Assembly: GCF_003610235.1 (NCBI RefSeq)
Contig: NZ_RAPR01000001.1
Span: forward strand, 992,001 to 1,056,000
DNA length: 64,000 nucleotides
From: Catellatospora citrea
Lineage (GTDB): Bacteria; Actinomycetota; Actinomycetes; Mycobacteriales; Micromonosporaceae
Reading direction: 5' to 3'
Shown here: positions 1 to 64,000 of the stretch, piece by piece
Position numbering within the stretch: position 1 is the first letter of the stretch
Layout of the letters: each line of letters opens with the position of its first letter
Made by a program: the position numbers and the translations under genes
The notes under the pieces: generated by a model
Told to the model about the DNA's origin: nothing
What the model saw: the letters and a program-made list of their open reading frames with translations, nothing else
Database searches by the model: none

Positions 1-561
1 CAGTGCGGCGTCGATCTTCTCGGGGCGGTAGACGTTGCCGTGCGCCATGCGGCGGCGTAGCGCCTCCGGCGTCATGTCGATCAGCTCGACCTGCTCGGCG
101 CGGCGTACGACCTCGTCGGGCACCGTCTCGCGCTGCGGCACGCCCGTGATGGTCTGCACCACGTCGTTGAGCGACTCCAGGTGCTGGATGTTCAGCGTGG
201 ACAGCACGTGGATGCCGGCGTCGAGCAGCTCGTTGATGTCCTGCCAGCGTTTGGCGTTGCGGCAGCCGGGCACGTTGGTGTGCGCGAGCTCGTCGACCAG
301 GACGACCTCGGGGCGGCGGGCGAGGATGGCGTCGACGTCCATCTCGGTGAAGGTCGCGCCGCGGTACTCGATGGTGCGCCGGTCGATCAACTCCAGGTCG
401 CCGATCATCTCCAGGGTGTGCTGGCGCCCGTGGGTCTCCACGAAGCCGACGGCGACATCGGTGCCGCGGTCACGGCGGCGCTGCGCCTCTTCGAGCATGG
501 CGTACGTCTTGCCGACGCCGGGCGCGGCGCCGAGGTAGATCCGCAGCTGGCCTCGCGACAT
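1..561 (-). CDS. kdpD: KdpD osmosensitive K+ channel sensor histidine kinase, N-terminal part (runs off the window)
   Basis: This is the cytoplasmic N-domain of KdpD, the membrane histidine kinase that senses K+ limitation and controls the Kdp K+ pump through the response regulator KdpE. Only the first 187 codons lie in the window. Residues 11-19 are the Walker A motif GAAPGVGKT, and residues 87-96 are the Walker B-like VLVDELAHTN; both are hallmarks of the KdpD family ATP-binding domain. The following stretch (KRWQDINELLDAGIHV, then TLNIQHLESLNDVV) also matches the family. The ATG at 561 is preceded by a purine-rich AGGGGACAGGA. The membrane and kinase domains, and probably kdpE, lie to the left of the window. 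The identification is firm; intactness cannot be judged. Confidence 0.95.
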   Translation of the reverse strand, partial: MSRGQLRIYLGAAPGVGKTYAMLEEAQRRRDRGTDVAVGFVETHGRQHTLEMIGDLELIDRRTIEYRGATFTEMDVDAILARRPEVVLVDELAHTNVPGCRNAKRWQDINELLDAGIHVLSTLNIQHLESLNDVVQTITGVPQRETVPDEVVRRAEQVELIDMTPEALRRRMAHGNVYRPEKIDAAL

Positions 562-589
562 TCGCTGGTCCTGTCCCCTCGCTTGCCGG

Positions 590-622
590 GGAGGGGCTCC
601 TTCACCGTGAAGGAGCCCCTCC
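590..622 (-). promoter_or_regulatory. GC-rich hairpin in the leader upstream of kdpD
   Basis: There is a perfect 15-bp stem (590-604 with 608-622) around a 3-base loop, centred about 45 bases before the kdpD start. No T-run follows on the minus strand, so it is not a classical intrinsic terminator for the gene at 810-1364. It lies between a promoter-like element (730-783) and kdpD, so it may shape or attenuate the kdpD leader transcript. Confidence 0.5.
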
Positions 623-729
623 ATCCCTGTCACCAAGCCGACCAGGTTGGCAGTCACCGTCGTTCCGCTTCCGTTCGCGGGCTGACCCGGAGTAATCCCA
701 TCCCAGCTCCGGTCGGCGGGTAAGTGCTC

Positions 730-783
730 TTGACGGCATCGCTACGCCCGTCCCGGCTTTCTTGACGGCCCTTTGACGGGCGT
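730..783 (-). promoter_or_regulatory. Repeated promoter/operator-like element, copy 1 (upstream of kdpD)
   Basis: On the minus strand this reads CGTCAA, then CGTCAAGA 11 bp later, then CGTAGCGAT 21 bp further, then CGTCAA 32 bp after the second hexamer. Two other intergenic regions (3421-3467 and 4514-4563) carry the same arrangement with the same 32-bp spacing. TAGCGAT could be a -10 hexamer lying 16 bp from GTCAAG. Direct hexamers at 11-bp steps are the usual binding pattern of OmpR/PhoB-type response regulators. The regulator is not identified. Confidence 0.55.
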
Positions 784-809
784 GTGAGCCGCGCCTCCGG
801 GCCGGGCCG

Positions 810-1364
810 TCAGTCGCGGGCGCCGCCGTGGGCAGGCTCGCCGAGCGCCGCGAGCGCCTGCTCGGGATCGTCGACGCTGACGGTGAGGGTCCGGCCCGTG
901 TCCAGCAGCAGCTGCAGCGCCGGCCCGGTGCGCACCACGTGACAGGCGCGCAGAGGTGGCGCCAGCCACCAGAACAGGTCCCGCCAACTCGACTCGGCCT
1001 GCACGATCCGCACCGCCTGGATCGAGCCCGTGGCGATGTCGGCCGACAGCATCGGCACCGGCCAGCCGCGCAGCCGCACCCGGTGCCGGTCGATGCGCAG
1101 CACCAGCCGCCAGGTGGCGACGGCGCGGCCGGTGAGTGCCGCAGCGGCGTACAGGGCGAGCACGGCGGCGGTGATCGCGTACGCGCTGCCCAACACGCCC
1201 GCGCGAGGGGCGACCCCGTCGACGAGAGCCACCGTGGCGAGGCAGAGCCCGGCCGCGATCTCCAGCATGACCACCGAACGACGCCGGCCGCCGGCTCCGC
1301 CCTGCCATGTCCGGTCAGCCTGCCCGGCCGCGTGCTGGGGCGCCGCAGAGGACACGCCGTGCAC
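810..1364 (-). CDS. Small integral membrane protein of unknown function
   Basis: The predicted protein has 184 residues from a GTG at 1364, preceded by GCAGGGAG. About 35 polar residues are followed by two hydrophobic segments (roughly residues 33-75), then a soluble C-terminal half with strand-like stretches such as LQLLLDTGRTLTVSVDD, resembling a membrane-anchored PH-like domain. An alternative ATG start at 1268 would remove the polar N-terminus. It begins three bases after the stop of the gene at 1368-1799, so the two are probably translated from one mRNA. I do not recognise a named family. Its location between a DUF4118-like protein and kdpD hints at a role with the Kdp system, but this is inference only. 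Confidence 0.7.
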   Translation of the reverse strand: MHGVSSAAPQHAAGQADRTWQGGAGGRRRSVVMLEIAAGLCLATVALVDGVAPRAGVLGSAYAITAAVLALYAAAALTGRAVATWRLVLRIDRHRVRLRGWPVPMLSADIATGSIQAVRIVQAESSWRDLFWWLAPPLRACHVVRTGPALQLLLDTGRTLTVSVDDPEQALAALGEPAHGGARD

Positions 1365-1367
1365 GGC

Positions 1368-1799
1368 TCAGACTCCCTGCCGGCTCGCGGTGATCAGCTC
1401 GGTGACGACAGGGTCGGCGTCCGGCGTACGCGCCGGCCGTGCGACGGCTTGACGTATCCACCGCTGTCCCAGCCCCACGCCGACGGCGACGCCGAACACG
1501 GTCAGGTTGAACAGCGTGGTGACGCCGTCCCAGGACAGCTCCCCGAACCGGTTCACCAGGAAGCCGTCGAACAGCAGGAAGCCGAGCAGGCCGGTGAGCA
1601 GGCTCGCGCGGGTGTCGGCGACGACGGCGGCGAACACCCCGGTCACCGCCGCGGCCAGCATCAGCCGCCCGGGCTCCTCGGTGACGAAGGCGCCGGCCAG
1701 GATCGTCGAGACGCACACCACGACGGCGCCCAGCGCGAGGTTGATCCCGAACGGGGTCGCCTGGGTTTCGTCGGCTGGACGCGGTTGCTGAAGACGCAT
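1368..1799 (-). CDS. DUF4118-like four-helix membrane protein (KdpD transmembrane-domain relative)
   Basis: The protein has 143 residues. The ATG at 1799 follows a strong AGGAGGG ribosome site. Residues about 18-110 form four closely spaced hydrophobic helices, and the loop around LLTGLLGFLLFDGF resembles the membrane domain of KdpD (DUF4118), where a short cytoplasmic loop joins helix pairs. There is no kinase domain; the C-terminus is a short soluble tail. It is followed immediately by the small membrane protein at 810-1364 and then by kdpD, so a modulatory role next to the KdpD sensor is plausible. The family call is from pattern resemblance only. Confidence 0.65.
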   Translation of the reverse strand: MRLQQPRPADETQATPFGINLALGAVVVCVSTILAGAFVTEEPGRLMLAAAVTGVFAAVVADTRASLLTGLLGFLLFDGFLVNRFGELSWDGVTTLFNLTVFGVAVGVGLGQRWIRQAVARPARTPDADPVVTELITASRQGV

Positions 1800-1959
1800 G
1801 ACACCCTCCTCACGAGGGGATGGAAGGAGCTGGGAACGGCCAGGTGCAGGCCGTGTCCTGGTCGGGTCGGGTACGTCGCTGAGCTGCACCGGGCATGGTG
1901 GGCCGGCTGTCGTCCGATGGCGGCAGGCGGCCCGCACGGTGACGCCTGCCGCCCCGGGT

Positions 1960-3273
1960 TCACGCCTCGTCGCGTCGCAGGACGTCGTCGAGGGTCTCCC
2001 GGCGTACCAGCACCCGCGCCTGCCCGTCGCGGACCGCGATCAGCGGCGGCCGGCCGACCAGGTCGTAGTTGGACGCGAGCGGGAAGTGGTAGGCCCCGCA
2101 GCCCGGCACCGCGATCAGGTCGCCGGGCCGCAGGTCGTCGGGCAGCGGCTCGTCGCGCACGAGCACGTCACCGGCTTCGTCGTGGCGGCCGACCACGGTA
2201 GTCGGCACGGTCGCCGCCGTGCTGGGCCGGCCGACCAGGACCGCGGTGTAACGGGCGCCGTACAGGGCCGGGCGGGGGTTGTCGCTCAGTCCGCCGTCGA
2301 CCGCGACCAGCTGGTGGCCCTGCTCATGGCGGACGGCCAGCACGCGGTAGAGCGCCACACCGGCGCGGGCGACGATGGCCCGTCCGGGGGTGACCGACAG
2401 CCGCGGCGGCTGCACCGACGCCCGGTCGCAGGCGAGGGCGAGAACCCGGCGCATCCGGGCGGCGAACGGGTCGACGGGCAGCGTGGTCTCCTGACCGGTG
2501 TGCGCCACGGCGAACCCGCCGCCGAGGTTGATCTCCTCGATGTGCACGCCGTGGCTGCGGCGCAGGTCCGCGCAGGCGGCCACGAGCTGGGTGATGGCGT
2601 GTTCGTAGCCGCCGAACTGGGCCAGCTGCGAACCGAGGTAGACGTCGAGGCCGACGAGGTCCAGCAGCGGGTTCGAGGTGATCTCCTCGACGAGTTCGGC
2701 CAGTTCCGCGCCGTCGGTCGGCACGCCGAACCGGTCCTGGCTGGGGCAGGCGGGCAGCCCGGCCTTGGCGAAGCCGAGCTGGGCGGGCAGCAGCCGCAGC
2801 ATGACCTTCTGCCGCTGCGGCCGCCGGGTGCACGTCAGGCGGGCGATGTCGGCGGCGGACTCGATGACGACCCGGCCCGCGCCGCGGGCGTCGACGTCAC
2901 CGTGCACGACCACGCGCTCCGCGGGGAAGCCCGCGGCCAGGGCCAGTTGCCACTGGCCGGTGGAGTACACGGCCAGGCCCATGCCGGCCTCGTCGATCCA
3001 CCGCAGCAGGCCCCGGCTGAGCAAGGCCTTCGCGGCGTAGACGACCTGTGCGGGACCGAAGGCCGCGCAGTAGGCCGCGCAGCGTTCCCGGACATCGGCC
3101 TCGTCCAGGACGTAGGCGGGCGTGCCGTACTCCTGCTCGATCTCCATCAGCGGCACGCCGCCGACGCTGATGCCGCCGCGACCGTGTTCGGTGGTCAGCG
3201 GCCACAGCTCCCGGTCGAGCCCGCGGGGCGGCAGGGAGGAGCGCAGTGACGGGATGACGTCGGCGAGGGTCAT
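1960..3273 (-). CDS. Diaminopimelate/ornithine decarboxylase-like PLP protein (fold type III) with substituted active-site residues
   Basis: The protein has 437 residues; the ATG at 3273 follows GGGAGGGG. It is colinear with LysA: YAAKAL with the PLP lysine at K82, GGGF at 251-254, VDGGLSDNPRPALYGARY from 325, and GAYHFPLASNYD near 394. Several residues usual for LysA are changed. The EPGR glutamate, which contacts the PLP ring nitrogen, is Thr295 (TPGR). The CESGD cysteine that crosses the dimer interface is Asp365 (RHDEAGD). HIGSQ is YLGSQ (Y212), and HGN is HGD at 124-126. The PLP lysine and overall fold are kept, so it probably binds PLP, but diaminopimelate decarboxylation is doubtful. 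It stands alone behind element copy 2 (3421-3467). A different amino-acid decarboxylase or racemase is possible. Confidence 0.8.
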   Translation of the reverse strand: MTLADVIPSLRSSLPPRGLDRELWPLTTEHGRGGISVGGVPLMEIEQEYGTPAYVLDEADVRERCAAYCAAFGPAQVVYAAKALLSRGLLRWIDEAGMGLAVYSTGQWQLALAAGFPAERVVVHGDVDARGAGRVVIESAADIARLTCTRRPQRQKVMLRLLPAQLGFAKAGLPACPSQDRFGVPTDGAELAELVEEITSNPLLDLVGLDVYLGSQLAQFGGYEHAITQLVAACADLRRSHGVHIEEINLGGGFAVAHTGQETTLPVDPFAARMRRVLALACDRASVQPPRLSVTPGRAIVARAGVALYRVLAVRHEQGHQLVAVDGGLSDNPRPALYGARYTAVLVGRPSTAATVPTTVVGRHDEAGDVLVRDEPLPDDLRPGDLIAVPGCGAYHFPLASNYDLVGRPPLIAVRDGQARVLVRRETLDDVLRRDEA

Positions 3274-3420
3274 CGCGACCCCTCCCGCAGCAGTCCTGTC
3301 ATGGCCGGGAGGGTGGCAACGGGCTGCCGGGCCGCGATATCGGGAGGCTCCGGCGAGGATGAGGATGCGGTGGGTGTCACGCCTCCATGACACACGTGCC
3401 CTCGGCCACCGGCCAGGGCC

Positions 3421-3467
3421 TTGACGTGATCACTACGGCGCCGGGCGGTTTCTTGACGCCCTGACGG
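3421..3467 (-). promoter_or_regulatory. Repeated promoter/operator-like element, copy 2 (upstream of the LysA-like gene)
   Basis: On the minus strand this reads CGTCAG, then CGTCAAGA 8 bp later (11 bp in the other copies), then CGTAGTGAT 21 bp on, then CGTCAA at 32 bp. It ends about 150 bases before the ATG at 3273. The intervals from the second hexamer onward are identical to copies 1 and 3, whereas the bases between are not conserved, which favours a binding site over recent duplication. Confidence 0.55.
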
Positions 3468-3475
3468 CGGCGGGT

Positions 3476-4309
3476 TCATGCCGCCCTCGCCGCGATGGCC
3501 CGGTCCAGGCCGACCAGGGCCGTGCTGAGCCGCCACAGCCGGTCGAGGGCCTTGTCGTCATGGACCAGCGGGTTCGGGACGCCGATCTGCAACCCGGTGT
3601 AGAAGGCCCCGGTGCGCACGCGGATCCGCGCCGAGCACAGCTGCAGCACCGCATCGGCGCCGGCCGTGGCCGGTTGCCCGATGCCGCCGTACGACGGCAG
3701 CAAGGCGGTGTCGGTGCTGCCGGGGTCCACGCTGATCGCGGTGAGCTGCGGTTCCCGCTGGGCCAGCGCGCGGGAGAACATCGTCAGGGCCAGTTTCGAC
3801 TGCGCGTAGGCGACCTGGGGGCGGTAGGCGAGCTGCCGTTGCGGGTCGGTCCAGTCGAGGTCGGTGGCGCGGTGCGTCGCCGACGACACCGAGATCACCC
3901 GGCCGTCGGCGGCCCGCAGCCGCTCGCGCAGCAGCCGGCTCAGCAGGTAGTGCGCCAGGTAGTTGACCTGCAGCGTCAGCTCGTTGCCGTCCGTGCTCCG
4001 GCACCGCGCGGCCGGCGCCGCCATGGCCGCGTTGTTGACCAGCACGTCGAGGCGGCGGTGCCGGGCGTGGACGTGTTCGGCCAGGGCGACCACCTCGCCC
4101 AGGCGGGCGAAGTCGGCCACCGCGCCGTCGAGGTAACGCACGTCGGCCCCGCGGTGCTGCAGCCGGGTCAACGCCTGCCGCACCGGCAGCTCGTGCGGGC
4201 CGTGAATGATCACAGCGGTGCCGAGCTGGCTCAGCCGCAGCGCGGTCTCGAATCCGATGCCGCTGGTAGCGCCGGTGATGAGGACGACGGGTGTGTCGGT
4301 GTGGCTCAT
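3476..4309 (-). CDS. Short-chain dehydrogenase/reductase (SDR family)
   Basis: This is a 277-residue NAD(P)-dependent oxidoreductase of the SDR superfamily. The cofactor motif TGATSGIG is at residues 12-19, NNAA at 92-95, the catalytic serine pair SVSS at 140-143, and YxxxK at Y168/K172, so the catalytic set is complete. The C-terminal half (VDPGSTDTALLP onward) resembles the retinol-dehydrogenase/WW-oxidoreductase-like SDR branch, but the substrate cannot be inferred. The ATG at 4309 was chosen because it precedes the Rossmann motif by the usual short distance; upstream in-frame codons encode low-complexity residues. It has its own promoter-like element (4514-4563) and a ~200-base leader. 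Confidence 0.88.
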   Translation of the reverse strand: MSHTDTPVVLITGATSGIGFETALRLSQLGTAVIIHGPHELPVRQALTRLQHRGADVRYLDGAVADFARLGEVVALAEHVHARHRRLDVLVNNAAMAAPAARCRSTDGNELTLQVNYLAHYLLSRLLRERLRAADGRVISVSSATHRATDLDWTDPQRQLAYRPQVAYAQSKLALTMFSRALAQREPQLTAISVDPGSTDTALLPSYGGIGQPATAGADAVLQLCSARIRVRTGAFYTGLQIGVPNPLVHDDKALDRLWRLSTALVGLDRAIAARAA

Positions 4310-4513
4310 TTCTTCTTTCCGATGGTGAACGGCCGGCCGGTGCGGCCTGGACGCCGCCCGGTCCGCGCCGGGGGGCGGGACCGAGGACGAGACGATCGCC
4401 GGAAAGACCGCGGGCGCCACGCCGACGGCATCGACGGACTCCACGGGGCTCCTTCAGCAGCGTGCCAGGACGCCTAGCAGCAGACACCGTGCGCCGCGGC
4501 GCCACCAGACGGC

Positions 4514-4563
4514 TTGACGGGATCCGTACGCACGCCGCCGCAGTCTTGACGCCGCGGTGACGG
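4514..4563 (-). promoter_or_regulatory. Repeated promoter/operator-like element, copy 3 (upstream of the SDR gene)
   Basis: On the minus strand this reads CGTCAC, CGTCAAGA 11 bp on, CGTACGGAT 21 bp on and CGTCAA at 32 bp. Spacing matches copy 1 exactly. It lies 205-255 bases upstream of the SDR start and downstream of the membrane-protein gene ending at 4629. Confidence 0.55.
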
Positions 4564-4628
4564 CCGGGTGCGCTGCGCCACACGGGCCGCCTGTCCCGGC
4601 ATCTCGGCCGCCAAGGACCTTCCGAGCG

Positions 4629-5354
4629 TCAGCCGGTGCGCAGCTCCGCGGTCGGTTGCGCCCGTCGCCACATCGCCACTGCGAACGTCGCGGCGCTGAT
4701 CGCCAGGGCCGACAGCGCGTACGCGATGACGACAAGCACGAACGTGGCCGGCGTGCCCACTCCGAACAGGTCGCGAATCCGGTCGAACAGCGCGGTGTTG
4801 ATCGTGGGGATGGTGAACCACGACACGACCCCGGCCAGTGGACTGGCGAGCAGGGCCACCGGCCGCCGGCCACGCACCGTCAACCATGCTGCGGCCAGCA
4901 GGGTCGACGACACCGCGTACAGCAGCTCGGGTGCTATGTCGACACCGGACCAGTTGAGCCGTTGCCTGGCTGCCATCCCGACGACTTCGACCATTGTCGA
5001 GCCGGCCACCAGGCCCGCAGCCAGCGACACCGCCACCGGATCGGCGGCCGCGCGCTGCCCCCAGCCGACGGCCAGAGCGCCGGCCAGCAGGAACGGCAGA
5101 GTCAACAGGAACCAGGAGCCGGCGGCGCTGGTGAGCGCATCGCCGACGGTAGGTGCATGCTGCGGGGCCGGGTCCGGTAGCAGCCGCGACACGCTGGGTT
5201 CGACGACTGCGGCAACGCCGGCCATGACGAGCAACCCCGGCCACAGGATCGCGTGAACGCGGGCGGTGCCGCCCGCAACAGGACCTGGCCGCCCGGCATC
5301 GACATCTGTCGCCAACCGCGCACCCTCTTCATCCGAACAGCGGTCCCGGGACAT
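4629..5354 (-). CDS. Multi-pass membrane protein, function unknown
   Basis: The protein has 241 residues with an ATG at 5354. After a ~30-residue polar N-terminus there are about six hydrophobic segments (roughly 33-55, 76-98, 107-125, 142-160, 168-185, 205-227), giving an integral membrane protein. I see no catalytic motif and no family I can name. It is followed by the intergenic region holding element copy 3, so it is probably not in one operon with the SDR gene. It lies downstream of ynfA on the same strand with a 42-base gap. Confidence 0.65.
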   Translation of the reverse strand: MSRDRCSDEEGARLATDVDAGRPGPVAGGTARVHAILWPGLLVMAGVAAVVEPSVSRLLPDPAPQHAPTVGDALTSAAGSWFLLTLPFLLAGALAVGWGQRAAADPVAVSLAAGLVAGSTMVEVVGMAARQRLNWSGVDIAPELLYAVSSTLLAAAWLTVRGRRPVALLASPLAGVVSWFTIPTINTALFDRIRDLFGVGTPATFVLVVIAYALSALAISAATFAVAMWRRAQPTAELRTG

Positions 5355-5396
5355 GCTCGCATCCGACCGCCGTCACCGCCGCCCCGCCGGTGGCAG

Positions 5397-5735
5397 TCAA
5401 CCGGCGGCACGCGGGGCGTACATGATGACCGCGACGCCGACCAGGCAGATCACCGCGCCGATCACGTCGTAGCGGTCCGGCCGGAACTTGTCGACGACCA
5501 TGCCCCAGGCCAGCGACCCGGCGACGAAGACTCCGCCATAGGCGGCAAGGATCCGGCCGAAGTTCGCATCGGGCTGGAACGTCGCCACGAACCCGTACGC
5601 GCCCAGGGCGATGACGCCTGCGGCGATCCACCACAGGCCGCGGTGCTCGCGCCAGCCCTGCCACACCAGCCACGCCCCGCCGATCTCCAGCAGCGCGGCC
5701 AGGACGAACAGGACGACAGAGCGGGCGATCGTCAT
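5397..5735 (-). CDS. ynfA: YnfA/UPF0060 family four-helix membrane protein
   Basis: This is a small SMR-fold-like membrane protein of 112 residues, the usual length of the family. The [19 protein letters not shown] stretch near the N-terminus, the [17 protein letters not shown] segment around residues 64-80, and the terminal [19 protein letters not shown] match YnfA closely. Family members are placed near multidrug-efflux SMR proteins, but their physiological role is poorly defined. The start is the ATG at 5735. Confidence 0.9.
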
Positions 5736-5835
5736 GATGGCAGCCTAGCCATGCTCACGTCTCCTGCGAGCAGGAGCAGGCGCCGGTTTCCGAGCCCTGC
5801 GAAGAGCTGGTGCCTGCCTGCGCTGTGAGCTGCGG

Positions 5836-7326
5836 TCAGGCCACGTCTACGAACACGGGGTTGGTGTAGAACCACAGGTCGCGCCACGGGTCGGCGTCCC
5901 CTGTCGGATCTTGCCGGGGCTCGATCGAGTCGCGCGCGCTGACATTGCCGTCCGTGCCGCGCAGCCTGAGGTAGAACGGCTGCCGGACGTCGCCGAAGCG
6001 GTGCCGCAACGCCACCGTGCCGCTGCGGTCGCCGACGTCGAACGAGGCGACGACCCGCGTCTGCGGCGCGGTGCGCCGGTCCGGCTCGGTCGGCCCGGTG
6101 ACCGGACCCGCGATGAGGTCGACGCGGCGCAGCCGAGGTCGGTCGCCGTTGGCGTTGTCACGCGAGGCGAGCGTGACCGCGATGTCCACATCGACGCCGT
6201 CACCGCGGACGGCGGTGGCCACCTCGCCGAAGGTCGCTCCCGCCGGGCCTGCCGCCACCTCGACGGCGTCGACGAGGTGGCCGTGGTCGACCCAGACGCG
6301 GCCGTCGCGCAGCGCCCGCATCACCGCGAGCGCGCCGCTGTCGGTGACCCCGACGTGGGTGCGGCTGTACTGGCCGGGCCAGAACCCGCCCGCCGGGCCC
6401 GGAGACGGGTCGGGCACCGGGTCAGGGTAGATCCCGTCGGCACCGGGTGCTCCGCCGCTGCGCCAGCGCTCGCCGTAGACCTTGTGCGCGTCCGAGCTGG
6501 CGGTGATCCACCACGGGCGTCCCTCGGCGAGCATCGCGTCCCACATCCCGCCGACGGTGGCGGTCATCCAGTCGAACCCGCCGTAGGTGCGGTAGGCCTC
6601 GTCCGGGTAGCCGGGGTAGGAGGTGCGGAACGGCCCCCGTCCGTATCCGCCGCGGTCGCCGCCCACTCCCCCACGGTCGGCGGGAATGGCGTTGGCCTGA
6701 CCACCGGGAGCCCCTTCCATGCCGATGACGATGGGGCCCGCGTCGCGCAGGGCCCGCAGTTCCGCAGGTCCGTAGGTGCCGGCGCGGCTGGGATGGTTGA
6801 GGACGCACAACGCCATCGGCGCCAGGCCGGCACGGACCTGAGCGGCGAGCCAGCTCAGCGCGCGGAGGGCTTCGGCCTGCCCGGCCGCGCCGGAGCCGAT
6901 GTCATGGAAGCCGGTGTCGAAGCGGGCTTCGAAGTCGGCGAGCAGGCTCGCCTCGTGCGGGCCGGGTGGGGTGAAGACGGTGGCGTGTTCGCCTGCCGGC
7001 ACGCGCCACTCGATGCCCTGGAACAGGTGCATGCCGGGGTTGGCGGCACGGGCACGGCGCAGGTCCGCCAGGGACCGGTCCAGGCCGTGGCGCTGGTGCA
7101 CCGGGCCCGGGTGGTCGGTGACGACCAGCCAGCCGAGCCCGTACGCGGCCGCTTTGTCGACGTGCTGCTCGATGCGGTACGGGGCGTCGGGGCTGCCGCT
7201 GTACTTGGTGTGCACATGGTGGTCACCGGCGGTCCACCGCAGTGCCCGTCGCGGAGCCGCCGCGCCCGCCGCCAATGGGGTCAGGCCCGCCGCGGCGGCG
7301 CACGCCAGCAGCGACCGGCGGGACAT
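5836..7326 (-). CDS. Exported PHP-domain metal-dependent phosphoesterase-like protein
   Basis: The start at 7326 gives a Tat-like leader (MSRRSLLACAAAAGLTPLAAG) and about 496 residues; an upstream GTG at 7362 would add 12 residues. The mature protein opens with GDHHVHTKYSGS, the first PHP motif (HxH), followed by LVVTDH (motif II). SSDAHKVYGERW near residue 300 supplies a later metal-binding histidine. PHP domains bind two or three metals and hydrolyse phosphoesters. The C-terminal ~130 residues are beta-rich and look like the accessory domain found in secreted PHP proteins. It probably acts outside the membrane. The substrate is unknown. Confidence 0.8.
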   Translation of the reverse strand: MSRRSLLACAAAAGLTPLAAGAAAPRRALRWTAGDHHVHTKYSGSPDAPYRIEQHVDKAAAYGLGWLVVTDHPGPVHQRHGLDRSLADLRRARAANPGMHLFQGIEWRVPAGEHATVFTPPGPHEASLLADFEARFDTGFHDIGSGAAGQAEALRALSWLAAQVRAGLAPMALCVLNHPSRAGTYGPAELRALRDAGPIVIGMEGAPGGQANAIPADRGGVGGDRGGYGRGPFRTSYPGYPDEAYRTYGGFDWMTATVGGMWDAMLAEGRPWWITASSDAHKVYGERWRSGGAPGADGIYPDPVPDPSPGPAGGFWPGQYSRTHVGVTDSGALAVMRALRDGRVWVDHGHLVDAVEVAAGPAGATFGEVATAVRGDGVDVDIAVTLASRDNANGDRPRLRRVDLIAGPVTGPTEPDRRTAPQTRVVASFDVGDRSGTVALRHRFGDVRQPFYLRLRGTDGNVSARDSIEPRQDPTGDADPWRDLWFYTNPVFVDVA

Positions 7327-7450
7327 TCCGGCAGGCCGGCGACGGTTGCACTGGTCGATCACGCCTATGCATACCCCGGCCCTGGTCGTCGGGCAGTACG
7401 GCTCGCCGACGCCGGATCGAAACTGCCCCGAGGACCCGGAGCCGCAGCTC

Positions 7451-8149
7451 TCAGCCGCCGTAGACCGCCTCGATCTCCAGTTCGTAGTCGACGCCCTTCT
7501 TCTTGAACCAGGTCAACGGGTTCTGCGCGACGCCGTCGACGTGCACCTCCAGGTGCAGGTGGGTGCCGAAGGAGTAGCCGGTGTTGCCCAGCAGCGCGAT
7601 CACGTCGCCGGCGTTGACCGGTTGTCCGGTCTTGACCAGGACCTTGCTGGAGTGGCCGTACAGGGTCTGCACTCCGTCGCCGTGGTCGATGATGACCGAG
7701 TTGCCGTAGCCGCCGTTCCAGCCGGCCTGCACCACCGTGCCGGCGCGCACCGCCGCGTACGGCGTGCCCTCGGGCAGCCCGGCCAGGTCCAGGCCCTGAT
7801 GCAGCCTGCCCCAGCGCATCCCGAACCGGGAGGTCAGGTTGTAGTTGCGCAGCGGCAGCACCCACGCGTCCGGGGCCTGGTTGATCGAGGTGCTCATCTG
7901 CCGGTGGTCACGATTGGCGCGCTCGCCTGACGCGGTGCGGTCGGTCTCCTCTCCGGGCACCAGGGCAGCGAGGGTGTTCGGATCGTCCTTGGCGTCGTCG
8001 ATGGTCGCTCCGGCGCCGAAGGCGACGACGCCCGCGCCCGCCATGGCGGTTGCCAGGATTCCGGCGTAGCGGCGGCGAGAGGGGACCGACACGCGGCGAC
8101 GGCCTTGGTAGCGGTCACCTTCGCGGGACACGTCCGGGCGGTACTGCAC
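7451..8149 (-). CDS. M23-family peptidoglycan endopeptidase (LytM/LysM-type metallopeptidase), membrane-anchored or secreted
   Basis: The protein has 232 residues. A basic N-terminus precedes one hydrophobic segment (about 30-50), an anchor or signal. The M23 catalytic domain occupies about 95-215, with HQGLD giving zinc ligands H117 and D121, and HLHLEV giving H197 and H199. These four residues complete the active site, so a cell-wall peptide cross-link hydrolase is expected. The GTG at 8149 is used; an internal GTG about 20 codons later would keep the anchor. It is divergent from the membrane protein at 8423, sharing a 273-base intergenic region. I looked there for a c-di-AMP riboswitch, common before such genes, and did not see one. 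Confidence 0.85.
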   Translation of the reverse strand: MQYRPDVSREGDRYQGRRRVSVPSRRRYAGILATAMAGAGVVAFGAGATIDDAKDDPNTLAALVPGEETDRTASGERANRDHRQMSTSINQAPDAWVLPLRNYNLTSRFGMRWGRLHQGLDLAGLPEGTPYAAVRAGTVVQAGWNGGYGNSVIIDHGDGVQTLYGHSSKVLVKTGQPVNAGDVIALLGNTGYSFGTHLHLEVHVDGVAQNPLTWFKKKGVDYELEIEAVYGG

Positions 8150-8422
8150 GCTCGCACACTCCGATATCGGGATACCGGTGGCCCGCCCCGCACGAGCATC
8201 ACCGAAGTTGCATGGGAGACGCGCGCTACCGTAACCAAGGCGGATTCGCTCGGCAAGGCCGATGCCGCGGCTGTTCGGTCACCGCTGGTGGTGTACGAAC
8301 TCACGTTCCCACGTGCGGGCAAGACATGCGTGGACTGCGGTCGATGTGCGTCGTAACCTGTGATCCGCAGGTCGTGCGGCGACGGTCGGCATCCCCGTTT
8401 CGCACGTGTCGAGGAGCACCCG

Positions 8423-9091
8423 ATGTCGCGTAAGACCGGACGGCCGTCCACCACCAGGACCATCACCAGCAGCCGTCCTTCATCAGCCAGGATCGTCGCG
8501 GCGGTGGCGGCGGTGGTCGTCGCCGCGCTGATCGGTGTGGGCATAGGACTGCAGATCGGCGGCCCCAGCGCGACGGACGAGGCGGTGGCATCGCTGCGGG
8601 AGCAGGAGGCTCAGCGCGACGTGGCGCAGGTCGCCGAGCTGACCGCGCGTGCCCGGCAGACGGTCGCCGTGCTGAACCCGATCGTGGACGGCCTGGCCGA
8701 CCTCGGCACGGCTGCGGTGCCCACCGCCGAGCAGGTGCAGGGCTGGCAGAAGTCACTGGCCGAGGAGGTGCGGTGGTACTCGGTCACGGTGTCCGGGATG
8801 ACCGCGACCAACGTCGCCAGGGCCACCCTGCGTTCAGCGGTGGAGCAGCTGTCGGTCGCCGTGGACACCGTCGCGCTCGCCCGTGCCTCCGCGACAGGCC
8901 AGCGGGATGAACTGCTGGCACTGGCCGGACGTCAGCGTGGTCTGGCGGTGGCCGCGTGGTCGGTCGCGGCGACGCATCTCGACCAGATCAACGTGGACGC
9001 CGGCAACGGCCACCAGCATGTGTACCTGCAGGCCGGCCACGAGGACGGTGCGATGACCGGCGACGGCCTGCCGGAGGGGACCAAGCACTGA
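8423..9091 (+). CDS. Single-pass membrane protein with extracytoplasmic helical domain, function unknown
   Basis: The protein has 222 residues. The ATG at 8423 is preceded by GAGGAGC at the right distance. A short Ser/Thr/Arg-rich cytoplasmic tail is followed by a strong membrane helix (about residues 25-45) and then a helical, Ala/Glu-rich region with LREQEAQRDVAQVAELTARA that could form a coiled coil. The C-terminus is His/Asp/Gly-rich (HQHVYLQAGHEDG). No family is recognised. The fold looks like a four-helix sensory or adaptor domain. It is divergent from the M23 peptidase, which may hint at cell-envelope work. Confidence 0.7.
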   Translation: MSRKTGRPSTTRTITSSRPSSARIVAAVAAVVVAALIGVGIGLQIGGPSATDEAVASLREQEAQRDVAQVAELTARARQTVAVLNPIVDGLADLGTAAVPTAEQVQGWQKSLAEEVRWYSVTVSGMTATNVARATLRSAVEQLSVAVDTVALARASATGQRDELLALAGRQRGLAVAAWSVAATHLDQINVDAGNGHQHVYLQAGHEDGAMTGDGLPEGTKH

Positions 9092-9186
9092 CCCGCTCCG
9101 CGACCGCGGTGTCCGGTCCGATCACACCGGCCGGCGCGCGCTCGGTCCAGCGCGCGCTCCGGCCGGTGCCGCAGTGGTGGCCGCGG

Positions 9187-11166
9187 TCAGGCTCGCTTGG
9201 CGGTGACGGTCAGGGTGGTGGTGCCTGGCGTCGCCGGAGACACCGTGCCCATGCCGCCCGGCGGCAAGGTGGTCGGCTTCGCGGCCCGTACCGCGTTGCC
9301 GATCACGATCACCTCGGCGAGTTCGTGGACGAACACGACCGTGGCCAGCCCCAGCACGCCGAACGCCGCGAGCGGGATCAGCACCCCGATGATCGCCATG
9401 GACAGGCCGACGTTCTGCAGCATGATGCGGCGGGCGGAGCGGGCCTGGCCGAGCAGTTGCGGCAGGTGCCGCAGGTCTTCGCCCAGGAGGGCGACGTCGG
9501 CGGTCTCGATGGCCACGTCGGTGCCCATCGCGCCCATGGCGACGCCCACGTCCGCCGTGGCCAGCGCGGGTGCGTCGTTGATGCCGTCGCCGACCATCGC
9601 CACCCCGCCCGTGCCCGGACGCAGCCGGGTGATCAGGGCGGCCTTGTCCTGCGGGCGCAGGTCGGCGTGCACCTGGTCGATTCCGGCCTGGGCGGCCAGG
9701 GCTCGGGCGGCGCGCTCGTTGTCGCCGGTGAGCATGGCCACGTTCATGCCCAGTCGGCGCAGCGACGCCACGGCCTGCGCCGCTTCCGGGCGCAGCTCGT
9801 CACGTACCGCGATCGCGCCGATCGTCGTGCCGTCCTCGACGACGACGACCGTGCATCCCGCTTCCTGCAGCCGTACGACCTCGCTGTTCAGCAGGCCGGG
9901 GTCGACGAATCCGGGCCGACCCAGCCGTACGGTGCGGCCGTCGACGATGCCGGTCAGGCCCGCACCGACGACCGCCTCCACATCGGCGGCTGCGGCTATC
10001 GCGGGTGCCTGCGCCAGGATCGCCGCGGCCAGGGGATGTTCGCTGCGCGCCTCCAGCGCCGCGGCGACTTGCAACACCTGCTCGCGGCCGGCACCTGAGG
10101 TGGTGAGGACTTCGATGACACGGGGCCGGTTGGCGGTCAGGGTGCCGGTCTTGTCCAACGCGACCATGCGGACACGGCCGAGCCGTTCGACGGCCAGACC
10201 GCCCTTGACCAGGGCACCGGAGCGGCTGGCCGCACCGATCGCCGCGACGACGGTCAGCGGGACCGAGATCGCCAGCGCGCACGGCGACGCCGCGACCAGG
10301 ACGATCAACGCCCGTTCCAGCCAGGTACGCGGGTCGTCCAGCAGTGACCCCGCCACGGCGATGACCGCCGCGAGCACCATGATCCCCGGAACGAGCGGCT
10401 TGGCGATCCGGTCGGCCAGGCGCTGGCCGGTGCCCTTGCGTTCCTGGGCCTGCTCCACGATGTGCACGATGCGGGCCAGGGAGCTGTCGGCGGCCAGTGC
10501 GATGACCTCGACCTCGATCGCACCGCCGCCGTTGATGGCTCCGGCGTGCACGGTCGTGCCCGGTCCGGCCTCGACCGGCATCGACTCTCCGGTGATCGCC
10601 GACAGGTCCAGCACGGTACGTCCGTTGCGCAGCACGCCGTCGGTGGCGGCGCGTTCCCCGGGACGCAGCACCATCAGGTCACCGACCTGCAGCTGCTCGG
10701 GAGGCAGCGACAGCTCCCGGCCGTCGCGCAGCACGGTGGCGGTGCGCGGGACCAGGTCCAGCAGCGCCCGCAGCCCCCGGCGGGTGCGGGTGATCGCGAA
10801 CTCCTCGAGCCCTTCCGCGATCGAGAACAGCACCCCGAGCATCGCCGCCTCGGTGAACTGCCCCAGCGCGACCGCGCCGACGGCCGCGATCGTCATCAGC
10901 GTGCCGACGCCGATACGGCCCTTGAGCAGGTTGCGTACCGCTCCTGGCACGAACGTGTAAGCGCCGACCAGCGCGGACAGCAGCGTCACCGTGCCGGAGG
11001 CGGTGACCTGGCCGGCTCGGCCCAACCCCCATCCGACCGCGAGCAGCACCGCCGCCACGGCGGCCAGCTGCAGTTCGCGGACCTGCCACCAGCGTCCCGC
11101 CGGTTCGTCGGTCGGCAGCACCGCGGGCACGGTCGGCTGCTCGCCGCCGCAGCATTCGGCGCCCAT
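9187..11166 (-). CDS. P1B-type heavy-metal-transporting ATPase (Zn/Cd/Pb export type)
   Basis: This is a 659-residue P-type ATPase that uses ATP to export soft or divalent heavy metals across the membrane. Conserved signatures: TGES at 192-195, the intramembrane metal site SPC at 294-296, the phosphorylation motif DKTGTLT at 338-344, the ATP-binding HP pair near 376, and GDGINDAP from 526. The penultimate helix region VHELAEVIVIGNAVRA fits the Zn/Cd/Pb (P1B-2) class rather than Cu exporters, although the usual acidic residue context is partial. The N-terminus has a CC pair (GAECCGGE) but no full HMA domain. The ATG at 11166 overlaps the stop of the regulator relic at 11166-11267. A GTG at 11196 is possible. 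Confidence 0.9.
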   Translation of the reverse strand: MGAECCGGEQPTVPAVLPTDEPAGRWWQVRELQLAAVAAVLLAVGWGLGRAGQVTASGTVTLLSALVGAYTFVPGAVRNLLKGRIGVGTLMTIAAVGAVALGQFTEAAMLGVLFSIAEGLEEFAITRTRRGLRALLDLVPRTATVLRDGRELSLPPEQLQVGDLMVLRPGERAATDGVLRNGRTVLDLSAITGESMPVEAGPGTTVHAGAINGGGAIEVEVIALAADSSLARIVHIVEQAQERKGTGQRLADRIAKPLVPGIMVLAAVIAVAGSLLDDPRTWLERALIVLVAASPCALAISVPLTVVAAIGAASRSGALVKGGLAVERLGRVRMVALDKTGTLTANRPRVIEVLTTSGAGREQVLQVAAALEARSEHPLAAAILAQAPAIAAAADVEAVVGAGLTGIVDGRTVRLGRPGFVDPGLLNSEVVRLQEAGCTVVVVEDGTTIGAIAVRDELRPEAAQAVASLRRLGMNVAMLTGDNERAARALAAQAGIDQVHADLRPQDKAALITRLRPGTGGVAMVGDGINDAPALATADVGVAMGAMGTDVAIETADVALLGEDLRHLPQLLGQARSARRIMLQNVGLSMAIIGVLIPLAAFGVLGLATVVFVHELAEVIVIGNAVRAAKPTTLPPGGMGTVSPATPGTTTLTVTAKRA

Positions 11167-11267
11167 CAGCAGCAGCCCGTCTCGGCGTCGGGGCACGCGG
11201 TCGGGTCGACTGCCAGCACGACGCCCAGGAGCCTGGCGAGCACCTGCCCGTGAGTCAACGTGTCCAC
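11166..11267 (-). pseudogene. C-terminal relic of a CmtR-like ArsR/SmtB metal sensor
   Basis: This 33-codon reading frame starts with GTG at 11267 and ends in TGA overlapping the ATPase ATG. Its sequence (LARLLGVVLAVDPTACPDAE then TGCC) resembles the last ~35 residues of CmtR-type cadmium/lead repressors, where a VVLAVD helix is followed by a Cys-bearing tail. The helix-turn-helix part is missing: an in-frame stop lies just upstream, and no HTH-like codons were found back to 11424. Such repressors normally precede the exporter they control. Either the sensor decayed or a short coupled Cys-rich leader peptide has been kept. Confidence 0.55.
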
Positions 11268-11423
11268 CTCACCGACAGTACATCATCGGCTGAACAGTAG
11301 TCGCGGAGTCGACGGGGACCACTGCCGAGGGAGGAGTACGTGCCGACCACGTCCCACCAGCCCGCGCCCGGTCAAGGGGGTGCGCGCCGTCGATCCGGCT
11401 GCACCGCCCTGTCCGCTGCGGGT

Positions 11424-12338
11424 CTATGACGCAGCGGGTGATGCAGGCAGGTCGAGCAGGACGAGTTGTGCGGTCTGGTCGAACGCGCGGACGCGGGCGG
11501 TCTCCCTTGTACCGAGCCACACCAGTCCCCATTCGAGGGGCGCGGCGTCGTGGATGGGGACGTAGGCGATGTCGGGGCGAGCGTAGAACCGCGTCGCCCG
11601 GCCCCCTTCGGGGTAGACGCCCTTCCCCGCGCCGACGAGCGCGAGCATCCCCACGAACGTGTCGGCGCCCGGTATGTGCTGGATGGGCCGACCGCTCGGG
11701 GTGCGTTTCGGGGAGTGGAATTCGTCCCAGCCGTCCGGGATGGCGCCGGGGTTCTGCAACACCTGGACGTCTGCGAGGTCTTCCAGGGACACCGACGCGC
11801 GGCGGGCGAAGGGGTGTGTTGACGACACCGCGAGCACCTTTGGCTCGGTGAACAGGACAGGCCCGCCGGCGAGGTCGGGGTGGTCGGCGGGCATGCGGAT
11901 CAGTTCCATGTCCACCTGGTCGGTCTGCATCGCTGCGAGCCCGTTGTTGAGCTGCAGTTCTACGATCTGCACGTCGCAATCGGGGTGCTGGCGGCAGAAC
12001 GCGTCGGTCACCGCGTGCAGGACTTGGGCCGAGTCGGATCCGAAGTAGCCGACCCGCAGGACGCCGGTGACACCGCGGCCCGCGGCGATGGCGTTCCGGA
12101 AGCTTCGTAGGACCTGTTCGTAGGCCGGTTGCAGGTCGTCGCGCAGTTGCCTGCCGATCGGAGTGAGCGTGACCCTGCGGCTGGTGCGGTCGAACAGCGA
12201 CGCCCCGATGCCTCGCTCCAGCTTCCTGATCGTCTGACTGATCCGGGTGGTGGAGACGCGCAGCCGCTCGGCGGTCCGGCCGAAGTGCAGCTCCTCGGCC
12301 AGCGTCAAGAATGCCTCGATCTCGTGCCGCTCCGGCAT
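11424..12338 (-). CDS. LysR-family transcriptional regulator
   Basis: The protein is 304 residues from the ATG at 12338 (MPERHEIEAFLTLAEELHFG), the normal position for the LysR winged-helix domain. Residues 5-62 contain the HTH (FGRTAERLRVSTTRISQTIR), followed by a linker helix and a two-lobed substrate-binding domain (VLRVGYFGSDSAQ onward). Upstream in-frame codons to 12392 would add 18 unlike residues. It is divergent from the esterase gene at 12582 with about 240 bases between, so it probably controls that gene. The effector is unknown. Confidence 0.9.
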   Translation of the reverse strand: MPERHEIEAFLTLAEELHFGRTAERLRVSTTRISQTIRKLERGIGASLFDRTSRRVTLTPIGRQLRDDLQPAYEQVLRSFRNAIAAGRGVTGVLRVGYFGSDSAQVLHAVTDAFCRQHPDCDVQIVELQLNNGLAAMQTDQVDMELIRMPADHPDLAGGPVLFTEPKVLAVSSTHPFARRASVSLEDLADVQVLQNPGAIPDGWDEFHSPKRTPSGRPIQHIPGADTFVGMLALVGAGKGVYPEGGRATRFYARPDIAYVPIHDAAPLEWGLVWLGTRETARVRAFDQTAQLVLLDLPASPAAS

Positions 12339-12581
12339 CCGCCACACCCCCGCATCGTGAACTTCAGCTTCATGATCGTCGCACAGGTCCACGTTGATCG
12401 ACGACGGGGTCTCGTAGGAGTGTGGAGGTGTTCACGCACTGCGCTGCGGGCCGAGGCCCCATCGGCTGCGGCGCAGGGCGCGCATGACATCGACGGCGGG
12501 GATCGCGTGGGGGATCACCGAGCCCCGCCGCCCTGCTTGAACGATCGGGCAATGCCCGCAACTGCCGTCTTTGGAGGTTCC

Positions 12582-13751
12582 ATGCCCGTCGGTTATGTGT
12601 TCACGGTGGCCTGCGTCGCCGTGGGCACCCTGTTCGCGCTGGCGCCGGTGCGGCGGCCGCAGCCGCTCGCCACCGTGAGCTACTACTTCGGCCTGGCAGT
12701 GAACGAGCTGCCGTTCTTCGCGGCCATCTGGTGGCTGGGAGCCTCGACATCACTGGCGTTCGCCCAGGGCGACATCGACTCGGCGGGCGGCTGGGCGGCC
12801 GTCACGCTGGCCGCCGCGACCATACCCGGACTCGCTGTCGTCGCCCGTCGCGCGCTGGGCGACAGGGCCAGGATCGAGCTCGCCATGACCGAGGGACTGG
12901 GCGAGGGATGGCGTGCCGCCATCGACGCCGATCTCGCCGCGGGACTGCGGCGGCGCCTCCCGCTCGCCCGCGTCCTGTTCCTGCCCATCCTCAAACGACG
13001 CCCAGACGTCCGGCGCGTAGCCAACCTCACCTACGGCGACGCGGGCCGCCGCAACCAGCTCGACCTCTACCACCACCGCACACGGCCGGCCGGCGCGCCC
13101 ATCATGATCCACATGCACGGAGGCCACTACTCCGGGGGCCACAAGAACAGCCAGTCGCTTCCGCTGCTCTACCGGCTCGCCGGCCACGGCTGGGTGTGCA
13201 TCAGCGCCAACTACCGGCTACGACCCGAGGCACAGCATCCGGACCACCTGATCGACCTCAAGAAGGTCATCGCCTGGGCGCGCGAGCATGCCCATGAGTA
13301 CGGGGCCGATCCGACCACGGTGTTCGTCGGGGGCAGCTCGGCCGGCGGGCACATGGCAGCACTGGCCGCACTCACCCCGAACGACCCCGCGTTCCAGCCG
13401 GGCTTCGAGCACGCCGACACCTCCGTCAGCGCCGCCATCTGCCTGAACGCCTGGTACCGCGCGTACTTCGGCCAGGGGCCCGAGTCCTCGCCGGAGTCGC
13501 ACATCGCGCCCGACGCACCACCCTTCTTCCTAGCCCACGGCGACAAGGACACGCTGGTGCCCGTGGCGCACGCCCGGCACTTCGCCGACCAGCTGCGCCG
13601 GATATCGGCCGCCCCTGTCGTCTACGCCGAGCTGAAAGGCGGACACCACGCCTTCGACCTGTACCACTCGCTCCGCTTCGAAGCGGTCATCGACGCGATC
13701 GAGGCATTCGCCGCCCGCGTCAGGTCACGGGAAAGGACACTCCAGCCCTGA
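12582..13751 (+). CDS. Membrane-anchored alpha/beta-hydrolase (HSL-like esterase/lipase, LipM-like)
   Basis: The protein has 389 residues. The ATG at 12582 is preceded by GGAGG. The N-terminal ~95 residues hold two to three hydrophobic segments, followed by the catalytic domain. HMHGGHYSGG near 160 is the HGG oxyanion motif, GGSSAGGH near 250 carries the nucleophile in GxSxG, HGDKDTLVP supplies the acid, and the histidine lies in GGHHAF near 355. The triad is complete. This arrangement of membrane helices and an HSL-type carboxylesterase resembles mycobacterial LipM. It probably hydrolyses short or medium acyl esters at the membrane. It is divergent from a LysR regulator. Confidence 0.85.
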   Translation: MPVGYVFTVACVAVGTLFALAPVRRPQPLATVSYYFGLAVNELPFFAAIWWLGASTSLAFAQGDIDSAGGWAAVTLAAATIPGLAVVARRALGDRARIELAMTEGLGEGWRAAIDADLAAGLRRRLPLARVLFLPILKRRPDVRRVANLTYGDAGRRNQLDLYHHRTRPAGAPIMIHMHGGHYSGGHKNSQSLPLLYRLAGHGWVCISANYRLRPEAQHPDHLIDLKKVIAWAREHAHEYGADPTTVFVGGSSAGGHMAALAALTPNDPAFQPGFEHADTSVSAAICLNAWYRAYFGQGPESSPESHIAPDAPPFFLAHGDKDTLVPVAHARHFADQLRRISAAPVVYAELKGGHHAFDLYHSLRFEAVIDAIEAFAARVRSRERTLQP

Positions 13752-13798
13752 TCTGGCAACGGCACCTCCAGATCCGGCAACGCCGCCGATGATCGCTC

Positions 13799-15196
13799 TC
13801 ACATGTTGATCATGTGTCCGGCGAGTCCGTGCACCGCTTCCTTCACCGCCTCACCCAGCGTCGGGTGCGCGTGCACGTTGCGCGCGATCTCCGACACCGT
13901 CGCCTCCCACATCTGCGCCATCGTCAGCTCCGGCAGCAGCTCGGTGACCTCCGGCCCGATGAGGTGGCCGCCGAGCAGCTCGCCGCTGCCCGCATCGCTG
14001 ATCAGCTTCACGAAACCGGCCGTGTCACCCAGGCCGTGCGCCTTGCCGTTCGCGCTGAACGGGAACTTCGCCACCCGTACGTCCAGGCCCCTGGCCCTGG
14101 CCTGCGCCTCGGTGTAGCCGAAGCTGGCGATCTGGGGCTGGCAGTAGGTGGCGCGGGGGATCATGACGTAGTCGAGTTCCATGGTGGGCGCCTGGCCGAT
14201 GGTCTCCGCGGCGATGACACCCATGGCCTCGGCGGTGTGGGCCAGCATGAGCTTCGCGGTCACGTCGCCGATCGCGAAGATGTGCGGGGTGCTGGTGCGG
14301 CAGCGGCCGTCGACCTCGATCGCGCCCCGGTCGGTGAGCTTGACGCCGGTGCGATCGAGCCCGTAGCCCTCGACACGCGGGGCGAAGCCGATGGCCTGGA
14401 GCACCTTGTCCGTCTCGATGGTTTCGGGTCCCCTGCCACCGTCGACCACGACCCGGACGCTGTCGGCGCCCTCCTCGACGGATACCACGCGGGTGCCGGT
14501 GCGCACCTCGATGCCGAGCTTGCGGTAGTGGCGGACCAGCTCCTTGGAGACGTCCTCGTCCTCCAACGGCACCATCCGGTCCGCGAACTCCACGATGGTC
14601 ACCTTGACCCCGAAGTTGTGCAGCACATAGGCGAACTCGACGCCGATCGCGCCCGCGCCGGCGATCACGATGCGGGCCGGCAGGGTGTCGGACATGATCT
14701 GCGACTCGTACGTGACCACACGGTCGGACAGCCGGGTGCCCGGCAGCAGCCGCGGGGTGGCTCCGGTCGCGATGACGGCATTGGTGAAGGTCACGGTCTC
14801 GGTGCCGCCGCCGGCCGACACGACGCGCAGGGTGTTGGCGTCGACGAACTCGCCCACGCCCTCGAGCTGCGTGATGTTGTTCTTCTTCATCAGGTAGTGG
14901 ACGCCCTTGACGCGCCCGTCGGCGACCTTGCGGCTGCGCCGGAACGCCTGCCCGTAGTCGAAGCGAACCTCGCCGTCGACCTCGATGCCGTAGGTCGTGC
15001 GCTCATTCATGAAGATGTGTGCCAGCTCGGCGTTTCTCAGGAGTGCCTTGGAGGGGATGCAGCCGACGTTGAGGCAGACACCGCCCCAGTAGCGCTCTTC
15101 GACAATGGCGGTCTTCAACCCCAGCTGAGCTGCGCGGATCGCCGCGACATAACCGCCGGGACCGGCACCCAACACGACAACATCGTATGCACTCAC
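13799..15196 (-). CDS. lpdA: Dihydrolipoyl dehydrogenase (E3 component)
   Basis: This 465-residue flavoprotein reoxidises dihydrolipoamide in 2-oxoacid dehydrogenase complexes, passing electrons to NAD+. From the GTG at 15196 it reads [20 protein letters not shown] (FAD-binding GxGxxG), then [13 protein letters not shown] with the redox-active cysteine pair, a second dinucleotide fold at [17 protein letters not shown], the FAD motif IFAIGDV, and the C-terminal HAHPTLGEA with the catalytic His-Glu pair. Length is typical. In-frame codons upstream of 15196 do not resemble the family. The gene stands alone, convergent with the esterase. Confidence 0.95.
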
Positions 15197-15312
15197 GCAG
15201 CGGATACTACAATTTCGCCACCCGACCGGTGGCCCACGGATTTGAGCGACCGGCCACATCGCTTCAGCTGTTGACAGGCCGATTCGGTGGCATCCCGGAG
15301 GAAAAGAAGACA

Positions 15313-15353
15313 CCACCTGGATCGCGGACTTCTGGCGATTGCGGTCCAGGTGG
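15313..15353 (-). terminator. Intrinsic terminator downstream of ohr
   Basis: The stem CCACCTGGA (15313-15321) pairs with TCCAGGTGG (15345-15353). On the minus strand it is followed by a T-rich stretch (GTCTTCTTTTCC), as expected for termination after ohr, which stops at 15371. Confidence 0.75.
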
Positions 15354-15370
15354 CGCTCAGCGTGCCTCGG

Positions 15371-15781
15371 TTACTCGGTGAGCAGCTCGACCGGGATGTT
15401 GCCGCGCGTGGCGTTGGAATACGGGCATACCTGGTGGGTGGCCTCGATGAGCTCTCGACCGACATTCCTGGGCAGGTTCTCCGGCAGCTTCGTCCGCAGG
15501 GCGACTTCGAGCTGGAAGCCGCCCTGCCCGTTGGGGACGAGACCGACCTCGGCGGTGACCGACATGCCCGAGACGTCGATCTTCTTCTTCTGCGCCACCA
15601 GCTGCATGGAGGTGGCGAAGCAGGCGGCGTAGCCCGCCGCGAAGAGTTGCTCGGGGTTGGTTCCGTCGCCGGTGCCGCCCAACTCCTTCTGGAGGGCCAG
15701 CTTGACGTCCAACTTGCCGTCCGAACTGAAGGCGCGGCCATCGCGGCCGGTCGCAGTCGCGACGGCGGTGTACTGGCTCAT
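15371..15781 (-). CDS. ohr: Organic hydroperoxide resistance protein (Ohr/OsmC family)
   Basis: This is a 136-residue thiol peroxidase that reduces organic hydroperoxides. The two reactive cysteines lie in AAGYAACF (about residue 54) and HQVCPYSNATRGN (about residue 118), both diagnostic of Ohr. Length and start (ATG at 15781) are normal. It is divergent from an AraC-type regulator rather than accompanied by the usual MarR-type OhrR. A terminator follows at 15313-15353. Confidence 0.95.
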   Translation of the reverse strand: MSQYTAVATATGRDGRAFSSDGKLDVKLALQKELGGTGDGTNPEQLFAAGYAACFATSMQLVAQKKKIDVSGMSVTAEVGLVPNGQGGFQLEVALRTKLPENLPRNVGRELIEATHQVCPYSNATRGNIPVELLTE

Positions 15782-15924
15782 GTCCTGCCCTTCTGGTGAA
15801 CCGATCGGCCAATCTGTTTGGCATCTTCAGCGTATGGAGATCAGGAGCCGCCCCCCATGGCTCACCGTCTCCGTTTCATATCTGATCGTCTTGCTGGATG
15901 GCGGCACAGAGATACGATCTGGCG

Positions 15925-16839
15925 ATGGATGTGCTCAGCGATGCGATCGGCGTCATGCGCACGGGGCGCCCGCACTCCACTGAGATCCGTAAACACGCTC
16001 CGTGGGGAGTGCGGGCCGAGCCGTTCTCCGGGGCCGGCTTCCATGTGGTGCTGGCAGGGACGTGCTGGCTGATCCCGCAGGAGGGCTCCGCGATCGCCCT
16101 GAGCGTGGGCGATGTGGTGTGCCTGCCGCACGGTTGCGGGCACGCTTTGGCCGACAGCCCGTCGACGCCCCTGACGGGCGCGCCCTCGGCCTCGCTGCGG
16201 GAGATGGCGCCGAGCGCCGACGACGGCGAGAGGGCCACGACGATCCTGTTGTGCGGCGCATACACGCTCGACCAGACCCGGCCACATCCGCTGTTCGAGG
16301 AACTGCCTGAGATCATCCACCTGCCGGCACGTCTCGGCCACCGCACGCCGCTGCATACTGCCGTCAACCTGCTCGGCGACGAGATCGCCAACCCCGCCCA
16401 CGGAACCGAAGCCGTCGTGTCGGCCCTGCTGGACATCATGTTGCTCTACATCCTGCGGGCCTGGCTCGATGAGCAGACCGACGACGGCTCGGCCACCGGG
16501 TGGGCCGCGACGCTGCGCGACCCGGCGATCACCGCAGCGCTGCGCCACATCCACCAGGAACCCGCTGAGCCGTGGACAGTCGAAGCGCTGGGCGCGAAAG
16601 CCGGACTTTCCCGGGCGGCCTTCTCCCGCCGGTTCACCTCGCTGGTCGGCAAACCGCCGCTGGGCTACCTGACCTGGTGGCGGATGACCTTGGCGGCGCA
16701 ACTGCTGCGCGACACCGACAAGCCGGTGCAGACCGTCGGGCAGCGCACCGGATACACCTCCGAATTCGCCTTCGCCAAGGCGTTCAAACGAGAATACGGC
16801 CTGGCCCCCGGTCGATACCGCAAGCAGTCGCGGAGGTAG
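15925..16839 (+). CDS. AraC-family regulator with cupin-type sensor domain
   Basis: The protein is 304 residues from ATG 15925 (MDVLSDAIGVMRTG); an in-frame ATG at 15898 would add nine residues. Residues about 10-190 are an AraC-binding cupin (SVGDVVCLPHGCGHAL), and the C-terminal ~100 residues contain two HTH motifs (WTVEALGAKAGLSRAAFSRR and PVQTVGQRTGYTSEFAFAKA). The pattern fits the cupin_6/AraC group often divergent from oxidoreductase or stress genes. It shares a 143-base intergenic region with ohr and so is the likely regulator of ohr. Confidence 0.88.
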   Translation: MDVLSDAIGVMRTGRPHSTEIRKHAPWGVRAEPFSGAGFHVVLAGTCWLIPQEGSAIALSVGDVVCLPHGCGHALADSPSTPLTGAPSASLREMAPSADDGERATTILLCGAYTLDQTRPHPLFEELPEIIHLPARLGHRTPLHTAVNLLGDEIANPAHGTEAVVSALLDIMLLYILRAWLDEQTDDGSATGWAATLRDPAITAALRHIHQEPAEPWTVEALGAKAGLSRAAFSRRFTSLVGKPPLGYLTWWRMTLAAQLLRDTDKPVQTVGQRTGYTSEFAFAKAFKREYGLAPGRYRKQSRR

Positions 16840-17039
16840 TCCGGTCAGCATGCCGTGACACCGGACACCCGCTACGAATTGGCCCGCGCAGAGGAGGGAC
16901 CCGGCCGAAGGACAGCGCCTGTCCCGCGTCTCGGACCGCGTTGCACCCGCGTCTCGCAGAGGGAAACGTGACGAACTAAGAACCGGTCTGCACACCGACC
17001 CGATGCCCACGAACCGGGACTCGCGACCCGCGATCTGGC

Positions 17040-17045
17040 TATAAT
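17040..17045 (+). promoter_or_regulatory. Perfect TATAAT -10 hexamer upstream of the ankyrin gene
   Basis: A consensus TATAAT stands out in this GC-rich sequence about 130 bases before the ankyrin-protein start at 17173. No good -35 is visible 17 bases upstream, so an activator-dependent or weak promoter is possible. The rest of 16840-17172 shows no gene I can support. Confidence 0.35.
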
Positions 17046-17172
17046 TTCGGCGGCTGCCAGGAAGCCACCGGTCCGCGGGAATGGGCACAGCCCACCTGGC
17101 GTGTGCGTCATGTGTCACGAGCGCTCTCCTTTCGACCTGACCAAGCGGACATCAGGCAGACGAGAGGAGGCC

Positions 17173-18711
17173 ATGATGCCGATTCTGGGCATGCCCGACC
17201 GTCCGCACCTCGAAAGCTTCCGCCGGCAGGCCCGTGTGCTGCAGCGGGCCGTTCGGGCCGGCGACCCCGACGCCATCGCGCGGCTGGCCCGCCACCATCC
17301 GGGTGCAGTGCCCGACGACGCCGGCGGCTTGCAGCTCAGCGCGGCGCAGTTGGTGGTCGCCCGCGAATACGGGTTCGCCAGCTGGCCTCGGCTCACGCGA
17401 TACCTGCGAACCGTGGCCGATCACGGCTGGGACACTGCGCTCGGCGCCGCACCGGTGAACGACCCGGCGGAGGAGTTCTGCCGCCTCGCCTGCCTGACGT
17501 ACAGCCGCGAGGACGGGCCGGCGCGCTGGGCGCAGGCCCGGCAACTTCTCGTTCAGCATCCCGAGCTGACCACGAGGAACATCTGGGCCGCCGCCGCGGC
17601 TGCCCGCCCGGACGACGTCGCCCGACTGCTCGCCGAGCAGCCGCGGCGAGCAGCCGAGCGGGGTGGCCCGTTCCGGTGGCGGCCGCTGTACTACCTCGTC
17701 TACTCGCGATTCGACCCGGCCGTGCCGGCCGAGCGTGTGCTCGCAGTCGCCCGACAGCTGCTCGACGCCGGCGCCGACCCCAACGACGGCTACCTCTTTG
17801 ACGCCCTGCCGTCACCGTTCACTTTGCTGACCGGGGTGTTCGGCCACGGCGAGCTGGGCCGGCAGCGCCAGCCCCGCCACCCGCACTGGCAGACGTTGGG
17901 CCGGCTGCTGCTTGACGCGGGCGCGGACCCCAACGATGCCCAGACCCTGTACAACCGGATGTTCGAGCCCGACAACTCGCACCTGGAGCTGCTGTTCGCA
18001 TACGGGCTCGGCACCGGCGACGGCGGCCCATGGAAGAACCGGATCCCGGACCTGGGCACGCCCGCGCAGATGCTGCGCATCCAGCTGCGCTGGGCGGTCG
18101 AGCACCACCAGCCCGCCCGGGTGCGGCTGCTGGTCGAGCACGGCGTCGACTTCTGCTCGCCGTTCGAGGGGGACGGGCCCTCGTGGAGTCCAGGCGACGG
18201 CCGGACGCCAGTCGAGCTGGCCCAGGTGTACGGCGACACCGAGATCGCCGACTATCTCCTCGCACAGGGCGCCGCGCCGCTCGGCCCCGACCCGGTCCGC
18301 GAGCTGATCGCCGCGGCGTTCCGCGCCGACCGGTCCACCCTGGACCGGGTCTGCGCCGCGCATCCCGACGCCGTGGCCCAAGCCCGCCGCAGCCGCCCCG
18401 GGCTCATCGTCTGGGCCGCGACCCAGGCACCCATCGAGACGGTCACGCTGCTCGCTGAGCTCGGCTTCGACGTGAACGCCTACGGGCGCGGCGACGCCCC
18501 GGTCGAAGAGGCTTGGGAGACGGCACTGCACCACAGCGCGGTGAACGGGAACGTCGAGCTCACCCGCCGGCTGCTGGACCTGGGTGCTGACCCCGACCTC
18601 CGCGACCGGCGCTTCGACGCGACTCCGCTGGACTGGGCCAGGCACTTCCATCGACAGTCGACCGCCGCACTGCTCGAACCTGTCACGGCGCCCCCACCGA
18701 ACGGCGCATGA
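17173..18711 (+). CDS. Ankyrin-repeat protein
   Basis: The protein has about 512 residues. GAGGAGG precedes the ATG at 17173; a second ATG follows at 17176. Repeated elements of the ankyrin type are visible: ARQLLDAGADPNDGYL (near 200), GRLLLDAGADPNDAQ (near 250), TPVELAQVYGDTEIADYLLAQGA (near 350), and LTRRLLDLGADPDLRDRRFD (near 480). There is no signal peptide or membrane helix, so a cytoplasmic protein-protein interaction scaffold is likely. The N-terminal ~100 residues (HLESFRRQARVLQRAVRAGD) recur in actinobacterial ankyrin proteins. The partner is unknown. The gene is monocistronic. Confidence 0.85.
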   Translation: MMPILGMPDRPHLESFRRQARVLQRAVRAGDPDAIARLARHHPGAVPDDAGGLQLSAAQLVVAREYGFASWPRLTRYLRTVADHGWDTALGAAPVNDPAEEFCRLACLTYSREDGPARWAQARQLLVQHPELTTRNIWAAAAAARPDDVARLLAEQPRRAAERGGPFRWRPLYYLVYSRFDPAVPAERVLAVARQLLDAGADPNDGYLFDALPSPFTLLTGVFGHGELGRQRQPRHPHWQTLGRLLLDAGADPNDAQTLYNRMFEPDNSHLELLFAYGLGTGDGGPWKNRIPDLGTPAQMLRIQLRWAVEHHQPARVRLLVEHGVDFCSPFEGDGPSWSPGDGRTPVELAQVYGDTEIADYLLAQGAAPLGPDPVRELIAAAFRADRSTLDRVCAAHPDAVAQARRSRPGLIVWAATQAPIETVTLLAELGFDVNAYGRGDAPVEEAWETALHHSAVNGNVELTRRLLDLGADPDLRDRRFDATPLDWARHFHRQSTAALLEPVTAPPPNGA

Positions 18712-18906
18712 GCGCGGCCGGGATGACGGGCAGTCCTCAGTCGCCCAGCGCCTCCCTGTGCGGGGCACTGACATCGGCGAACCGACCGGCCCAGGACCGG
18801 TCGTCGGAGCTCGCTGGTCCGCTCCGGCGTCCAGTTCAAGAACGGCGTCCTGGTCGAGCGCGAGGAGGCCGCCGCAGCGTGCGCAGCAGGGGCCTATGCT
18901 GCGGGA

Positions 18907-19596
18907 ATGATCAAGCCCATTGAACTCGTCATATTCGACTGCGACGGCGTACTGGTCGACATCGAGCCCATCGCCGCTCGTGTCCAGGTCGCCCTCGGAG
19001 CCGAGCTCGGGTGGCCGCTGACACAGGACGAGGTCGTGGACCGGTTCATGGGGCGCTCACCCGCCGCCATCCACGAGCAGATCGCCGCCCGGCTCGGCCC
19101 GGACACGGCCGCGATCTGGTCGGAGAGGTTCGAGCAGCTCCACCGGGAGGCCGTGGACGCCGAGCTTGCCCCGGTCGACGGCTTGCCGGAAGCACTCGAC
19201 GCGCTCACTCTGCCGACATGCGTCGCCTCCAACGGCTCCCACGACAAGATGCGGCACACCCTGGGCCGCACCGGGCTCTACGAACGCTTCGCAGGCCGCA
19301 TCTACAGTGCCACCGAAGTCTCCCGCGGCAAGCCCGCACCCGACCTGTTCCTGCACGCCGCCCAGCAGATGGGGGTCGATCCCGAAGCCTGCGTCGTCGT
19401 CGAGGACAGCCAACCCGGCGTCCACGCCGCCCGCGCCGCCGGCATGCGAACCTTCGGCTACGCCGGCGGACTCACTCCGGCCGAACGCCTCGAAGGCCAC
19501 CACACCGTCGTCTTCCACGACATGCGCCAGCTGCCGAACCTCATCACCGAACGGCAGCCAACCCCCCATCAGCCACTGCCCACCCACAAGATTTGA
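18907..19596 (+). CDS. HAD-superfamily phosphatase (phosphoglycolate phosphatase/beta-phosphoglucomutase-like)
   Basis: The protein has 229 residues with all four HAD motifs: I FDCDGVLVD (residues 10-18, nucleophile and acid aspartates), II SNGS near 111, III lysine in RGKPAPDLF near 142, and IV VVEDSQPGV near 163. A helical cap lies between motifs I and II. The LFDCDGVLVD form with a C1-type cap is typical of sugar-phosphate phosphatases such as YieH/YqaB. The start is the ATG at 18907. The 195 bases before it could be translated in frame without a stop for about 35 codons, but those codons do not resemble HAD proteins. Confidence 0.9.
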   Translation: MIKPIELVIFDCDGVLVDIEPIAARVQVALGAELGWPLTQDEVVDRFMGRSPAAIHEQIAARLGPDTAAIWSERFEQLHREAVDAELAPVDGLPEALDALTLPTCVASNGSHDKMRHTLGRTGLYERFAGRIYSATEVSRGKPAPDLFLHAAQQMGVDPEACVVVEDSQPGVHAARAAGMRTFGYAGGLTPAERLEGHHTVVFHDMRQLPNLITERQPTPHQPLPTHKI

Positions 19597-19608
19597 CAAT
19601 TGCTCCAA

Positions 19609-19649
19609 AAACGCGGCTCCGATCAGCACGATCGGTCGGGGCCGCGTTT
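19609..19649 (+). terminator. Hairpin terminator after the HAD gene
   Basis: AAACGCGGC (19609-19617) pairs with GCCGCGTTT (19641-19649), and an inner CCGATC/GATCGG arm makes a long nested stem 12 bases after the HAD stop. The T-run is short (GTTTCATTT). The following 19650-19857 shows no gene I can support. Confidence 0.65.
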
Positions 19650-19857
19650 CATTTGGGGACGGGTATGTCCGGCTGAGTCCGGCTGTCCACGGCTGTTCAC
19701 GGGAACGCCACACGAAACACGCCGTTAGAGAGCTGGAGGGGTCGGCGGCGGCATCCCGGCCACGGCGTCGACCTGCTGAAAGCGGCGGCGTTACGCAGAC
19801 GCTCCGCCTCCGCCGCGGAACCAGCACGGATGTACGCGCTCCCCGTCGCATCTCGTT

Positions 19858-20075
19858 TGACGATGCGGCCGCCCAGGTAACAGAGTGGCCGTATGACGAC
19901 GATCATCAGAAACGTCACCTTCGACGCCGCCGATCCCGGCGCACTCGCCCGCTGGTGGGCACAGGTCTTCGACAGCGAGGTGGCGTTCGACGACGGCCAC
20001 GAGGCCGCGTTCGACCTGCCGTCGGACCAGACCGTGTACTTCCAGCGCGTCCCCGAGGGCAAACCTGGTGAACCA
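19858..20075 (+). repeat. Upstream copy of a ~218-bp direct duplication (glyoxalase promoter and 5' half)
   Basis: From GTTTGACGATGCG through the codons for QRVPEG this segment closely matches 23125-23341, including ~35 bases of upstream sequence with the shared block CAACAGAGTGGCCGTATGAC (TAACAG in this copy). Differences are mostly third-position changes, so the duplication is not very recent. Similarity stops abruptly at about 20075. Confidence 0.8.
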
Positions 20076-20117
20076 AGAACCGGCCACCAACCTGATGGCG
20101 TGCTGGTGAGCCGATAG
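19893..20117 (+). pseudogene. Truncated glyoxalase/bleomycin-resistance-like gene (5' half only)
   Basis: This open frame of 74 codons starts with MTTIIRNVTFDAADPGAL and matches the first ~57 residues of the intact protein at 23160-23525. After RVPEG the sequence diverges (KPGEPRTGHQPDG) and stops, so the C-terminal beta-alpha-beta half with its metal ligand is lost. A half-size VOC domain is not expected to be active alone. Most likely it is a relic of an insertion or duplication event; a short residual protein may still be made because promoter and start are preserved. Confidence 0.75.
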
Positions 20118-20280
20118 CGGCCGATCCCCGCGATCCCGTAGCGGCGTCCCGTAATCTCACCTCATCGTCAGCCCGTGCCGGCCCGGCTGATCACGCGGAC
20201 TGCGGCGGTTCACCTATCCGCGCATGTCATGCCGATGGGCTTGCGTAATGGCGTGGCGAATGTATGACGAGCTTGGCTAG

Positions 20281-20307
20281 CGCCGACGCCGTTGGCTAGC
20301 GTCGGCG
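20281..20307. terminator. Hairpin with flanking TTGGCTAGCG direct repeats
   Basis: CGCCGACGC (20281-20289) pairs with GCGTCGGCG (20299-20307) across a 9-base loop. The decamer TTGGCTAGCG occurs twice, immediately before the stem and inside the loop. There is no T-run. It could be a weak terminator or a protein-binding site in the 277-base gap before the gene at 20395. Confidence 0.4.
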
Positions 20308-20394
20308 TACCGCCAGCCTCTGCATGGTGCAGGGCTGGCTGATCGAGCTGTCGGAGCGTCGCACTAGCGTGTCGGCCGTGGCGATTCCGCGCGT

Positions 20395-20826
20395 GTGCCG
20401 ATCTCGTATGAACCCGACTACCGCACCGACACCATCGGCACCTACGACGGCGGGCAGTTCTTCGGCTCCGTCACGGCGACCCTCGAAGACGGCACTGGGG
20501 CCAACTCCGACTGGTACCGCTTCAAACGGTGGTACGCCGTGCTGCATCGATTCGACCACGACGGCGGTCACCTCGATTCGCAGCTCTGGTTCGCCGGCAC
20601 CAGCGAGCACGAGGCAGCCTCGATCGACAAAGCCCAAGCATGGCTCGACGCTCTGCCCGGACGCGTCTTCGGCGACATCGCCATCAAGTTGTTTCACGTC
20701 GAGACCGACGGACATGTCTTCGGACTCGTTGACGAGTCTGAACTTTACGACGGACAGGACCACGCCGAGCTCCTCCCCGATGACCTTGGCTTCGACCCTC
20801 CTTGGGACGGCCTGTACGACACCTGA
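20395..20826 (+). CDS. Conserved hypothetical protein
   Basis: The protein is 143 residues from a GTG (PISYEPDYRTDTIGTYDGG). It is soluble and acidic, with aromatic-rich stretches (DWYRFKRWYAVLHRFDHDGG) and a C-terminus ending PPWDGLYDT. It looks like a complete single-domain protein. I recall similar actinobacterial proteins only as uncharacterised, and no catalytic motif is evident. It is the first gene of the segment between the two glyoxalase copies and may be cotranscribed with the membrane protein at 20969 (142-base gap). Confidence 0.65.
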   Translation: MPISYEPDYRTDTIGTYDGGQFFGSVTATLEDGTGANSDWYRFKRWYAVLHRFDHDGGHLDSQLWFAGTSEHEAASIDKAQAWLDALPGRVFGDIAIKLFHVETDGHVFGLVDESELYDGQDHAELLPDDLGFDPPWDGLYDT

Positions 20827-20968
20827 GCATGACGCCTTGAGGTTGCTGCGTCCATCGCGGGCATACAATACTGGCCTTCGATCGACCTGCGCCCATCGGG
20901 CGGTTCTGTTCTGCTGGCTGAGCGCGACTTGGAGATGTGCGAGCAGGAAACCCAGCGAAGGAGAGCTG

Positions 20969-22645
20969 TTGAGTACCCATACCGCAGTGGCCCCGGCGAG
21001 CCGGTCTGTCCTTAGCATGGCGCGCGTAGCAGTCATGATGATCTGCGGCGTTCTCATCGTGTCCTATGTGACCGCCAACGGGCTATGGATCTGGCGGGCT
21101 GCTGATGTCACCGGTATCCCCTACGCAGCGTTCTCCACACCCGAAGGTCATGCTGTTCTCAGCAGGTGGGGGCTGCCGGTCCGCTGGTGGGTGACGCTGA
21201 TCGTGCTCACGAACATGCTGCTCTTGATCGCCAGCACTGTGGCCGCATATCTAATCCAGCGCGGCAGGCCAACCTGGTTCCGGCTCTACCTGGCCGGGAC
21301 ACTCGTGTTCTTAGCTACCGCCGGAAGCGACATCGTGCACGTCCTCGGCGTCATCTTCCCCGCGTTCGCCAGCACCGCTGTCGGCGTGCAGGGCGTCGCG
21401 TTCGCGGCATTGCTGATCTTGTCATACGTCTTTCCCACTGGCACTTTCGTTCCCCGGTGGAGCCGGTGGTTCGCCCTGGCGTGGGCCCTCTACATTTCCT
21501 TCGCCATCGTCGCGGGCTTGGCCGCGATTCCCGGCGGTGACGTCGTTGACCCCATCGCGCTGCTCATCTTGGTCGGCGGCTGCGTCTTCAGCCAGATTTA
21601 CCGGTACTTCAAAGTCTCCAGCACTGTCGAACGGCAGCAGAGCAAGTGGGTCATGGTAGCGATCAGCATCTTCTTCCTTCTCGCTGTCGCGCAAAACGTA
21701 TCTCCACTCGGCGACCTGTACGGACAGGCCACACCCTCCGGGCTTACCGCCTACGCCGCAATGACTTTCACCGGGGTCATCACCCTATCGCTACTACCCA
21801 TCTCCATGGTTATAGCGATCACGCGGTACCGGCTCTTTGACATCGACCCGTGGATCAGCCGCACCCTAATCTATGTCTCGCTCACCGCCTTCGTCGTCTT
21901 CTGCTACGAACTTGTTGTTGGCGGCATTGGGAACCTGGCCACAGAGAACCTCGACACCACATCGACGCTGCTCGCTGGCGCTCTCATCTCCCTCGCCTTC
22001 GGCCCTGTGGGCAACTTCATCAGCCGATGGGTCAACCGCCTCGTCTACGGCAAACGCAGCCGACCGCTGGAGGCACTACTGGAACTGGCCCAGAACGCGG
22101 GCGTGGCAGACGACCCCCAAGCCGCAGCAACCGCGATCACAGAGGCAATCATCGAAGCGCTCGCCGTACCCTACGCCGCCATAACACTTGGGCCGCAGCA
22201 CCGTCTAGCCGCACAGGCTGGCCAGGAAACCACGGCCACTGAACGGTTTCCGTTAAGCAGCAAGCCAGACCAGCCAGGCCACCTGACCGTCGGACGGCGC
22301 AGTGACGGCGCACCGCTGTCCAAAACAGATCGAAAAACCTTACAAGCTGTTGCCCGGCAGAGCGGCATGGCACTTTACGCCACGCAGATAGCCGGCGACA
22401 GTCGGGCCACTGCCCTCCGACTGCAGCAGCTTCAGGCCGCAAACGAACAGCTCACTCTGGCCATACGCGAGATGCAGGACCGTCTCACCGCAACACTTCA
22501 AACTCGGCCCTCAGCACTGGCCGGGGAAAGTATCCCGTCTCAGCCCGACCGCTCCGACACCGCCCCGCGCAGCCCTGCTCCGCAACCCCAACAGAATCTC
22601 ACTCAGCCCACGCAACTGCCGCCCCCAGAAGCCGCCAAAGCCTGA
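20969..22645 (+). CDS. Multi-TM membrane protein with degenerate GAF-like domain; sensor-kinase-like input module without a kinase; three TTA codons
   Basis: The start is a TTG at 20969, six bases after AAGGAG (558 residues); an ATG at 21020 is the alternative. About seven to eight membrane helices occupy residues 20-330, ending with YRLFDIDPWISRTLIYVSLT, a signature I associate with the membrane part of actinobacterial histidine kinases. A GAF-like region follows (about 370-475: AVPYAAITLG, LTVGRRSDGAPLSKTDRKTL), then a coiled coil and a Pro/Gln-rich tail. There is no H-box or HATPase domain, so it can only be a receptor or adaptor. TTA leucine codons at 21311, 22253 and 22340, and more A/T third positions than its neighbours, suggest acquired DNA and possible dependence on the bldA tRNA. 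Confidence 0.8.
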   Translation: MSTHTAVAPASRSVLSMARVAVMMICGVLIVSYVTANGLWIWRAADVTGIPYAAFSTPEGHAVLSRWGLPVRWWVTLIVLTNMLLLIASTVAAYLIQRGRPTWFRLYLAGTLVFLATAGSDIVHVLGVIFPAFASTAVGVQGVAFAALLILSYVFPTGTFVPRWSRWFALAWALYISFAIVAGLAAIPGGDVVDPIALLILVGGCVFSQIYRYFKVSSTVERQQSKWVMVAISIFFLLAVAQNVSPLGDLYGQATPSGLTAYAAMTFTGVITLSLLPISMVIAITRYRLFDIDPWISRTLIYVSLTAFVVFCYELVVGGIGNLATENLDTTSTLLAGALISLAFGPVGNFISRWVNRLVYGKRSRPLEALLELAQNAGVADDPQAAATAITEAIIEALAVPYAAITLGPQHRLAAQAGQETTATERFPLSSKPDQPGHLTVGRRSDGAPLSKTDRKTLQAVARQSGMALYATQIAGDSRATALRLQQLQAANEQLTLAIREMQDRLTATLQTRPSALAGESIPSQPDRSDTAPRSPAPQPQQNLTQPTQLPPPEAAKA

Positions 22646-23124
22646 TTCCCCGACTGCGGGCTGAAGACCCGCGGCTACGCAAAAGTCGAACCCGCCTGTC
22701 ACACCTGGTCGCCGCGGCGGCGCAGGTCCGCGCCGAACTTCCCAAGCAGTGACCGATGGTTGGGGCGCGGGCCTGCTCGTCTGGCGCGGACCGATCGTCC
22801 TTCAGGACGACGACCAGTTCGTCGCCTCGCTCCACGTCGAGTGCCTCGGCGATCATAAGCCTGAGCTCGCGCCTTTGTCTGGCACCGCCGCCCGGCTGGG
22901 CTGTGATCCTGGCACCCGGGAATCAAGACGCCTGGTACGATGCAGCCCTCCTGGCGGGGTGAGCCACGATCCCCCATTCGGCGGCATCGTCAACGGTCTC
23001 TCTGGGGTCGAGGGTCGCCCGCCCGTCGCTGACCTGCCATTCGATACCTTCGCGGATCGAACCGGCACGTTGCTGACACCGCCACCGAACTGATCCGGTT
23101 GCACGCGCCACACCCAATCCCGTT
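22646..23124. other. 479-base non-coding or decayed segment
   Basis: A small GCGGG/CCCGC hairpin (22656-22672) after the membrane-protein gene may terminate it. On the minus strand two overlapping short frames (for example EALDVERGDELVVVLKDD near 22845-22790) have a protein-like look but change frame and lack a start, so they may be remnants of a lost gene. I cannot identify it. The downstream copy of the glyoxalase duplication begins at about 23125. Confidence 0.4.
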
Positions 23125-23341
23125 TGACGATGCGATCGTCCAGGCAACAGAGTGGCCGTATGACGACGATCATCAGAAACGTCAGCTTCGACGCCGCCGA
23201 CCCCGGCGCCCTCGCACGCTGGTGGGCGCGGGTCTTCGACAGCGAGGTCGTGTTCGACGACGGGCACGAGGCCGCTTTCGACCTGCCGTCGGGCCAGACC
23301 GTGTTCTACCAGCGCGTCCCTGAGCCCAAGTCGGTCAAGAA
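23125..23341 (+). repeat. Downstream copy of the ~218-bp direct duplication
   Basis: This is the partner of 19858-20075, containing the promoter region and the 5' half of the intact glyoxalase gene. The two copies are in the same orientation and bracket about 3.05 kb (20076-23124), as expected if that block entered by a Campbell-type or duplication-associated insertion. Confidence 0.8.
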
Positions 23342-23525
23342 CCGCCTGCACCTCTGCCTGCAGTCCGACACGCCCCGCGACGTCGAGGTCGAGCGGGTGC
23401 TGGCCCTGGGCGCGACGATGGCCGCCGACCACCGCAACGCGGACGGCACAGGCTGGGCGGTGCTCGCCGACCCGGAGGGCAACGAGTTCTGCGTGCTGCG
23501 CTCGCAGGCCGAGCGGGGGTTCTGA
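23160..23525 (+). CDS. Glyoxalase/VOC-superfamily protein
   Basis: This 121-residue single-chain vicinal-oxygen-chelate protein starts MTTIIRNVSFDAADPGALAR at the ATG at 23160. The first half has ARWWARVFDSEVVFDDG, and the second half has the usual NRLHLCLQS strand and ends WAVLADPEGNEFCVL, where the glutamate is the common VOC metal ligand. The family covers dioxygenases, isomerases and antibiotic-binding proteins, so the substrate is open. Its stop lies two bases before the MBL hydrolase start, implying one operon. A truncated duplicate lies 3.2 kb upstream (19893-20117). An upstream ATG at 23124 is rejected because it precedes the region conserved with that duplicate. Confidence 0.85.
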   Translation: MTTIIRNVSFDAADPGALARWWARVFDSEVVFDDGHEAAFDLPSGQTVFYQRVPEPKSVKNRLHLCLQSDTPRDVEVERVLALGATMAADHRNADGTGWAVLADPEGNEFCVLRSQAERGF

Positions 23526-23527
23526 CG

Positions 23528-24145
23528 ATGCGCCTCACCAAGTACGGCCATGCCTGTGTACGCATCGACAACGGCGACGGCGCCCTCGTGATCGACCCGG
23601 GCGTCTACTCGGAGCCGGTGTCCTTCGACGGCGTGGCAGCGGTGCTCGTCACCCACGAACACGCCGACCACGTGGACCTCGACCTGCTCCGGGCGGCCCG
23701 CGAGCGCAACCCCGAACTCACCGTCCACACCCACCCCGCACTGGCCGCGGAACTGGGCGACGGCGTGCGGGCGGTCTCCCCCGGCGACACCTTCACCGCG
23801 GCCGGGTTCACGGTGCGCGCGGTCGGCGGCGAGCACGCCGAGATCATCGACGGCCTGCCCGGCTGCCCGAATGTCGGCTTCGTCGTCGACGGCGTCTACC
23901 ACCCCGGCGACTCGCTGTTCGTGCCGTCCGAGCCGGTCGAGACGCTGCTCATCCCGGCAGCAGGGCCGTGGCTGAAGATCGGCGACGCGATCCGGTTCGC
24001 CCGGGCCGTCCGGCCGCACCGCTCGTTCCCGATCCACGACGGTGTGCTCAACGACCTCGGACTCCACCAGTTCGACGCCTGGCTGGGCGACGAGGAGGGC
24101 ATCGGCTACAGCCGTATCCCGCTGGGCGACACCGTCACCCTGTAG
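23528..24145 (+). CDS. Metallo-beta-lactamase-fold hydrolase (UlaG/YtnP-like)
   Basis: The protein has 205 residues. It starts with MRLTKYGHACVRID and carries the zinc motif THEHADH (near 43), a distal histidine in GGEHAEI, the aspartate in YHPGDSLF, and a last histidine in FPIHDG. This order matches the MBL-fold subgroup that includes UlaG-type lactonases and other small hydrolases. It is translated from the same mRNA as the glyoxalase, two bases downstream; the pairing suggests detoxification of a small aldehyde or lactone, but the substrate is not determined. Confidence 0.88.
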   Translation: MRLTKYGHACVRIDNGDGALVIDPGVYSEPVSFDGVAAVLVTHEHADHVDLDLLRAARERNPELTVHTHPALAAELGDGVRAVSPGDTFTAAGFTVRAVGGEHAEIIDGLPGCPNVGFVVDGVYHPGDSLFVPSEPVETLLIPAAGPWLKIGDAIRFARAVRPHRSFPIHDGVLNDLGLHQFDAWLGDEEGIGYSRIPLGDTVTL

Positions 24146-24177
24146 CGCTCACGCGCCTCCCGGCGGCAGTGCGGGGT

Positions 24178-25368
24178 TCAGTCCGGCAGCATCGGCATGA
24201 CCAGGCCGGTGTCGGTGCCCAGCAGCGTGCCGCGCTGCAGGGAGGTGGTGCCGAACCGGCGGCGCACCGCGTCGACGGCGGCGTCCAGCGCGTCGCGAGG
24301 CAGGTCGTCGAAGGGCAGCTCGGGCTGGAGGTGACCGGTCCGGTCCAGGTTGCCCACGGAGACGCCGATCAGCGTCAGGCCGCGCTCGGCCACCAGCGGC
24401 GACGCGGTCGCGAGCAGCGCCCGGGCGGTGTCCAGGACCGCCTGGGTCTGCGATGTCGCCTTGGCCAGGGTCGACGACCGCGTCGCCCGGGTGTAGTCGG
24501 CGAACCGCAGCCGCAGCACCACGGTGCGGCCGGGCCGCTGCGCGCTGCGCATCCGGCGGGTGACCCGCTCGACCAGCCCGGCGAGCGCGGCCTCCAGGAA
24601 CTCGACGGTGTGCGGGCCGCGGCCCAGCGCCCGCTGCGCCCCCATCGACGCGCGGCGCCGGCCGGTGACGACCGGTCGCGGGTCCCGGTTGTGGGCGAGG
24701 GCGTGCAGGTGGCGGCCCGCGCCCTGGCCGAGCATCGACACCAGCGCGGCCTCGCCCAGCCGGGCCACCTGCCCGACGGTGCGGATGCCGCGCTGGTGCA
24801 GTTTGCCGGAGGTCACCTCGCCGACGCCCCACAGCACCTCGACCGGCAGCCGGTGCAGGAACGTCAGCTCGTCGGCGGGTTCGACGGCGAGCAGGCCGTC
24901 GGGCTTCGCGACCCGGCTGGCGACCTTGGCCAGGAACTTGGTGCGCGCCACCCCGACGGTGATCGGCAGCCCGACCCGTTCGAGGACGTCGCGGCGCAGT
25001 CGGGCAGCGATGGCGACAGGTGTGCCGGCGATCCGGTGCAGGCCGCCGACGTCGAGGAACGCCTCGTCGATGGAGAGCGGCTCGACGATCGGCGTGGTGT
25101 CGTCGAAGACCTCGAACACCGCCCGGCTGGCCTCGGTGTACGCCGACATGCGCGGTGGCACCACGATCGCCTGCGGGCACCGGTCGCGGGCGGCGCGCAC
25201 GCTCATCGCGGTGCGCACCCCGTATGCCTTGGCCTCGTAACTGGCGGCCAGCACCACCCCGGCGCCGACGATCACGGGACGGCCCCGCAGCCGCGGGGCG
25301 TCCCGCTGTTCCACGGACGCGTAGAACGAGTCGAGATCCGCGTGCAGGATCGTCGCCGAGCTGGTCAC
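24178..25368 (-). CDS. dinB: DNA polymerase IV (Y-family translesion polymerase)
   Basis: The protein has 396 residues from a GTG at 25368. The palm motifs are clear: ILHADLDSFYASVEQRD near the N-terminus (metal-binding Asp and steric residue), then PLSIDEAFLDV near 100 with the catalytic Asp-Glu pair. VGVARTKFLAKVAS and the helix-hairpin-helix region LWGVGEVTSGKLHQ follow, and the little-finger domain completes it. The C-terminus lacks an obvious clamp-binding QLxLF, although LQPELPFDDLP could serve. It replicates across damaged bases. A short palindrome, GTACGCCTGTAC (25382-25393), lies just before the start. Confidence 0.93.
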   Translation of the reverse strand: MTSSATILHADLDSFYASVEQRDAPRLRGRPVIVGAGVVLAASYEAKAYGVRTAMSVRAARDRCPQAIVVPPRMSAYTEASRAVFEVFDDTTPIVEPLSIDEAFLDVGGLHRIAGTPVAIAARLRRDVLERVGLPITVGVARTKFLAKVASRVAKPDGLLAVEPADELTFLHRLPVEVLWGVGEVTSGKLHQRGIRTVGQVARLGEAALVSMLGQGAGRHLHALAHNRDPRPVVTGRRRASMGAQRALGRGPHTVEFLEAALAGLVERVTRRMRSAQRPGRTVVLRLRFADYTRATRSSTLAKATSQTQAVLDTARALLATASPLVAERGLTLIGVSVGNLDRTGHLQPELPFDDLPRDALDAAVDAVRRRFGTTSLQRGTLLGTDTGLVMPMLPD

Positions 25369-25417
25369 GACCAGCAGTTTAGTACGCCTGTACGAGAAAG
25401 GGAACCGAGCCCTCAGC

Positions 25418-25783
25418 TCAGCGGTAGTCGTTCTCCTTCAACTCGATCACCCAGGCCCGCCGCTCGGCGATCAGGCCGTCACGCATGACGAAGACCTCCG
25501 CCATGGACATGCGCATCGTGGTGCCGTCGGGGCGCAGCACCGAACCGGTCAACTCGGCCATGACCACGTCGTCCTGCTCGACCAAACGGACGATCTCCAG
25601 CTGCGGTGGCTCGACGAACGCGGGACCGTCGATGGCCTCGTCGTACGCCTGCTTGCCGGTGAGGTGGAACGCCCCGTAGACCGTCCACTCGATGTCGTCG
25701 GTGAGGCACGAAAGGATCTGCGCGTGGTCGTTCTTGCGGAAGCCCTCGAGATAGGTCTCCACGGTCTGCCGGTTCCGCGACAT
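25418..25783 (-). CDS. SnoaL-like/NTF2-fold protein
   Basis: The protein is 121 residues from ATG 25783 (MSRNRQTVETYLEGFRKNDH). The layout is a helix-rich N-terminus with LSCLTDDIEWTVYGAFHLTG and then four strands (EIVRLVEQDDVVMAELTGSV and MRMSMAEVFVMRDGLIAERRAW). This is the cone-shaped NTF2 fold of SnoaL-like ketosteroid-isomerase relatives, which bind small hydrophobic ligands. No catalytic role can be assigned. A longer upstream frame to 25876 is basic and low-complexity and is not used. Confidence 0.82.
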   Translation of the reverse strand: MSRNRQTVETYLEGFRKNDHAQILSCLTDDIEWTVYGAFHLTGKQAYDEAIDGPAFVEPPQLEIVRLVEQDDVVMAELTGSVLRPDGTTMRMSMAEVFVMRDGLIAERRAWVIELKENDYR

Positions 25784-25912
25784 GGCTACACCCTCCAGAT
25801 CGACATGTGTCCCACCCCGGCGCAGCCTACGCGCCCGACGACCACCCGACCGCCGCCGACACAGCCGCCGCGCCATCGCGCCGCCGCATGATCGTCGGGC
25901 GGAGTGCTCGGG

Positions 25913-26467
25913 TCAGGGAGTGCGGCCGATGAAGGCGAGCAGGCGCGTCTGCGGGTCGGCGTCGTCGGGGACCTCGACCTTCGGGCCGTAGTGCCCGCTG
26001 GAACGCAGCACCGCGTCCATCGGCAGCATCCCCTCCAGCAGCATCGCGCACCGCTCGGCGTCGAGGCGCTCGTCCTGGCCGGTGGCCCGGGCCAGGTCCC
26101 ACGTGTGCAGGAAGACGTCGGTGGTGTAGAACATGGCGACCGCCTGGCCCAGCGGCATCTCACCGATGTTCGGATTGCTGAGGACCTTCTCGGCCGTGGC
26201 GGGGTCGTCGAGCAGGGCCTGCACGCCGTCGGTGTGGACGGTCCAGGCGGCGACCGGGTCGTCCGCGACGGACGGGCCCTTGGGCAGGTCGACGCCCGCA
26301 CCCGCCCGCAGGAAGCCGGGGAACCATTCGACCAGGTGACCCACCACGTCACGGGCGACCCAGCCTTCGCACGGCGCCGGACGATCCCAGTCGCCGGGGG
26401 CGACGCCGCGCACGCGTTCGGTGAACACCTCGGCGGTGCGGCGGTGTTCCTCAGCGGGACCGGTCAT
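25913..26467 (-). CDS. TIGR03086-family protein (DinB/mycothiol-dependent maleylpyruvate isomerase-like)
   Basis: The protein is 184 residues from ATG 26467. The family pattern is present: an N-terminal helix with FTERVRGVAPGDWDRPAPCEGW, then VRDVVGHLVEWFPGFLR (metal-site His in DVVGHL), and a later DVFLHTWDLARATGQD with the HxWDLA motif. These are four-helix-bundle proteins related to mycothiol-dependent isomerases; most are uncharacterised. A second family member lies at 53989-54558. Confidence 0.85.
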   Translation of the reverse strand: MTGPAEEHRRTAEVFTERVRGVAPGDWDRPAPCEGWVARDVVGHLVEWFPGFLRAGAGVDLPKGPSVADDPVAAWTVHTDGVQALLDDPATAEKVLSNPNIGEMPLGQAVAMFYTTDVFLHTWDLARATGQDERLDAERCAMLLEGMLPMDAVLRSSGHYGPKVEVPDDADPQTRLLAFIGRTP

Positions 26468-26636
26468 GATCAGCTCCTTCGGCTCGGCCCGGACCGGGCG
26501 ATCCCGCGCACCTGCGGGACCCGGCTTCGACGCTCGATGCGGCCAGGCCGTCGACATGCTACTGCCCGACTGGGACACCTCAGGGCATGAACGAACGGCG
26601 ATCCCCGGCCGGTGACGGTGGACAGCGGCTGCCACC

Positions 26637-26798
26637 ATGACGGCCCTGATCCACAGGAAGGTGCCCGACAGCCGTATGCAGATCATCGAGGTGACAGAGT
26701 TCTGGGTCCGGTCCGCGGTGATCCGGTTGCGGCACCGCGAATCCCCGCTGCAGTTCGTGATCTATCCGATGATCCACATGGCCGAGCCGGCGTTCTAG
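26637..26798 (+). pseudogene. Truncated N-terminal fragment of a conserved actinobacterial protein
   Basis: A 53-codon frame (MTALIHRKVPDSRMQIIEVT then EFWVRSAVIRLRHRESPLQF) reads like the start of a longer protein, ending at TAG after PMIHMAEPAF. The stretch resembles the N-terminus of TraB-like hypothetical proteins from memory only. A second piece in another frame (VLRHFEFVFDDHA, ending 26839) may be part of the same broken gene. The rest of 26468-26883 shows nothing I can support. Confidence 0.35.
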
Positions 26799-26883
26799 TC
26801 CTGCGGCACTTCGAGTTCGTCTTCGACGACCACGCCTGACGACGGGACGGCCGGCCCGCTCGACATCGCCTACATTCGCTCGC

Positions 26884-27414
26884 GTGCGCACCATCACGAG
26901 CGACCGGCTCCGGCTCCGCCCCTGGCGGGACGACGATGCCGACTTCCTCCTCGACCTGGAGTCACGCTGGGAGGTGGTCCGCTTCCTGGGCGCGCGGCCG
27001 ACGACCATGAGCACCCGCGCCGACGCCCTCGCCTCGATCGCTCGCCGACGTGCCGTCGACCACCCGATCCACGGCATCTGGGCCATGACGACGGCCACCG
27101 AGGGCCGGTTGGTCGGCAACCTCCTGCTCAAGCCGATTCCGGTGTCGGCGGGCGAGACCCGAGCGGAGCCCGACGACATCGAAATCGGCTGGCATCTGCA
27201 CCCGGACGCATGGGGACACGGCTACGCCACCGAAGCCGCGCGGGCCGTCCTGGACGACGCGCTCAGCCGGGGTGTGCCGAGGGTCCTCGCCGTCACGGCT
27301 CCCGGCAACCACGCCTCGCAGGCCGTCTGCCGGCGGCTCGGCATGACCCACCTCGGCCGCACGACGCGGTACTACGACACCTCGAACGAACTCTTCGAGA
27401 AGCTGCCCCGCTGA
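26884..27414 (+). CDS. GNAT acetyltransferase (RimJ/RimL-like)
   Basis: The protein is 176 residues from a GTG at 26884. It opens TITSDRLRLRPWRDDDADFL, the standard beginning of RimJ-type GNATs; IEIGWHLHPDAWGHGYATEA near 95-118 carries the acetyl-CoA motif A (QxxGxG-like, here WGHGYA). The C-terminus has VTAPGNHASQAVCRRLGM, the motif B helix. It transfers an acetyl group from acetyl-CoA to an N-terminal or small-molecule amine; the acceptor is unknown. A single gene, followed 55 bases later by the ATP-grasp gene. Confidence 0.9.
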   Translation: MRTITSDRLRLRPWRDDDADFLLDLESRWEVVRFLGARPTTMSTRADALASIARRRAVDHPIHGIWAMTTATEGRLVGNLLLKPIPVSAGETRAEPDDIEIGWHLHPDAWGHGYATEAARAVLDDALSRGVPRVLAVTAPGNHASQAVCRRLGMTHLGRTTRYYDTSNELFEKLPR

Positions 27415-27469
27415 CCGCGCCGAGATAATCACGCGACGGCCGCGCGGCTGATCGCGAGAATCATGCGTC

Positions 27470-28294
27470 GTGACCATCGCCGCACCGACCGCCGACTTCC
27501 TGGTCCTGCCCCCGCGCCCCGACAGCACCGCCGACCTGCTCGCCGCATCGGCCCGGCAGCGGGGCATGGCCGTGGAGCTGCTGTCCGGACCGGTGCTGCC
27601 CGACCGGCTGCGGCACGCCACGGGCGCGCACCTGCGCGGCGGGCCCGTGTTCGCCGGCGCGGTCGCCGAGGACCTCGACCTGGTGCTGCTCGAGCCGGAC
27701 GACGACTGGCTGACGCGGCTGCCCTACGAGTACACCCACCGTGACATCACCCTCACCACGCTCGGCGAGGCCCGCTGGTCCCGTACGCCGATGTTCGTCA
27801 AGCCGCCCCGCGACAAGTCCCTGACCGCCTGCGTCTACGCCGACGGCTCCCGGCTGCCCGGCGACGCCGACCACCCCGCCGACACTCCGGTGCTGGTCAG
27901 CGAGATCGTGACGTTCCTGGTGGAGTACCGGCTGTTCGTCCTCGACGGCACCGTGCACGCCGCCAGCCGCTACGCCACCCACGGCCGGCTCGACCCGGCC
28001 CCGCTCGACGCCTGCCCGCACCGGGCCGCCGTGCTCGACTTCGCCGCCGGCCTGCTCGACACGTGCGGCGACAGCCTGCCCAGCGCCGTCGTCGTCGACG
28101 TGGGCCTGGCGAGCGACGCCGACCGCGGCACCGAGCACTGGGCCGTCGTGGAGGCGAACATGGCCTGGTTCAGCACCAGCTACGCCGCCGACCCGGACCG
28201 CGTCCTGGACGTGGTGCTCCGCGCGGCGGGACCACGCGACCGCCTGGCCGTCCGCGACCGGGCGTTCGTCCGGCCGCACGCAGCCGTGGGGTAG
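27470..28294 (+). CDS. ATP-grasp domain protein (DUF4343-like)
   Basis: The protein is 274 residues from a GTG at 27470. The middle has the ATP-grasp-like MFVKPPRDKSLTACVYADG (near 107), PVLVSEIVTFLVEYRLFVLD (near 143) and a C-terminal WAVVEANMAWFSTSYA, the Mg-ATP binding Glu-x-Asn pattern. These fit the uncharacterised ATP-grasp group annotated as DUF4343. Such enzymes ligate a carboxylate to an amine or thiol. No partner peptide gene is evident nearby, so the substrate is open. Confidence 0.8.
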   Translation: MTIAAPTADFLVLPPRPDSTADLLAASARQRGMAVELLSGPVLPDRLRHATGAHLRGGPVFAGAVAEDLDLVLLEPDDDWLTRLPYEYTHRDITLTTLGEARWSRTPMFVKPPRDKSLTACVYADGSRLPGDADHPADTPVLVSEIVTFLVEYRLFVLDGTVHAASRYATHGRLDPAPLDACPHRAAVLDFAAGLLDTCGDSLPSAVVVDVGLASDADRGTEHWAVVEANMAWFSTSYAADPDRVLDVVLRAAGPRDRLAVRDRAFVRPHAAVG

Positions 28295-28343
28295 CCGCCG
28301 GCTCCGGGCAGTCGACGAGGCCGTTCCCGCCTAGGATCGCCCG

Positions 28344-29057
28344 GTGACCGTGTACGAGATCGCCGCCGCGCTGCCCGCCGTCGACGTGCTGCGCGGGCGC
28401 TGCAAAGCGCTGGCCGTGCTGGAGCGCATCATCGACAACTCGGAGCCGTACTACGCCTATACATCCATGTGGGGCGACGGCGAGGCGGCGCTGATGAGCA
28501 ACGGCTGCGGCGACGAGTGGACCGTCGTGTTCACCGCTGGCGGCGCGTTCATCCGGGTGTTCGATCACGAGTCGGAGATGTCGCCCTTCCGCGATCCGGA
28601 CCGCGAGTTGTGGCCGGGCTTGCTCGACGGCCTGCCTGCGGTGTTCCGCCCGCAAATGGAGGAACCTGCGTTCAGCGACGAGGAAGGCCAGTTCGTCGCC
28701 ACCGCGGTGCTGTGGCGGCTGGCCGGTGACGACCGCTGGCGTGCCGGCGAGGGCATCACGTTCCCGGCTGACGACTCCAGGGACGGCTCCGGCATGCTCA
28801 GGATCCTGCTCGACGACGTCGTCGACCGGTACGTCGCGTTCGCCGAGGACTACTACGAGATCGAGGTGGACCCGGCGATCGTCGCGCACGTCGTCGCGCA
28901 CGTCGTCGCGCACGTCGTCGCGCACGTCGTCGCGCACCGGCCGCTCACCGACGCGGTCGTACAAACCCTGAACGTCGGGGCGACTGTCGCCGAACTCCGC
29001 GACGACCTCGCGGTGATCGGGTATCCGATGGCGATCACGTCGATCGCCCGAGCCTGA
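28344..29057 (+). CDS. Conserved hypothetical protein with a 12-bp tandem repeat insertion
   Basis: The protein is 237 residues from a GTG at 28344. The first ~170 residues form a compact, aromatic-rich domain (PYYAYTSMWGDGEAALMSNG, FTAGGAFIRVFDHESEMSPF) like small contact-immunity or SUKH-type proteins, though no family is certain. Then comes IVAHVVAHVVAHVVAHVVAH, encoded by the perfect tandem repeat at 28881-28937, followed by a ~45-residue end. The repeat keeps the frame and inserts a His-Val-Val-Ala helix-like spacer. Confidence 0.65.
   Translation: MTVYEIAAALPAVDVLRGRCKALAVLERIIDNSEPYYAYTSMWGDGEAALMSNGCGDEWTVVFTAGGAFIRVFDHESEMSPFRDPDRELWPGLLDGLPAVFRPQMEEPAFSDEEGQFVATAVLWRLAGDDRWRAGEGITFPADDSRDGSGMLRILLDDVVDRYVAFAEDYYEIEVDPAIVAHVVAHVVAHVVAHVVAHRPLTDAVVQTLNVGATVAELRDDLAVIGYPMAITSIARA
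28881..28937 (+). repeat. 12-bp in-frame tandem repeat (4.75 perfect copies)
   Basis: The unit GTCGCGCACGTC runs 28881-28892, 28893-28904, 28905-28916, 28917-28928 and then nine bases to 28937, without a mismatch. It encodes Val-Ala-His-Val units. Perfect identity suggests slippage is recent or active. Confidence 0.95.
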
Positions 29058-29071
29058 GCCGGCGGCAGGCG

Positions 29072-30036
29072 TCATGGGGCGGGCCGCCACCAACGCCGCC
29101 CGGTGACGAGCTCTTCGAGGTCGCCTACGCGTCGAGCCGTCCACGGGGGCAGGTCGGGTAGTTCGAGCGCGTGGCGAAGGTCCTGGGCGATGAAGGCCGC
29201 ATCGCGGAGTTCGCACTCGGCGCGGATGGTTTCCGGCGAGCCTGCCGTCTGTTCGGCGATGATGTCGAGAATCAGCGCGATGTGGGGACCGCTCGTGACG
29301 GCCAGGAGCACCCAGTCGTCGGCCGGTACGCCGAACCGAGCCCGTTCGAAGTCCAGCAACGCGGTGACCGTCTGGTCGTCGGCGAGCCAGTTGTCCCAGT
29401 CGCAGTCGGCGTGCACCGGGACGTCGGCACCTGCCGACAGCGGCGCGTCCTCGGCGATCGCCGTCAGCCCGTCGAGCAGCGGACGGGGGATGACGTGTCG
29501 CGGTCCGCGGCGAGGATGGCGTCGATCTCGGCGATCAGCGCGGCCCGGCCGGTGAATCCCTCATGGACGGGCGACTCCGCAAGCAGCTGTCGGGCGGTGC
29601 CCGTGGGCGTCCAGGTGTGCAGGTCGTCGAGCCACCGGACGGCTTGCTCGGACCACCGGCGCGCCGTCGTGGTGTCCGCGCCGGGCAGACCGACGCCGGG
29701 AGATGCTCCGGGCATGCGGGTGAAGCAGGCGTAGCGGACGTCGCAGGTACCAAGGGCGCGGCGGCCGCTGGTGAGCAGCGGGGCGCCGAGGCCGGACGGC
29801 AGGTGCGGCGCGAGCGCGACCTCTAGTTCCAGGCGGTGGTGACCGCCGACGTCGACGAGCTTTACGACGACGCCGGTTCCGATGTAGACGTAGTGGGACA
29901 TGCTCGCGGCGGTCGTCATGGGCCCGGGGTCGCGGCCCAGGGTCGCCGCCGCGAGTGCTCGAGCGGCATCGTGGGCGCGGCTCAGGTCGTCGTCGGTGGC
30001 GTCCAGCCGGCGAGGCAGCGGCCGTATCGCACTCAT
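29072..30036 (-). pseudogene. Aminoglycoside/choline phosphotransferase-family gene with a frameshift
   Basis: The 5' part (30036 to about 29490; SAIRPLPRRLDATDDDLSRA onward) encodes the N-lobe with VYIGTGVVVKLVDV and a WLDDLHTW helix, then runs into a stop after SSPVRCSTG. Reading one frame over from about 29490 restores IPRPLLDGLTAIAEDAPL and continues without a stop into VHADCDWDNWLAD (Brenner-type catalytic loop, cf. HGDLxxxN) and ALLDFERARFG (metal-binding DFE). The break is a single missing base in the Thr-x-Ile stretch. Joined, the product would be about 320 residues, a normal length. It is either a true pseudogene or one sequencing error. Confidence 0.75.
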
Positions 30037-30435
30037 CCGAGTGCCTCTGCACCGGCGCACGCCCGCGCGACGCCCGTCGCCCAGATGTTCGCTTCACGAG
30101 TGACGACTCGCCCGCGGCACCCGAGGGCATCCTGATCCATCGGATCTCCTCTCATCGTGGCCACATGCTAGGGACGGACAGAGCGGGGGCGTGGCTCACG
30201 CGATCCGGTTCGACCGACCGAGAGGGTGCCTGCTGGGCGGCGATGCGGTGGTGCGTACCCTCCCATTCGCTCGACCCGTCCTGGCCACTCACGACGAGAC
30301 GAAGGCATGTGGCGATGTGGTCGGGCGTGAGGTTCGAGCATTCTTCTTGGTGATTCGGGTCACGCGGCATGCCCGGGGATCCGGTCGCCGGTTGCGGTAC
30401 GACAAGTTCTCGCCCTCGACCAGGCGCGGAACGAC
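30037..30435. other. About 400-base intergenic region
   Basis: No gene with family resemblance was found on either strand. A 72-codon minus frame (30370-30152) exists, but it has no ribosome site and its sequence is not protein-like beyond chance. The promoter of the phosphotransferase gene should lie at the left end. Confidence 0.4.
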
Positions 30436-30474
30436 GATGCCGCCCCCGTCGGCAACAGCGACGGGGGCGGCATC
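30436..30474 (-). terminator. Terminator hairpin downstream of the lipoprotein gene
   Basis: A perfect 16-bp stem (30436-30451 with 30459-30474; GATGCCGCCCCCGTCG and its complement) with a 7-base loop lies 42 bases after the stop at 30516. There is no long T-run, but the stability is very high. Confidence 0.7.
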
Positions 30475-30515
30475 GGCACGGTGGTGCTCAGGCCGTACGG
30501 CGACGGCCCGGTCCG

Positions 30516-32003
30516 CTACTGGTACGAGACGAACACCGGGGACGGCTCGATGGCGATGGTCTGCTTCGGCGAGAACGTCGGCTTGTCCTCGTCGTAGAAG
30601 TTCTTCCAGCCCCACCAGACCTGGTTCGGCGCCTCGGCGCGGACGTTGTCCCAGGTCGCCATCTTCTCGCTCGCCGAGCCGAAGCCGTCGGCGTGGATGA
30701 CCACGGCCAGTTCGTCGAAGTTCGTGTCGATGCTCTGCCGGCTGGTGATCATGTCGGTCCGGAACTGGTGCAGCATCAGGATCTTCTGCGGCAGGTGGCG
30801 GCTGCGGGTGAGCTCCGCGAGCCAGGCCGCCGTCTTGTTGATCTCGCTGGAGCCGACCGAGCCGATCTGCACCATGTGGCGCTGGCCGGGCGAGAGCCGC
30901 CATTCCGGGTCGAGCGCGAGCCCGACGTGCGGCTGCACGAGCAGTTCCTCGTAGCGCTTGGCCTGGGTGAGGAAGTCGGTGCGGCCGGGCTGCAGGTCGA
31001 GCAGGACGTAGATGCCCGCGGCGCCGGCGGCGTCGACCCAGGGGCGCAGGTGGTCGACCGTCGACTCGTTGGAGAAGTCGCCGTCGGGTCCCGGGTCGCT
31101 GGACGCCACCGTGGTGATGATCTCGAAGGCGGGCACGACCAGGCCCTTGTCGATCTCGGCGTACTGGCCGGCGACCTTGCGGGCGCGCTTGACCGCGGCT
31201 TCGACGCCCTGCTCGCCGAGCGAGCCGAGACCGGAGTCGCCCGGGTGGCCGTAGAGGGCGATCAGGCGGCGGTTGGGGTAGACCACCTGGCGGCCGCCGG
31301 GCAGCAGGGTGCCCGTGGCGGCGGTGGCGATCCGGTTGCGGAGCCGTTCGGCGGGGCCGAAGGCGCTGCCGAGGGCCATCACGTGCGCGGCCGGACGTCC
31401 GGTCAGCGCTTTGATCACCTCGTCGTCGGCGCGCGGGTCGGGGTCCTTGAGCACGAGCACCTGGGCGCGGCTCGCCTTCGCGGTGGCGGTCGCCGCCGCG
31501 GCGTCGGCCCGGTCGAGCGTCAGCACGACCAGCTGGTCTAGCGGGGCCACGGAGCCCAGCCGCGGCAGCCCGGAGCCCTGGAACGGCTTGACCGCCTGGC
31601 CTTCGGTCGCGTGGTCCTTGGCCCAGCCGGTGGCCGCGTCGCCGATCGGGATCAGGGTCTTAGGCGCGAGCCGGCCCAGCTCCTCGCGCACCGCGGCCGC
31701 CGTGCCGTCCGCCGCGGCGGTGAGCAGCACGGGCACGCCGAGTTCGACGGCGGCGGAGTCGGCGCGGGCCATGCTCGGCGCGTCCTGCTCCCCGACGAGG
31801 ATGACCGCCGGCGCATGGCTGAACAGGGAGCGGCTGGCCTGGACCGCGAGCTCCGCGCCGGTGGCGCCGGCCACGACGGTGGTCAGCTCGGCCGGCATGA
31901 CCGTGCGGGACGCCGCCTTGGCGTCGGCGTTGAAGGCCGCGGTGCAGCCGCCGGCCAGCAGGACGCCGGCGAGCAGCATGGGACGAAGCCGAGATACGTG
32001 CAT
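30516..32003 (-). CDS. Lipoprotein with cell-wall-binding-repeat-like N-terminal half and TIM-barrel-like C-terminal half
   Basis: The ATG at 32003 gives 495 residues with a lipoprotein signal (MLLAGVLLAGGC, lipid cysteine near 20); the upstream GTG at 32072 would place the signal internally. Residues about 50-230 contain repeated units such as AVILVGEQDAPSMARADSAA followed by GVPVLLTAA, the pattern of cell wall-binding repeat 2. The C-terminal half (GLVVPAFEIITTVASSDPGP, AGIYVLLDLQPGRTDFL, VVIHADGFGS, VWWGWKNFYDED) looks like a glycosidase-type barrel, but no family is certain. A CATAAT -10 is present at 32043-32048. It is likely an extracellular, membrane-anchored cell-wall protein. Confidence 0.7.
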   Translation of the reverse strand: MHVSRLRPMLLAGVLLAGGCTAAFNADAKAASRTVMPAELTTVVAGATGAELAVQASRSLFSHAPAVILVGEQDAPSMARADSAAVELGVPVLLTAAADGTAAAVREELGRLAPKTLIPIGDAATGWAKDHATEGQAVKPFQGSGLPRLGSVAPLDQLVVLTLDRADAAAATATAKASRAQVLVLKDPDPRADDEVIKALTGRPAAHVMALGSAFGPAERLRNRIATAATGTLLPGGRQVVYPNRRLIALYGHPGDSGLGSLGEQGVEAAVKRARKVAGQYAEIDKGLVVPAFEIITTVASSDPGPDGDFSNESTVDHLRPWVDAAGAAGIYVLLDLQPGRTDFLTQAKRYEELLVQPHVGLALDPEWRLSPGQRHMVQIGSVGSSEINKTAAWLAELTRSRHLPQKILMLHQFRTDMITSRQSIDTNFDELAVVIHADGFGSASEKMATWDNVRAEAPNQVWWGWKNFYDEDKPTFSPKQTIAIEPSPVFVSYQ

Positions 32004-32132
32004 GGTGCGCCTCACAGAGAACAGCAACCGCCAAAGTGGGACATTATGCCCAAACGGTAACGGCACGAACACTCTCTGTCCGGCGGATACGCCATTTCGG
32101 CGTGAACAAGTCGACGAGTCGCGATGTGCGGC

Positions 32133-32879
32133 TCAGGCGGCCGTCACCTGGACCACGGCGGTGGCCGGGCCGCTGGCGCCGTCCAGACACATCACCCGGC
32201 GCAGCTCGACACCACCGGCCCGATCCGCGACCGTCGCGTCGACCACCCACGACGCCGCGCCGGAACCGGAGGTCCAGCGCACCCGCGCGGAACGTAGATC
32301 CTCGCCACGCGACGACAGGGCACTCCACCAGGTCTGGAACGCCGAGGTGCGCCACACGAGCAGCGGCACGTCCCGGGTGCCCGCCTCCCGCCACGACCCG
32401 CCCCCCACGAGATCGAGCGTGGCCGACACCGTCTCCGGCAGCGTGTCCGCCACCGGAGCCTCGTGCAGGTCGGCGAAGTGCCGCAGGTAGCGGACGCTCT
32501 GCGCGTGCGGCGGCATGCCCAGCACCACCCGGCCGCTGCCCTCGTACCGGCCGAACTCGACGTTGGTGGTCAGGCCGGGGGTGGCCGGCAGCTCGCGGGG
32601 CACCCAGAACAGGATCGCGTCGACGACCGACATCCACCGGTCCTCCCACAGCTGGTGCACGTAACCCACCGGGGGACGGTGGCGGTCGCGCGGCTCCGGC
32701 ACGAACACCACCAGCGAGCCGTCCACCGACCAGTGTTGCGTGATCAGTCGCAGCGCCTCGGGCCGCCACGACGGCGTGACGGGATCGCGGGGCATCGGGC
32801 CCGCGACGAAGACCGACGCCTGCCAGCCGGCGGGCGGCTCCTCGCCCGCGTACACGACGGTGACCTGCCGCGCCGTCAC
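32133..32879 (-). CDS. Nucleoside 2-deoxyribosyltransferase-like protein with a C-terminal NUDIX-type leader domain
   Basis: The protein is 248 residues from a GTG at 32879 that overlaps the TGA of the upstream regulator (GTGA). Residues about 15-150 match the deoxyribosyltransferase-like family PF15891: ASVFVAGPMPRD, SVVDAILFWVPRELPATPG, TTNVEFGRYEGSGRVVLG. The acidic and aromatic positions that line a nucleoside pocket appear kept. The last ~85 residues (VPLLVWRTSAFQTWWSAL, RSARVRWTSGSG) resemble the N-terminal part of a NUDIX-associated region but stop before any NUDIX box. It may cleave or sense a nucleoside or nucleotide. Translational coupling to the XRE-TPR gene implies they act together. 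Confidence 0.75.
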   Translation of the reverse strand: MTARQVTVVYAGEEPPAGWQASVFVAGPMPRDPVTPSWRPEALRLITQHWSVDGSLVVFVPEPRDRHRPPVGYVHQLWEDRWMSVVDAILFWVPRELPATPGLTTNVEFGRYEGSGRVVLGMPPHAQSVRYLRHFADLHEAPVADTLPETVSATLDLVGGGSWREAGTRDVPLLVWRTSAFQTWWSALSSRGEDLRSARVRWTSGSGAASWVVDATVADRAGGVELRRVMCLDGASGPATAVVQVTAA

Positions 32880-34081
32880 AGGCCGACGCCGACCCGCTCG
32901 CACAGGCCCCGCAGTTCCACCCAGCCGGTGCCGCGGCGGGCCCGTTCCAGCATGCCGCGCGCGGTCTCCTGCACGATCGGCGACATGCGGACCCGCTGCG
33001 GGGCGATGCGCTCGGCCATCAGGAACTGGCGGATGGCGGCCTGGTCCTGGCCGGTGTTGGCCAGCGCCCGCGCCACGTCGATGTGGAACCCGGCCTGCCG
33101 CGACACGACGGGTACATCGTTCGGGTTCACGCCGCGGGCGATCTGGACGGCCCGGCCCGGGTCGGCACCGTCGGCGTCCATGTTGACCTGCCAGAACCTG
33201 ATGTTCGTCGGGCCGAAGTTCAGCCCCAACGCGGCGCTCTGCCCGGTCAGCTCGGCCAGGCGCTCCGCCTCGGCGACGGCGCTCGCGGCCCCGCCGACGT
33301 CGCCCTGCGCATACCGGGTGAAGGCGGCGACCATCAGCAGCTGGCCCAGCATCTCCCGCGCGTCCGGCAGGCCGGCGGCCCGCTCCAGGTCCGCGACCGC
33401 CCGGTCGGCGATGCGCTGCGCCCGCGGGTACAGGCCGCAGCCGGCGGCCGCGTGCGCCTGGGTCCACGCGGACAGGCCCATGATCACCGGGTCGCCGAGC
33501 GCCGCCGCGGCCTGCCGGCTCCGGTCGGCGATCATGACGGCACTGGCCGGGTCGCCCAGGTAGCGCACCACGAATGACGCCGTCTCCTGCGCCAGGACCA
33601 GGCCCCGCAGCGCCGGCGTGCGATCCTGCCCGAACGACGCCGCGTGCAGGCCTTTCAACAACTCCGGCAGCACGGTCGAGGCGCCGGTGTAGTCGCACTT
33701 GAAGCGCAGGCTCTGCGCCAGTTCCAGGCGCTGGGTGAGCAGGTCCATCGGCACCGCCTCGGCCAGCGGCGGATCTTCGAGGTCGGCCTCGATCACGGCC
33801 TGCATCGTCTGCGCGACAGCGGTGCGGGTGTGCGCGTAGTCCCCCGCCACCAGGCCGGCCGCGCCGGTCAGGTCGGACAGCGAGACCTTGAGCGCCTGCG
33901 CGATGTCGGCCAGCTGGAACCTGTTGTCGGCGCTGCGCTGCCCCTTTTCGATGCGGCCCCACTGGGTGTGGGAGATCCCCGCCAGCGCCGCCGCGTGCCG
34001 CACCGAGTAGCCGCGGATGTCGCGCAGTCGTCTGATCTTGTCGCCGATCGGCTCGGGTGAGGGGCGTTCGGGTGACTTCAT
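32876..34081 (-). CDS. XRE-family regulator with TPR-like C-terminal domain
   Basis: The protein is 401 residues from ATG 34081. Residues about 12-70 form an HTH_3 domain (IRRLRDIRGYSVRHAAALAG, ISHTQWGRIEKGQRSADN), and residues 100-400 are helical repeats (ARQ-type TPR-like: AVADLERAAGLPDAREML, AQGDVGGAASAVAEAERLAE). This resembles Streptomyces XRE-TPR regulators and peptide-sensing regulators in outline. It overlaps the deoxyribosyltransferase-like gene by four bases, so the two are one unit. It probably regulates its own operon in response to a small ligand or partner protein. Confidence 0.85.
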   Translation of the reverse strand: MKSPERPSPEPIGDKIRRLRDIRGYSVRHAAALAGISHTQWGRIEKGQRSADNRFQLADIAQALKVSLSDLTGAAGLVAGDYAHTRTAVAQTMQAVIEADLEDPPLAEAVPMDLLTQRLELAQSLRFKCDYTGASTVLPELLKGLHAASFGQDRTPALRGLVLAQETASFVVRYLGDPASAVMIADRSRQAAAALGDPVIMGLSAWTQAHAAAGCGLYPRAQRIADRAVADLERAAGLPDAREMLGQLLMVAAFTRYAQGDVGGAASAVAEAERLAELTGQSAALGLNFGPTNIRFWQVNMDADGADPGRAVQIARGVNPNDVPVVSRQAGFHIDVARALANTGQDQAAIRQFLMAERIAPQRVRMSPIVQETARGMLERARRGTGWVELRGLCERVGVGL

Positions 34082-34290
34082 CGCGTGTCCTACGAGGTAG
34101 GCGAAGGGCGTCGACTCCAGATTAGAGCCCGCGGTGCCAAATGGTGCCACCCGCAACGGTGAACCTCAATACGGTGGGAGGCAGGGCCGGTGTACGCGCC
34201 CGCAGCGCGCACACCCGGCGCCCGGTGCCGTGACGCCATGGCTCGCGCTTCATCCGTCCCGGCACCACGACGGCGAACGGAGGACGGACC

Positions 34291-34497
34291 ATGTCGGCGC
34301 TGGACACGTTCGCCGGAGCGATCGCGGGCCTGGCCCTCGGCGTCCTGACCGGCCTGTGGTTGGCACACCGTCGCCGCAGGGCGACCATGTCCGCCGACGA
34401 CGTGCCGCTCACCTGGTGCGGCAACTGCGGCCAACCGACGGCCGCGCTGTGCCACGAGCACAAACGCCAGGCCGCGGTACGCCGCCGAGACGGCTGA
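34291..34497 (+). CDS. Small membrane-anchored zinc-ribbon-like protein
   Basis: The protein has 68 residues. GGAGGA precedes the ATG at 34291. A membrane helix (residues about 5-25) is followed by RRRR and a short cytoplasmic domain with CGNCGQPTAALCHEH (Cys-x2-Cys then Cys-x-His), which could bind zinc. No family is known to me. It stands alone between the XRE-TPR gene and a serine hydrolase gene. Confidence 0.65.
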   Translation: MSALDTFAGAIAGLALGVLTGLWLAHRRRRATMSADDVPLTWCGNCGQPTAALCHEHKRQAAVRRRDG

Positions 34498-34623
34498 ACC
34501 TCCCGCATCAATGCCGTGACCAGGCGAAACGAGCCGACGTCCGGAACTAGGATGGGTTGACGTGCCGTCGACGGGTCAGGCACGACCGGCGTATCCGGCA
34601 CGGAGTCCACGACGAAGGCCGTG

Positions 34624-35967
34624 ATGGCCATGTTGAGACGTTCTCGGGCGTGCGCGGCGGTGCTGGTGGTGAGCTGGTCGGTGGCGGCCGTGTCGCCGGG
34701 TGTGGCACAAGCGGCCGTCCCTTCGGCCGTCGCGCCGGTCGCGCAGGCATGCGCCCCTCCCGTCGCGGGGGCCACACCGCCACCGAGGGGATCCGTGCTG
34801 AAGCAGATCGACCAGGCGTCCCTGCAGGCCGCCGTGGACACCGCCGTCAAGCAGATGCTGGTCCCCGGGGCCGTGGTGCTGATCTGCACGCCGCAGGGCA
34901 GCTACGCCGTGCTGTCCGGCACCCTGCAGCGGGACACGCGAACACCGCCCGCGGCGAGCACCCACTTCCGGATCGGCTCGAACACCAAGACCATGACCGC
35001 GGCGACGGTCCTGCAGCTGGCCCAGGAGGGCAGGCTCAAGCTCAGCGACCCGATCTCCGCGTACGTGCCGGACGTGCCCGACGGCGCGAACATCACCATC
35101 GAGCAGCTGCTGAAGATGCGCAGCGGTCTGTACAACTACACGGACGCGCCGGAGCTCTCGGCGACCATGGACGCCGACCCGACGAAGGCGTGGACGCCGC
35201 AGGAGTTGCTGGCCCTCGCGTTCCGGCACCCGCCGAACTCCGCACCGGGCACGGAGTACGACTACAACAACACCAATTACCTCCTGCTCGGTCTGGTCGC
35301 GGAGAAGGTCGGCGGTGCCCCGCTGGGCAGGCAGTTCCAGGACCGGCTGTACGGCCCGTTGGGGCTGGACCAGACCTCGCTGCCCGCGCCCGCGGACAAC
35401 GCCATCCCGGCCCCCGGCTCGCACGGGTACCTCTACGGCGGCTCGGCCCACGCGATGACCGACGAGCCGTACTCGGCGGACATGCAGGCCGCCATGCGTG
35501 ACGGCTCGTTGGCGCCGATCGACTACTCGAACCAGAATCCGTCGTACGCAGGCGCCGCAGGCGCAGCGATCTCCACCGCCGAGAACCTCGCCACCTGGAT
35601 CAAGTCGCTGGCCACCGGCAAGGTCCTCGACGCCGACATGCAACAGCGGTGGCTGGGGAGCTTCCAAGCCGAGAACCCGGACGCCGGGGCCGGTGGGCAG
35701 CAATACGGCTACGGCATCGCGTACCAGCCGATCGCGCCGAACGTGGCGCTGCACTTCCACGGCGGCGAGCTGCCGGGCTTCAACTCGTTCATGGCCCATG
35801 ACCTGGCCAACGACGTGACCATGGTGATCTGGACGAACCTGACCATCGACCCGGGCGGCCAGAAGACGGCCATCGCATTGGTGCCGACGGTCCTCAACCA
35901 GGTGTACGCGGGCCTCAACCTGCCGACCGCGCCCGCCCCGACCCCGGCACCCAGCCCGACCAGCTGA
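34624..35967 (+). CDS. Secreted serine hydrolase of the beta-lactamase class C/D-alanyl-D-alanine carboxypeptidase family
   Basis: The protein has 447 residues with a signal peptide (MLRRSRACAAVLVVSWSVAA, cleavage near AQA-AV). Catalytic motifs: SNTK (SxxK with nucleophile Ser, near 121), YNN (YxN, near 218) and HGGEL (HxG, near 378). The family includes penicillin-binding DD-peptidases, class C beta-lactamases and esterases; the C-terminal Pro-rich tail may span the wall. GTG 34621 is an alternative start. A close paralogue lies at 46310-47644 in the opposite direction. A hairpin follows at 35986. Confidence 0.9.
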   Translation: MAMLRRSRACAAVLVVSWSVAAVSPGVAQAAVPSAVAPVAQACAPPVAGATPPPRGSVLKQIDQASLQAAVDTAVKQMLVPGAVVLICTPQGSYAVLSGTLQRDTRTPPAASTHFRIGSNTKTMTAATVLQLAQEGRLKLSDPISAYVPDVPDGANITIEQLLKMRSGLYNYTDAPELSATMDADPTKAWTPQELLALAFRHPPNSAPGTEYDYNNTNYLLLGLVAEKVGGAPLGRQFQDRLYGPLGLDQTSLPAPADNAIPAPGSHGYLYGGSAHAMTDEPYSADMQAAMRDGSLAPIDYSNQNPSYAGAAGAAISTAENLATWIKSLATGKVLDADMQQRWLGSFQAENPDAGAGGQQYGYGIAYQPIAPNVALHFHGGELPGFNSFMAHDLANDVTMVIWTNLTIDPGGQKTAIALVPTVLNQVYAGLNLPTAPAPTPAPSPTS

Positions 35968-35985
35968 AACGCAGCCCGGATGATG

Positions 35986-36031
35986 GGAAGGGCACCTTCT
36001 ACATCGCATGGCGATGTGAAGGTGCCCTTCC
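35986..36031. terminator. Bidirectional terminator between convergent genes
   Basis: GGAAGGGCACCTTCTACATC... forms a ~22-bp stem (35986-36007 with 36011-36031, one mismatch) around a 3-base loop, with TTTG following on the plus strand. It separates the serine hydrolase (+) from the large glycosidase (-). Confidence 0.85.
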
Positions 36032-36036
36032 TTTGC

Positions 36037-39000
36037 TCAGGCGAAGGCCTTGACCTCGAGGAGGCCTAGGGAGGCCGTGCCGGTGGCGGTGAGCGAGACC
36101 CGGAGTCTGGTGGTGCTGACCGCGGTGAAGTTCACCGTGTTGTACGCGTTCTTCGTCAGCGTGTACGCGCTCGCGCCGGGCACGTCCACGTACGCGCTGC
36201 CGTTCCAGTACTGCAGTTTCCAGGTCGAGGGCATGTCGATGCCGCCCTCGTCGTCGAAGAAGTAGACCTGTGCCTGCTTCACCGACTGCGCCGAGGACCA
36301 CTGCACCTCGGCCCACTGGGTGCCCGTCTCGGGCCAGGTGCCCCAGCGGTTGCCCTGGTTGGTGCCGCCGTAGTTGGAGCTGGTCGGTTCGTCACCGTTG
36401 TTGATCGCCGCGCAGGCCTCCCACGCCGAGGTGTAGGAGCAGACCGGGGAACCCGACAGGGCGAGGTTGGTCGACACCGGCGGGTCCGGCGGCTGGACGC
36501 CGCCCCGGTTGAAGATCTTGATCTCGGTGAGGCCGGTCTTCGCGCCGGAGGCGTTGGTGGCCAGCACGCGTACCCGCTGCGCGCTGATCGCCGGGAACGT
36601 GACCAGGTTGTAGTTGGCCCGTGGCGCGGCCGGGGACTTGACCTGGCTGGCGATGTTCGTCCAGGTGCTGCCGTTGAGGTACTGGATCTGGTACGACGAC
36701 GGCGCGCGGTAGGTGGCCGACTGCGGCCGGCTGTCCTTGAAGTACAGCCGCACCTCGTTCAGCGTCCGCGCGGTGCCGAAGTTGACCTCGTACCAGTCCT
36801 GCGCGTTCGGCGAGCCGCCCGCGCCCCAGAAGGGCTCGTTGATCGGGAAGCCGTCGACCGCGCCGCCGGTGCCCGCACCGGAGCCGCTGTACGACGCCGA
36901 CACGGTCGCGCCGGTGGCCAGGTTGGTCAGGTTGGCGGTCAGGTCGACGCCGGCCTTGGCCATGATGTCGGTGAGCCGCGCCTCGGTCTGCACCACCTGG
37001 GTCGGGGCCTGCAGGCCCGACACCGCGGTGTTGAAGGCGACGGTGCCGCTGGTGGTGACCGCGCCGGTCGCCGGGTCCCAGGTGAACGGAACCAGGCTGT
37101 TGACCGTGGCGACGCGGTTGCCGTTGATGAAGATGGAGTAGCCCTGCGGGATGCCCGTGTAGCGGACCACGCCGTCGGCCGGGTCGTCCCAGACGATCGA
37201 CAGGTCGGCGTTGCGGTAGCGCAGGTTGTTGATCGCGAAGTGGGTCCAGCCGATGTTGATCGGCGAGAGCTCCACCTTGTTGTCGTTGCGCGGCCGCAGG
37301 CCGGCCACGTCCTCGATCACGGTCCAGTTGCTGGACCCGAGGATGTTGTGGTGGATCCAGGAGCGGTACGTGATCGAGCTGCCGTTCCAGTCGGCCCAGA
37401 ACTCGTTGGCGTCCGGGTACTGGGTGTTGCCGTTGGGGTACTGCGCCCAGGCGTTCCAGTACAGCAGCTTCTTGTAGTCCTGCGCGGTCATCCACGCGTT
37501 CGGGTAGTTGCGCAGCACCGAGGAGTAGAGCCGGAACTGCACCGTGGAGTTGATGGTGGAGAAGTTGTTCGAGCCGGGCTGGCCCTGCGCGGCCGCGGCC
37601 GCCTTGTCCACCTGGTTGGCCGTGTAGAACGGGAAGATCGGGTACTGCGCCGGGTTGTCGTACAGGCGCAGCGCCTCACGGTAGGTGGCGGTGTTCGGGA
37701 TCGCGCCGACCGCGAACGGGTAGTAGTTGTTGATCTCCTTCCAGGGGTTGAAGGTCCCGTCCGGGTACCGGTGCTCGAACAGCTGCCGGCTGGAGTTCCA
37801 CAGCACGCTGGTGATCGCGTTCTGGATCCGGGTGGCCAGGGTGCGCATCTCGGCGGCCTTGGTGGTGTTGCCGATCGCGTCGTAGGCCTGCGCCGCGGCG
37901 AGAGCCCCCGAGTACTGGTAGGCCGACTCGGCTCGGTCCATCCGGCCCGAGCGGTAGTGGAACGACACCGCGTCGGCGTCGTTGCCGGTCAGCGCGCCCC
38001 AGTCGTACTCGATGAGCCCGTTGTTGTTGGTGTCGTAGAACGCCAGCTGGCCCTTGACGTCGCCCTCGGCGTACTTGGCGATGTTGCCCGCGATCGCCGG
38101 CTGGCCGCCGTAGATCTGGTAGGCCTTCCACGCCGCCTCGGCGATGTACTGGGTGTAGCTGTTGGACCAGTTCTCCGGGTCGCCCGGGTTGTCCAGGAAG
38201 CGCCCGCCCTTGGAGACCTGCCCGGTCGACAGCACGTTGCCGTACGCGTAGATCGGGTTGCGCAGGTACTTCAGGTCGTCGATGTGCATCGGCTGGGTCA
38301 GCACGATGGCGTTGTTGTAGCCCAGCACACCCTCGGTCGACGTCGGGAACTGGAAGTTCTGCCCGGGGATGTCGGCGTCGAGGTTGTTGAAGCGCATCAG
38401 CCACCAGCGGTAGTAGATGTTCTTCTTGATCGCCGGCTCGGCGACGTCGATGTAGGGCAGGTTCTGCGCCCACCACAGGTTGTACGCCCGCACGTGGGTC
38501 GCGAACGCCGTCGCGTTGCTGTAACCCGCGTAGGTGTTGTACTCCGTCAGCGACGCCGGGATCTCGTTGGCGACGAAGCCCATGACCACCTTGGCGGTCA
38601 CCGTCGCGCCCGCCGCGATGGTCACCGAGCGGTTGAGGCCGCCGCTGGAGACGGTGAAGCCGTCACCGGTGATGCGCGGATACAGCGTGGTCAGGTTGTT
38701 GTAGGCGTTGACCTGGCCGGTCAGCTCGCTGCCGCTGCCGGAGGTGGCGAACGGCGAGGTGGCCCGCAGCTGCAGCGTGGTGGAGCTGCTGCCGCCGTTG
38801 GTGATGGACAGGTTCGTCACCGCGACGTTGTTGTCGGTGATGAACTTCGTCTGGTTGATCGTGATCGAGCCGCTGGTGTGCACGCTCTTCCAGTGGCTGG
38901 GCGCCTGCCAGCGGGAGCCCACCTGCTCGGTGAACGTGCCGGGGGTGACCGCGATGGTGTACGCGTTGCCGTTGTTGATGCTCTCCCAGTAGGCGGCCTG

Positions 39001-39342
39001 CCCGGCGAAGCCGAGCGTGCCCGGGGTGTGCGTCTTCATGTACAGGGCCCGGCCGCGGGACATCAGCCAGGTGCCGGCCGGGTCGTTGCCGGGGCGGGCC
39101 AGCAGCCGGTCCATCCAGAAGTCAGTGCCGCCCGACTCCGCGTTGTAGATGGCCTGCATCATGTTGCCGCTGGTGTAGGCGACCGGCGGGGCGGGGATCG
39201 CCGGGCCGCTGAACGTGGGGAAGCCGATGGTCTGTGCCGCCATCGCCGGGTTGTTCGCCTGTACGGCGATCACTCCGGTGGCCAGTACTGCGGACAGGCC
39301 GAGTGCCAGGCTTCGGCGCCGGTGGCGCGAAAGCAGTGGCAT
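36037..39342 (-). CDS. Large secreted glycoside hydrolase with two discoidin (F5/8 C-type/CBM32-like) domains
   Basis: The protein has 1101 residues. GGAGGTGA precedes the ATG at 39342. An N-terminal signal (RRRSLALGLSAVLATGVIAV) is followed by a ~750-residue catalytic region with a beta-sandwich start and an (alpha/alpha)6-type barrel: KNIYYRWWLMRFNNLDADIP, YEYDWG-like LIEYDWGALTGNDADAVSFH, and SVLWNSSRQLFEHRYPDG. This layout resembles the MGH1-like/GH63-GH65-type exo-glycosidases; I cannot fix the family. Two carbohydrate-binding discoidin domains follow (about 815-955 and 965-1101). Placement downstream of sugar ABC genes and GH127 suggests it releases arabinose-containing oligosaccharides outside the cell. 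GH121 (beta-L-arabinobiosidase) is one candidate to test. Confidence 0.8.
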   Translation of the reverse strand: MPLLSRHRRRSLALGLSAVLATGVIAVQANNPAMAAQTIGFPTFSGPAIPAPPVAYTSGNMMQAIYNAESGGTDFWMDRLLARPGNDPAGTWLMSRGRALYMKTHTPGTLGFAGQAAYWESINNGNAYTIAVTPGTFTEQVGSRWQAPSHWKSVHTSGSITINQTKFITDNNVAVTNLSITNGGSSSTTLQLRATSPFATSGSGSELTGQVNAYNNLTTLYPRITGDGFTVSSGGLNRSVTIAAGATVTAKVVMGFVANEIPASLTEYNTYAGYSNATAFATHVRAYNLWWAQNLPYIDVAEPAIKKNIYYRWWLMRFNNLDADIPGQNFQFPTSTEGVLGYNNAIVLTQPMHIDDLKYLRNPIYAYGNVLSTGQVSKGGRFLDNPGDPENWSNSYTQYIAEAAWKAYQIYGGQPAIAGNIAKYAEGDVKGQLAFYDTNNNGLIEYDWGALTGNDADAVSFHYRSGRMDRAESAYQYSGALAAAQAYDAIGNTTKAAEMRTLATRIQNAITSVLWNSSRQLFEHRYPDGTFNPWKEINNYYPFAVGAIPNTATYREALRLYDNPAQYPIFPFYTANQVDKAAAAAQGQPGSNNFSTINSTVQFRLYSSVLRNYPNAWMTAQDYKKLLYWNAWAQYPNGNTQYPDANEFWADWNGSSITYRSWIHHNILGSSNWTVIEDVAGLRPRNDNKVELSPINIGWTHFAINNLRYRNADLSIVWDDPADGVVRYTGIPQGYSIFINGNRVATVNSLVPFTWDPATGAVTTSGTVAFNTAVSGLQAPTQVVQTEARLTDIMAKAGVDLTANLTNLATGATVSASYSGSGAGTGGAVDGFPINEPFWGAGGSPNAQDWYEVNFGTARTLNEVRLYFKDSRPQSATYRAPSSYQIQYLNGSTWTNIASQVKSPAAPRANYNLVTFPAISAQRVRVLATNASGAKTGLTEIKIFNRGGVQPPDPPVSTNLALSGSPVCSYTSAWEACAAINNGDEPTSSNYGGTNQGNRWGTWPETGTQWAEVQWSSAQSVKQAQVYFFDDEGGIDMPSTWKLQYWNGSAYVDVPGASAYTLTKNAYNTVNFTAVSTTRLRVSLTATGTASLGLLEVKAFA

Positions 39343-39410
39343 GGTGTTCACCTCCACATGGGGGACGGTTGTGGGACGCGGTGACTGTTCGGCGGTGAGA
39401 GGTCGGTGAC

Positions 39411-39450
39411 CCGGCCGCGCCCGCCGGGTAGGCGGTGCGGGCGCGGCCGG
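39411..39450 (-). terminator. Stable hairpin between the permease genes and the glycosidase gene
   Basis: CCGGCCGCGCCCGC (39411-39424) pairs perfectly with 39437-39450 over a 12-base loop, 16 bases after the permease stop. There is no T-run. It could stop part of the transcription and lower or separate glycosidase expression. Confidence 0.6.
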
Positions 39451-39466
39451 GGGTATGCAGGGCTGC

Positions 39467-40276
39467 TCAGCCCTTCAGCGCGCCGGAGGTGAACCCCCGT
39501 ACGTAGCTGCGCTGCATGAAGGCGAACAGCAGGAGGCAGGGCACGGCCATGAAGACCACCCCCGCCTCCAGCGCGGCGTAGTCGATGGAGCCGTGGCTGG
39601 CGGTGCGCATGTTGACCACGGCGAGGGTGGTCGTGAACTGGTCCGTGGAGTTCAGCAGGATCAGCGGGGCGAAGAACTCGCTCCACGAGGTCAGGAACGC
39701 GAACAGGCCGACGGTGACCAGGCCGGGCTTCACCGCGGGCAGCATGATCCGGAGCAGGGTGGACACGCTGTTGCAGCCGTCGACCTGCGCCGACTCTTCG
39801 AGCTCGCGGGGCACGGCCTCGAACGAGTTGCGCATCATGAAGATCGAGAACGGCAGCTGGAACATGATCAGCACCAGGCTCAGGCCGATCAGGCTGTCCT
39901 GCAGGCCGATCCAGCCGAGCAGGACGTACAGGGCGATGAGGATGGTCGCGTAGGGCACCATCAGGATCGCCAGGGTGAGCAGGAACAGCAGGTCCCGGCC
40001 GGGGAAGCGGAACCGGCCGAAGGCGTACCCGCCCAGCGTGGCCACCAGCAGCGTGCCCGCCACCGTCAGCGCGCTGACGGTGAGGCTGTTGACGACGTGG
40101 TGCACGCGGATGCCGTTGTCCGAGGTGAACAGGCGGTCGTAGTTCTCCAGCCCGAAGCCGGTGCCGGTGCGCAGCGACGCCCAGCCGCTCCACAGCAGGG
40201 GCGACAGGAACAGGATCGCCAGCGCCGTGCCCGTGATGTAGTAACTCCACCGGCTCGTCAGGGAAGACCTGGTCAT
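39467..40276 (-). CDS. ABC sugar-transporter permease (MalG-type)
   Basis: The protein is 269 residues from ATG 40276 (MTRSSLTSRWSYYITGTALA). There are six predicted membrane helices and the conserved cytoplasmic EAA loop (EESAQVDGCNSVSTLLRIML with the G residue), which docks the ATPase. It forms the transport channel together with the permease at 40288. The ATG at 40276 lies 12 bases after that gene. No ATPase gene is nearby, so it probably uses a shared MsiK-like ATPase. Confidence 0.92.
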   Translation of the reverse strand: MTRSSLTSRWSYYITGTALAILFLSPLLWSGWASLRTGTGFGLENYDRLFTSDNGIRVHHVVNSLTVSALTVAGTLLVATLGGYAFGRFRFPGRDLLFLLTLAILMVPYATILIALYVLLGWIGLQDSLIGLSLVLIMFQLPFSIFMMRNSFEAVPRELEESAQVDGCNSVSTLLRIMLPAVKPGLVTVGLFAFLTSWSEFFAPLILLNSTDQFTTTLAVVNMRTASHGSIDYAALEAGVVFMAVPCLLLFAFMQRSYVRGFTSGALKG

Positions 40277-40287
40277 GGATGCCTCTC

Positions 40288-41247
40288 CTAGGAGCGCCGG
40301 CGCAGCACGCCGAGCTGGATGACGTTGAAGACGACGAGCACGGCCAGCAGCGCGACCGAGATGGCGGCGGCGGAGCCGAGGTCGAGGCGGATGAACGCCT
40401 CCCGGTAGATCACCATCACCAGCGACGTGGTGCTGTTGTCCGGGCCGCCGCGGGTGAGGATCCAGAACTGGTCGAAGGCCAGCAGCGAACCGGTGATCAT
40501 CATGGTGAGGACCAGCGCGATCGTGGGCCGCATGAGCGGGATGGTGACCCGGCGGAAGGTCTGCCAGCGGCTCGCGCCGTCGATGCGGGCCGCCTCGTAC
40601 ACCTCCAGCGGGATCGCCTGCAGGCCGGTGAGCAGGATCAGCATGTTGAACCCGGCGAAGCGCCACAGCACCAGCACCATCGCCGAGCCCAGCGCCGATT
40701 CGGAGCTGCCGCTGGTCCAGGAGACGTACCCGTCGATCACGCCGAGCTTGCGGAGCAGGTCGCTGATCGGGCCGATCTCGTCGGACAGCAGCCCCAGGAA
40801 CAGCAGCGAGGCGCTGGCGAAGCCGACCGCCATGGGCAGCAGGAACGCCGTACGCAGGAAGCCGACCCCGCGCCGGCGCTGCTGCACCAGCAGGGCCAGC
40901 CCGAACGCGACCGCGAACAGCAGCACCGTCATCAGCACCGTGTACTTGACCGTGAACCAGACCGCGGATTCGACCAGTTCGTTGTCGGCGATGCGGGTGT
41001 AGTTGTCCGGCATGTTCATCGTCGGCGCGCCGAGCAGCGGCCACTTGTGCAGCGACATCCAGCCGACCAGCACCAGCGGCACCAGGAAGAACAGGCCGAC
41101 CATGACCGCGGTGGGCGTCGCGTACAGGGCCCCGAGTGCGGCGCGGCTGCGGGCGGCGCTGCGCCGGAACCGCCGGGGCGGCCGGGGCGCCTCCGGGGCG
41201 GGCAGCGGGCGCGCCTTGCCGCTGCGGGGCGGGGTGAGCGTGGACAT
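40288..41247 (-). CDS. ABC sugar-transporter permease (MalF-type)
   Basis: The protein is 319 residues from ATG 41247. A basic, Pro-rich N-terminus precedes about six membrane helices. The EAA loop reads VYEAARIDGASRWQTFRRVT. It is the upstream half of the CUT1-type permease pair, with 39467-40276 as partner. It lies 70 bases after the binding-protein gene, from which it is separated by a hairpin (41276-41309). Confidence 0.92.
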   Translation of the reverse strand: MSTLTPPRSGKARPLPAPEAPRPPRRFRRSAARSRAALGALYATPTAVMVGLFFLVPLVLVGWMSLHKWPLLGAPTMNMPDNYTRIADNELVESAVWFTVKYTVLMTVLLFAVAFGLALLVQQRRRGVGFLRTAFLLPMAVGFASASLLFLGLLSDEIGPISDLLRKLGVIDGYVSWTSGSSESALGSAMVLVLWRFAGFNMLILLTGLQAIPLEVYEAARIDGASRWQTFRRVTIPLMRPTIALVLTMMITGSLLAFDQFWILTRGGPDNSTTSLVMVIYREAFIRLDLGSAAAISVALLAVLVVFNVIQLGVLRRRS

Positions 41248-41275
41248 CGCGTCTCCGGGTCGGTCGGTCGAGGGT

Positions 41276-41309
41276 GGCCCGGCCGCCGGGGTAGGGCGGC
41301 GGCCGGGCC
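41276..41309 (-). terminator. Hairpin after the sugar-binding lipoprotein gene
   Basis: GGCCCGGCCGCC (41276-41287) pairs perfectly with 41298-41309. Such stems between binding-protein and permease genes commonly stabilise the upstream mRNA or attenuate, giving more binding protein than permease. The distance to the stop at 41318 is 8 bases. Confidence 0.6.
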
Positions 41310-41317
41310 GGGTCGGG

Positions 41318-42607
41318 TCAGCCTTGCTGGAGGGACTTGGTGATCGCGTTGTTACCGTCGGTCAGGGACTTGGCGGCGTCACCGAACAGTGCTCCGCGGA
41401 CCGTCTGCAGCCAGGGGCTCTGCGGGTCGTTGAAGGAGGCGTTGAAGTTCTTCGCGTACGGCGTCTTGCCCTTGGCGACCAGGCTGTTGATGAGCACGAT
41501 GCGCGGGTCGGCCGAGGAGTACTTGTTCGACGCCAGGTCGGTGCGGATCGGCACACCCTTGCCCTTGGCGATGACCTCGACCTGGGCCTCCTCCGACATC
41601 GTCCAGAGCAGGAAGTCCCAGGCCTGGGCGGCCTTGGTGCTGGTCGCGCCGACGCCGATGGCGTCACCGCCGATGAAGGTGGAGTCGCCGCCGTCGGGCC
41701 CGCTGATCGGCGCGACGCCCATCTTCACGCCCTTCTCCTCGATGAGGCCCAGCCACACCGACGGCCCGGGGGCGATGCCGATCTTGCCACTCTGCAGCGC
41801 GCCGAGCCAGGTCGGACCGGCCTCGTCCTTGGACGCCGGAGCCGCCACGCCCTCGTCGTACAGCGCCCGGTAGAGCGCGAAGACGTCGGACATCTCCTTG
41901 GAGTCGACCTTGGCGTTCTCGCCCTTGGCGTCGAGCACGTCGCCACCCGCGCCCCAGACCGAGGGCCAGAACGTGAACTCGACGCAGCCGCCGCAGTTGC
42001 CGCCGAAGTAGGTGCCGTTCACGTCGCCGCCCAGCTTGTCGATCTTGCGGGCGTGCTCGGCGAACTCCTTCAGCGACGTCGGACCCTTCTCCGGGTCCAG
42101 GCCGGCCTTGGTGTAGAGGTCCTTGTTGTAGAGCATCACCGACATGTCGACGGTGTGCGGGACGGCGTAGTTCTTGCCCTCCCAGGTGCCGGCGTTGAGG
42201 TGCCCGGGCGACACCTTGTCCTTCAGGCCGCTGGCCGCCAGGCGCTCGGTCAGGTCGGTCCACAGACCCTGCGAGGCGTACTGCGCCGCGAACACCACGT
42301 CCGCGCCGAACAGGTCGGGCAGCGCCTTCGCGCCGGCCGCGGAGGCCAGCTTCGCCGGGTACTCCTCGTTCGGGTAGGAGGTGACGGTCACCTTGTTCTT
42401 GTGCTTGGCGTTGTACGCCTCGGCGTACGCCTTGGACACCGACTCGGTGGCCGCACGGGTCCACAGCGTCAGCTGCGCGCCGTCGTCGACGCCCGCGGTG
42501 CCCGAGGCGCCCGTAGCCTCCGGGTCGTCCCCGCCGCACGCGGCGACAGCGGTCACCAGCAGGGCCGCCGCGGTGACGGCGAGCGCCCGAAGTCCTCTAG
42601 ATCTCAC
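41318..42607 (-). CDS. Extracellular sugar-binding lipoprotein of an ABC transporter
   Basis: The protein is 429 residues from GTG 42607, which follows GAAGGAGAG; a start at 42622 is possible but overlaps that ribosome site. The lipoprotein signal ends VTAVAACGG (lipobox VAAC). The mature protein is a CUT1-type solute-binding protein: LTLWTRAATESVSKAYAEAY, then VPHTVDMSVMLYNKDLYTKA, ending in a helical lobe. It delivers an oligosaccharide to the permease pair downstream. Neighbouring GH127 and the large glycosidase suggest an arabinose-containing ligand. Confidence 0.92.
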   Translation of the reverse strand: MRSRGLRALAVTAAALLVTAVAACGGDDPEATGASGTAGVDDGAQLTLWTRAATESVSKAYAEAYNAKHKNKVTVTSYPNEEYPAKLASAAGAKALPDLFGADVVFAAQYASQGLWTDLTERLAASGLKDKVSPGHLNAGTWEGKNYAVPHTVDMSVMLYNKDLYTKAGLDPEKGPTSLKEFAEHARKIDKLGGDVNGTYFGGNCGGCVEFTFWPSVWGAGGDVLDAKGENAKVDSKEMSDVFALYRALYDEGVAAPASKDEAGPTWLGALQSGKIGIAPGPSVWLGLIEEKGVKMGVAPISGPDGGDSTFIGGDAIGVGATSTKAAQAWDFLLWTMSEEAQVEVIAKGKGVPIRTDLASNKYSSADPRIVLINSLVAKGKTPYAKNFNASFNDPQSPWLQTVRGALFGDAAKSLTDGNNAITKSLQQG

Positions 42608-42674
42608 AATCTCTCCTTCCATCGGTATGTAGATGAGCAGTGGAGCGGAGGTGCGGTGGTGCGTCCGTGGTGGA

Positions 42675-44576
42675 TCAGGTGGTGGGCAGCCAGACCCGCA
42701 TGGTGGAGGGTCCGCTGCGTGCCCAGCGGTGGTACGGGACCAGCGGCACGTCCCGGGTGGTGCGCTGACCGACGGGCCCCGCGTCGGCGTAGGGCCACTG
42801 CCGTTCGGGCAGCTCCTCGGTCAGCCCGCGGACCGTCACACCGCCGTCGGCGGCCGGGTCGGTGCCCGCGTCGACCCGCAGGCTGTCCAGGTCGAGCGCG
42901 CCGCCGACCGACTCCGCGCACAGCACGACCGGCCCCTGCTCCACCGCCACGCAGCCGCGGACCGCGTCGATGCGCGGGTCGGGGCGGGTGAACCGGGGCC
43001 GCATCGGCAGCGCGAGCACGATCCGGTCGCCGACGGCGAAGTCCCGCCGCAGCAGCGCCCGGTCTCCCGACACCGGCTGCGGCTGCCCGTTGACGGTGAC
43101 GGTCGCGCCCGCCGCCCACGAGGGCAGCCGCAGCGCGAGCGTCCACGGGCCGGGCTCGGCCGCGGTCACCTCGATGCCGACCGTGCCCTCGTCGGGGTAG
43201 CCGGTGCGCATCCGCAGCCCGACCCGCCGCCCGTCGGCCAGGGTCGTGTCGATGTCCGCGTCGGCGTACTGGTGCACGCGCAACCCGTCGTCGTCGGCCG
43301 AGGCCACGTACGTGGACAGGCTGGCCAGCATCCGGGCGGTGTTGGCCAGGCAGCAGGAGACCTCGAACCACGGCGCGCGGGGGCCGCCGCCGAAGCCGAG
43401 CTGCTCCACGTCACCGGGCAGCACCGGGGTCAGCGACCGCTGGTGCAGCGTGTGGGCGTAGAAGAAGGACCGGCCGTCGTCGCCGATCGCGGTGGCCACG
43501 ACGTTGTACAGGATGCGTTCGATGACGTCGGCGTAGCGCTCCTGGCCGGTGGCCAGCATCAACCGCCACGCCACCATGATCGCCGCGATGCCGGCGCAGG
43601 TCTCCGAGTACGCCCGGTCGGCGGGCAGCACGAAGTCGTCGCTGAACGCCTCGTCGAGGTGCCGCGAGCCCATGCCGCCGGTCAGGTAGGTGCGCCGGGC
43701 CAGGGTCCGGTCGAACTGCGCCGCGACCGTCTCCAACAGCTCGTCGTCACCGGTCTCCACGGCCAGGTCCACGACGCCCGCGGCGAGGTAGAGCGCCCGC
43801 ACCGCGTGGCCGCGCAGCACCTTCGCCTCGCGCACCGGGATGTCGTCGCTGAAGTAGGCCCAGCCGAACTCGTGCCGCGGCAGGGTGCGCCGGCCGCGCC
43901 GAGCCACGAACAGCGCCGCCTGGTCCAGGTAGCGCTGCTCCCCCGTCGCCCGGAAGAGCTCGACCAGCCCCGGCTCGATCTCCGGGTGCCCGCAGACCGC
44001 GTCGCGGCCGGTCGGCCCGAACTCCTCGCACACGTGGTCGGCGACCCGCCGGGCCACGTTGAGCAGTGCGTCGTCGCCGCTGGTACGCGCCCGCGCCACC
44101 GACGCCTGCAGCAGGTGCCCGGCGCAGTAGAGCTCGTGCCCCCAGGCCAGGTCGCCGTAGCGGGCGCGCTGGCCGGACCGGCCGAACGCGGTGTGCAGGT
44201 AGCCGTCGTCGGCCTGTGCGCTCGCGATCATCGCGGTCAGCTCGGTGATCTCGGCGTCGCGGGCCGGGTCGGCCTGCCGGCCGGTCTCCCACGACATCGC
44301 CTCGATCAGCTTGTACACCTCGGAGTCGGAGAACTCGCGACCGCGCCGCTCGGCGCTGCCGTGGCCCACTTCAGCGGTGAAGTTGCCGGTCCAGCCGAGC
44401 TTGTCCATCCATTCGCGACCGTGGTCGAGCGTCGCCCGCCCGTTGGTCGCCTGCCGCTGCGCCCAGAAGCCCCCCGTGATCCGAACCTCGCTCAGGCCCA
44501 GCGGTCGCAGGACTCCTCGCGACGGCACCACGGGCCGACCTCCGGTGAGGTCGGCGGTTCGCGCCGCCACCGTCAT
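42675..44576 (-). CDS. GH127 beta-L-arabinofuranosidase (DUF1680)
   Basis: The protein is 633 residues from ATG 44576, preceded by GGAGG. It matches GH127 throughout: RPLGLSEVRITGGFWAQRQA at the N-terminus, an (alpha/alpha)6 barrel, and a C-terminal beta domain. Catalytic zinc-binding positions of the family appear as YSETCAGIAA (Glu and Cys, near 320) and EVSCCLANTARML (Cys-Cys, near 395). The enzyme removes non-reducing L-arabinofuranose residues in beta linkage. No signal peptide is visible, so it acts in the cytoplasm on imported sugars. It leads the operon and is divergent from the LacI regulator. Confidence 0.93.
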   Translation of the reverse strand: MTVAARTADLTGGRPVVPSRGVLRPLGLSEVRITGGFWAQRQATNGRATLDHGREWMDKLGWTGNFTAEVGHGSAERRGREFSDSEVYKLIEAMSWETGRQADPARDAEITELTAMIASAQADDGYLHTAFGRSGQRARYGDLAWGHELYCAGHLLQASVARARTSGDDALLNVARRVADHVCEEFGPTGRDAVCGHPEIEPGLVELFRATGEQRYLDQAALFVARRGRRTLPRHEFGWAYFSDDIPVREAKVLRGHAVRALYLAAGVVDLAVETGDDELLETVAAQFDRTLARRTYLTGGMGSRHLDEAFSDDFVLPADRAYSETCAGIAAIMVAWRLMLATGQERYADVIERILYNVVATAIGDDGRSFFYAHTLHQRSLTPVLPGDVEQLGFGGGPRAPWFEVSCCLANTARMLASLSTYVASADDDGLRVHQYADADIDTTLADGRRVGLRMRTGYPDEGTVGIEVTAAEPGPWTLALRLPSWAAGATVTVNGQPQPVSGDRALLRRDFAVGDRIVLALPMRPRFTRPDPRIDAVRGCVAVEQGPVVLCAESVGGALDLDSLRVDAGTDPAADGGVTVRGLTEELPERQWPYADAGPVGQRTTRDVPLVPYHRWARSGPSTMRVWLPTT

Positions 44577-44596
44577 CTCCGCCTCCAACAACTCTC

Positions 44597-44651
44597 GTGA
44601 CCGCGGTCACTTCCGCGTTGGAGCAACCATGAATCCCGAAAACCTTTTCGG
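44597..44651. promoter_or_regulatory. Palindromes in the LacI-GH127 divergent promoter region
   Basis: Two perfect inverted repeats lie between the divergent genes: GTGACCGCGGTCAC (44597-44610) and CCGAAAACCTTTTCGG (44636-44651). Either may be the operator for the adjacent LacI regulator, though neither shows the classical central CG of many LacI sites. The remaining 44652-44759 is AT-richer and likely holds the promoters. Confidence 0.45.
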
Positions 44652-44759
44652 CAAGATGGTCGTCGTGTTACATCTCGATAACGTGGACGGGGCTATACAC
44701 AGCAACGCTCGCGTGGTTAAGCTCCGACACGTTGTCGAAAAACGAGCGAAAGGCTTTCC

Positions 44760-45788
44760 GTGGGCAGGCGGCGATCGACGTCGGTGACACTCACCGACGT
44801 GGCACGGCTGGCGGGGGTGTCCGTGGCGACCGCCTCCAAGGCACTCAACGCGCGCGGCGAGGTCGCGCCCGACACCCGGCTGCGCGTGCTGCAGGCCGCC
44901 AACCAGCTCAGCTTCCAGCCCAACGTGCTGGCCCGCGGGCTCATCTCCGGCCGCACCCGCACCATCGGCCTGCTCACCGACGAACTCGGCGGCCGCTTCT
45001 CGATCCCCATCCTGCTCGGCGCCGAAAACGCTCTCGGCAACGAGCAGATGTCGGTGCTGCTGTGCGACGCCCGCGGCGACGCCATCCGCCGCCAGCACTA
45101 CATCCGCACCCTGCTCGCGCGGCAGGTCGACGGGTTCATCATCCTCGGCGACAGCAACGACCTGCGCCCCTCGCTCAGCCGCGACATCCCGGTCCCGGTC
45201 GTGTACGTGTACGGCCAGTCCACCGACCCCGCCGACCTGAGCGTGCTCGCCGACGACGAGGGCGGCGGCCGGCTCGCCATGGAACACCTGATCAGCCTGC
45301 GGCGGCGCAACATCGCCCACATCACCGGCCCGCAGAGCTACCGCGCCGCCCGCGACCGCGTCACCGGCCTGCAGGCCGTGCTCGCCGAGTCCGGATTGGA
45401 ACTGGTCGGCGGCGAGCCGCTGTACGGCGAATGGTCCCAGCGCTGGGGCCGCCACGCCGCCCGCATGCTGATCACCGCCCACCCGGAGATCGACGCGATC
45501 TTCTGCGGCAACGACCAGATCGCGGCCGGGGCCGCGCAGGCGTTGCAGGAGCACGGCTGCCGGATCCCCGACGACGTCGCCATCATCGGCTACGACAACT
45601 GGGAGGAGATGGCCGCCGACTGCCGGCCCCCGCTGACCACGGTCGACCTCAACCTCGAACAGCTCGGCGCGACGGCGGTCATGCACCTGTTCGCCGCCCT
45701 CGACGGCACCCCGTCCTCCGGCGTCATCCGCCAGCCCTGCCGCCTCGTCGTCCGCGAATCCACCGGCCCACTCCCCCAGCAGGGCTGA
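44760..45788 (+). CDS. LacI-family transcriptional repressor of the arabinoside locus
   Basis: The protein is 342 residues from GTG 44760. Residues 9-60 form the LacI HTH and hinge (VTLTDVARLAGVSVATASKA, with QPNVLARGL in the hinge helix). The rest is a periplasmic-binding-like sugar domain (IGLLTDELGGRF, DAIFCGNDQIAAG, IIGYDNWEEMAADCRPPLTT). It is divergent from GH127 and the ABC operon, which it probably represses until an arabinose-type sugar binds. Confidence 0.93.
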   Translation: MGRRRSTSVTLTDVARLAGVSVATASKALNARGEVAPDTRLRVLQAANQLSFQPNVLARGLISGRTRTIGLLTDELGGRFSIPILLGAENALGNEQMSVLLCDARGDAIRRQHYIRTLLARQVDGFIILGDSNDLRPSLSRDIPVPVVYVYGQSTDPADLSVLADDEGGGRLAMEHLISLRRRNIAHITGPQSYRAARDRVTGLQAVLAESGLELVGGEPLYGEWSQRWGRHAARMLITAHPEIDAIFCGNDQIAAGAAQALQEHGCRIPDDVAIIGYDNWEEMAADCRPPLTTVDLNLEQLGATAVMHLFAALDGTPSSGVIRQPCRLVVRESTGPLPQQG

Positions 45789-45809
45789 CGCACCGCCGGC
45801 TGCCCTCGC

Positions 45810-45863
45810 CTGGATCTAGATGAGTTGTGGTCGCTTGAACGACCACAACTCATCTAGATCCAG
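45810..45863. terminator. Very long perfect hairpin between the LacI and zinc-ribbon genes
   Basis: The arm 45810-45833 (starting CTGGATCTAGATGAGTTGTG) pairs perfectly over 24 bp with 45840-45863, with a 6-base loop. It follows LacI by 22 bases. It is longer and less GC-rich than the other terminators here, and may be a repeated genomic element serving as terminator. Confidence 0.7.
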
Positions 45864-45920
45864 AGGCCCGTGCCGCGTGCGGCGGCGAGCAACGGACATG
45901 GATGTCGTACGGTCGGAGGC

Positions 45921-46301
45921 ATGGCGACTGAGCAGCCGAAGGACATCCTGGGCGAGATCAACGGGTTCGTGGCGCGGATTCACGCGCTCGATCCGCACGC
46001 GCCCGCGGGCACGGAGCTGACGGTGCGGGTCGACGGTCGCGAGTCCCGCCTCATGCTGAGCGAGCCGGTCGTCCAGGCGCTCAGGCTGGCGCTGCAGGAC
46101 TACCACGACCCCCGTGACCAGGGATACTGCGACCACTGCGGCGGTCCGCGGCTCGACGAGAACTTCCAGTGCCGCGACTGCGGCGGCCTCAACGGCGTGT
46201 TCGGGCAGATGCTCGCCGAGCGCGCATTCGGCTACACCGAGCCCGAATCACTCCCGCCGGCACCCGACAGTGCGGGCCGGCACGCGCGGCACGAGTCCTG
46301 A
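45921..46301 (+). CDS. Small protein with a zinc-ribbon motif, function unknown
   Basis: The protein is 126 residues from ATG 45921, preceded by GGAGG. A helical first half (EINGFVARIHALDPHAP, VDGRESRLMLSEPVVQALRL) is followed by CDHCGGPRLDENFQCRDCGG, two Cys-x2-Cys knuckles forming a zinc ribbon. The C-terminus is disordered and polar. No family is recognised. It ends 8 bases before the convergent serine hydrolase gene. Confidence 0.7.
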   Translation: MATEQPKDILGEINGFVARIHALDPHAPAGTELTVRVDGRESRLMLSEPVVQALRLALQDYHDPRDQGYCDHCGGPRLDENFQCRDCGGLNGVFGQMLAERAFGYTEPESLPPAPDSAGRHARHES

Positions 46302-46309
46302 CCGCCGTC

Positions 46310-47644
46310 TCAGCGGGTAGGAGTGGGAGCGGGCACCAGGTTCAGGCCGTAGATCTCGTCGAGGACGATCGGGAGCAGGGACTGCGCGGTGGTCTTGCCC
46401 TCGGGTGAGACGGTCAGGTTCGTCCAGATCACCAGCGTCACGTCGTTGTCGACGTCGTGGCCCATGAACGAGTTGAAGCCGGGCAGCTCGCCGCCGTGGT
46501 AGTACATCGCGGCGTTCGGCGCGAACCGCTGGTAGGAGATGCCGTACCCGTACTGCTGGCCGTTGGGTGCGGCCGGGTCCTCGGCCTGCAGGCTGTCGCG
46601 CCACTGCTGCTGGAAGTCGGCGTTCAGGACCTTGCCCGAGACCAGCGCGTCGATCCAGGTGGCCAGGTCGTCGGCGGTCGAGACGGCGCCGCCGGCCGCG
46701 GTCGCGTAGGACGGGTTCTGGTTCGTGTAGTCGATGGGCTTGAGCGTCCCGGCGCGGATGGCGGCCTGCATGTCGGCCGGGTACGGATCGTCGACCAGGG
46801 CGAACGCGGTCCCGCCGTACATGTAGCCGTGCGAGAACGGTTGCGGGAGCGTGTCGTCGGTGGCGGCGGGCAGGGACGTCTGCCGCAGGCCGAGCGGGCC
46901 GTACAGCCGGTCGGTGAACTGCTCGGTGAGCGGCCGTCCGCCCACCTTCTCGGCGACCAGGCCCAGCAGCGCGTAGTTGGTGTTGCTGTACTCGTAGTCG
47001 GTGTTCGGCGCGAAGTTCGGCGGCCGCTTGAACGCGATGTCCAGCACCTCCTGCGGGGTCCAGACCTTCGCCAGATCGGCGTCCATGGCCGCGGCCATCT
47101 CCGGTGCGCCCGTGTAGCCGTAGAGCCCGCTGCGCATCTTCAGCAGGTCGGCGAGGGTGATGTTCGCGCCGTTGGGCACGCCCGGCACGTACTTCGACAC
47201 CGGGTCGGTGAACTTCAGCTTGCCGTCCTGGGCGAGCAGGACGATCAGCGCGGCCGTCATGGTCTTGGTGTTCGAGGCGATCCGGAAGTGCGTGTCGCCG
47301 GCCGGCGGTGTCTGCGCGCCCAGCTCAGTGGTGCCGACGACCGCGCGATAGGTCCCCTGCGGCGTACGCACCAGGACCAGTGCCCCGGGCACCATCATCT
47401 GGTTGGCGGCCGTCTCCACCGCGGCCTGAAGTGCGGCCTGGTCGATGGGCAGTCGCCCGGGCACGGAACCCGCGCCGGGCGGGACGGCAGCCGTTCTCGG
47501 GACGGTGGCTGCCACCGAGCAGCCCGCGAGAAGGAATGCGGCACAGGCCGCGAGTCCGGCGAAGCCGACGGGGCGCGTGATCCGGTGGTGAAGCTCCGCC
47601 CGACGCGCTGAGAACCCGTTCTTCGCCCAGGAGATCTTCATCAT
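46310..47644 (-). CDS. Lipoprotein serine hydrolase (beta-lactamase class C/DD-peptidase family), paralogue of 34624-35967
   Basis: The protein is 444 residues from ATG 47644. Its signal ends FLLAGC, a lipobox, whereas the paralogue has a plain signal peptide. Catalytic motifs SNTK, YSN (EYSNTNYALLG) and HGGEL are all present. A 50-residue core stretch is about 70% identical by eye to the gene at 34624. Likely substrates are cell-wall D-Ala-D-Ala or beta-lactams; esterase activity cannot be excluded. The extended upstream frame to 47908 has no ribosome site. Confidence 0.9.
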   Translation of the reverse strand: MMKISWAKNGFSARRAELHHRITRPVGFAGLAACAAFLLAGCSVAATVPRTAAVPPGAGSVPGRLPIDQAALQAAVETAANQMMVPGALVLVRTPQGTYRAVVGTTELGAQTPPAGDTHFRIASNTKTMTAALIVLLAQDGKLKFTDPVSKYVPGVPNGANITLADLLKMRSGLYGYTGAPEMAAAMDADLAKVWTPQEVLDIAFKRPPNFAPNTDYEYSNTNYALLGLVAEKVGGRPLTEQFTDRLYGPLGLRQTSLPAATDDTLPQPFSHGYMYGGTAFALVDDPYPADMQAAIRAGTLKPIDYTNQNPSYATAAGGAVSTADDLATWIDALVSGKVLNADFQQQWRDSLQAEDPAAPNGQQYGYGISYQRFAPNAAMYYHGGELPGFNSFMGHDVDNDVTLVIWTNLTVSPEGKTTAQSLLPIVLDEIYGLNLVPAPTPTR

Positions 47645-47738
47645 CGGCGTTTCACAGCCTCTGCCCGGGAGCCGAGCACCCAGCGGTGACGGCCAGGTCG
47701 AAGAATCGCAAATATCGGGCAATTTTACCAGCTTGGCT

Positions 47739-48626
47739 TCACATCGGCGGGCCGGCGTAGCGCTTGCCGTCGAGGTAGGGCCAGGGATTGGCGCGGCAGC
47801 CCTGCAGGCCGTAGGTCTGCTGCTGCATGACCGGGGCGGGTCTGCCCCGGCCGGGGCAGCGCTCGTGGTTGCGGCCGAGTTCGTGGCCGACCTCGTGGTT
47901 GATGACATACCTGCGGTACAACGCCAGCTCGACGTGGCCCTTGACGTAGTCGGGCACGGACAGCCGCCACCGGTTGAAGTTGATCACGACACGTCCAGGT
48001 AGGCGGCACGACGTGTACGAGACGCCGTCGAGCCTGGTGTCCATCCCGCCCGTGGCGCACAGCTTGCGCGTGGTCTCGCCGGTGGCCAGGTAGATCGTGA
48101 AGTCGTACGCCGAACCCGCGGGCACCCGCTGCAGGCGGCGCTGCCCGCCGATCCAGCTGCGCGGGTCGCCGAGGGTCAGGTCGACCAGCCGGGTGAACTC
48201 GGCGAGTTCGGCCCCGGCGATGTTCGTCTCGGCCGCGACACGGAACCGCCGCAGCCCGCCCGAACTGCCGAGGACACCGCCCATGCCGGTCGCGTACTGC
48301 CACGTGCCGGGTCCGGATGCCGGGAAGTCTCCGGGCAGCTGGTAGACCGGTAGCGGCGACGCCGACGGGCTCGCTGTCGCCGGAGCGGACGGCGGCGACG
48401 GCGGCGTCGTCGCACCACCCGGCGCTTGATGCGCCCCGGCGACGGCGCCGGCGGCTCCCCGGAGCAGCGCGAGCCCGACCAGCACGGCTCCGACCGCCAG
48501 GCACAGCAGCACTGTCCAGCCGCGGGGTCGGCGACGCTCGACGGGGCCTGATCGCGCCGACCGGTCCTGGCGGACCGCTGCATCGGTAGTCGTCCCGGTG
48601 AGGGCGGGCTGCGTAACGTTCGGCAC
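47739..48626 (-). CDS. DUF3152 family membrane-anchored metzincin-like protein
   Basis: The protein is 295 residues from ATG 48626. One membrane helix lies at about 38-60, followed by an Ala/Pro/Ser-rich linker and an extracytoplasmic domain. The zinc-protease-like NHEVGHELGRNHERC (HExxHxxxxxH, near 245) fits DUF3152, an actinobacterial domain with a metzincin-type motif. Several cysteines suggest disulfides. The predicted role is a secreted or surface protease; activity is not established for the family. Confidence 0.85.
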   Translation of the reverse strand: MPNVTQPALTGTTTDAAVRQDRSARSGPVERRRPRGWTVLLCLAVGAVLVGLALLRGAAGAVAGAHQAPGGATTPPSPPSAPATASPSASPLPVYQLPGDFPASGPGTWQYATGMGGVLGSSGGLRRFRVAAETNIAGAELAEFTRLVDLTLGDPRSWIGGQRRLQRVPAGSAYDFTIYLATGETTRKLCATGGMDTRLDGVSYTSCRLPGRVVINFNRWRLSVPDYVKGHVELALYRRYVINHEVGHELGRNHERCPGRGRPAPVMQQQTYGLQGCRANPWPYLDGKRYAGPPM

Positions 48627-48734
48627 CGGGGGACGGTAGGCAGCGGGCGATCAAGAACTTGTGAAAAAACAGTGCGTCCGCCGTGCCGTCTCGACGGACC
48701 GCGCGCACGCGCGATCGGCGGTAGGTTCGTGGCC

Positions 48735-49241
48735 ATGCTGTCGCCCGCCTCCCCACGGCTTCGGGCCGGTGTGCGTGCCCTCGTGCTGGACGAGCAGGAC
48801 CGGGTGCTGCTGTGCCGGTTCGCCTTCGGCAATCCGGAAGGCCCGCTGGTGGTCTGGGGCACTCCGGGCGGCGGTGTCGAGCCCGGTGAGACCCTGCTGG
48901 CCGCGCTGCGGCGCGAGCTCGCCGAGGAGATCGGGCTGGCCCTGCCCGCCGACCCGCCACACGTGTGGCATCAGGAGGTGGTCCGGCCCGGCCACTTCGA
49001 CGGCTACGACGGCGTCCTCAACGACATCTTCCTGGTACGCACGACGTCGTTCGCGCCGCGCGGCGCGTGGACCGACGACGAGCTCGCCGGGGAGCACATC
49101 ACCGGTTTCCGCTGGTGGACGCAGCAGGAACTCGCGCAGTACCGGGGCACCGACGTGTTCGCGCCACGGGCTCTGCCCGCCGCGCTGGCCGCACTGCTGG
49201 CGGAGGGTACGCCTCGGCAGCCCACACCGATGGGGCTCTGA
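48735..49241 (+). CDS. NUDIX hydrolase
   Basis: The protein is 168 residues from ATG 48735 (GTG 48729 is an alternative). The NUDIX box is complete: GGGVEPGETLLAALRRELAE then EIGL, with the metal-binding REUxEE. It hydrolyses a nucleoside diphosphate linked to another moiety; the substrate cannot be told. RALVLDEQDRVLLCRFAFGN at the start and a C-terminal WWTQQELAQY are typical. It is convergent with the sensor kinase gene at a 6-base gap. Confidence 0.9.
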   Translation: MLSPASPRLRAGVRALVLDEQDRVLLCRFAFGNPEGPLVVWGTPGGGVEPGETLLAALRRELAEEIGLALPADPPHVWHQEVVRPGHFDGYDGVLNDIFLVRTTSFAPRGAWTDDELAGEHITGFRWWTQQELAQYRGTDVFAPRALPAALAALLAEGTPRQPTPMGL

Positions 49242-49247
49242 CCGGCA

Positions 49248-50888
49248 TCAGGCGGCGGGCAGCCGGATGGTGAAGGTCGTGCCGACGCCCAGCACGCTGA
49301 CGACGTCGATGGTCCCGCCGTGGTCGGCGACGATCTGCCGCGCGATGGACAGGCCGAGGCCGGAGCCGGTGGTGCCCTGCCCCGCCCGGCCGCGGGCGCG
49401 GTCGGCCCGCCACAGCCGGTCGAACAGGAACGGCAGGTCCGCCTCGGCGATACCGCTGCCGGTGTCGGCGACGCGCACGACGTGCCGGTCCCCGTCGGCG
49501 GCGACGGTGAGGGTGATCGTGCCGCCGGCCGCGGTGGCGGCGAGCGCGTTGCGGACGAGGTTGCCGATCACCTGGCGCAGCCGGTCGGGATCCGCGTGCA
49601 CCCAACGCGGGCCGGTGCTCTCGACCGTCAGGGTCACCCCGGACGCGTGGGCGAGCGCGGCGTGCGCCGTCTTGCAGGTGGCGACGAGTTCACCCAGGTC
49701 GAGCCGGGTCTGCTGGTAGGTCAGCGCGCCCGCCTCGGCCAGCGCGAGGTCCTGCAGGTCGTCGACGATGCGCTGCTGCAGCACGGCCTCGTCGTGCAGC
49801 GATTCGAACAGCTCCGGGCTCGGCGGGAGCACGCCGTCCTTGAGCGCCTCCAGGTAACCGCGCAGGTTCGCCAAGGGTGTGCGCAGCTCGTGCGCCACGT
49901 CGGAGATCATGCGGCGTTGCAGTTCCTCGCTGCGCTGCAGGGAGTCGGCCATGCGGTTGAACGAGCGGGCCAGCCCGGCGAGCTCGTCGTGGCCGCGCAC
50001 CGGCACACGTTCGGTGAGCCTGCCGTCGCCGACCTGGGCGGAGGCCGCGGTCAGCGCGCCTATGGGACGCAGCACCCGGCGGCTGAGCAGCCACGACGCA
50101 CCGACCGCGGTGAGCGCGACGACGACGGCGGTCAGCACGATGGACTTCACCGGCAGGCGGGGCCGCGGCTGCTCGGCCGCACCGACGTACACCCGCATCT
50201 GCGCGGGCGCGTACGCGCCGACGGCCCGCGAGAACGCGTCCTGCAGGCACGGGACGGTCTGGCCGGATCGGTTCGCGTCGCAGGCCTGCAGTTCGTGCTC
50301 GAACGCCGGATCGCGGTCCAGGGTGACCTGGGCGCGTGACTCGACCTCGCAGGCCTTCGATCGGGCACTGAACGCCACGGGTATCGGCACCGGGATGCCC
50401 AGCCGGTCGTCGGCCAGGCGCACCCCGATGCCCGCCTTGGCCAGGCAGGACGCCAGGTGCAGGCCGATCCGGTATTCCCACGACGCCAGCAGCACGGTCT
50501 TGGAGCCGATGGACGTGTCGTTCTTGGGCAGCGGCTGCCAGGTCGGGCGCGGGTCGACGAGCAGCGGCGGACCGGTGACGGCGCGTGCCGCGGCCCCGGC
50601 GAGCACGTCGGAGTCGGCGACGACCGCGCCGGAGACGGTGGTGACCTGGATGCGCTGGCCGGTCTGCAGGGACAGCTCGCGCACCCGCTCGGCGACGCCG
50701 TCCCAGCCGCCGCGGGTGCGGGCGAAGTCGGCCAGCCCGGTGGTGATCAGCGCCTGCTGTTCGGCGCTCGCGCTGACCGTACGGTCGAACTCGCGCGACG
50801 CCTGCTGGAGGGTGAGCCAGGCGGTCGCCGCGGTGGCCGTCACCGCGATGAACATGACCAGCGCGACGACCCGCAATCGAAAGCTCAT
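49248..50888 (-). CDS. Two-component sensor histidine kinase (BaeS-like)
   Basis: The protein is 546 residues. There is a membrane helix at about 7-27, an extracytoplasmic sensor domain of ~210 residues with four cysteines (LASCLAKAG, SKACEVE, QACDANR, PCLQDAF), a second helix near 245-262 and a HAMP linker. The dimerisation H-box is MISDVAHELRTPLANLRGYL (His near 336), and the ATPase region has N, G1 (DTGSGIAE) and G2 (GTTGSGLGLSIA) boxes. The paired sensor cysteines suggest disulfide-stabilised sensing. It is encoded downstream of the response regulator with a micro-ORF between (50885-50956). Confidence 0.94.
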   Translation of the reverse strand: MSFRLRVVALVMFIAVTATAATAWLTLQQASREFDRTVSASAEQQALITTGLADFARTRGGWDGVAERVRELSLQTGQRIQVTTVSGAVVADSDVLAGAAARAVTGPPLLVDPRPTWQPLPKNDTSIGSKTVLLASWEYRIGLHLASCLAKAGIGVRLADDRLGIPVPIPVAFSARSKACEVESRAQVTLDRDPAFEHELQACDANRSGQTVPCLQDAFSRAVGAYAPAQMRVYVGAAEQPRPRLPVKSIVLTAVVVALTAVGASWLLSRRVLRPIGALTAASAQVGDGRLTERVPVRGHDELAGLARSFNRMADSLQRSEELQRRMISDVAHELRTPLANLRGYLEALKDGVLPPSPELFESLHDEAVLQQRIVDDLQDLALAEAGALTYQQTRLDLGELVATCKTAHAALAHASGVTLTVESTGPRWVHADPDRLRQVIGNLVRNALAATAAGGTITLTVAADGDRHVVRVADTGSGIAEADLPFLFDRLWRADRARGRAGQGTTGSGLGLSIARQIVADHGGTIDVVSVLGVGTTFTIRLPAA

Positions 50889-50956
50889 GCCTTCTCCTCG
50901 CTGCGCTCGTCGGCGGCATCGTCGAGTCCGCTGATTCGCTCGCTGCGCTCGCTCAT
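50885..50956 (-). CDS. 23-codon micro-ORF (Ser-Glu-Arg rich) linking response regulator and kinase
   Basis: ATG at 50956 overlaps the response-regulator stop (ATGA), and its own TGA overlaps the kinase ATG (ATGA). The peptide is MSERSERISGLDDAADERSE then EKA. GCATGAGC occurs at both ends, so it looks like a 69-bp insert flanked by an 8-bp direct repeat that kept translational coupling. Short Ser-Glu-Arg stretches like this are, to my knowledge, common at gene ends in Micromonosporaceae. Confidence 0.55.
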   Translation of the reverse strand: MSERSERISGLDDAADERSEEKA

Positions 50957-51642
50957 GCCGGCTGCTCGGCCAGCCGGTAGCCGCGGCCGTAGACGGTCTG
51001 CACGTAGCGGGCCTCGGCCGGGTCGTCCTCGATCTTGCGGCGCAGGTTCATCACGTGCGCGTCGACGGTGCGCTCCTCGACGTGGTTGTCGAAACCGAAC
51101 GCCCGGTCGATGATCTGCGCCCGGGAGAACACCCGGCCGGGAGCGGCGGCCAGCGCAGCGAGGATGCCGAACTCCTTGGCGGTGAGCGCGACCAGCCGGC
51201 CGCTTACCCGTACTTCGAACCGTCCTTCGTCGATCTCCAGGTCGCCGACGCGCAGGATCTCCTCCTTGGCGGTGCCGGGGCGGGTCCGGCGCAGCAGCGC
51301 CCGCACCCGGGCGGCGAGCTGCCGGGGGCTGAACGGCTTGGTGACGTAGTCGTCCGCGCCGAGGTCGAGGCCGACGAGGATGTCGTCCTCGGTGCTGCGC
51401 GCGGTGAGCAGCAGGATCGCCACGTCGGACTCGGCCCGCAGGATCCGGCACACGTCGAGGCCGCCGAGGGTCGGCATCATGACGTCGAGCACGACCAGGT
51501 CGGGCCGGTAGGCCCGGCAGCGTTCGAGGGCGGCGAGGCCGTCGCCGACGACCTGGACGCTGTGGCCCTCCCGTTCGAGGTAGACGCGGAGCAGGTGGGC
51601 CTGCTTGGGGTCGTCCTCGGCGATCAGCACCCGCGCGCTCAC
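50953..51642 (-). CDS. OmpR-family response regulator
   Basis: The protein is 229 residues. The receiver domain (1-120) has the acidic pair EDD, the phosphorylation site LVVLDVMMP (Asp53) and YVTKPFSPRQL with the conserved Lys. The C-terminal winged helix (about 130-226) has LTAKEFGILAALAAAPG and DAHVMNLRRKIEDDP. It pairs with the kinase at 49248-50888. It could bind direct repeats like the elements at 730, 3421 and 4514, but nothing links them directly. Confidence 0.95.
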   Translation of the reverse strand: MSARVLIAEDDPKQAHLLRVYLEREGHSVQVVGDGLAALERCRAYRPDLVVLDVMMPTLGGLDVCRILRAESDVAILLLTARSTEDDILVGLDLGADDYVTKPFSPRQLAARVRALLRRTRPGTAKEEILRVGDLEIDEGRFEVRVSGRLVALTAKEFGILAALAAAPGRVFSRAQIIDRAFGFDNHVEERTVDAHVMNLRRKIEDDPAEARYVQTVYGRGYRLAEQPA

Positions 51643-51862
51643 TGCGGCCTCCCGTTCTGCGAGGTACCGACCTTAGTCGCTGGTCAGCACGGGGGCATCG
51701 GCGTGGTCGGGCGCTTCATCGCGCTCGCATCGGTCCTTCATCGGTTCTTCACGCGATGGCGCTCGCACCACGGCTTCGTACATAAATTATGAATTATTCT
51801 TGACACACGCGCGTAACAGACCACAAGATCGTGGAAACCCCTTTCGCAGCAAGGAATCCGAT

Positions 51863-53935
51863 GTGAAACGACGTGTGCTCACCGGTTTGCTCTGCCTGGC
51901 CACCGGCCTGCTGATCGCGCCGCCGCCGGCCGCCGCCACAACCCCCGCGCCCGCCCGGCCCCGCCAGGACGTGCTCAGCCCCACCCCTTACCAGGGCTGG
52001 AACACCTACTTCGGCCTCGGCGGCGACTTCTCCGAACAGTCGGTGCGCGAGGTCGCCGACGCGCTGGTCGACCGCGGGCTCGCCCGGGCCGGCTACGACA
52101 TCGTGTGGCTCGACGGCGGCTGGCAGGACCCGCAGCCGCGGACCGCGGCGGGCGACCTGCAGGCCGACCGGACCCGGTTCCCCGACGGGCTGCAGCCGCT
52201 CGTGGACTACATCCACGCCAAGGGTCTGAAGGCCGGCATCTACACCGACGCCGGGCCGTACATCCCGGGCAAGTGCGGGCTCGGCAGCGGCGGCGGCTAC
52301 TACCAGCGCGACGCCGACCAGTTCGCGGCCTGGAAGTTCGACGCGGTCAAGGTGGACTTCCTCTGCGGCATCGCCGCGAACCTGGACCCGAAGACGGTCT
52401 ACACCGAGTTCGCCGCGGCGCTGCGCAACAACGCCAGCGGGCGGCCGATCATCTTCAACCTGTGCAACCCGGTGACCTCGCCGGACTGGGGCAACTACCC
52501 CGAGGAGCAGCAGTCGACCTACTCCTGGAGCTACGCGCCGGGCATCGCGCAGTCCTGGCGCACGTACACCGATGTGGGTTTCGTCGGTGACATCAAGTTC
52601 AAGGACGTGCTGCGCAACTACGACGCCAACGCCCGGCACCCGGAGGCGACCGGTCCCGGCCACTACAACGACCCCGACTACCTGGCGCCCGGACTCGGCA
52701 TGTCCGACGAGGAGTTCCGGACCCAGATGACGCTGTGGGCGGCCGCCGCCGCGCCGCTGGTCGTCGGCAGCGACATCCGCAAGCTCAGCCAGACCTCGGT
52801 CGACATCCTGACCAACCGCAACGTGCTCGCGATCAACCAGGACCGCGCCGCCGTGCAGGCCGTCCGCATCGGACCGGCGGGCACCACCGAGACGTGGGTC
52901 AAGCGCCTGGCCAACGGTGACCGGGCCGTCGTGCTGCTCAACCGCGGCGACAGCGCGCAGACGCTGACCGCGCAGGCCGCCACCACCGGCCTGGCCGGCT
53001 CGCGGTTCACCGTCCGCAACGCGTGGACCGGCCAGGACACCGAGAGCACGGGCACGCTCAGCGCGGCGGTGCCCGCGCACGGCGCGGCGCTGCTCCGGGT
53101 CGCCCCGGCCCGCGGCCTGCCCGGCGTGCCGCACGTGACCGCCGGCTACCCGCAGGTCACCCAGGTCAACGCCGTGGCACTGCCGGCCGGGGCCGCGCCC
53201 GTGCTCGCCGGTGGCGACCAGGCCCGGGTCGAGGTGCTCGTCCGCAACGACGGGCTGCTGCCCGCGCTGCTGCCCAAGGCGAAGCTGGCCGGTCCCACCG
53301 GCTGGACGGTGCGCGAGCTCGGCCAGGCACCGCTGCTGCTGGCACCGGGCCGCACCGCGACGTTCGCCTTCACGGTGACGCTGCCCGCCACGGCCGCGCC
53401 CGGGGGCGGCACGCTGACCGCCACGACGTCGTACGACGTGCTCGGGCACGGCCGCAAGCAGCAGGTGACCGCCACCCCGGTCGTGGTGGCGCCCGCGCCG
53501 CCGACCGGCTCGGTCGTCCTGTCGCACCACACCTGGATCAGCGCCACCAGCGGCTGGATGAGCCCGACCGTCGACCTGAGCGTCGGCGGCTGGTCGCCGA
53601 TCAGCATGCTCGGCACGGTGTACCCGACCGGCATCGGCGTCGCCACGCCGTCGACGATCCGCTACTACGTCGGCGGCCGGTGCACCGGGCTGACCGCGAC
53701 CATCGGCCTCGACGACGCGGTGCGCAACGTCGGACCCGAGGGCGCCACGTCGACGTTCCAGGTGGTCGGCGACGGCCGGACGCTGTACGACAGCGGCCTG
53801 CTGACCCGTGACGACACCCGCCAGCTCACGGTCGACCTGACCGGGGTACGGGTGCTCGACCTCGTCGTCGGCGACGCCGGCGACGGCGGCTACAACGACC
53901 GCGCCAACTGGGCGGGCCTGACCGCCACCTGCTGA
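51863..53935 (+). CDS. Secreted GH27 alpha-galactosidase with NPCBM-type C-terminal domain
   Basis: The protein is 690 residues from GTG 51863 (KRRVLTGLLCLATGLLIAPP signal). The GH27 barrel covers about 35-310: TPYQGWNTYFGLGGDFSE, YDIVWLDGGWQDPQPR, and the nucleophile loop DAVKVDFLCG (Asp near 172), with the acid likely in WRTYTDVG (Asp near 240). A beta domain (310-410), a NEW3-like domain (about 430-540) and a C-terminal NPCBM carbohydrate-binding domain (about 550-690: TVYPTGIGVATPSTIRYYVG) follow. It releases terminal alpha-galactose outside the cell. A GTG at 51863 rather than ATG 51800 is chosen for the signal peptide. It is monocistronic. Confidence 0.92.
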   Translation: MKRRVLTGLLCLATGLLIAPPPAAATTPAPARPRQDVLSPTPYQGWNTYFGLGGDFSEQSVREVADALVDRGLARAGYDIVWLDGGWQDPQPRTAAGDLQADRTRFPDGLQPLVDYIHAKGLKAGIYTDAGPYIPGKCGLGSGGGYYQRDADQFAAWKFDAVKVDFLCGIAANLDPKTVYTEFAAALRNNASGRPIIFNLCNPVTSPDWGNYPEEQQSTYSWSYAPGIAQSWRTYTDVGFVGDIKFKDVLRNYDANARHPEATGPGHYNDPDYLAPGLGMSDEEFRTQMTLWAAAAAPLVVGSDIRKLSQTSVDILTNRNVLAINQDRAAVQAVRIGPAGTTETWVKRLANGDRAVVLLNRGDSAQTLTAQAATTGLAGSRFTVRNAWTGQDTESTGTLSAAVPAHGAALLRVAPARGLPGVPHVTAGYPQVTQVNAVALPAGAAPVLAGGDQARVEVLVRNDGLLPALLPKAKLAGPTGWTVRELGQAPLLLAPGRTATFAFTVTLPATAAPGGGTLTATTSYDVLGHGRKQQVTATPVVVAPAPPTGSVVLSHHTWISATSGWMSPTVDLSVGGWSPISMLGTVYPTGIGVATPSTIRYYVGGRCTGLTATIGLDDAVRNVGPEGATSTFQVVGDGRTLYDSGLLTRDDTRQLTVDLTGVRVLDLVVGDAGDGGYNDRANWAGLTATC

Positions 53936-53941
53936 ACCCGT

Positions 53942-53982
53942 ACGGCCGCATCCGGGTGGTCACCCCGCCCGGATGCGGCCGT
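53942..53982. terminator. Bidirectional terminator after the GH27 gene
   Basis: ACGGCCGCATCCGGG (53942-53956) pairs perfectly with 53968-53982, 7 bases after the GH27 stop and 7 before the convergent gene's stop. Confidence 0.8.
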
Positions 53983-53988
53983 CGGCCG

Positions 53989-54558
53989 TCACCCGGCCCG
54001 CTGCCAGCCGGGTTCGCGGCCCGTCTTGCCGAGCAGGCGCGTGAAGGAGTCCGCGTCGGGAGCCGTCGGCACGGGCTCGCCGAAGACCTTCCACTCCCGG
54101 GCCATCGGCCCCATCTCGTCGACCATCACCAGCAGTTCCTCGACCGCGGCCGGGCTCGGCGCATACGGCTGCCCGGTCGCCACGGCCAGATCCCACGGGT
54201 GCAGCGTCAGGTCGAGCAGCGCCATGCGGCCGACGGTGGGCTGCGGCAGCCCCATCCCGGGCGAGATGCCCTCCAGCGCCGACTCCGCCGACCAGGCGGT
54301 GATCAGCTGGTCCGTCTCCGCGCCGAAGCGGGCGCGCCAGTCCGTGCCGAGCACGTCGGGCGTGTCGGAGAAGTCGGCGGCCTCGCGGCGGGCCAGGCCC
54401 TGGAAGTTGACGACGACCTGGAACAGGTGATTGACCAGATCGCCGACCCTGAACTCGACGCACGGGGTGGCGGCGCTGAGCTGCTCGTCGGTGATGCCCT
54501 GGAGCACGGGCAGGGCGACGTCGGCGGATTCCCGCAGTAGTTTCGAGATCGTGGTCAT
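53989..54558 (-). CDS. TIGR03086-family protein
   Basis: The protein is 189 residues from ATG 54558. LSAATPCVEFRVGDLVNHLF gives the metal-site His, and TLHPWDLAVATGQPY gives the HxWDLA motif, as in mycothiol-dependent maleylpyruvate-isomerase-like four-helix bundles. It is divergent from the AraC regulator at 54601 (42-base gap), which probably controls it. Its function is uncharacterised. A paralogue is at 25913-26467. Confidence 0.88.
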   Translation of the reverse strand: MTTISKLLRESADVALPVLQGITDEQLSAATPCVEFRVGDLVNHLFQVVVNFQGLARREAADFSDTPDVLGTDWRARFGAETDQLITAWSAESALEGISPGMGLPQPTVGRMALLDLTLHPWDLAVATGQPYAPSPAAVEELLVMVDEMGPMAREWKVFGEPVPTAPDADSFTRLLGKTGREPGWQRAG

Positions 54559-54600
54559 GAGCCGACGCTAACCAGCGGCACTGCGGAAGGTCTTGAACAA

Positions 54601-55401
54601 ATGCGACAGCCACGCCGAGACACCCGGGGCATCGTCGACCCCGCCGGGCTGCTGCGGCAGGTGCGGTTCCGGCGGCTCGCGCCCGCGGCCGGGCTGGCGG
54701 AGCTGGTCGAGCACTACTGGTTCATCGACTGGGACCTCGATCAGCCGTACGAGCAGCACGTCGTCGGGCACCCGGCGGTGAACCTCGTCGTGCTGCGACC
54801 GACGGCAGCCGACCCGGTGACGGCGGAGGTGTCCGGCGTCGCCCGGGAACTGTTCTCGATCAAGCTGGCGGAGCGGGGCTGGGTGCGCGGCGTGCAGTTC
54901 CGGCCGGGCGCGTTCCGGGCGTTCTCGGGCCGCTCCCCCGCGGAGCTGACCGGCCGGCGGGTGCCGCTGGCGCGGGTGCTGCCGGTCGCCGACCCCGGTG
55001 ACCGGCTCGCCGCCGCGGCCGACGACCCGGCGGCGGCCGCGGTGCTCGACGAGCTGCTGCTGAGCCTGCGCCCGGAACCCGACGAGTCCGTGCGGCTCGC
55101 GATGCGGCTGGTGGACCGCGTACGGCAGGACCGCGGGCTGCGCCGGGTCGAAGACCTGGCACGGGAGGCCGCCATGTCGGCGCGCTCGCTGCAACGCCTG
55201 TTCACGCAGTACGTCGGCATCGGAGCGAAGCAGGTGATCCTGCGCTACCGGGTGCACGGGGCGATCGAGCTGGCCGAGGGCGAGGTGGACTGGGCGGCCG
55301 TCGCCGCGGAGCTGGGCTACAGCGACCAGGCGCACCTGGTCCGCGAGGTCACGGCCGCGATCGGGGTGTCGCCCGCCGCGTACGCGGCCTCGCTGCGCTA
55401 A
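54601..55401 (+). CDS. AraC-family regulator with DUF6597-type N-terminal domain
   Basis: The protein is 266 residues from ATG 54601. The N-terminal domain (VRFRRLAPAAGLAELVEHYW, FSIKLAERGWVRGVQFRPGA) is the cupin-like part common in actinobacterial AraC regulators, and the C-terminal ~90 residues carry AraC HTHs (VEDLAREAAMSARSLQRLFT, AELGYSDQAHLVREV). It is divergent from the TIGR03086 gene and adjacent to the operator region at 55421-55469, though that site's palindrome is of TetR type and is unlikely to be its own target. Confidence 0.9.
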   Translation: MRQPRRDTRGIVDPAGLLRQVRFRRLAPAAGLAELVEHYWFIDWDLDQPYEQHVVGHPAVNLVVLRPTAADPVTAEVSGVARELFSIKLAERGWVRGVQFRPGAFRAFSGRSPAELTGRRVPLARVLPVADPGDRLAAAADDPAAAAVLDELLLSLRPEPDESVRLAMRLVDRVRQDRGLRRVEDLAREAAMSARSLQRLFTQYVGIGAKQVILRYRVHGAIELAEGEVDWAAVAAELGYSDQAHLVREVTAAIGVSPAAYAASLR

Positions 55402-55420
55402 GCCTGCCCGAAATCTCCAC

Positions 55421-55469
55421 TTGAGCAGTCGCTCAAACAGTCGTACAGTCTGTTTGAGCGACCGCTCAA
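55421..55469. promoter_or_regulatory. Two identical-type TTGAGC-N4-GCTCAA palindromes (TetR-like operators)
   Basis: TTGAGCAGTCGCTCAA (55421-55436) and TTGAGCGACCGCTCAA (55454-55469) are each perfect inverted repeats of six bases with a 4-base spacer. Their centres are 33 bp apart, three helical turns. They lie between the AraC gene and the SRPBCC gene, 15 bases before its start, and so overlap its promoter. Half-site and spacing are typical of TetR-family operators. No TetR gene is in the window. Confidence 0.8.
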
Positions 55470-55484
55470 GAGAGAGGCAGACCG

Positions 55485-56045
55485 ATGGGACGCGGGCTGT
55501 ACATCGAGGTGCACATCCGGGCCGACCTCGCCACGGTGTGGCAGTTCACCCAGGACCCGGCCCTGCACCAGCGCTGGGACGCCCGGTTCACCACCATCGA
55601 CTACCTCCCCGGCACCGACCCGCAGCGCTTCCGGTACGCGACCCGGCTCGCGCCCGGCCTCACCGTCGCGGGCGAGGGCGTGACCGCCGGCGAGCACACC
55701 CGCCCGGACGGCACCCACACCTCCGCGCTGCGCTTCCACTCCCCGCTGATGACCGGCTCCGGCTACTGGCGCTACGTGCCCACCCCCACCGGGGTGCGCT
55801 TCCTGACCGGATACGACTACACCCCGCGCTGGCCCCTGCTCGACCTGCTCATGCGACCACTCATGGGCTGGGCCACCGCCTGGTCGTTCGACCGCCTGCG
55901 CATCTGGCTGGAGGACGGCGTCCCACCCCGGCGCTCGCCGCTGCGGCTGCTCCCCCGCTGGGGCGCGCCGTCGGCCCGCCGCTGCCTGCGTTTCCCGCCG
56001 GACCGGACCGCCGGCCGCGCCCCAACCCTGCTGGAGACACTGTGA
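55485..56045 (+). CDS. SRPBCC/START-like lipid-binding-fold protein
   Basis: The protein is 186 residues from ATG 55485, with GAGAGAGG nearby upstream. It begins LYIEVHIRADLATVWQFTQD, the signature of polyketide-cyclase/SRPBCC proteins, with LHQRWDARFTTIDYLPG and a cavity of strands to about 150; the last ~35 residues are Arg/Pro-rich. It could bind a hydrophobic ligand. The stop overlaps the next gene's GTG (GTGA), so both are made together under the operators at 55421-55469. Confidence 0.85.
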   Translation: MGRGLYIEVHIRADLATVWQFTQDPALHQRWDARFTTIDYLPGTDPQRFRYATRLAPGLTVAGEGVTAGEHTRPDGTHTSALRFHSPLMTGSGYWRYVPTPTGVRFLTGYDYTPRWPLLDLLMRPLMGWATAWSFDRLRIWLEDGVPPRRSPLRLLPRWGAPSARRCLRFPPDRTAGRAPTLLETL

Positions 56046-56722
56046 ACTCCCTGTTCCACACCGCACTCGGCGCCGACTTCGACCGTCTGCACCCGCGCCT
56101 GCGCGAGCGCTTCGGCTTCACCAGCACCGACGGGCGCGGCTGCGTCGGCCACGGCGTCATGGACCGCATCTGGCGCGGACCGGCGTACACCCGGCCGTTC
56201 CTCGCGCTGGGCACGATGCGCAACATCATGTTCCCGGAGCAGGGCCGCAACGTGCCCTTCACCATCGAGAACTACGCCTACCCCGACTCGTACGGCCGCG
56301 AGACGCTCACCTTCGTGCGCACCTTCGAACTGCCCCGGCGACGCCGCCGGTTCGACGCCACGATGGTCTGGGACCCGCACCGCGAGGTCATCGTCGACTA
56401 CCTCGGCACCCACCAGCACATCGCCGCCGACCTGCACCTGCGCGTCGACCAGCAGGGCGGGCTGCACCTGCGCAGCGGGCAGATGCGCTTCCGCGGCCCC
56501 GGCGTCGACACGACCCTGCCCCCGGCCGCCACCGCGGTAGCCGAGGTCCACGAGCGGTACGACGACGAGTCAGACGTCTTCCGGATCGACGTGCGGGTCG
56601 TCAACCCGTGGTTCGGGCCGGTGTTCGGCTACACCGGTGCGTTCACCGTGCGCTACGTGGACACCGAGGCCACCCCGGTGCCCGCCTCGGTCAAGCCCTA
56701 CCGCGAGCAGGCCCGGTACTGA
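56042..56722 (+). CDS. DUF4166-family protein
   Basis: The protein is 226 residues from GTG 56042, overlapping the SRPBCC stop. LFHTALGADFDRLHPRLRER at the start, GRGCVGHGVMDRIWRG, and a beta-rich rest (FRIDVRVVNPWFGPVFGYTG) are characteristic of DUF4166, often paired with SRPBCC or NAD-dependent epimerase genes. No enzymatic motif is known. It may share a hydrophobic ligand with its neighbour. Confidence 0.85.
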   Translation: MNSLFHTALGADFDRLHPRLRERFGFTSTDGRGCVGHGVMDRIWRGPAYTRPFLALGTMRNIMFPEQGRNVPFTIENYAYPDSYGRETLTFVRTFELPRRRRRFDATMVWDPHREVIVDYLGTHQHIAADLHLRVDQQGGLHLRSGQMRFRGPGVDTTLPPAATAVAEVHERYDDESDVFRIDVRVVNPWFGPVFGYTGAFTVRYVDTEATPVPASVKPYREQARY

Positions 56723-56819
56723 CCGCTGCGACACGGCCGCGATCGCCGCGCCGGGTGCACACCCACGACGACCGGTTCGGGGGGTGCCGAACAGTTCCGC
56801 GTCGATCTATAACTACTGG

Positions 56820-57461
56820 GTGAAGTGGCCTCGTCTCCGCGTGTCACTGCTCTGCTGCGTGCTGCTGTCCGGCTGCATGCCGCAGGAGATCCCCGACCTG
56901 GTGCCACTGCCCACGCCGTCGACGGCGGCCGCCTCCCCGGCCGCCGGGCCGCTGCAGGCCGCCCTGCTCACCGCGGCGGACCTGCCCGCCGGGTTCGTCC
57001 ACTTCGACTACTTCGAACAGCCGACCAGCGGGGAAACCGGCTGCGCCGGCGACTTCGATCCGCCGAAACCCGACGCGGTCACCCAGTTCCGGCGTGGCGA
57101 GGCCGGACCCTTCGTGCACACCACGCTGACCCGGCTCAGCGTCGCCGACGCCACCGCGCTGATGCTGGCGGCGCGCCGCTTCACCGACCAGTGCCCGTCG
57201 TACACGCTGCGGGACATGAACGGCACGCTGTTGACGACCCGGGTCACCGCCGGATCGATCACCGGCCTCGGCGACGAGACCGTCGCGACCAGGTTCACCA
57301 CCACCGCCGACGGCTACCCGCCGTTCCTGTCCGACCAGGTCCTGGTGCGCCGGGGCGGGCTGCTGATCCTGCTCGCCCACAACGCGTTCTACCAGCTCGA
57401 CACCGCTGTCACCACGATCGCGGTCCGTGCCGCCGTCGCCCGCGCCGAAAGGTTCTCATGA
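56820..57461 (+). CDS. Lipoprotein, first gene of a membrane-peptidase operon
   Basis: The protein is 213 residues from GTG 56820. Signal RVSLLCCVLLSGC ends in a lipobox (LSGC). The mature domain is soluble with conserved-looking stretches: LPAGFVHFDYFEQPTSGETG (cf. PknH-sensor-like/lipoprotein folds) and FTTTADGYPPFLSDQVLVRR. No named family is confident. Its stop overlaps the next gene's ATG (ATGA). Confidence 0.75.
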   Translation: MKWPRLRVSLLCCVLLSGCMPQEIPDLVPLPTPSTAAASPAAGPLQAALLTAADLPAGFVHFDYFEQPTSGETGCAGDFDPPKPDAVTQFRRGEAGPFVHTTLTRLSVADATALMLAARRFTDQCPSYTLRDMNGTLLTTRVTAGSITGLGDETVATRFTTTADGYPPFLSDQVLVRRGGLLILLAHNAFYQLDTAVTTIAVRAAVARAERFS

Positions 57462-57940
57462 CACCCACCATCAACGACGCCGCCCGCTCGATCCTCGACG
57501 AGATCGCGCCGGAAGAGGTCGACCTGCTAGGCGTGGTATCGGCGGGGTTCTTCGGCAGCGAGGGCGGGCGGGACCGGGCGGTGCGGTCCGTGCTGGCGGG
57601 CAGCACCGGCGACGACCCGGTCGGGTTCGACGCCGCGACCGGCGCCGCCCTGCTCAGTGCCCTGATCCTGACCATTCTCAACGGGGTGACCTGCGAGGTC
57701 CTGGCCGCCGGGATCACCAGCCGGACCACCGGCTGGTGGCAGCGGCGCAAGCTGAGGCGGCAGCTGGCCGGCCGGGTCGCCGCGCAGGGCGCCGACACGC
57801 CGCTGCCCCAGCTGTCCAGCGTGGACGCGGCCGAGATCGGCCGGTTGGCGTATCAGCTCGCCGTCGAGTCGAAGGTGGATCCGGAACGGGCCCAGCGGGT
57901 GGCCAACCTGATCGCGGCGCGACTGACCCGGCCGGCGTGA
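57458..57940 (+). CDS. Small single-TM protein, second gene of the membrane-peptidase operon
   Basis: The protein is 160 residues from ATG 57458 (four-base overlap with the lipoprotein gene). A helical cytoplasmic N-terminus (NDAARSILDEIAPEEVDLLG) is followed by one hydrophobic segment (about 65-85) and a helical, charged C-terminus (QRRKLRRQLAGRVAAQ). No family is recognised. Overlap with both neighbours makes it a true coupled gene. Confidence 0.75.
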   Translation: MTPTINDAARSILDEIAPEEVDLLGVVSAGFFGSEGGRDRAVRSVLAGSTGDDPVGFDAATGAALLSALILTILNGVTCEVLAAGITSRTTGWWQRRKLRRQLAGRVAAQGADTPLPQLSSVDAAEIGRLAYQLAVESKVDPERAQRVANLIAARLTRPA

Positions 57941-60441
57941 TGCGGCCGGATCCGTTCGCGCTGCCCAGCGCCACCGGGGCCAGGTTCGCGCTGCTGATGC
58001 TCAGCACCGTCGTCGGCTCGGTGCTGGTCTACCTGTGGCCCGCCGGGATGGCCGGCGGACGGTTCCACGGCCCGCTCGCGGTCGACCGGGTCGGTTGCGT
58101 CAACGACGCCCGCCGCAGCGTGCTCGCCGTGGACGAGACGGTGCTGACCGGACGCTTCGGGGACTGCGTCGACGACGCGTACCTGTCGGCCGTGGGACGG
58201 GTCGCGCTGATGGTCGCGCTGCTGCTGGCCGTCGCCGTGGCGGCCTACCTGGCGGCCCCGTGGCTGGTGCGCCGCGGGCCGGTCGTCCCGCTCGCCGCGC
58301 TGGGCGGCGCCCCGGCCGCCGACCGCATCCGGGAGGTGCTCGCCGAGGCCGGGCAGCCGGTGCGCGTCGACGTGGCCACGCTGCGCCCGACGACCGGCGC
58401 GCGCGCCTACGGGCGGCTGGGCCGGTACCGGCTGCTGCTGGACGCCGGGCTGCTGGCCCGGGGCGCACGCGACCCGGGCGCCCTGCGCGGGGTGCTGTTC
58501 CACGAGCTCGCGCACGTGCGCAACCGCGACATCGACATCACCTACCTCACCCTGGCCCTGTGGTGGGCGTTCCTGCTCGCGGCGGCGCTGCCGGCGCTGC
58601 TCTACGCGATCGTGGAACCCAAGATGATCACCGAGGTGTGGTGGCGCGTCGGGCTGTTCCTGCTGGTGCTGTGGCTGGCCCGGACCGCGGTGCTGCGCGC
58701 CCGCGAGTACTACGCCGACGCGCGCGCCGCGGCCGCCACCGGCGAGCCTGACGGCCTCGAAGCGGCCCTCGCCGACCGGCCCCGGCGCTGGTGGCGGCTG
58801 GTGTCCAACCATCCCGACGGCCCGGACCGGGTGGCGGCGCTGCGGGGCGAGCCGGTGCTGTTCCGGGTCGGCGCCGGGGAGGCGCTCGGCGCGGGCCTGC
58901 TGCTCGGTTACGCGTACCCGCTGCTGTCCTTTCTGCTCAGCAACGTCCTGCCCGGCACGACCTTCGTCCGGGACTGGGCGGTGGGACTGGTCCTGGGCGC
59001 GTGCGCGGCGGCGGCACTGGCCGGGTCGGCCTGGCGGGCGGTCCAGCACGCGCTGGCCGAGCAGGCCGACCGCGCACCGGCGACGTGGCGGGCCGCGCTC
59101 GCGCTGACCGCCGGCGTGCTGGCCGGGCAGGTGGCCGTGCCGGCCATGCCGGAGGTGGGCAGCTGGGCGATGATCGCCCGCGCGGAGCCGCTGTTCGGCG
59201 CGGTGACGGCGCTGGCCCTGCTCGTGCTGTGCCAGGTCTACCTGCGGTGGGTGGTGCTCAGCGCGTACACCCGACTGCGCGGCACGCCACGCCCGGGACG
59301 CTCGGCCGCGTTCGGGGTGACCACGTCGGCGGCCGTGTTCGGCCTCTGGGCGTCCACCTGGTTCATGGCGCTGGCGATGCTGTCGTCGTCCTATCCGACC
59401 TGGCAGACGCTGGGCGTCGCGGTGGGCACCGCGGTGCTGAACCCCGTGCTGGCCGCCTGCGTCGCGTGGGGCTGCCTCTACCCGCTCGCCGGGCTGCTGC
59501 GTACCACCCGCGGCACGTGGCGCGCCTGGCTCAGCGGGGTCGCGCTCATCGTGGCCGGTTTCCCGGCCGTGATGCTGCCCCTGCACCCCTACCTCACCGG
59601 CCTGCTCCGGGACGGGCAGTGGTGGACCGCGTTCCTGGTGCTGGGGGCGGGTTCCGCGGCGGCCGCCGCGGCCTGCGGGCTCCTGCTCGGTCTGTGGCGA
59701 GGCGGCCGGCAGCGGGTCGGCGAGGCGGCCGTGCTGGCGGGGGCGGCGGCGCTGACCGCCGCCCCGTTGCTGCTCATCGAGCAGCTCGCCCACTTGGCCG
59801 TGCTGGGCTGCCCGGCGGGCGTCCTGCCGCAGTGCCTGTCCCGGGTGCCGACGCCGCAGCTCAACGGGTTCGGCGGGGCGATCCTCGCGCTCGCGTCGGT
59901 GACGACGGCGCTGGCCGCGCTGGGTGCCGCCGCGGGCGCGCCGGCGGTGCGCCGGCGGACCCGCACCGACGAGCCTTTCCGGCGGCGGCCGGCGCTGGTC
60001 GCCGTGGCGCTGCTGCCCGCGCTGCTGTCGGTCGCCGCACTCGTGTGGACCGGCACCGGGACGTTCGTCGCGAGCACCGACTCCTTCACCAGGCTCGACG
60101 ACGCCCAGGTCGCCGAGCTGGACCGGTATGCGGCGGCGATCCGGCCGGGCAGCATCACCCGGCTGACCGCCTGCGCGTACAGCGCCAACCTCTCCTACGG
60201 GGTGGGCCTGACCGAGCTGAACACCGTGTGGATGTCCCGGCTGTCCACCGGGGCGGTCACCGCGGCGTCCTCCGACGACGCCGTGCTGCGGGCGCTGGGC
60301 GGCGAGGCGATGCGCGCGCTGCGCGCCATGGACCTGCCCCGCAACCATCGCGCGAACCGGGCCATCGGCAACTACTGCGTCATCGTCGCGGCCGCCGAGC
60401 GCGTGTACGAGACCCGGCGGGGCCGGCCGCCCGCGTCGTGA
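57940..60441 (+). CDS. Large multi-pass M48-type zinc metallopeptidase (HtpX/CAAX-protease-like)
   Basis: The protein is 833 residues from ATG 57940 (TGATG overlap with the previous gene). Two N-terminal membrane helices precede an M48 domain at about 105-290: FHELAHVRNRDID (HExxH) and, ~60 residues on, the third ligand region REYYADARAAAATG (ExxxAD). About ten further hydrophobic segments follow, and an extracytoplasmic C-terminal domain has several Cys residues. M48 enzymes cleave membrane or misfolded proteins. The length is about twice that of HtpX. Three overlapping genes suggest a complex of peptidase, adaptor and lipoprotein. Confidence 0.88.
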   Translation: MRPDPFALPSATGARFALLMLSTVVGSVLVYLWPAGMAGGRFHGPLAVDRVGCVNDARRSVLAVDETVLTGRFGDCVDDAYLSAVGRVALMVALLLAVAVAAYLAAPWLVRRGPVVPLAALGGAPAADRIREVLAEAGQPVRVDVATLRPTTGARAYGRLGRYRLLLDAGLLARGARDPGALRGVLFHELAHVRNRDIDITYLTLALWWAFLLAAALPALLYAIVEPKMITEVWWRVGLFLLVLWLARTAVLRAREYYADARAAAATGEPDGLEAALADRPRRWWRLVSNHPDGPDRVAALRGEPVLFRVGAGEALGAGLLLGYAYPLLSFLLSNVLPGTTFVRDWAVGLVLGACAAAALAGSAWRAVQHALAEQADRAPATWRAALALTAGVLAGQVAVPAMPEVGSWAMIARAEPLFGAVTALALLVLCQVYLRWVVLSAYTRLRGTPRPGRSAAFGVTTSAAVFGLWASTWFMALAMLSSSYPTWQTLGVAVGTAVLNPVLAACVAWGCLYPLAGLLRTTRGTWRAWLSGVALIVAGFPAVMLPLHPYLTGLLRDGQWWTAFLVLGAGSAAAAAACGLLLGLWRGGRQRVGEAAVLAGAAALTAAPLLLIEQLAHLAVLGCPAGVLPQCLSRVPTPQLNGFGGAILALASVTTALAALGAAAGAPAVRRRTRTDEPFRRRPALVAVALLPALLSVAALVWTGTGTFVASTDSFTRLDDAQVAELDRYAAAIRPGSITRLTACAYSANLSYGVGLTELNTVWMSRLSTGAVTAASSDDAVLRALGGEAMRALRAMDLPRNHRANRAIGNYCVIVAAAERVYETRRGRPPAS

Positions 60442-60456
60442 CGCGGGCGCGTGCCG

Positions 60457-61545
60457 TCAGGCGACCCTGCGGTTGTCGATCTGGTCGCGGTCCCAGCTGA
60501 TGCCGAGGCCGGGGGTGCTCGGTGCGACGGCGTGACCGTCGACGACGGCCATCGGCTCCCGGGTGATCGCCCGCAGTTGCGGGATGTGTTCGAGGTAGCG
60601 GCTGGCGGGCACCGCGCAGCACAGGCTGACGTGCAGCTCCATCAGGAAGTGCGGGCACACCGCGACGTTGAACGCCTCGGCCAGGTGGGCGACCTTGAGC
60701 CACGGCGTGATCCCGCCGACGCGGGCGACGTCGACCTGCACGATCCCGGCGGCCTGGCGCTGCAGGTACTCCCGGAACTGGCCGACGGAGTACAGCGATT
60801 CGCCGACGGCGACCGGGATCGAGGTCGACCTCGCCAGCGCCTCGTGCCCGGCGACGTCGTCGGCGGGCAGCGGCTCCTCCAGCCAGGCCAGGTCGTACGG
60901 TTCGAGCAGGCGCGCCCGCCGGACGGCCTCGGCCCCGGTCAGCGACTGGTTCGCGTCGACCATCACGTCGAACGCCGGGCCCACCGCGGCGCGCAGCGCG
61001 GCGACCCGCTCGACGTCCTCGGCCGCCGACGGCTTCCCGATCTTGATCTTCACGCCGGGCAGGCCGGCCGCCTGGGACCGCTTCGCGCCGTCGACCAGCT
61101 CGTCGGTGGACAGGTGCAGCCAGCCGCCCTCGGTGTCGTAGAGCGGGATGCGGTCCTTCGCGCCACCGGCCATCACCCACAGCGGCAGGCCCGCCGAGCG
61201 GCACCGCCAGTCCCACAGCGCGGTGTCGACCGCCGCCAGCGCCAGCGAGGTGATCGCGCCGACGGTGGTCGCGCGGGTGGCGGCGAACAGGTCGTGCCAG
61301 ACCGCCTCGACCCGCCGCGCGTCGGCTCCGATGAGGCGCGGCAGCAGGTGGTCGCGCAGCATCGCCAGGACCGCGGTGCCACCGGTGCCGATGGTGTACG
61401 TGTACCCGGTGCCCGAGCCGCCGTCGGCGGTCGCGATCTCGACGAACACCGTCTCCTGCTTGAGGAACGCCTGCACCGCGTCGGTGCGCACCGTCTCCAC
61501 CTCGACGTCGACCAGGTAAGCCTGCGCGTGCGTGATCGTGCTCAT
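60457..61545 (-). CDS. Enolase-superfamily enzyme (mandelate racemase/muconate lactonising type)
   Basis: The protein is 362 residues from ATG 61545. It has a two-domain capping and barrel layout. Active-site features: GVKIKIGKPSAAEDV (KxK base near 165), VDANQSLTGAE (first metal Asp), WLEEPLPADDV (Glu) and PVAVGESLYS (third Glu), then VCPHFLMELH with the opposite base/His of the MR group. A sugar-acid dehydratase or racemase is likely, but specificity cannot be assigned. It stands alone, convergent with the M48 gene. Confidence 0.9.
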   Translation of the reverse strand: MSTITHAQAYLVDVEVETVRTDAVQAFLKQETVFVEIATADGGSGTGYTYTIGTGGTAVLAMLRDHLLPRLIGADARRVEAVWHDLFAATRATTVGAITSLALAAVDTALWDWRCRSAGLPLWVMAGGAKDRIPLYDTEGGWLHLSTDELVDGAKRSQAAGLPGVKIKIGKPSAAEDVERVAALRAAVGPAFDVMVDANQSLTGAEAVRRARLLEPYDLAWLEEPLPADDVAGHEALARSTSIPVAVGESLYSVGQFREYLQRQAAGIVQVDVARVGGITPWLKVAHLAEAFNVAVCPHFLMELHVSLCCAVPASRYLEHIPQLRAITREPMAVVDGHAVAPSTPGLGISWDRDQIDNRRVA

Positions 61546-61705
61546 GCGATGCCGCCCTCTTGCCCGCGTACGGGCCGGAGACTCCAGGTGGGACCCCGCC
61601 ATGCTCCGCACGATGATCACCGCTGTCAAGGGGGTGGCCTGCCCGGAGGACGCGGGACAGAGCGGGGGTGGGAGGCTGGGCGGGACGGATGGAGTGGGGG
61701 CGGAG

Positions 61706-62308
61706 ATGGCACAGCAGACGCGGTGGGTGACCGAGACCGCGAGCGGGCACGCGCAGCGGACGGCCGACCGGTTCCGGCAGATGGCGGCGGCGGGTCATGA
61801 CCTCGCGGGTGAGGCGCGGACGCTCGATGCGCTCATCGCGCCCGGCTCCACGGTGCTCGACGCGGGCTGCGGCAGCGGGCGGGTCGGCGCCGCGCTGGCC
61901 GAGCGCGGCCACACCGTGCTCGGCGTCGACGCCGACCCGACCCTGATCGAGGCGGCCCGCCAGGACTTCCCGGACATCGAGTGGGTCGTCGGCGACCTCA
62001 CCGAACTCGACCTGCGCGCGCACGGCCAGCCCCGGCTGTTCGACGCCGCGATCCTGGCCGGCAACGTCATGCTCTACCTCGCCCCGGACACCGAGGCCGA
62101 GGTGCTGCGCCAGGTCGCCGCGCATGTGCGGCCCGACGGCCCGGTGGTGGTCGGCTTCGGCACCGGGCGCGGCTACGACCTGGCCGACTTCGACGCCCAC
62201 GCCGCCGACGCCGGGCTGATCCTGGAGCACCGCTTCGCGACGTGGGACCTGCGTCCGTGGCGTGAGGACGCCGACTTCGCGGTGACGGTGCTGCGCCGAC
62301 CCGCCTGA
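61706..62308 (+). CDS. SAM-dependent class I methyltransferase
   Basis: The protein is 200 residues from ATG 61706. VLDAGCGSGRVGAALAERGH (about 47-66) is the SAM-binding motif I; GVDADPTLIEAARQDFPDI, with the acidic residue of motif II, and AILAGNVMLYLA (motif IV-like) follow. A small-molecule methyltransferase is expected; the substrate is unknown. An upstream in-frame extension to 61532 is not used. It is divergent from the enolase-superfamily gene (160-base gap) and convergent with the MarR-like gene. Confidence 0.88.
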   Translation: MAQQTRWVTETASGHAQRTADRFRQMAAAGHDLAGEARTLDALIAPGSTVLDAGCGSGRVGAALAERGHTVLGVDADPTLIEAARQDFPDIEWVVGDLTELDLRAHGQPRLFDAAILAGNVMLYLAPDTEAEVLRQVAAHVRPDGPVVVGFGTGRGYDLADFDAHAADAGLILEHRFATWDLRPWREDADFAVTVLRRPA

Positions 62309-62322
62309 CCCGCCGGGCCGGC

Positions 62323-62796
62323 TCAGGCCGTGCCGGCCCGCTTGGCCTGCCACTTCTCGACGAGAGCGGCGATCTCCTCCTGCAGGAACAGGAAGAACTC
62401 CGTCATCTCCGTGATGCGGGCGCCCGCCGCGGTGTCCGCGCCGACCGCCGCGACACCCTCGCCCATCACGTCGGCCACCTGCTTGTAGACGCCGCCCTTG
62501 GCGACGCTGGCCATGTACCAGGAGTTGCCGACCGCGCGGTAGCGGGTGCTGCGGGAACCGGGCACCGGCTCCCGCAGCACCAGTCCGACCTGGACCAGGT
62601 AGCGCACGGCCTCGGAGGCGGCGGCAGGACTGACCCCGAGCCATGCGCCGAGCTGGGCGGCGGTCAGCACGCCGTCCTCGGCGACCGTCAGCGCGCCGAG
62701 CACCCGCGCCGGCATCCGGGGGAAGCCGAGGTCGTTGAGCGTCATCGCCAGGTGCTCGACGAACCGCCGTACGGCTTCCTCGTCACGTTCTGCCAT
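62323..62796 (-). CDS. MarR/GbsR-like winged-helix regulator
   Basis: The protein is 157 residues from ATG 62796, after GGAGG; GTG 62814 is possible but overlaps it. The winged helix covers about 30-95: RVLGALTVAEDGVLTAAQLG, LGVSPAAASEAVRYLVQVGL, VPGSRSTRYRAV. Helical ends form a dimer interface. The gene begins 34 bases after the ABC permease stop on the same strand, so it is likely the local regulator of that exporter. Confidence 0.88.
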   Translation of the reverse strand: MAERDEEAVRRFVEHLAMTLNDLGFPRMPARVLGALTVAEDGVLTAAQLGAWLGVSPAAASEAVRYLVQVGLVLREPVPGSRSTRYRAVGNSWYMASVAKGGVYKQVADVMGEGVAAVGADTAAGARITEMTEFFLFLQEEIAALVEKWQAKRAGTA

Positions 62797-62830
62797 CCGC
62801 ACATCCTCCACCACCGAGGCCGCCCGAGGA

Positions 62831-64000
62831 TCAGGTGGCCAGGTCGCGCCGCCGGAACAGGGCCATGCCCGCCGCCGTCAGGGCGACCGCGACCGCCGTC
62901 AGCGCCAGCAGCGGCGTGGCCGACGGGTCGACCGCCGGGACCGCCGGCACGTGCGTGAACGGGGACAGGTCACGGACCACCTGCGGCAGCCCGAACAGGT
63001 CGCCGAACAGGCCGAAGGCGATGCTCAGCACGAGCATCCCCCAGGCCGCGCCGACCGCGAGCCGCGGCAGGCCGCCGAACGCCAGCACCACCACGCCCGC
63101 CACGACCAGCGCCGCGGGCAGCTGGGCCAGCCCGGCTCCGGCCAGTGTCAGCACTCCCACGTCGCCGCCGGAGGCCGCGTCGGCGAGCCCGGTGAACGCG
63201 CCGGCCAGCACCAGCATCACCGCCGCACCGATGACGGTGCACACCACGTGCGAGCCCACCCAGCGGATCCGGCCGACCGCCGTGGACAGCACCGCCTCGG
63301 CGGTGCCGCCGACCTCCTCCGAGCGCAGCCGCAGCAGCGCCTGGATGACGAAACCCGCGGCGAGGGCGCCGTAGGTGTTCATCATCGCGGCGAAGAAGAT
63401 CGCGACCAGGTCGGGTCCGCCGCCGCCGGCGAGCCCTTCCATCATCTCGACCACCCCGGCGTTCGTGCCCAGGGCGTCCTGCACCGTCTTGCCCAGCGAG
63501 CCGATGCCCAGGCCGAACACCGCGGCGCCGATCACCCAGCCGATGGTGGAGCCCTTGTTGAGCCGCCAGGCCAGGCCCAGCGGGCTGCGCAGGCCACGCG
63601 AGGCGTGGGCCGGTCCGGGTCGGTCGGGGATCAACCCCGCGCCCAGGTCACGGCGGTCGACGAGCGCGAACGCGACGGCCACGCACACGGCGAACAGGGC
63701 GAGCGGCAGCGCCAGCACCCACCAGCGCTCCTGCCCGTACGGGCGGACCAGCGCGCCCCAGCCCAGTGGCGACAGCCAGGACAGCCAGTTCGGGGTGACG
63801 GTGAGGCCGTCGGCGGACCGCTCGCCGAGCGCGTCGCCGATGCCGCGGACCAGGTAGAAGACGCCGACCGTGGAGGCCGCGAAGCCGTTGGCGGCGCGTG
63901 CGCCCTGGAACAGCTGCGCGGCGATCCCGGCGATCCCGGCGAACGCCAGTCCCGTAACGGTCGACGCGGCTCCGAACGCGACCGCGCCCTCGGCGGGCAG
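62831..64000 (-). CDS. ABC exporter permease (polyketide/tetronasin-resistance type), N-terminus outside window
   Basis: 389 residues lie in the window, open to the right end. There are alternating hydrophobic segments (about eight) with loops such as LLRLRSEEVGGTAEAVLSTA, the typical conserved loop of DrrB/tetronasin-type permeases, and a terminal FRRRDLAT. Such permeases pair with a single ABC ATPase, probably encoded just outside, to export antibiotics or lipids. An internal GTG at 63718 is not the start because the frame continues with protein-like sequence to position 64000. Confidence 0.85.
   Translation of the reverse strand: MPAEGAVAFGAASTVTGLAFAGIAGIAAQLFQGARAANGFAASTVGVFYLVRGIGDALGERSADGLTVTPNWLSWLSPLGWGALVRPYGQERWWVLALPLALFAVCVAVAFALVDRRDLGAGLIPDRPGPAHASRGLRSPLGLAWRLNKGSTIGWVIGAAVFGLGIGSLGKTVQDALGTNAGVVEMMEGLAGGGGPDLVAIFFAAMMNTYGALAAGFVIQALLRLRSEEVGGTAEAVLSTAVGRIRWVGSHVVCTVIGAAVMLVLAGAFTGLADAASGGDVGVLTLAGAGLAQLPAALVVAGVVVLAFGGLPRLAVGAAWGMLVLSIAFGLFGDLFGLPQVVRDLSPFTHVPAVPAVDPSATPLLALTAVAVALTAAGMALFRRRDLAT

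Follow-up and report, generated by a model that had tools for sequence, protein, structure and literature searches.

Three minus-strand copies of a phased DNA element in a 64,000-nucleotide stretch of the Catellatospora citrea genome (the window) are very probably KdpE operators that serve kdpD, a LysA paralog designated LysA2, and an SDR oxidoreductase gene, with LysA2 being an altered paralog tied to kdp. KdpE control of these boxes is well supported, and we treat them as candidate operators. The interpretation given in an earlier sequence-only reading of this DNA, that one response regulator acts on all three genes, is as a whole partly supported. The pattern suggests that a potassium regulon may reach beyond transport to a LysA paralog, and that K+ supply may thereby be linked with lysine and with diaminopimelate, a cell-wall precursor. 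No report of a KdpE-LysA link or of an actinomycete KdpE regulon was among the literature matches listed, in a search that covered mainly papers outside subscription.

Table 1. Features of the window around the three boxes
Feature	Position	Strand	Description
kdpD, N-terminal part	1..561	-	858 aa; extends left past the window edge
Strong palindrome	591..622		between kdpF relic and kdpD
kdpF start-region relic	630..669	-	resembles the genome's own kdpFABC leader
Copy 1	730..778	-	half-site 5' ends 778, 767, 746, 735; kdpFABC-type box
184-aa ORF	810..1364	-	flanked by copy 1 and the DUF4118-like gene
DUF4118-like protein	1368..1799	-	143 aa; resembles KdpD membrane segment
LysA2	1960..3273	-	diaminopimelate decarboxylase fold, without catalytic Cys, stacking His and EPGR Glu
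Copy 2	3421..3469	-	four-half-site element, first half-site degenerate
SDR oxidoreductase	3476..4309	-	carries its own box (copy 3)
Copy 3	4514..4562	-	four-half-site element

Three phased boxes in the window

The exact 21-letter pattern CGTCAAGA-N13-CGTANNGATNNCGTCAA matches the window three times, at 730-767, 3421-3458 and 4514-4551, always on the minus strand, versus a mean of 0.00 matches in 100 dinucleotide shuffles of the window. No further copy within the window appears with up to 3 mismatches, and the expectation from the window's base composition is 3e-7 exact matches per genome. The full box consists of four CGTCAA/CGTAnnGA half-sites at 0, 11, 32 and 43 bp. The shared phased pattern noticed in the sequence-only reading is thus confirmed, as is its observation that the upstream half-site lies 11 bp off in copies 1 and 3 and differs in copy 2, where it is shifted or degenerate. 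The boxes stand 168 bp (copy 1, matrix score 65.6), 147 bp (copy 2, 36.8) and 204 bp (copy 3, 42.9) upstream of the ATG codons of kdpD, LysA2 and the SDR gene. Pairwise comparison of the three boxes found only 5-8 of 17 non-motif positions identical, so that constraint acts on the motif itself. A recent duplication of the blocks from one another is rejected on these grounds, as had been argued from the letters.

The product of the window kdpD has KdpD, Usp, DUF4118, HisKA and HATPase domains, and no kdpE adjoins the gene. Around the kdpF start, 40 bp are kept at 95% identity to the leader of the genome's own kdpFABC, and the ORF starting at this relic continues in frame into kdpD; the conserved 40 bp indicate that copy 1 is a kdpFABC-type promoter. 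The proposed control of kdpD therefore finds support in both box and leader, which make it a likely target. Although no recent duplication links the three window blocks, copy 1 does have a leader in common with kdpFABC. The stretch 570-650, which holds the palindrome, folds at -44.1 kcal/mol. A riboswitch or attenuator was considered and rejected, as in window positions 1-8000 Rfam found nothing beyond a mir-612 match to the palindrome at 571-650, which stayed below the cut-off.

Distribution of the box in this and other genomes

The genome-wide search proposed in the sequence-only reading found four exact matches in the 9.3-Mb genome, the fourth at C1:1066228 upstream of kdpFABC, and none for a reversed control pattern. 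Three additional matches have 2-3 mismatches, and boxes of this genome are also found upstream of a CorA gene and of two loci without evident K+ link. Elsewhere there are 23 exact matches, for 19 of which a downstream target was assigned: 15 precede kdp(F)ABC (two of these being scaffolds from one strain) and 2 precede kdpD/E, in several genera, while one each precedes a KdpD-sensor-like (DUF4118-like) gene and a LysA2.

The box is present upstream of kdpFABC in this genome and in 9 of 10 genus relatives, these being the nine with a kdpA match. A looser four-block pattern matches all 11 genomes of the genus, with 3 control matches in two of them. Across the Micromonosporaceae, kdpA was found in 227 of 300 genomes and the box at up to 3 mismatches in 122 of 300, so many kdpA-bearing genomes of the family lack a box at this threshold. 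KdpE homologs are found in all 21 genomes checked, and the kdpE of this genome (G000:C1:1060163-1060861) adjoins kdpFABC.

Half-site architecture and the probable regulator

The four half-sites appear to be two KdpE-type sites. According to PMC5401905, one 22-bp KdpE site has been mapped in the Mycobacterium smegmatis kdpFABC promoter, with CGTAAAG/CATCAAG half-sites likewise 11 bp apart; M. smegmatis has this one unit, whereas here two units lie 32 bp apart. Half-sites 3 and 4 of the kdp consensus share 12 of 15 letters with the mapped site, a match reached by 9 of 200,000 shuffles. Sliding the full matrix along the M. smegmatis site placed it best on half-site 2 and not on a pair, with a score reached by 4 of 5000 shuffles. 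The same paper reports no binding of M. smegmatis KdpE to the kdpDE promoter, unlike the arrangement here, in which boxes also precede LysA2, kdpD and the SDR gene. The E. coli KdpE site, as described in PMC3264566, differs from the box in being a single AT-rich TTTATA/TTTACA pair.

The CGTAnnGAT block had been placed by the sequence-only reading where a -10 would be. Since half-sites 3 and 4 match a mapped KdpE site, this block is instead half of the second putative binding site. CGTAnnGAT and CGTCAA also swap between genera at half-site 1, with CGTATGGAT in Nonomuraea (L010) and CGTCAA in the box of the C. citrea kdpFABC, as is expected if both blocks are half-sites. Together with the 11/21/11 phasing, these observations lead us to reject the -10 assignment. 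The interchange and the phasing also make it highly improbable that the blocks are -35/-10 promoter elements of an alternative sigma factor, even though CGTA-type -10 motifs do exist for ECF sigma factors.

The recognition of OmpR-type direct repeats under one response regulator, with KdpE as a candidate, has held up well, given the kdp boxes, the M. smegmatis match and the presence of KdpE throughout the genomes checked, all of which point to KdpE as the probable regulator. Direct repeats at 11 bp are common to the OmpR/PhoB family, and another member such as PhoP or MtrA might own the box and have kdp as one of several targets, which would accommodate the boxes at the CorA gene and the two loci without evident K+ link. 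We consider this very unlikely in view of the half-site match to a KdpE site and the strong association with kdp. It would also have to account for G016, which has no kdpA match but carries a box upstream of a gene resembling a KimA-type K+ transporter, with a KdpE homolog (57%) ~3.4 kb from that box.

LysA2, an altered LysA and probable member of the potassium regulon

LysA2 is an anciently diverged paralog of LysA1, the housekeeping LysA. A matrix trained on kdp sites only scores at least 26 upstream of 17 of the 20 LysA2 genes of the family, and at 0 of 11 LysA1 loci of the genus, where the maximum is 4.7. The box of L127 was counted from the matrix scan, as this gene lacks its N-terminus and the automatic upstream window misses the box. 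No strong box was found at L130 (which follows kdp genes), L131 and L132.

In other actinomycete families there is a catalytically intact LysA2 relative, with phased half-sites upstream of 10 of 12 genes by a half-site score that was set after some of these sites were already known. They were not found at L136 and L141, and one half-site is weak in L140, L143, L144 and L146. Phased half-sites were absent from 8 LysA1 genes of other families, 7 LysA1 of the genus and 7 other LysA. Six of the 12 other-family LysA2 genes are within 17 kb of kdpA; LysA2 and kdpA are 3.7 Mb apart in G398 and on different contigs in five genomes. A class-level search for LysA2 was positive in 23 of 296 genomes, this one included, with loci available for 19 of the remaining 22 and three without a locus. 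In a tree of these loci, 12 group with LysA2 and 6 with LysA1 (L149 left out). Two mycobacterium-like genomes have a third LysA that lost the Schiff-base Lys on its own line and in one of the two lies 9 kb from a kdp operon. These associations link the LysA2 clade to kdp across several actinomycete families. Within the clade, the passage from enzyme to altered enzyme can be traced under what is probably one regulator.

The predicted model of LysA2 has the fold-type III barrel and beta domain, and compares with solved actinobacterial LysA structures (1hkv/1hkw, 5x7m) at TM 0.88-0.89, with 34-36% identity over the fold alignment. In contrast to these enzymes, the CESGD motif Cys is Asp in the window LysA2, EPGR reads TPGR and HxGS reads YLGS. 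All three residues are absent from 19 of 19 aligned family proteins, which span 7 genera. The Schiff-base Lys is present in the window protein and kept in 18 of the 19 (gone in L126), and L128-L132 have lost the substrate Arg/Tyr stretch. The control of the LysA-like gene proposed in the sequence-only reading is supported by boxes across genomes, but its label of PLP enzyme had to be changed because several catalytic residues are lost.

It seems unlikely that LysA2 in this family has remained a normal second diaminopimelate decarboxylase. The fold, the retained Lys and a TIGR01048 score of 289 (cut-off 297.9) would fit such an enzyme, but the uniform replacement of Cys, His and Glu and the further losses in L126 and L128-L132 would not. 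Decay of the gene, with the box a leftover, is quite unlikely. It could explain the deleted or broken copies in G100 and G091 and the remnant found in G133, but dN/dS is 0.12-0.18 in five close intact pairs, indicating purifying selection, and the box persists at most family loci while the same three positions are consistently replaced. Boxes across genomes and selection despite residue loss instead place the altered LysA, on present sequence evidence, in the potassium regulon. Since selection persists although decarboxylase residues are lost, LysA2 in this family probably has another job, either as a changed PLP enzyme or as a non-catalytic LysA partner on the same fold.

A fold III decarboxylase homolog that lacks catalytic activity and acts as a regulator is known in antizyme inhibitor. 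This protein is eukaryotic, unlike LysA2, and the likeness would be one of role. A fold-type III decarboxylase without its Cys, as in LysA2, is represented by the C387S/C387A variants of DokD (9cpz, 9nq5), although these are laboratory-made and the likeness is taken from PDB titles, that of 9cpz naming PMP and an aldehyde as ligands.

Proposed mechanism

When K+ is scarce, KdpD would phosphorylate KdpE, which is encoded with kdpFABC ~68 kb away. Half-sites at 0, 11, 32 and 43 bp would place two KdpE dimers side by side on one helix face. Phosphorylated KdpE bound to the boxes would be expected to activate kdpFABC, for emergency K+ uptake, and, at the window locus, the second kdpD, the SDR gene, and LysA2 together with the DUF4118-like gene that follows it. 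The ancestral LysA2 probably supplied lysine, a cationic solute able to replace K+. It is possible, if short of probable, that several families keep a KdpE-controlled second LysA for K+ starvation, and that the one in this family is non-canonical and acts at low K+ as a partner or competitor of LysA1 or as a new catalyst. If so, LysA2 would redirect diaminopimelate and lysine, or a new reaction would yield a K+-substituting cation. With regard to pairing with LysA1, the active sites of housekeeping LysA form between subunits.

The SDR gene and small neighboring ORFs

The candidate link of the SDR gene to the regulon comes from the box in its own genome. With 8 candidates scored per genome, none of the 10 genus relatives yielded an ortholog at a limit of E 1e-60, so the SDR finds no support as a conserved regulon member; of its proposed control, the presence of a box stands and conservation among genus relatives does not. 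The 184-aa ORF has no Pfam or NCBIfam match. The DUF4118-like protein has a Pfam match below the cut-off (E 0.0027), and its homologs adjoin boxes and kdp in other genomes.

A shared box before kdpD, LysA2 and an SDR gene

The sequence-only reading had claimed that kdpD, a LysA-like gene (LysA2) and an SDR gene share a promoter element. This was borne out by a pattern scan, in which CGTCAAGA-N13-CGTANNGATNNCGTCAA matches exactly at all three places on the minus strand of the window and nowhere in shuffled windows. The copies are intergenic according to our gene calls. The genome-wide search proposed with that reading yielded 4 exact copies and 3 more with 2 to 3 mismatches in the 9.33-Mb genome, against none for a control pattern. 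The fourth exact copy precedes kdpA, with a kdpF-like reading frame in between (by eye).

Coordinates of boxes and associated features (box scores are matrix scores)
Feature	Location	Strand	Score	Remark
Box before kdpD	window 730-778	minus		168 bp 5' of ATG
Box before LysA2	window 3421-3469	minus		147 bp 5' of ATG
Box before SDR gene	window 4514-4562	minus		204 bp 5' of ATG
Fourth exact copy				308 bp upstream of kdpA
Frame of kdpF start relic	window 591-669			passes a strong palindrome into kdpD; looks like a lost-kdpFABC scar
DUF4118-like gene	window 1368-1799			stand-alone
LysA2	window 1960-3273	minus
kdpE, own genome	C1:1060163			alongside kdpFABC
Box L224, own genome	C1:69311		35.4	~220 bp upstream of CorA-like gene
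Box L225, own genome	C1:6095876		32.8	neighbours without evident K+ link
Box L226, own genome	C1:7857260		34.3	neighbours without evident K+ link
Box L209, genus relative G016	C67:227788		28.5	41 bp 5' of gene resembling KimA-type K+ transporter (by eye)
Third LysA	L198:11329-12702			also L168/L169
AsnC/Lrp-domain ORFs	L119:5726-6058; L130:5812-6216			just 5' of LysA2

An exact scan over the species-genome collection returned 23 stretches, whose downstream genes were then read. The downstream set is kdp(F)ABC in 15, two of which (L011 and L027) are scaffolds of one strain; a DUF4118-like gene intervenes in L017 and, by eye, in L020 and L026. Two further matches lead to kdpD or to a kdpD remnant with kdpE (L009, L019), one to a DUF4118-like gene where the contig ends (L015) and one to LysA2 (L023); these assignments cover all of the 23 but L008, L013, L021 and L028. 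All 9 Catellatospora relatives with a kdpA match carry the box upstream of the kdp operon with 0 to 2 mismatches to the strict pattern; a kdpA search of the tenth, G016, gave no match. Across 300 Micromonosporaceae genomes the strict pattern was found at up to 3 mismatches in 122 (at least two survey rows held a control match) and kdpA was detected in 227, so the strict pattern overlooks many kdp loci. In 12 genomes of other families, a position matrix trained on kdp sites reached at least 14 somewhere in 15 of 17 kdpA loci, in a few with the best score outside the kdpA leader, and stayed below 14 in L177 and L186.

Several boxes stand beside other genes. The CorA-like arrangement of L224 recurs in a second genus member (L223 in G087, score 32.0), and a KdpE homolog lies ~3.4 kb from the G016 box. 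In G125 (L208/L074) a PNPOx-domain reading frame has a box scoring 43.7 at its start, and this box lies upstream of a divergent gene that is kup-like by eye. The stand-alone DUF4118-like protein resembles the KdpD membrane segment and recurs behind or beside putative KdpE boxes (window, L015, L017, L127, L129).

The window kdpD encodes a full kinase and has no adjoining kdpE. Since kdpD of this type lies inside the kdpFABC operon in several relatives (L072, L075, L076, L078), and since the window copy retains 40 bp from around the kdpF start with a reading frame continuing into kdpD, the locus looks like a former kdp locus that has lost kdpFABC. No kdpA, kdpB or kdpC remnants were found within 18 kb around it.

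What places the SDR gene under the putative shared regulator is its own perfect box; no ortholog was found at E <=1e-60 in the 10 genus relatives. With 8 candidates per genome scored, matches at this level occur in 3 other genomes of the 300 (46-49% identical).

KdpE as candidate regulator

Alignment of kdp sites resolves the box into four half-sites at offsets 0, 11, 32 and 43. The earlier suggestion that CGTAnnGAT is a -10 was a wrong detail; the Nonomuraea sites have a CGTAnnGAT-like block at the first half-site as well as at the third, which makes this block a half-site variant. The naming of KdpE as a candidate appears to have been a good guess, given the association with kdp genes and the likeness to CCGTAAAGAAACCATCAAGGCC, which M. 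smegmatis KdpE binds according to PMC5401905. This site shares 12 of 15 fixed letters with half-sites 3 and 4 of the kdp consensus (equalled by 9 of 200,000 shuffles); slid over the whole matrix, its top placement is half-site 2 (16.1; 4 of 5000 shuffles as high). The same paper reports that no binding of M. smegmatis KdpE was seen at the kdpDE promoter, and that no such motif was found in M. tuberculosis. For E. coli, PMC3264566 describes a KdpE site of two 6-bp repeats separated by 5 bp.

LysA2 in the putative KdpE regulon

Behind these boxes lies what would be the larger finding: a LysA paralog belonging to the potassium regulon of several actinomycete families, with an altered catalytic centre in Micromonosporaceae. 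Against the housekeeping LysA (LysA1) of the genus, LysA2 of the window shows 42-44% identity. Of 11 genomes of the genus, counting our own, 3 carry an intact close ortholog (89-91%); in G100 the copy is deleted, and in G133 a remnant of 28 residues is left near the kdp box. Family-wide, orthologs occur in 20 of 300 genomes from 8 genera (E <=1e-105). With the matrix trained on 19 kdpFABC sites and 700 bp upstream scored on the coding strand, 16 of these 20 genes reach at least 26, and the broken copy in L127 (32.6) brings the total to 17. The best scores are only 9.6, 7.5 and 13.5 in L130, L131 and L132; in L130 LysA2 directly follows kdpB-C-D-E. A score of 18 was reached at 1 of 3.84 million positions of triplet-shuffled window sequence, and the maximum at 11 genus housekeeping LysA loci was 4.7.

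When the whole class was searched, 12 genomes of other families proved to have a LysA2-like gene, and the 8 of them searched for a separate, stronger LysA all have one. Phased half-sites lie upstream of LysA2 in 10 of the 12 (16 to 20 points out of 20, against 0 of 60 shuffles for each, by a score defined after part of the sites had been inspected; close relatives among the genomes make for fewer independent events than the counts). One of the four half-sites is weak in L140, L143, L144 and L146, and L136 and L141 have no phased half-sites there. Housekeeping and other LysA genes scored at most 14 (0 of 8, 0 of 7 and 0 of 7 positive). The distance from LysA2 to kdpA is at most 17 kb in 6 of the 12 and 3.7 Mb in G398, and the other 5 have the two genes on different contigs; in L189-L191 LysA2 stands ~1.3-2.1 kb behind kdp genes. 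In L119 and L130 a small ORF that separates LysA2 from the box or kdpE encodes a lone AsnC/Lrp ligand-binding domain.

In a tree of 53 LysA proteins, whose root position is not fixed, one branch (100/100) splits 20 LysA1-type from 33 LysA2/LysA3-type rows, and the 19 family LysA2 proteins form a single group (100/100). The roles of the catalytic Cys, His, Glu and Schiff-base Lys come from work on LysA and ornithine decarboxylase. All 19 have replaced the Cys (KHCEAGD to RHDEAGD, RHNDADD, RHGEGGD and similar), the His (HIGSQ to YLGSQ and others) and the Glu (EPGR to T/A/SPGR), and 18 retain the Lys; the 12 LysA2 proteins from other families retain the usual residues. Pairwise dN/dS is 0.12-0.18 for LysA2 (five close pairs) and 0.10 and 0.21 for LysA1 (two pairs), and the predicted LysA2 fold (mean pLDDT 83) has TM 0.88-0.89 to solved actinobacterial LysA. 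These replacements, the dN/dS and the fold together indicate that family LysA2 is a maintained LysA-fold protein, not to be annotated as a diaminopimelate decarboxylase.

Possible roles of LysA2

PMC5573677 reports for B. subtilis a partial replacement of potassium by positively charged amino acids. Where LysA2 is intact, lysine from a KdpE-driven second LysA would fit naturally with such replacement. For family LysA2 we offer three options. Its chemistry may have changed; for the Cys-less DokD, PDB titles name PMP and an aldehyde. It may instead partner LysA1 and either spoil or tune it, LysA active sites being formed between subunits, or it may sense a ligand.

The third LysA (L198) has Arg for the Schiff-base Lys, Gln for the His and QPGR for EPGR, and retains the Cys. 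It lies ~9 kb from another kdpABC in G467 and is not on a kdpA contig in G365.
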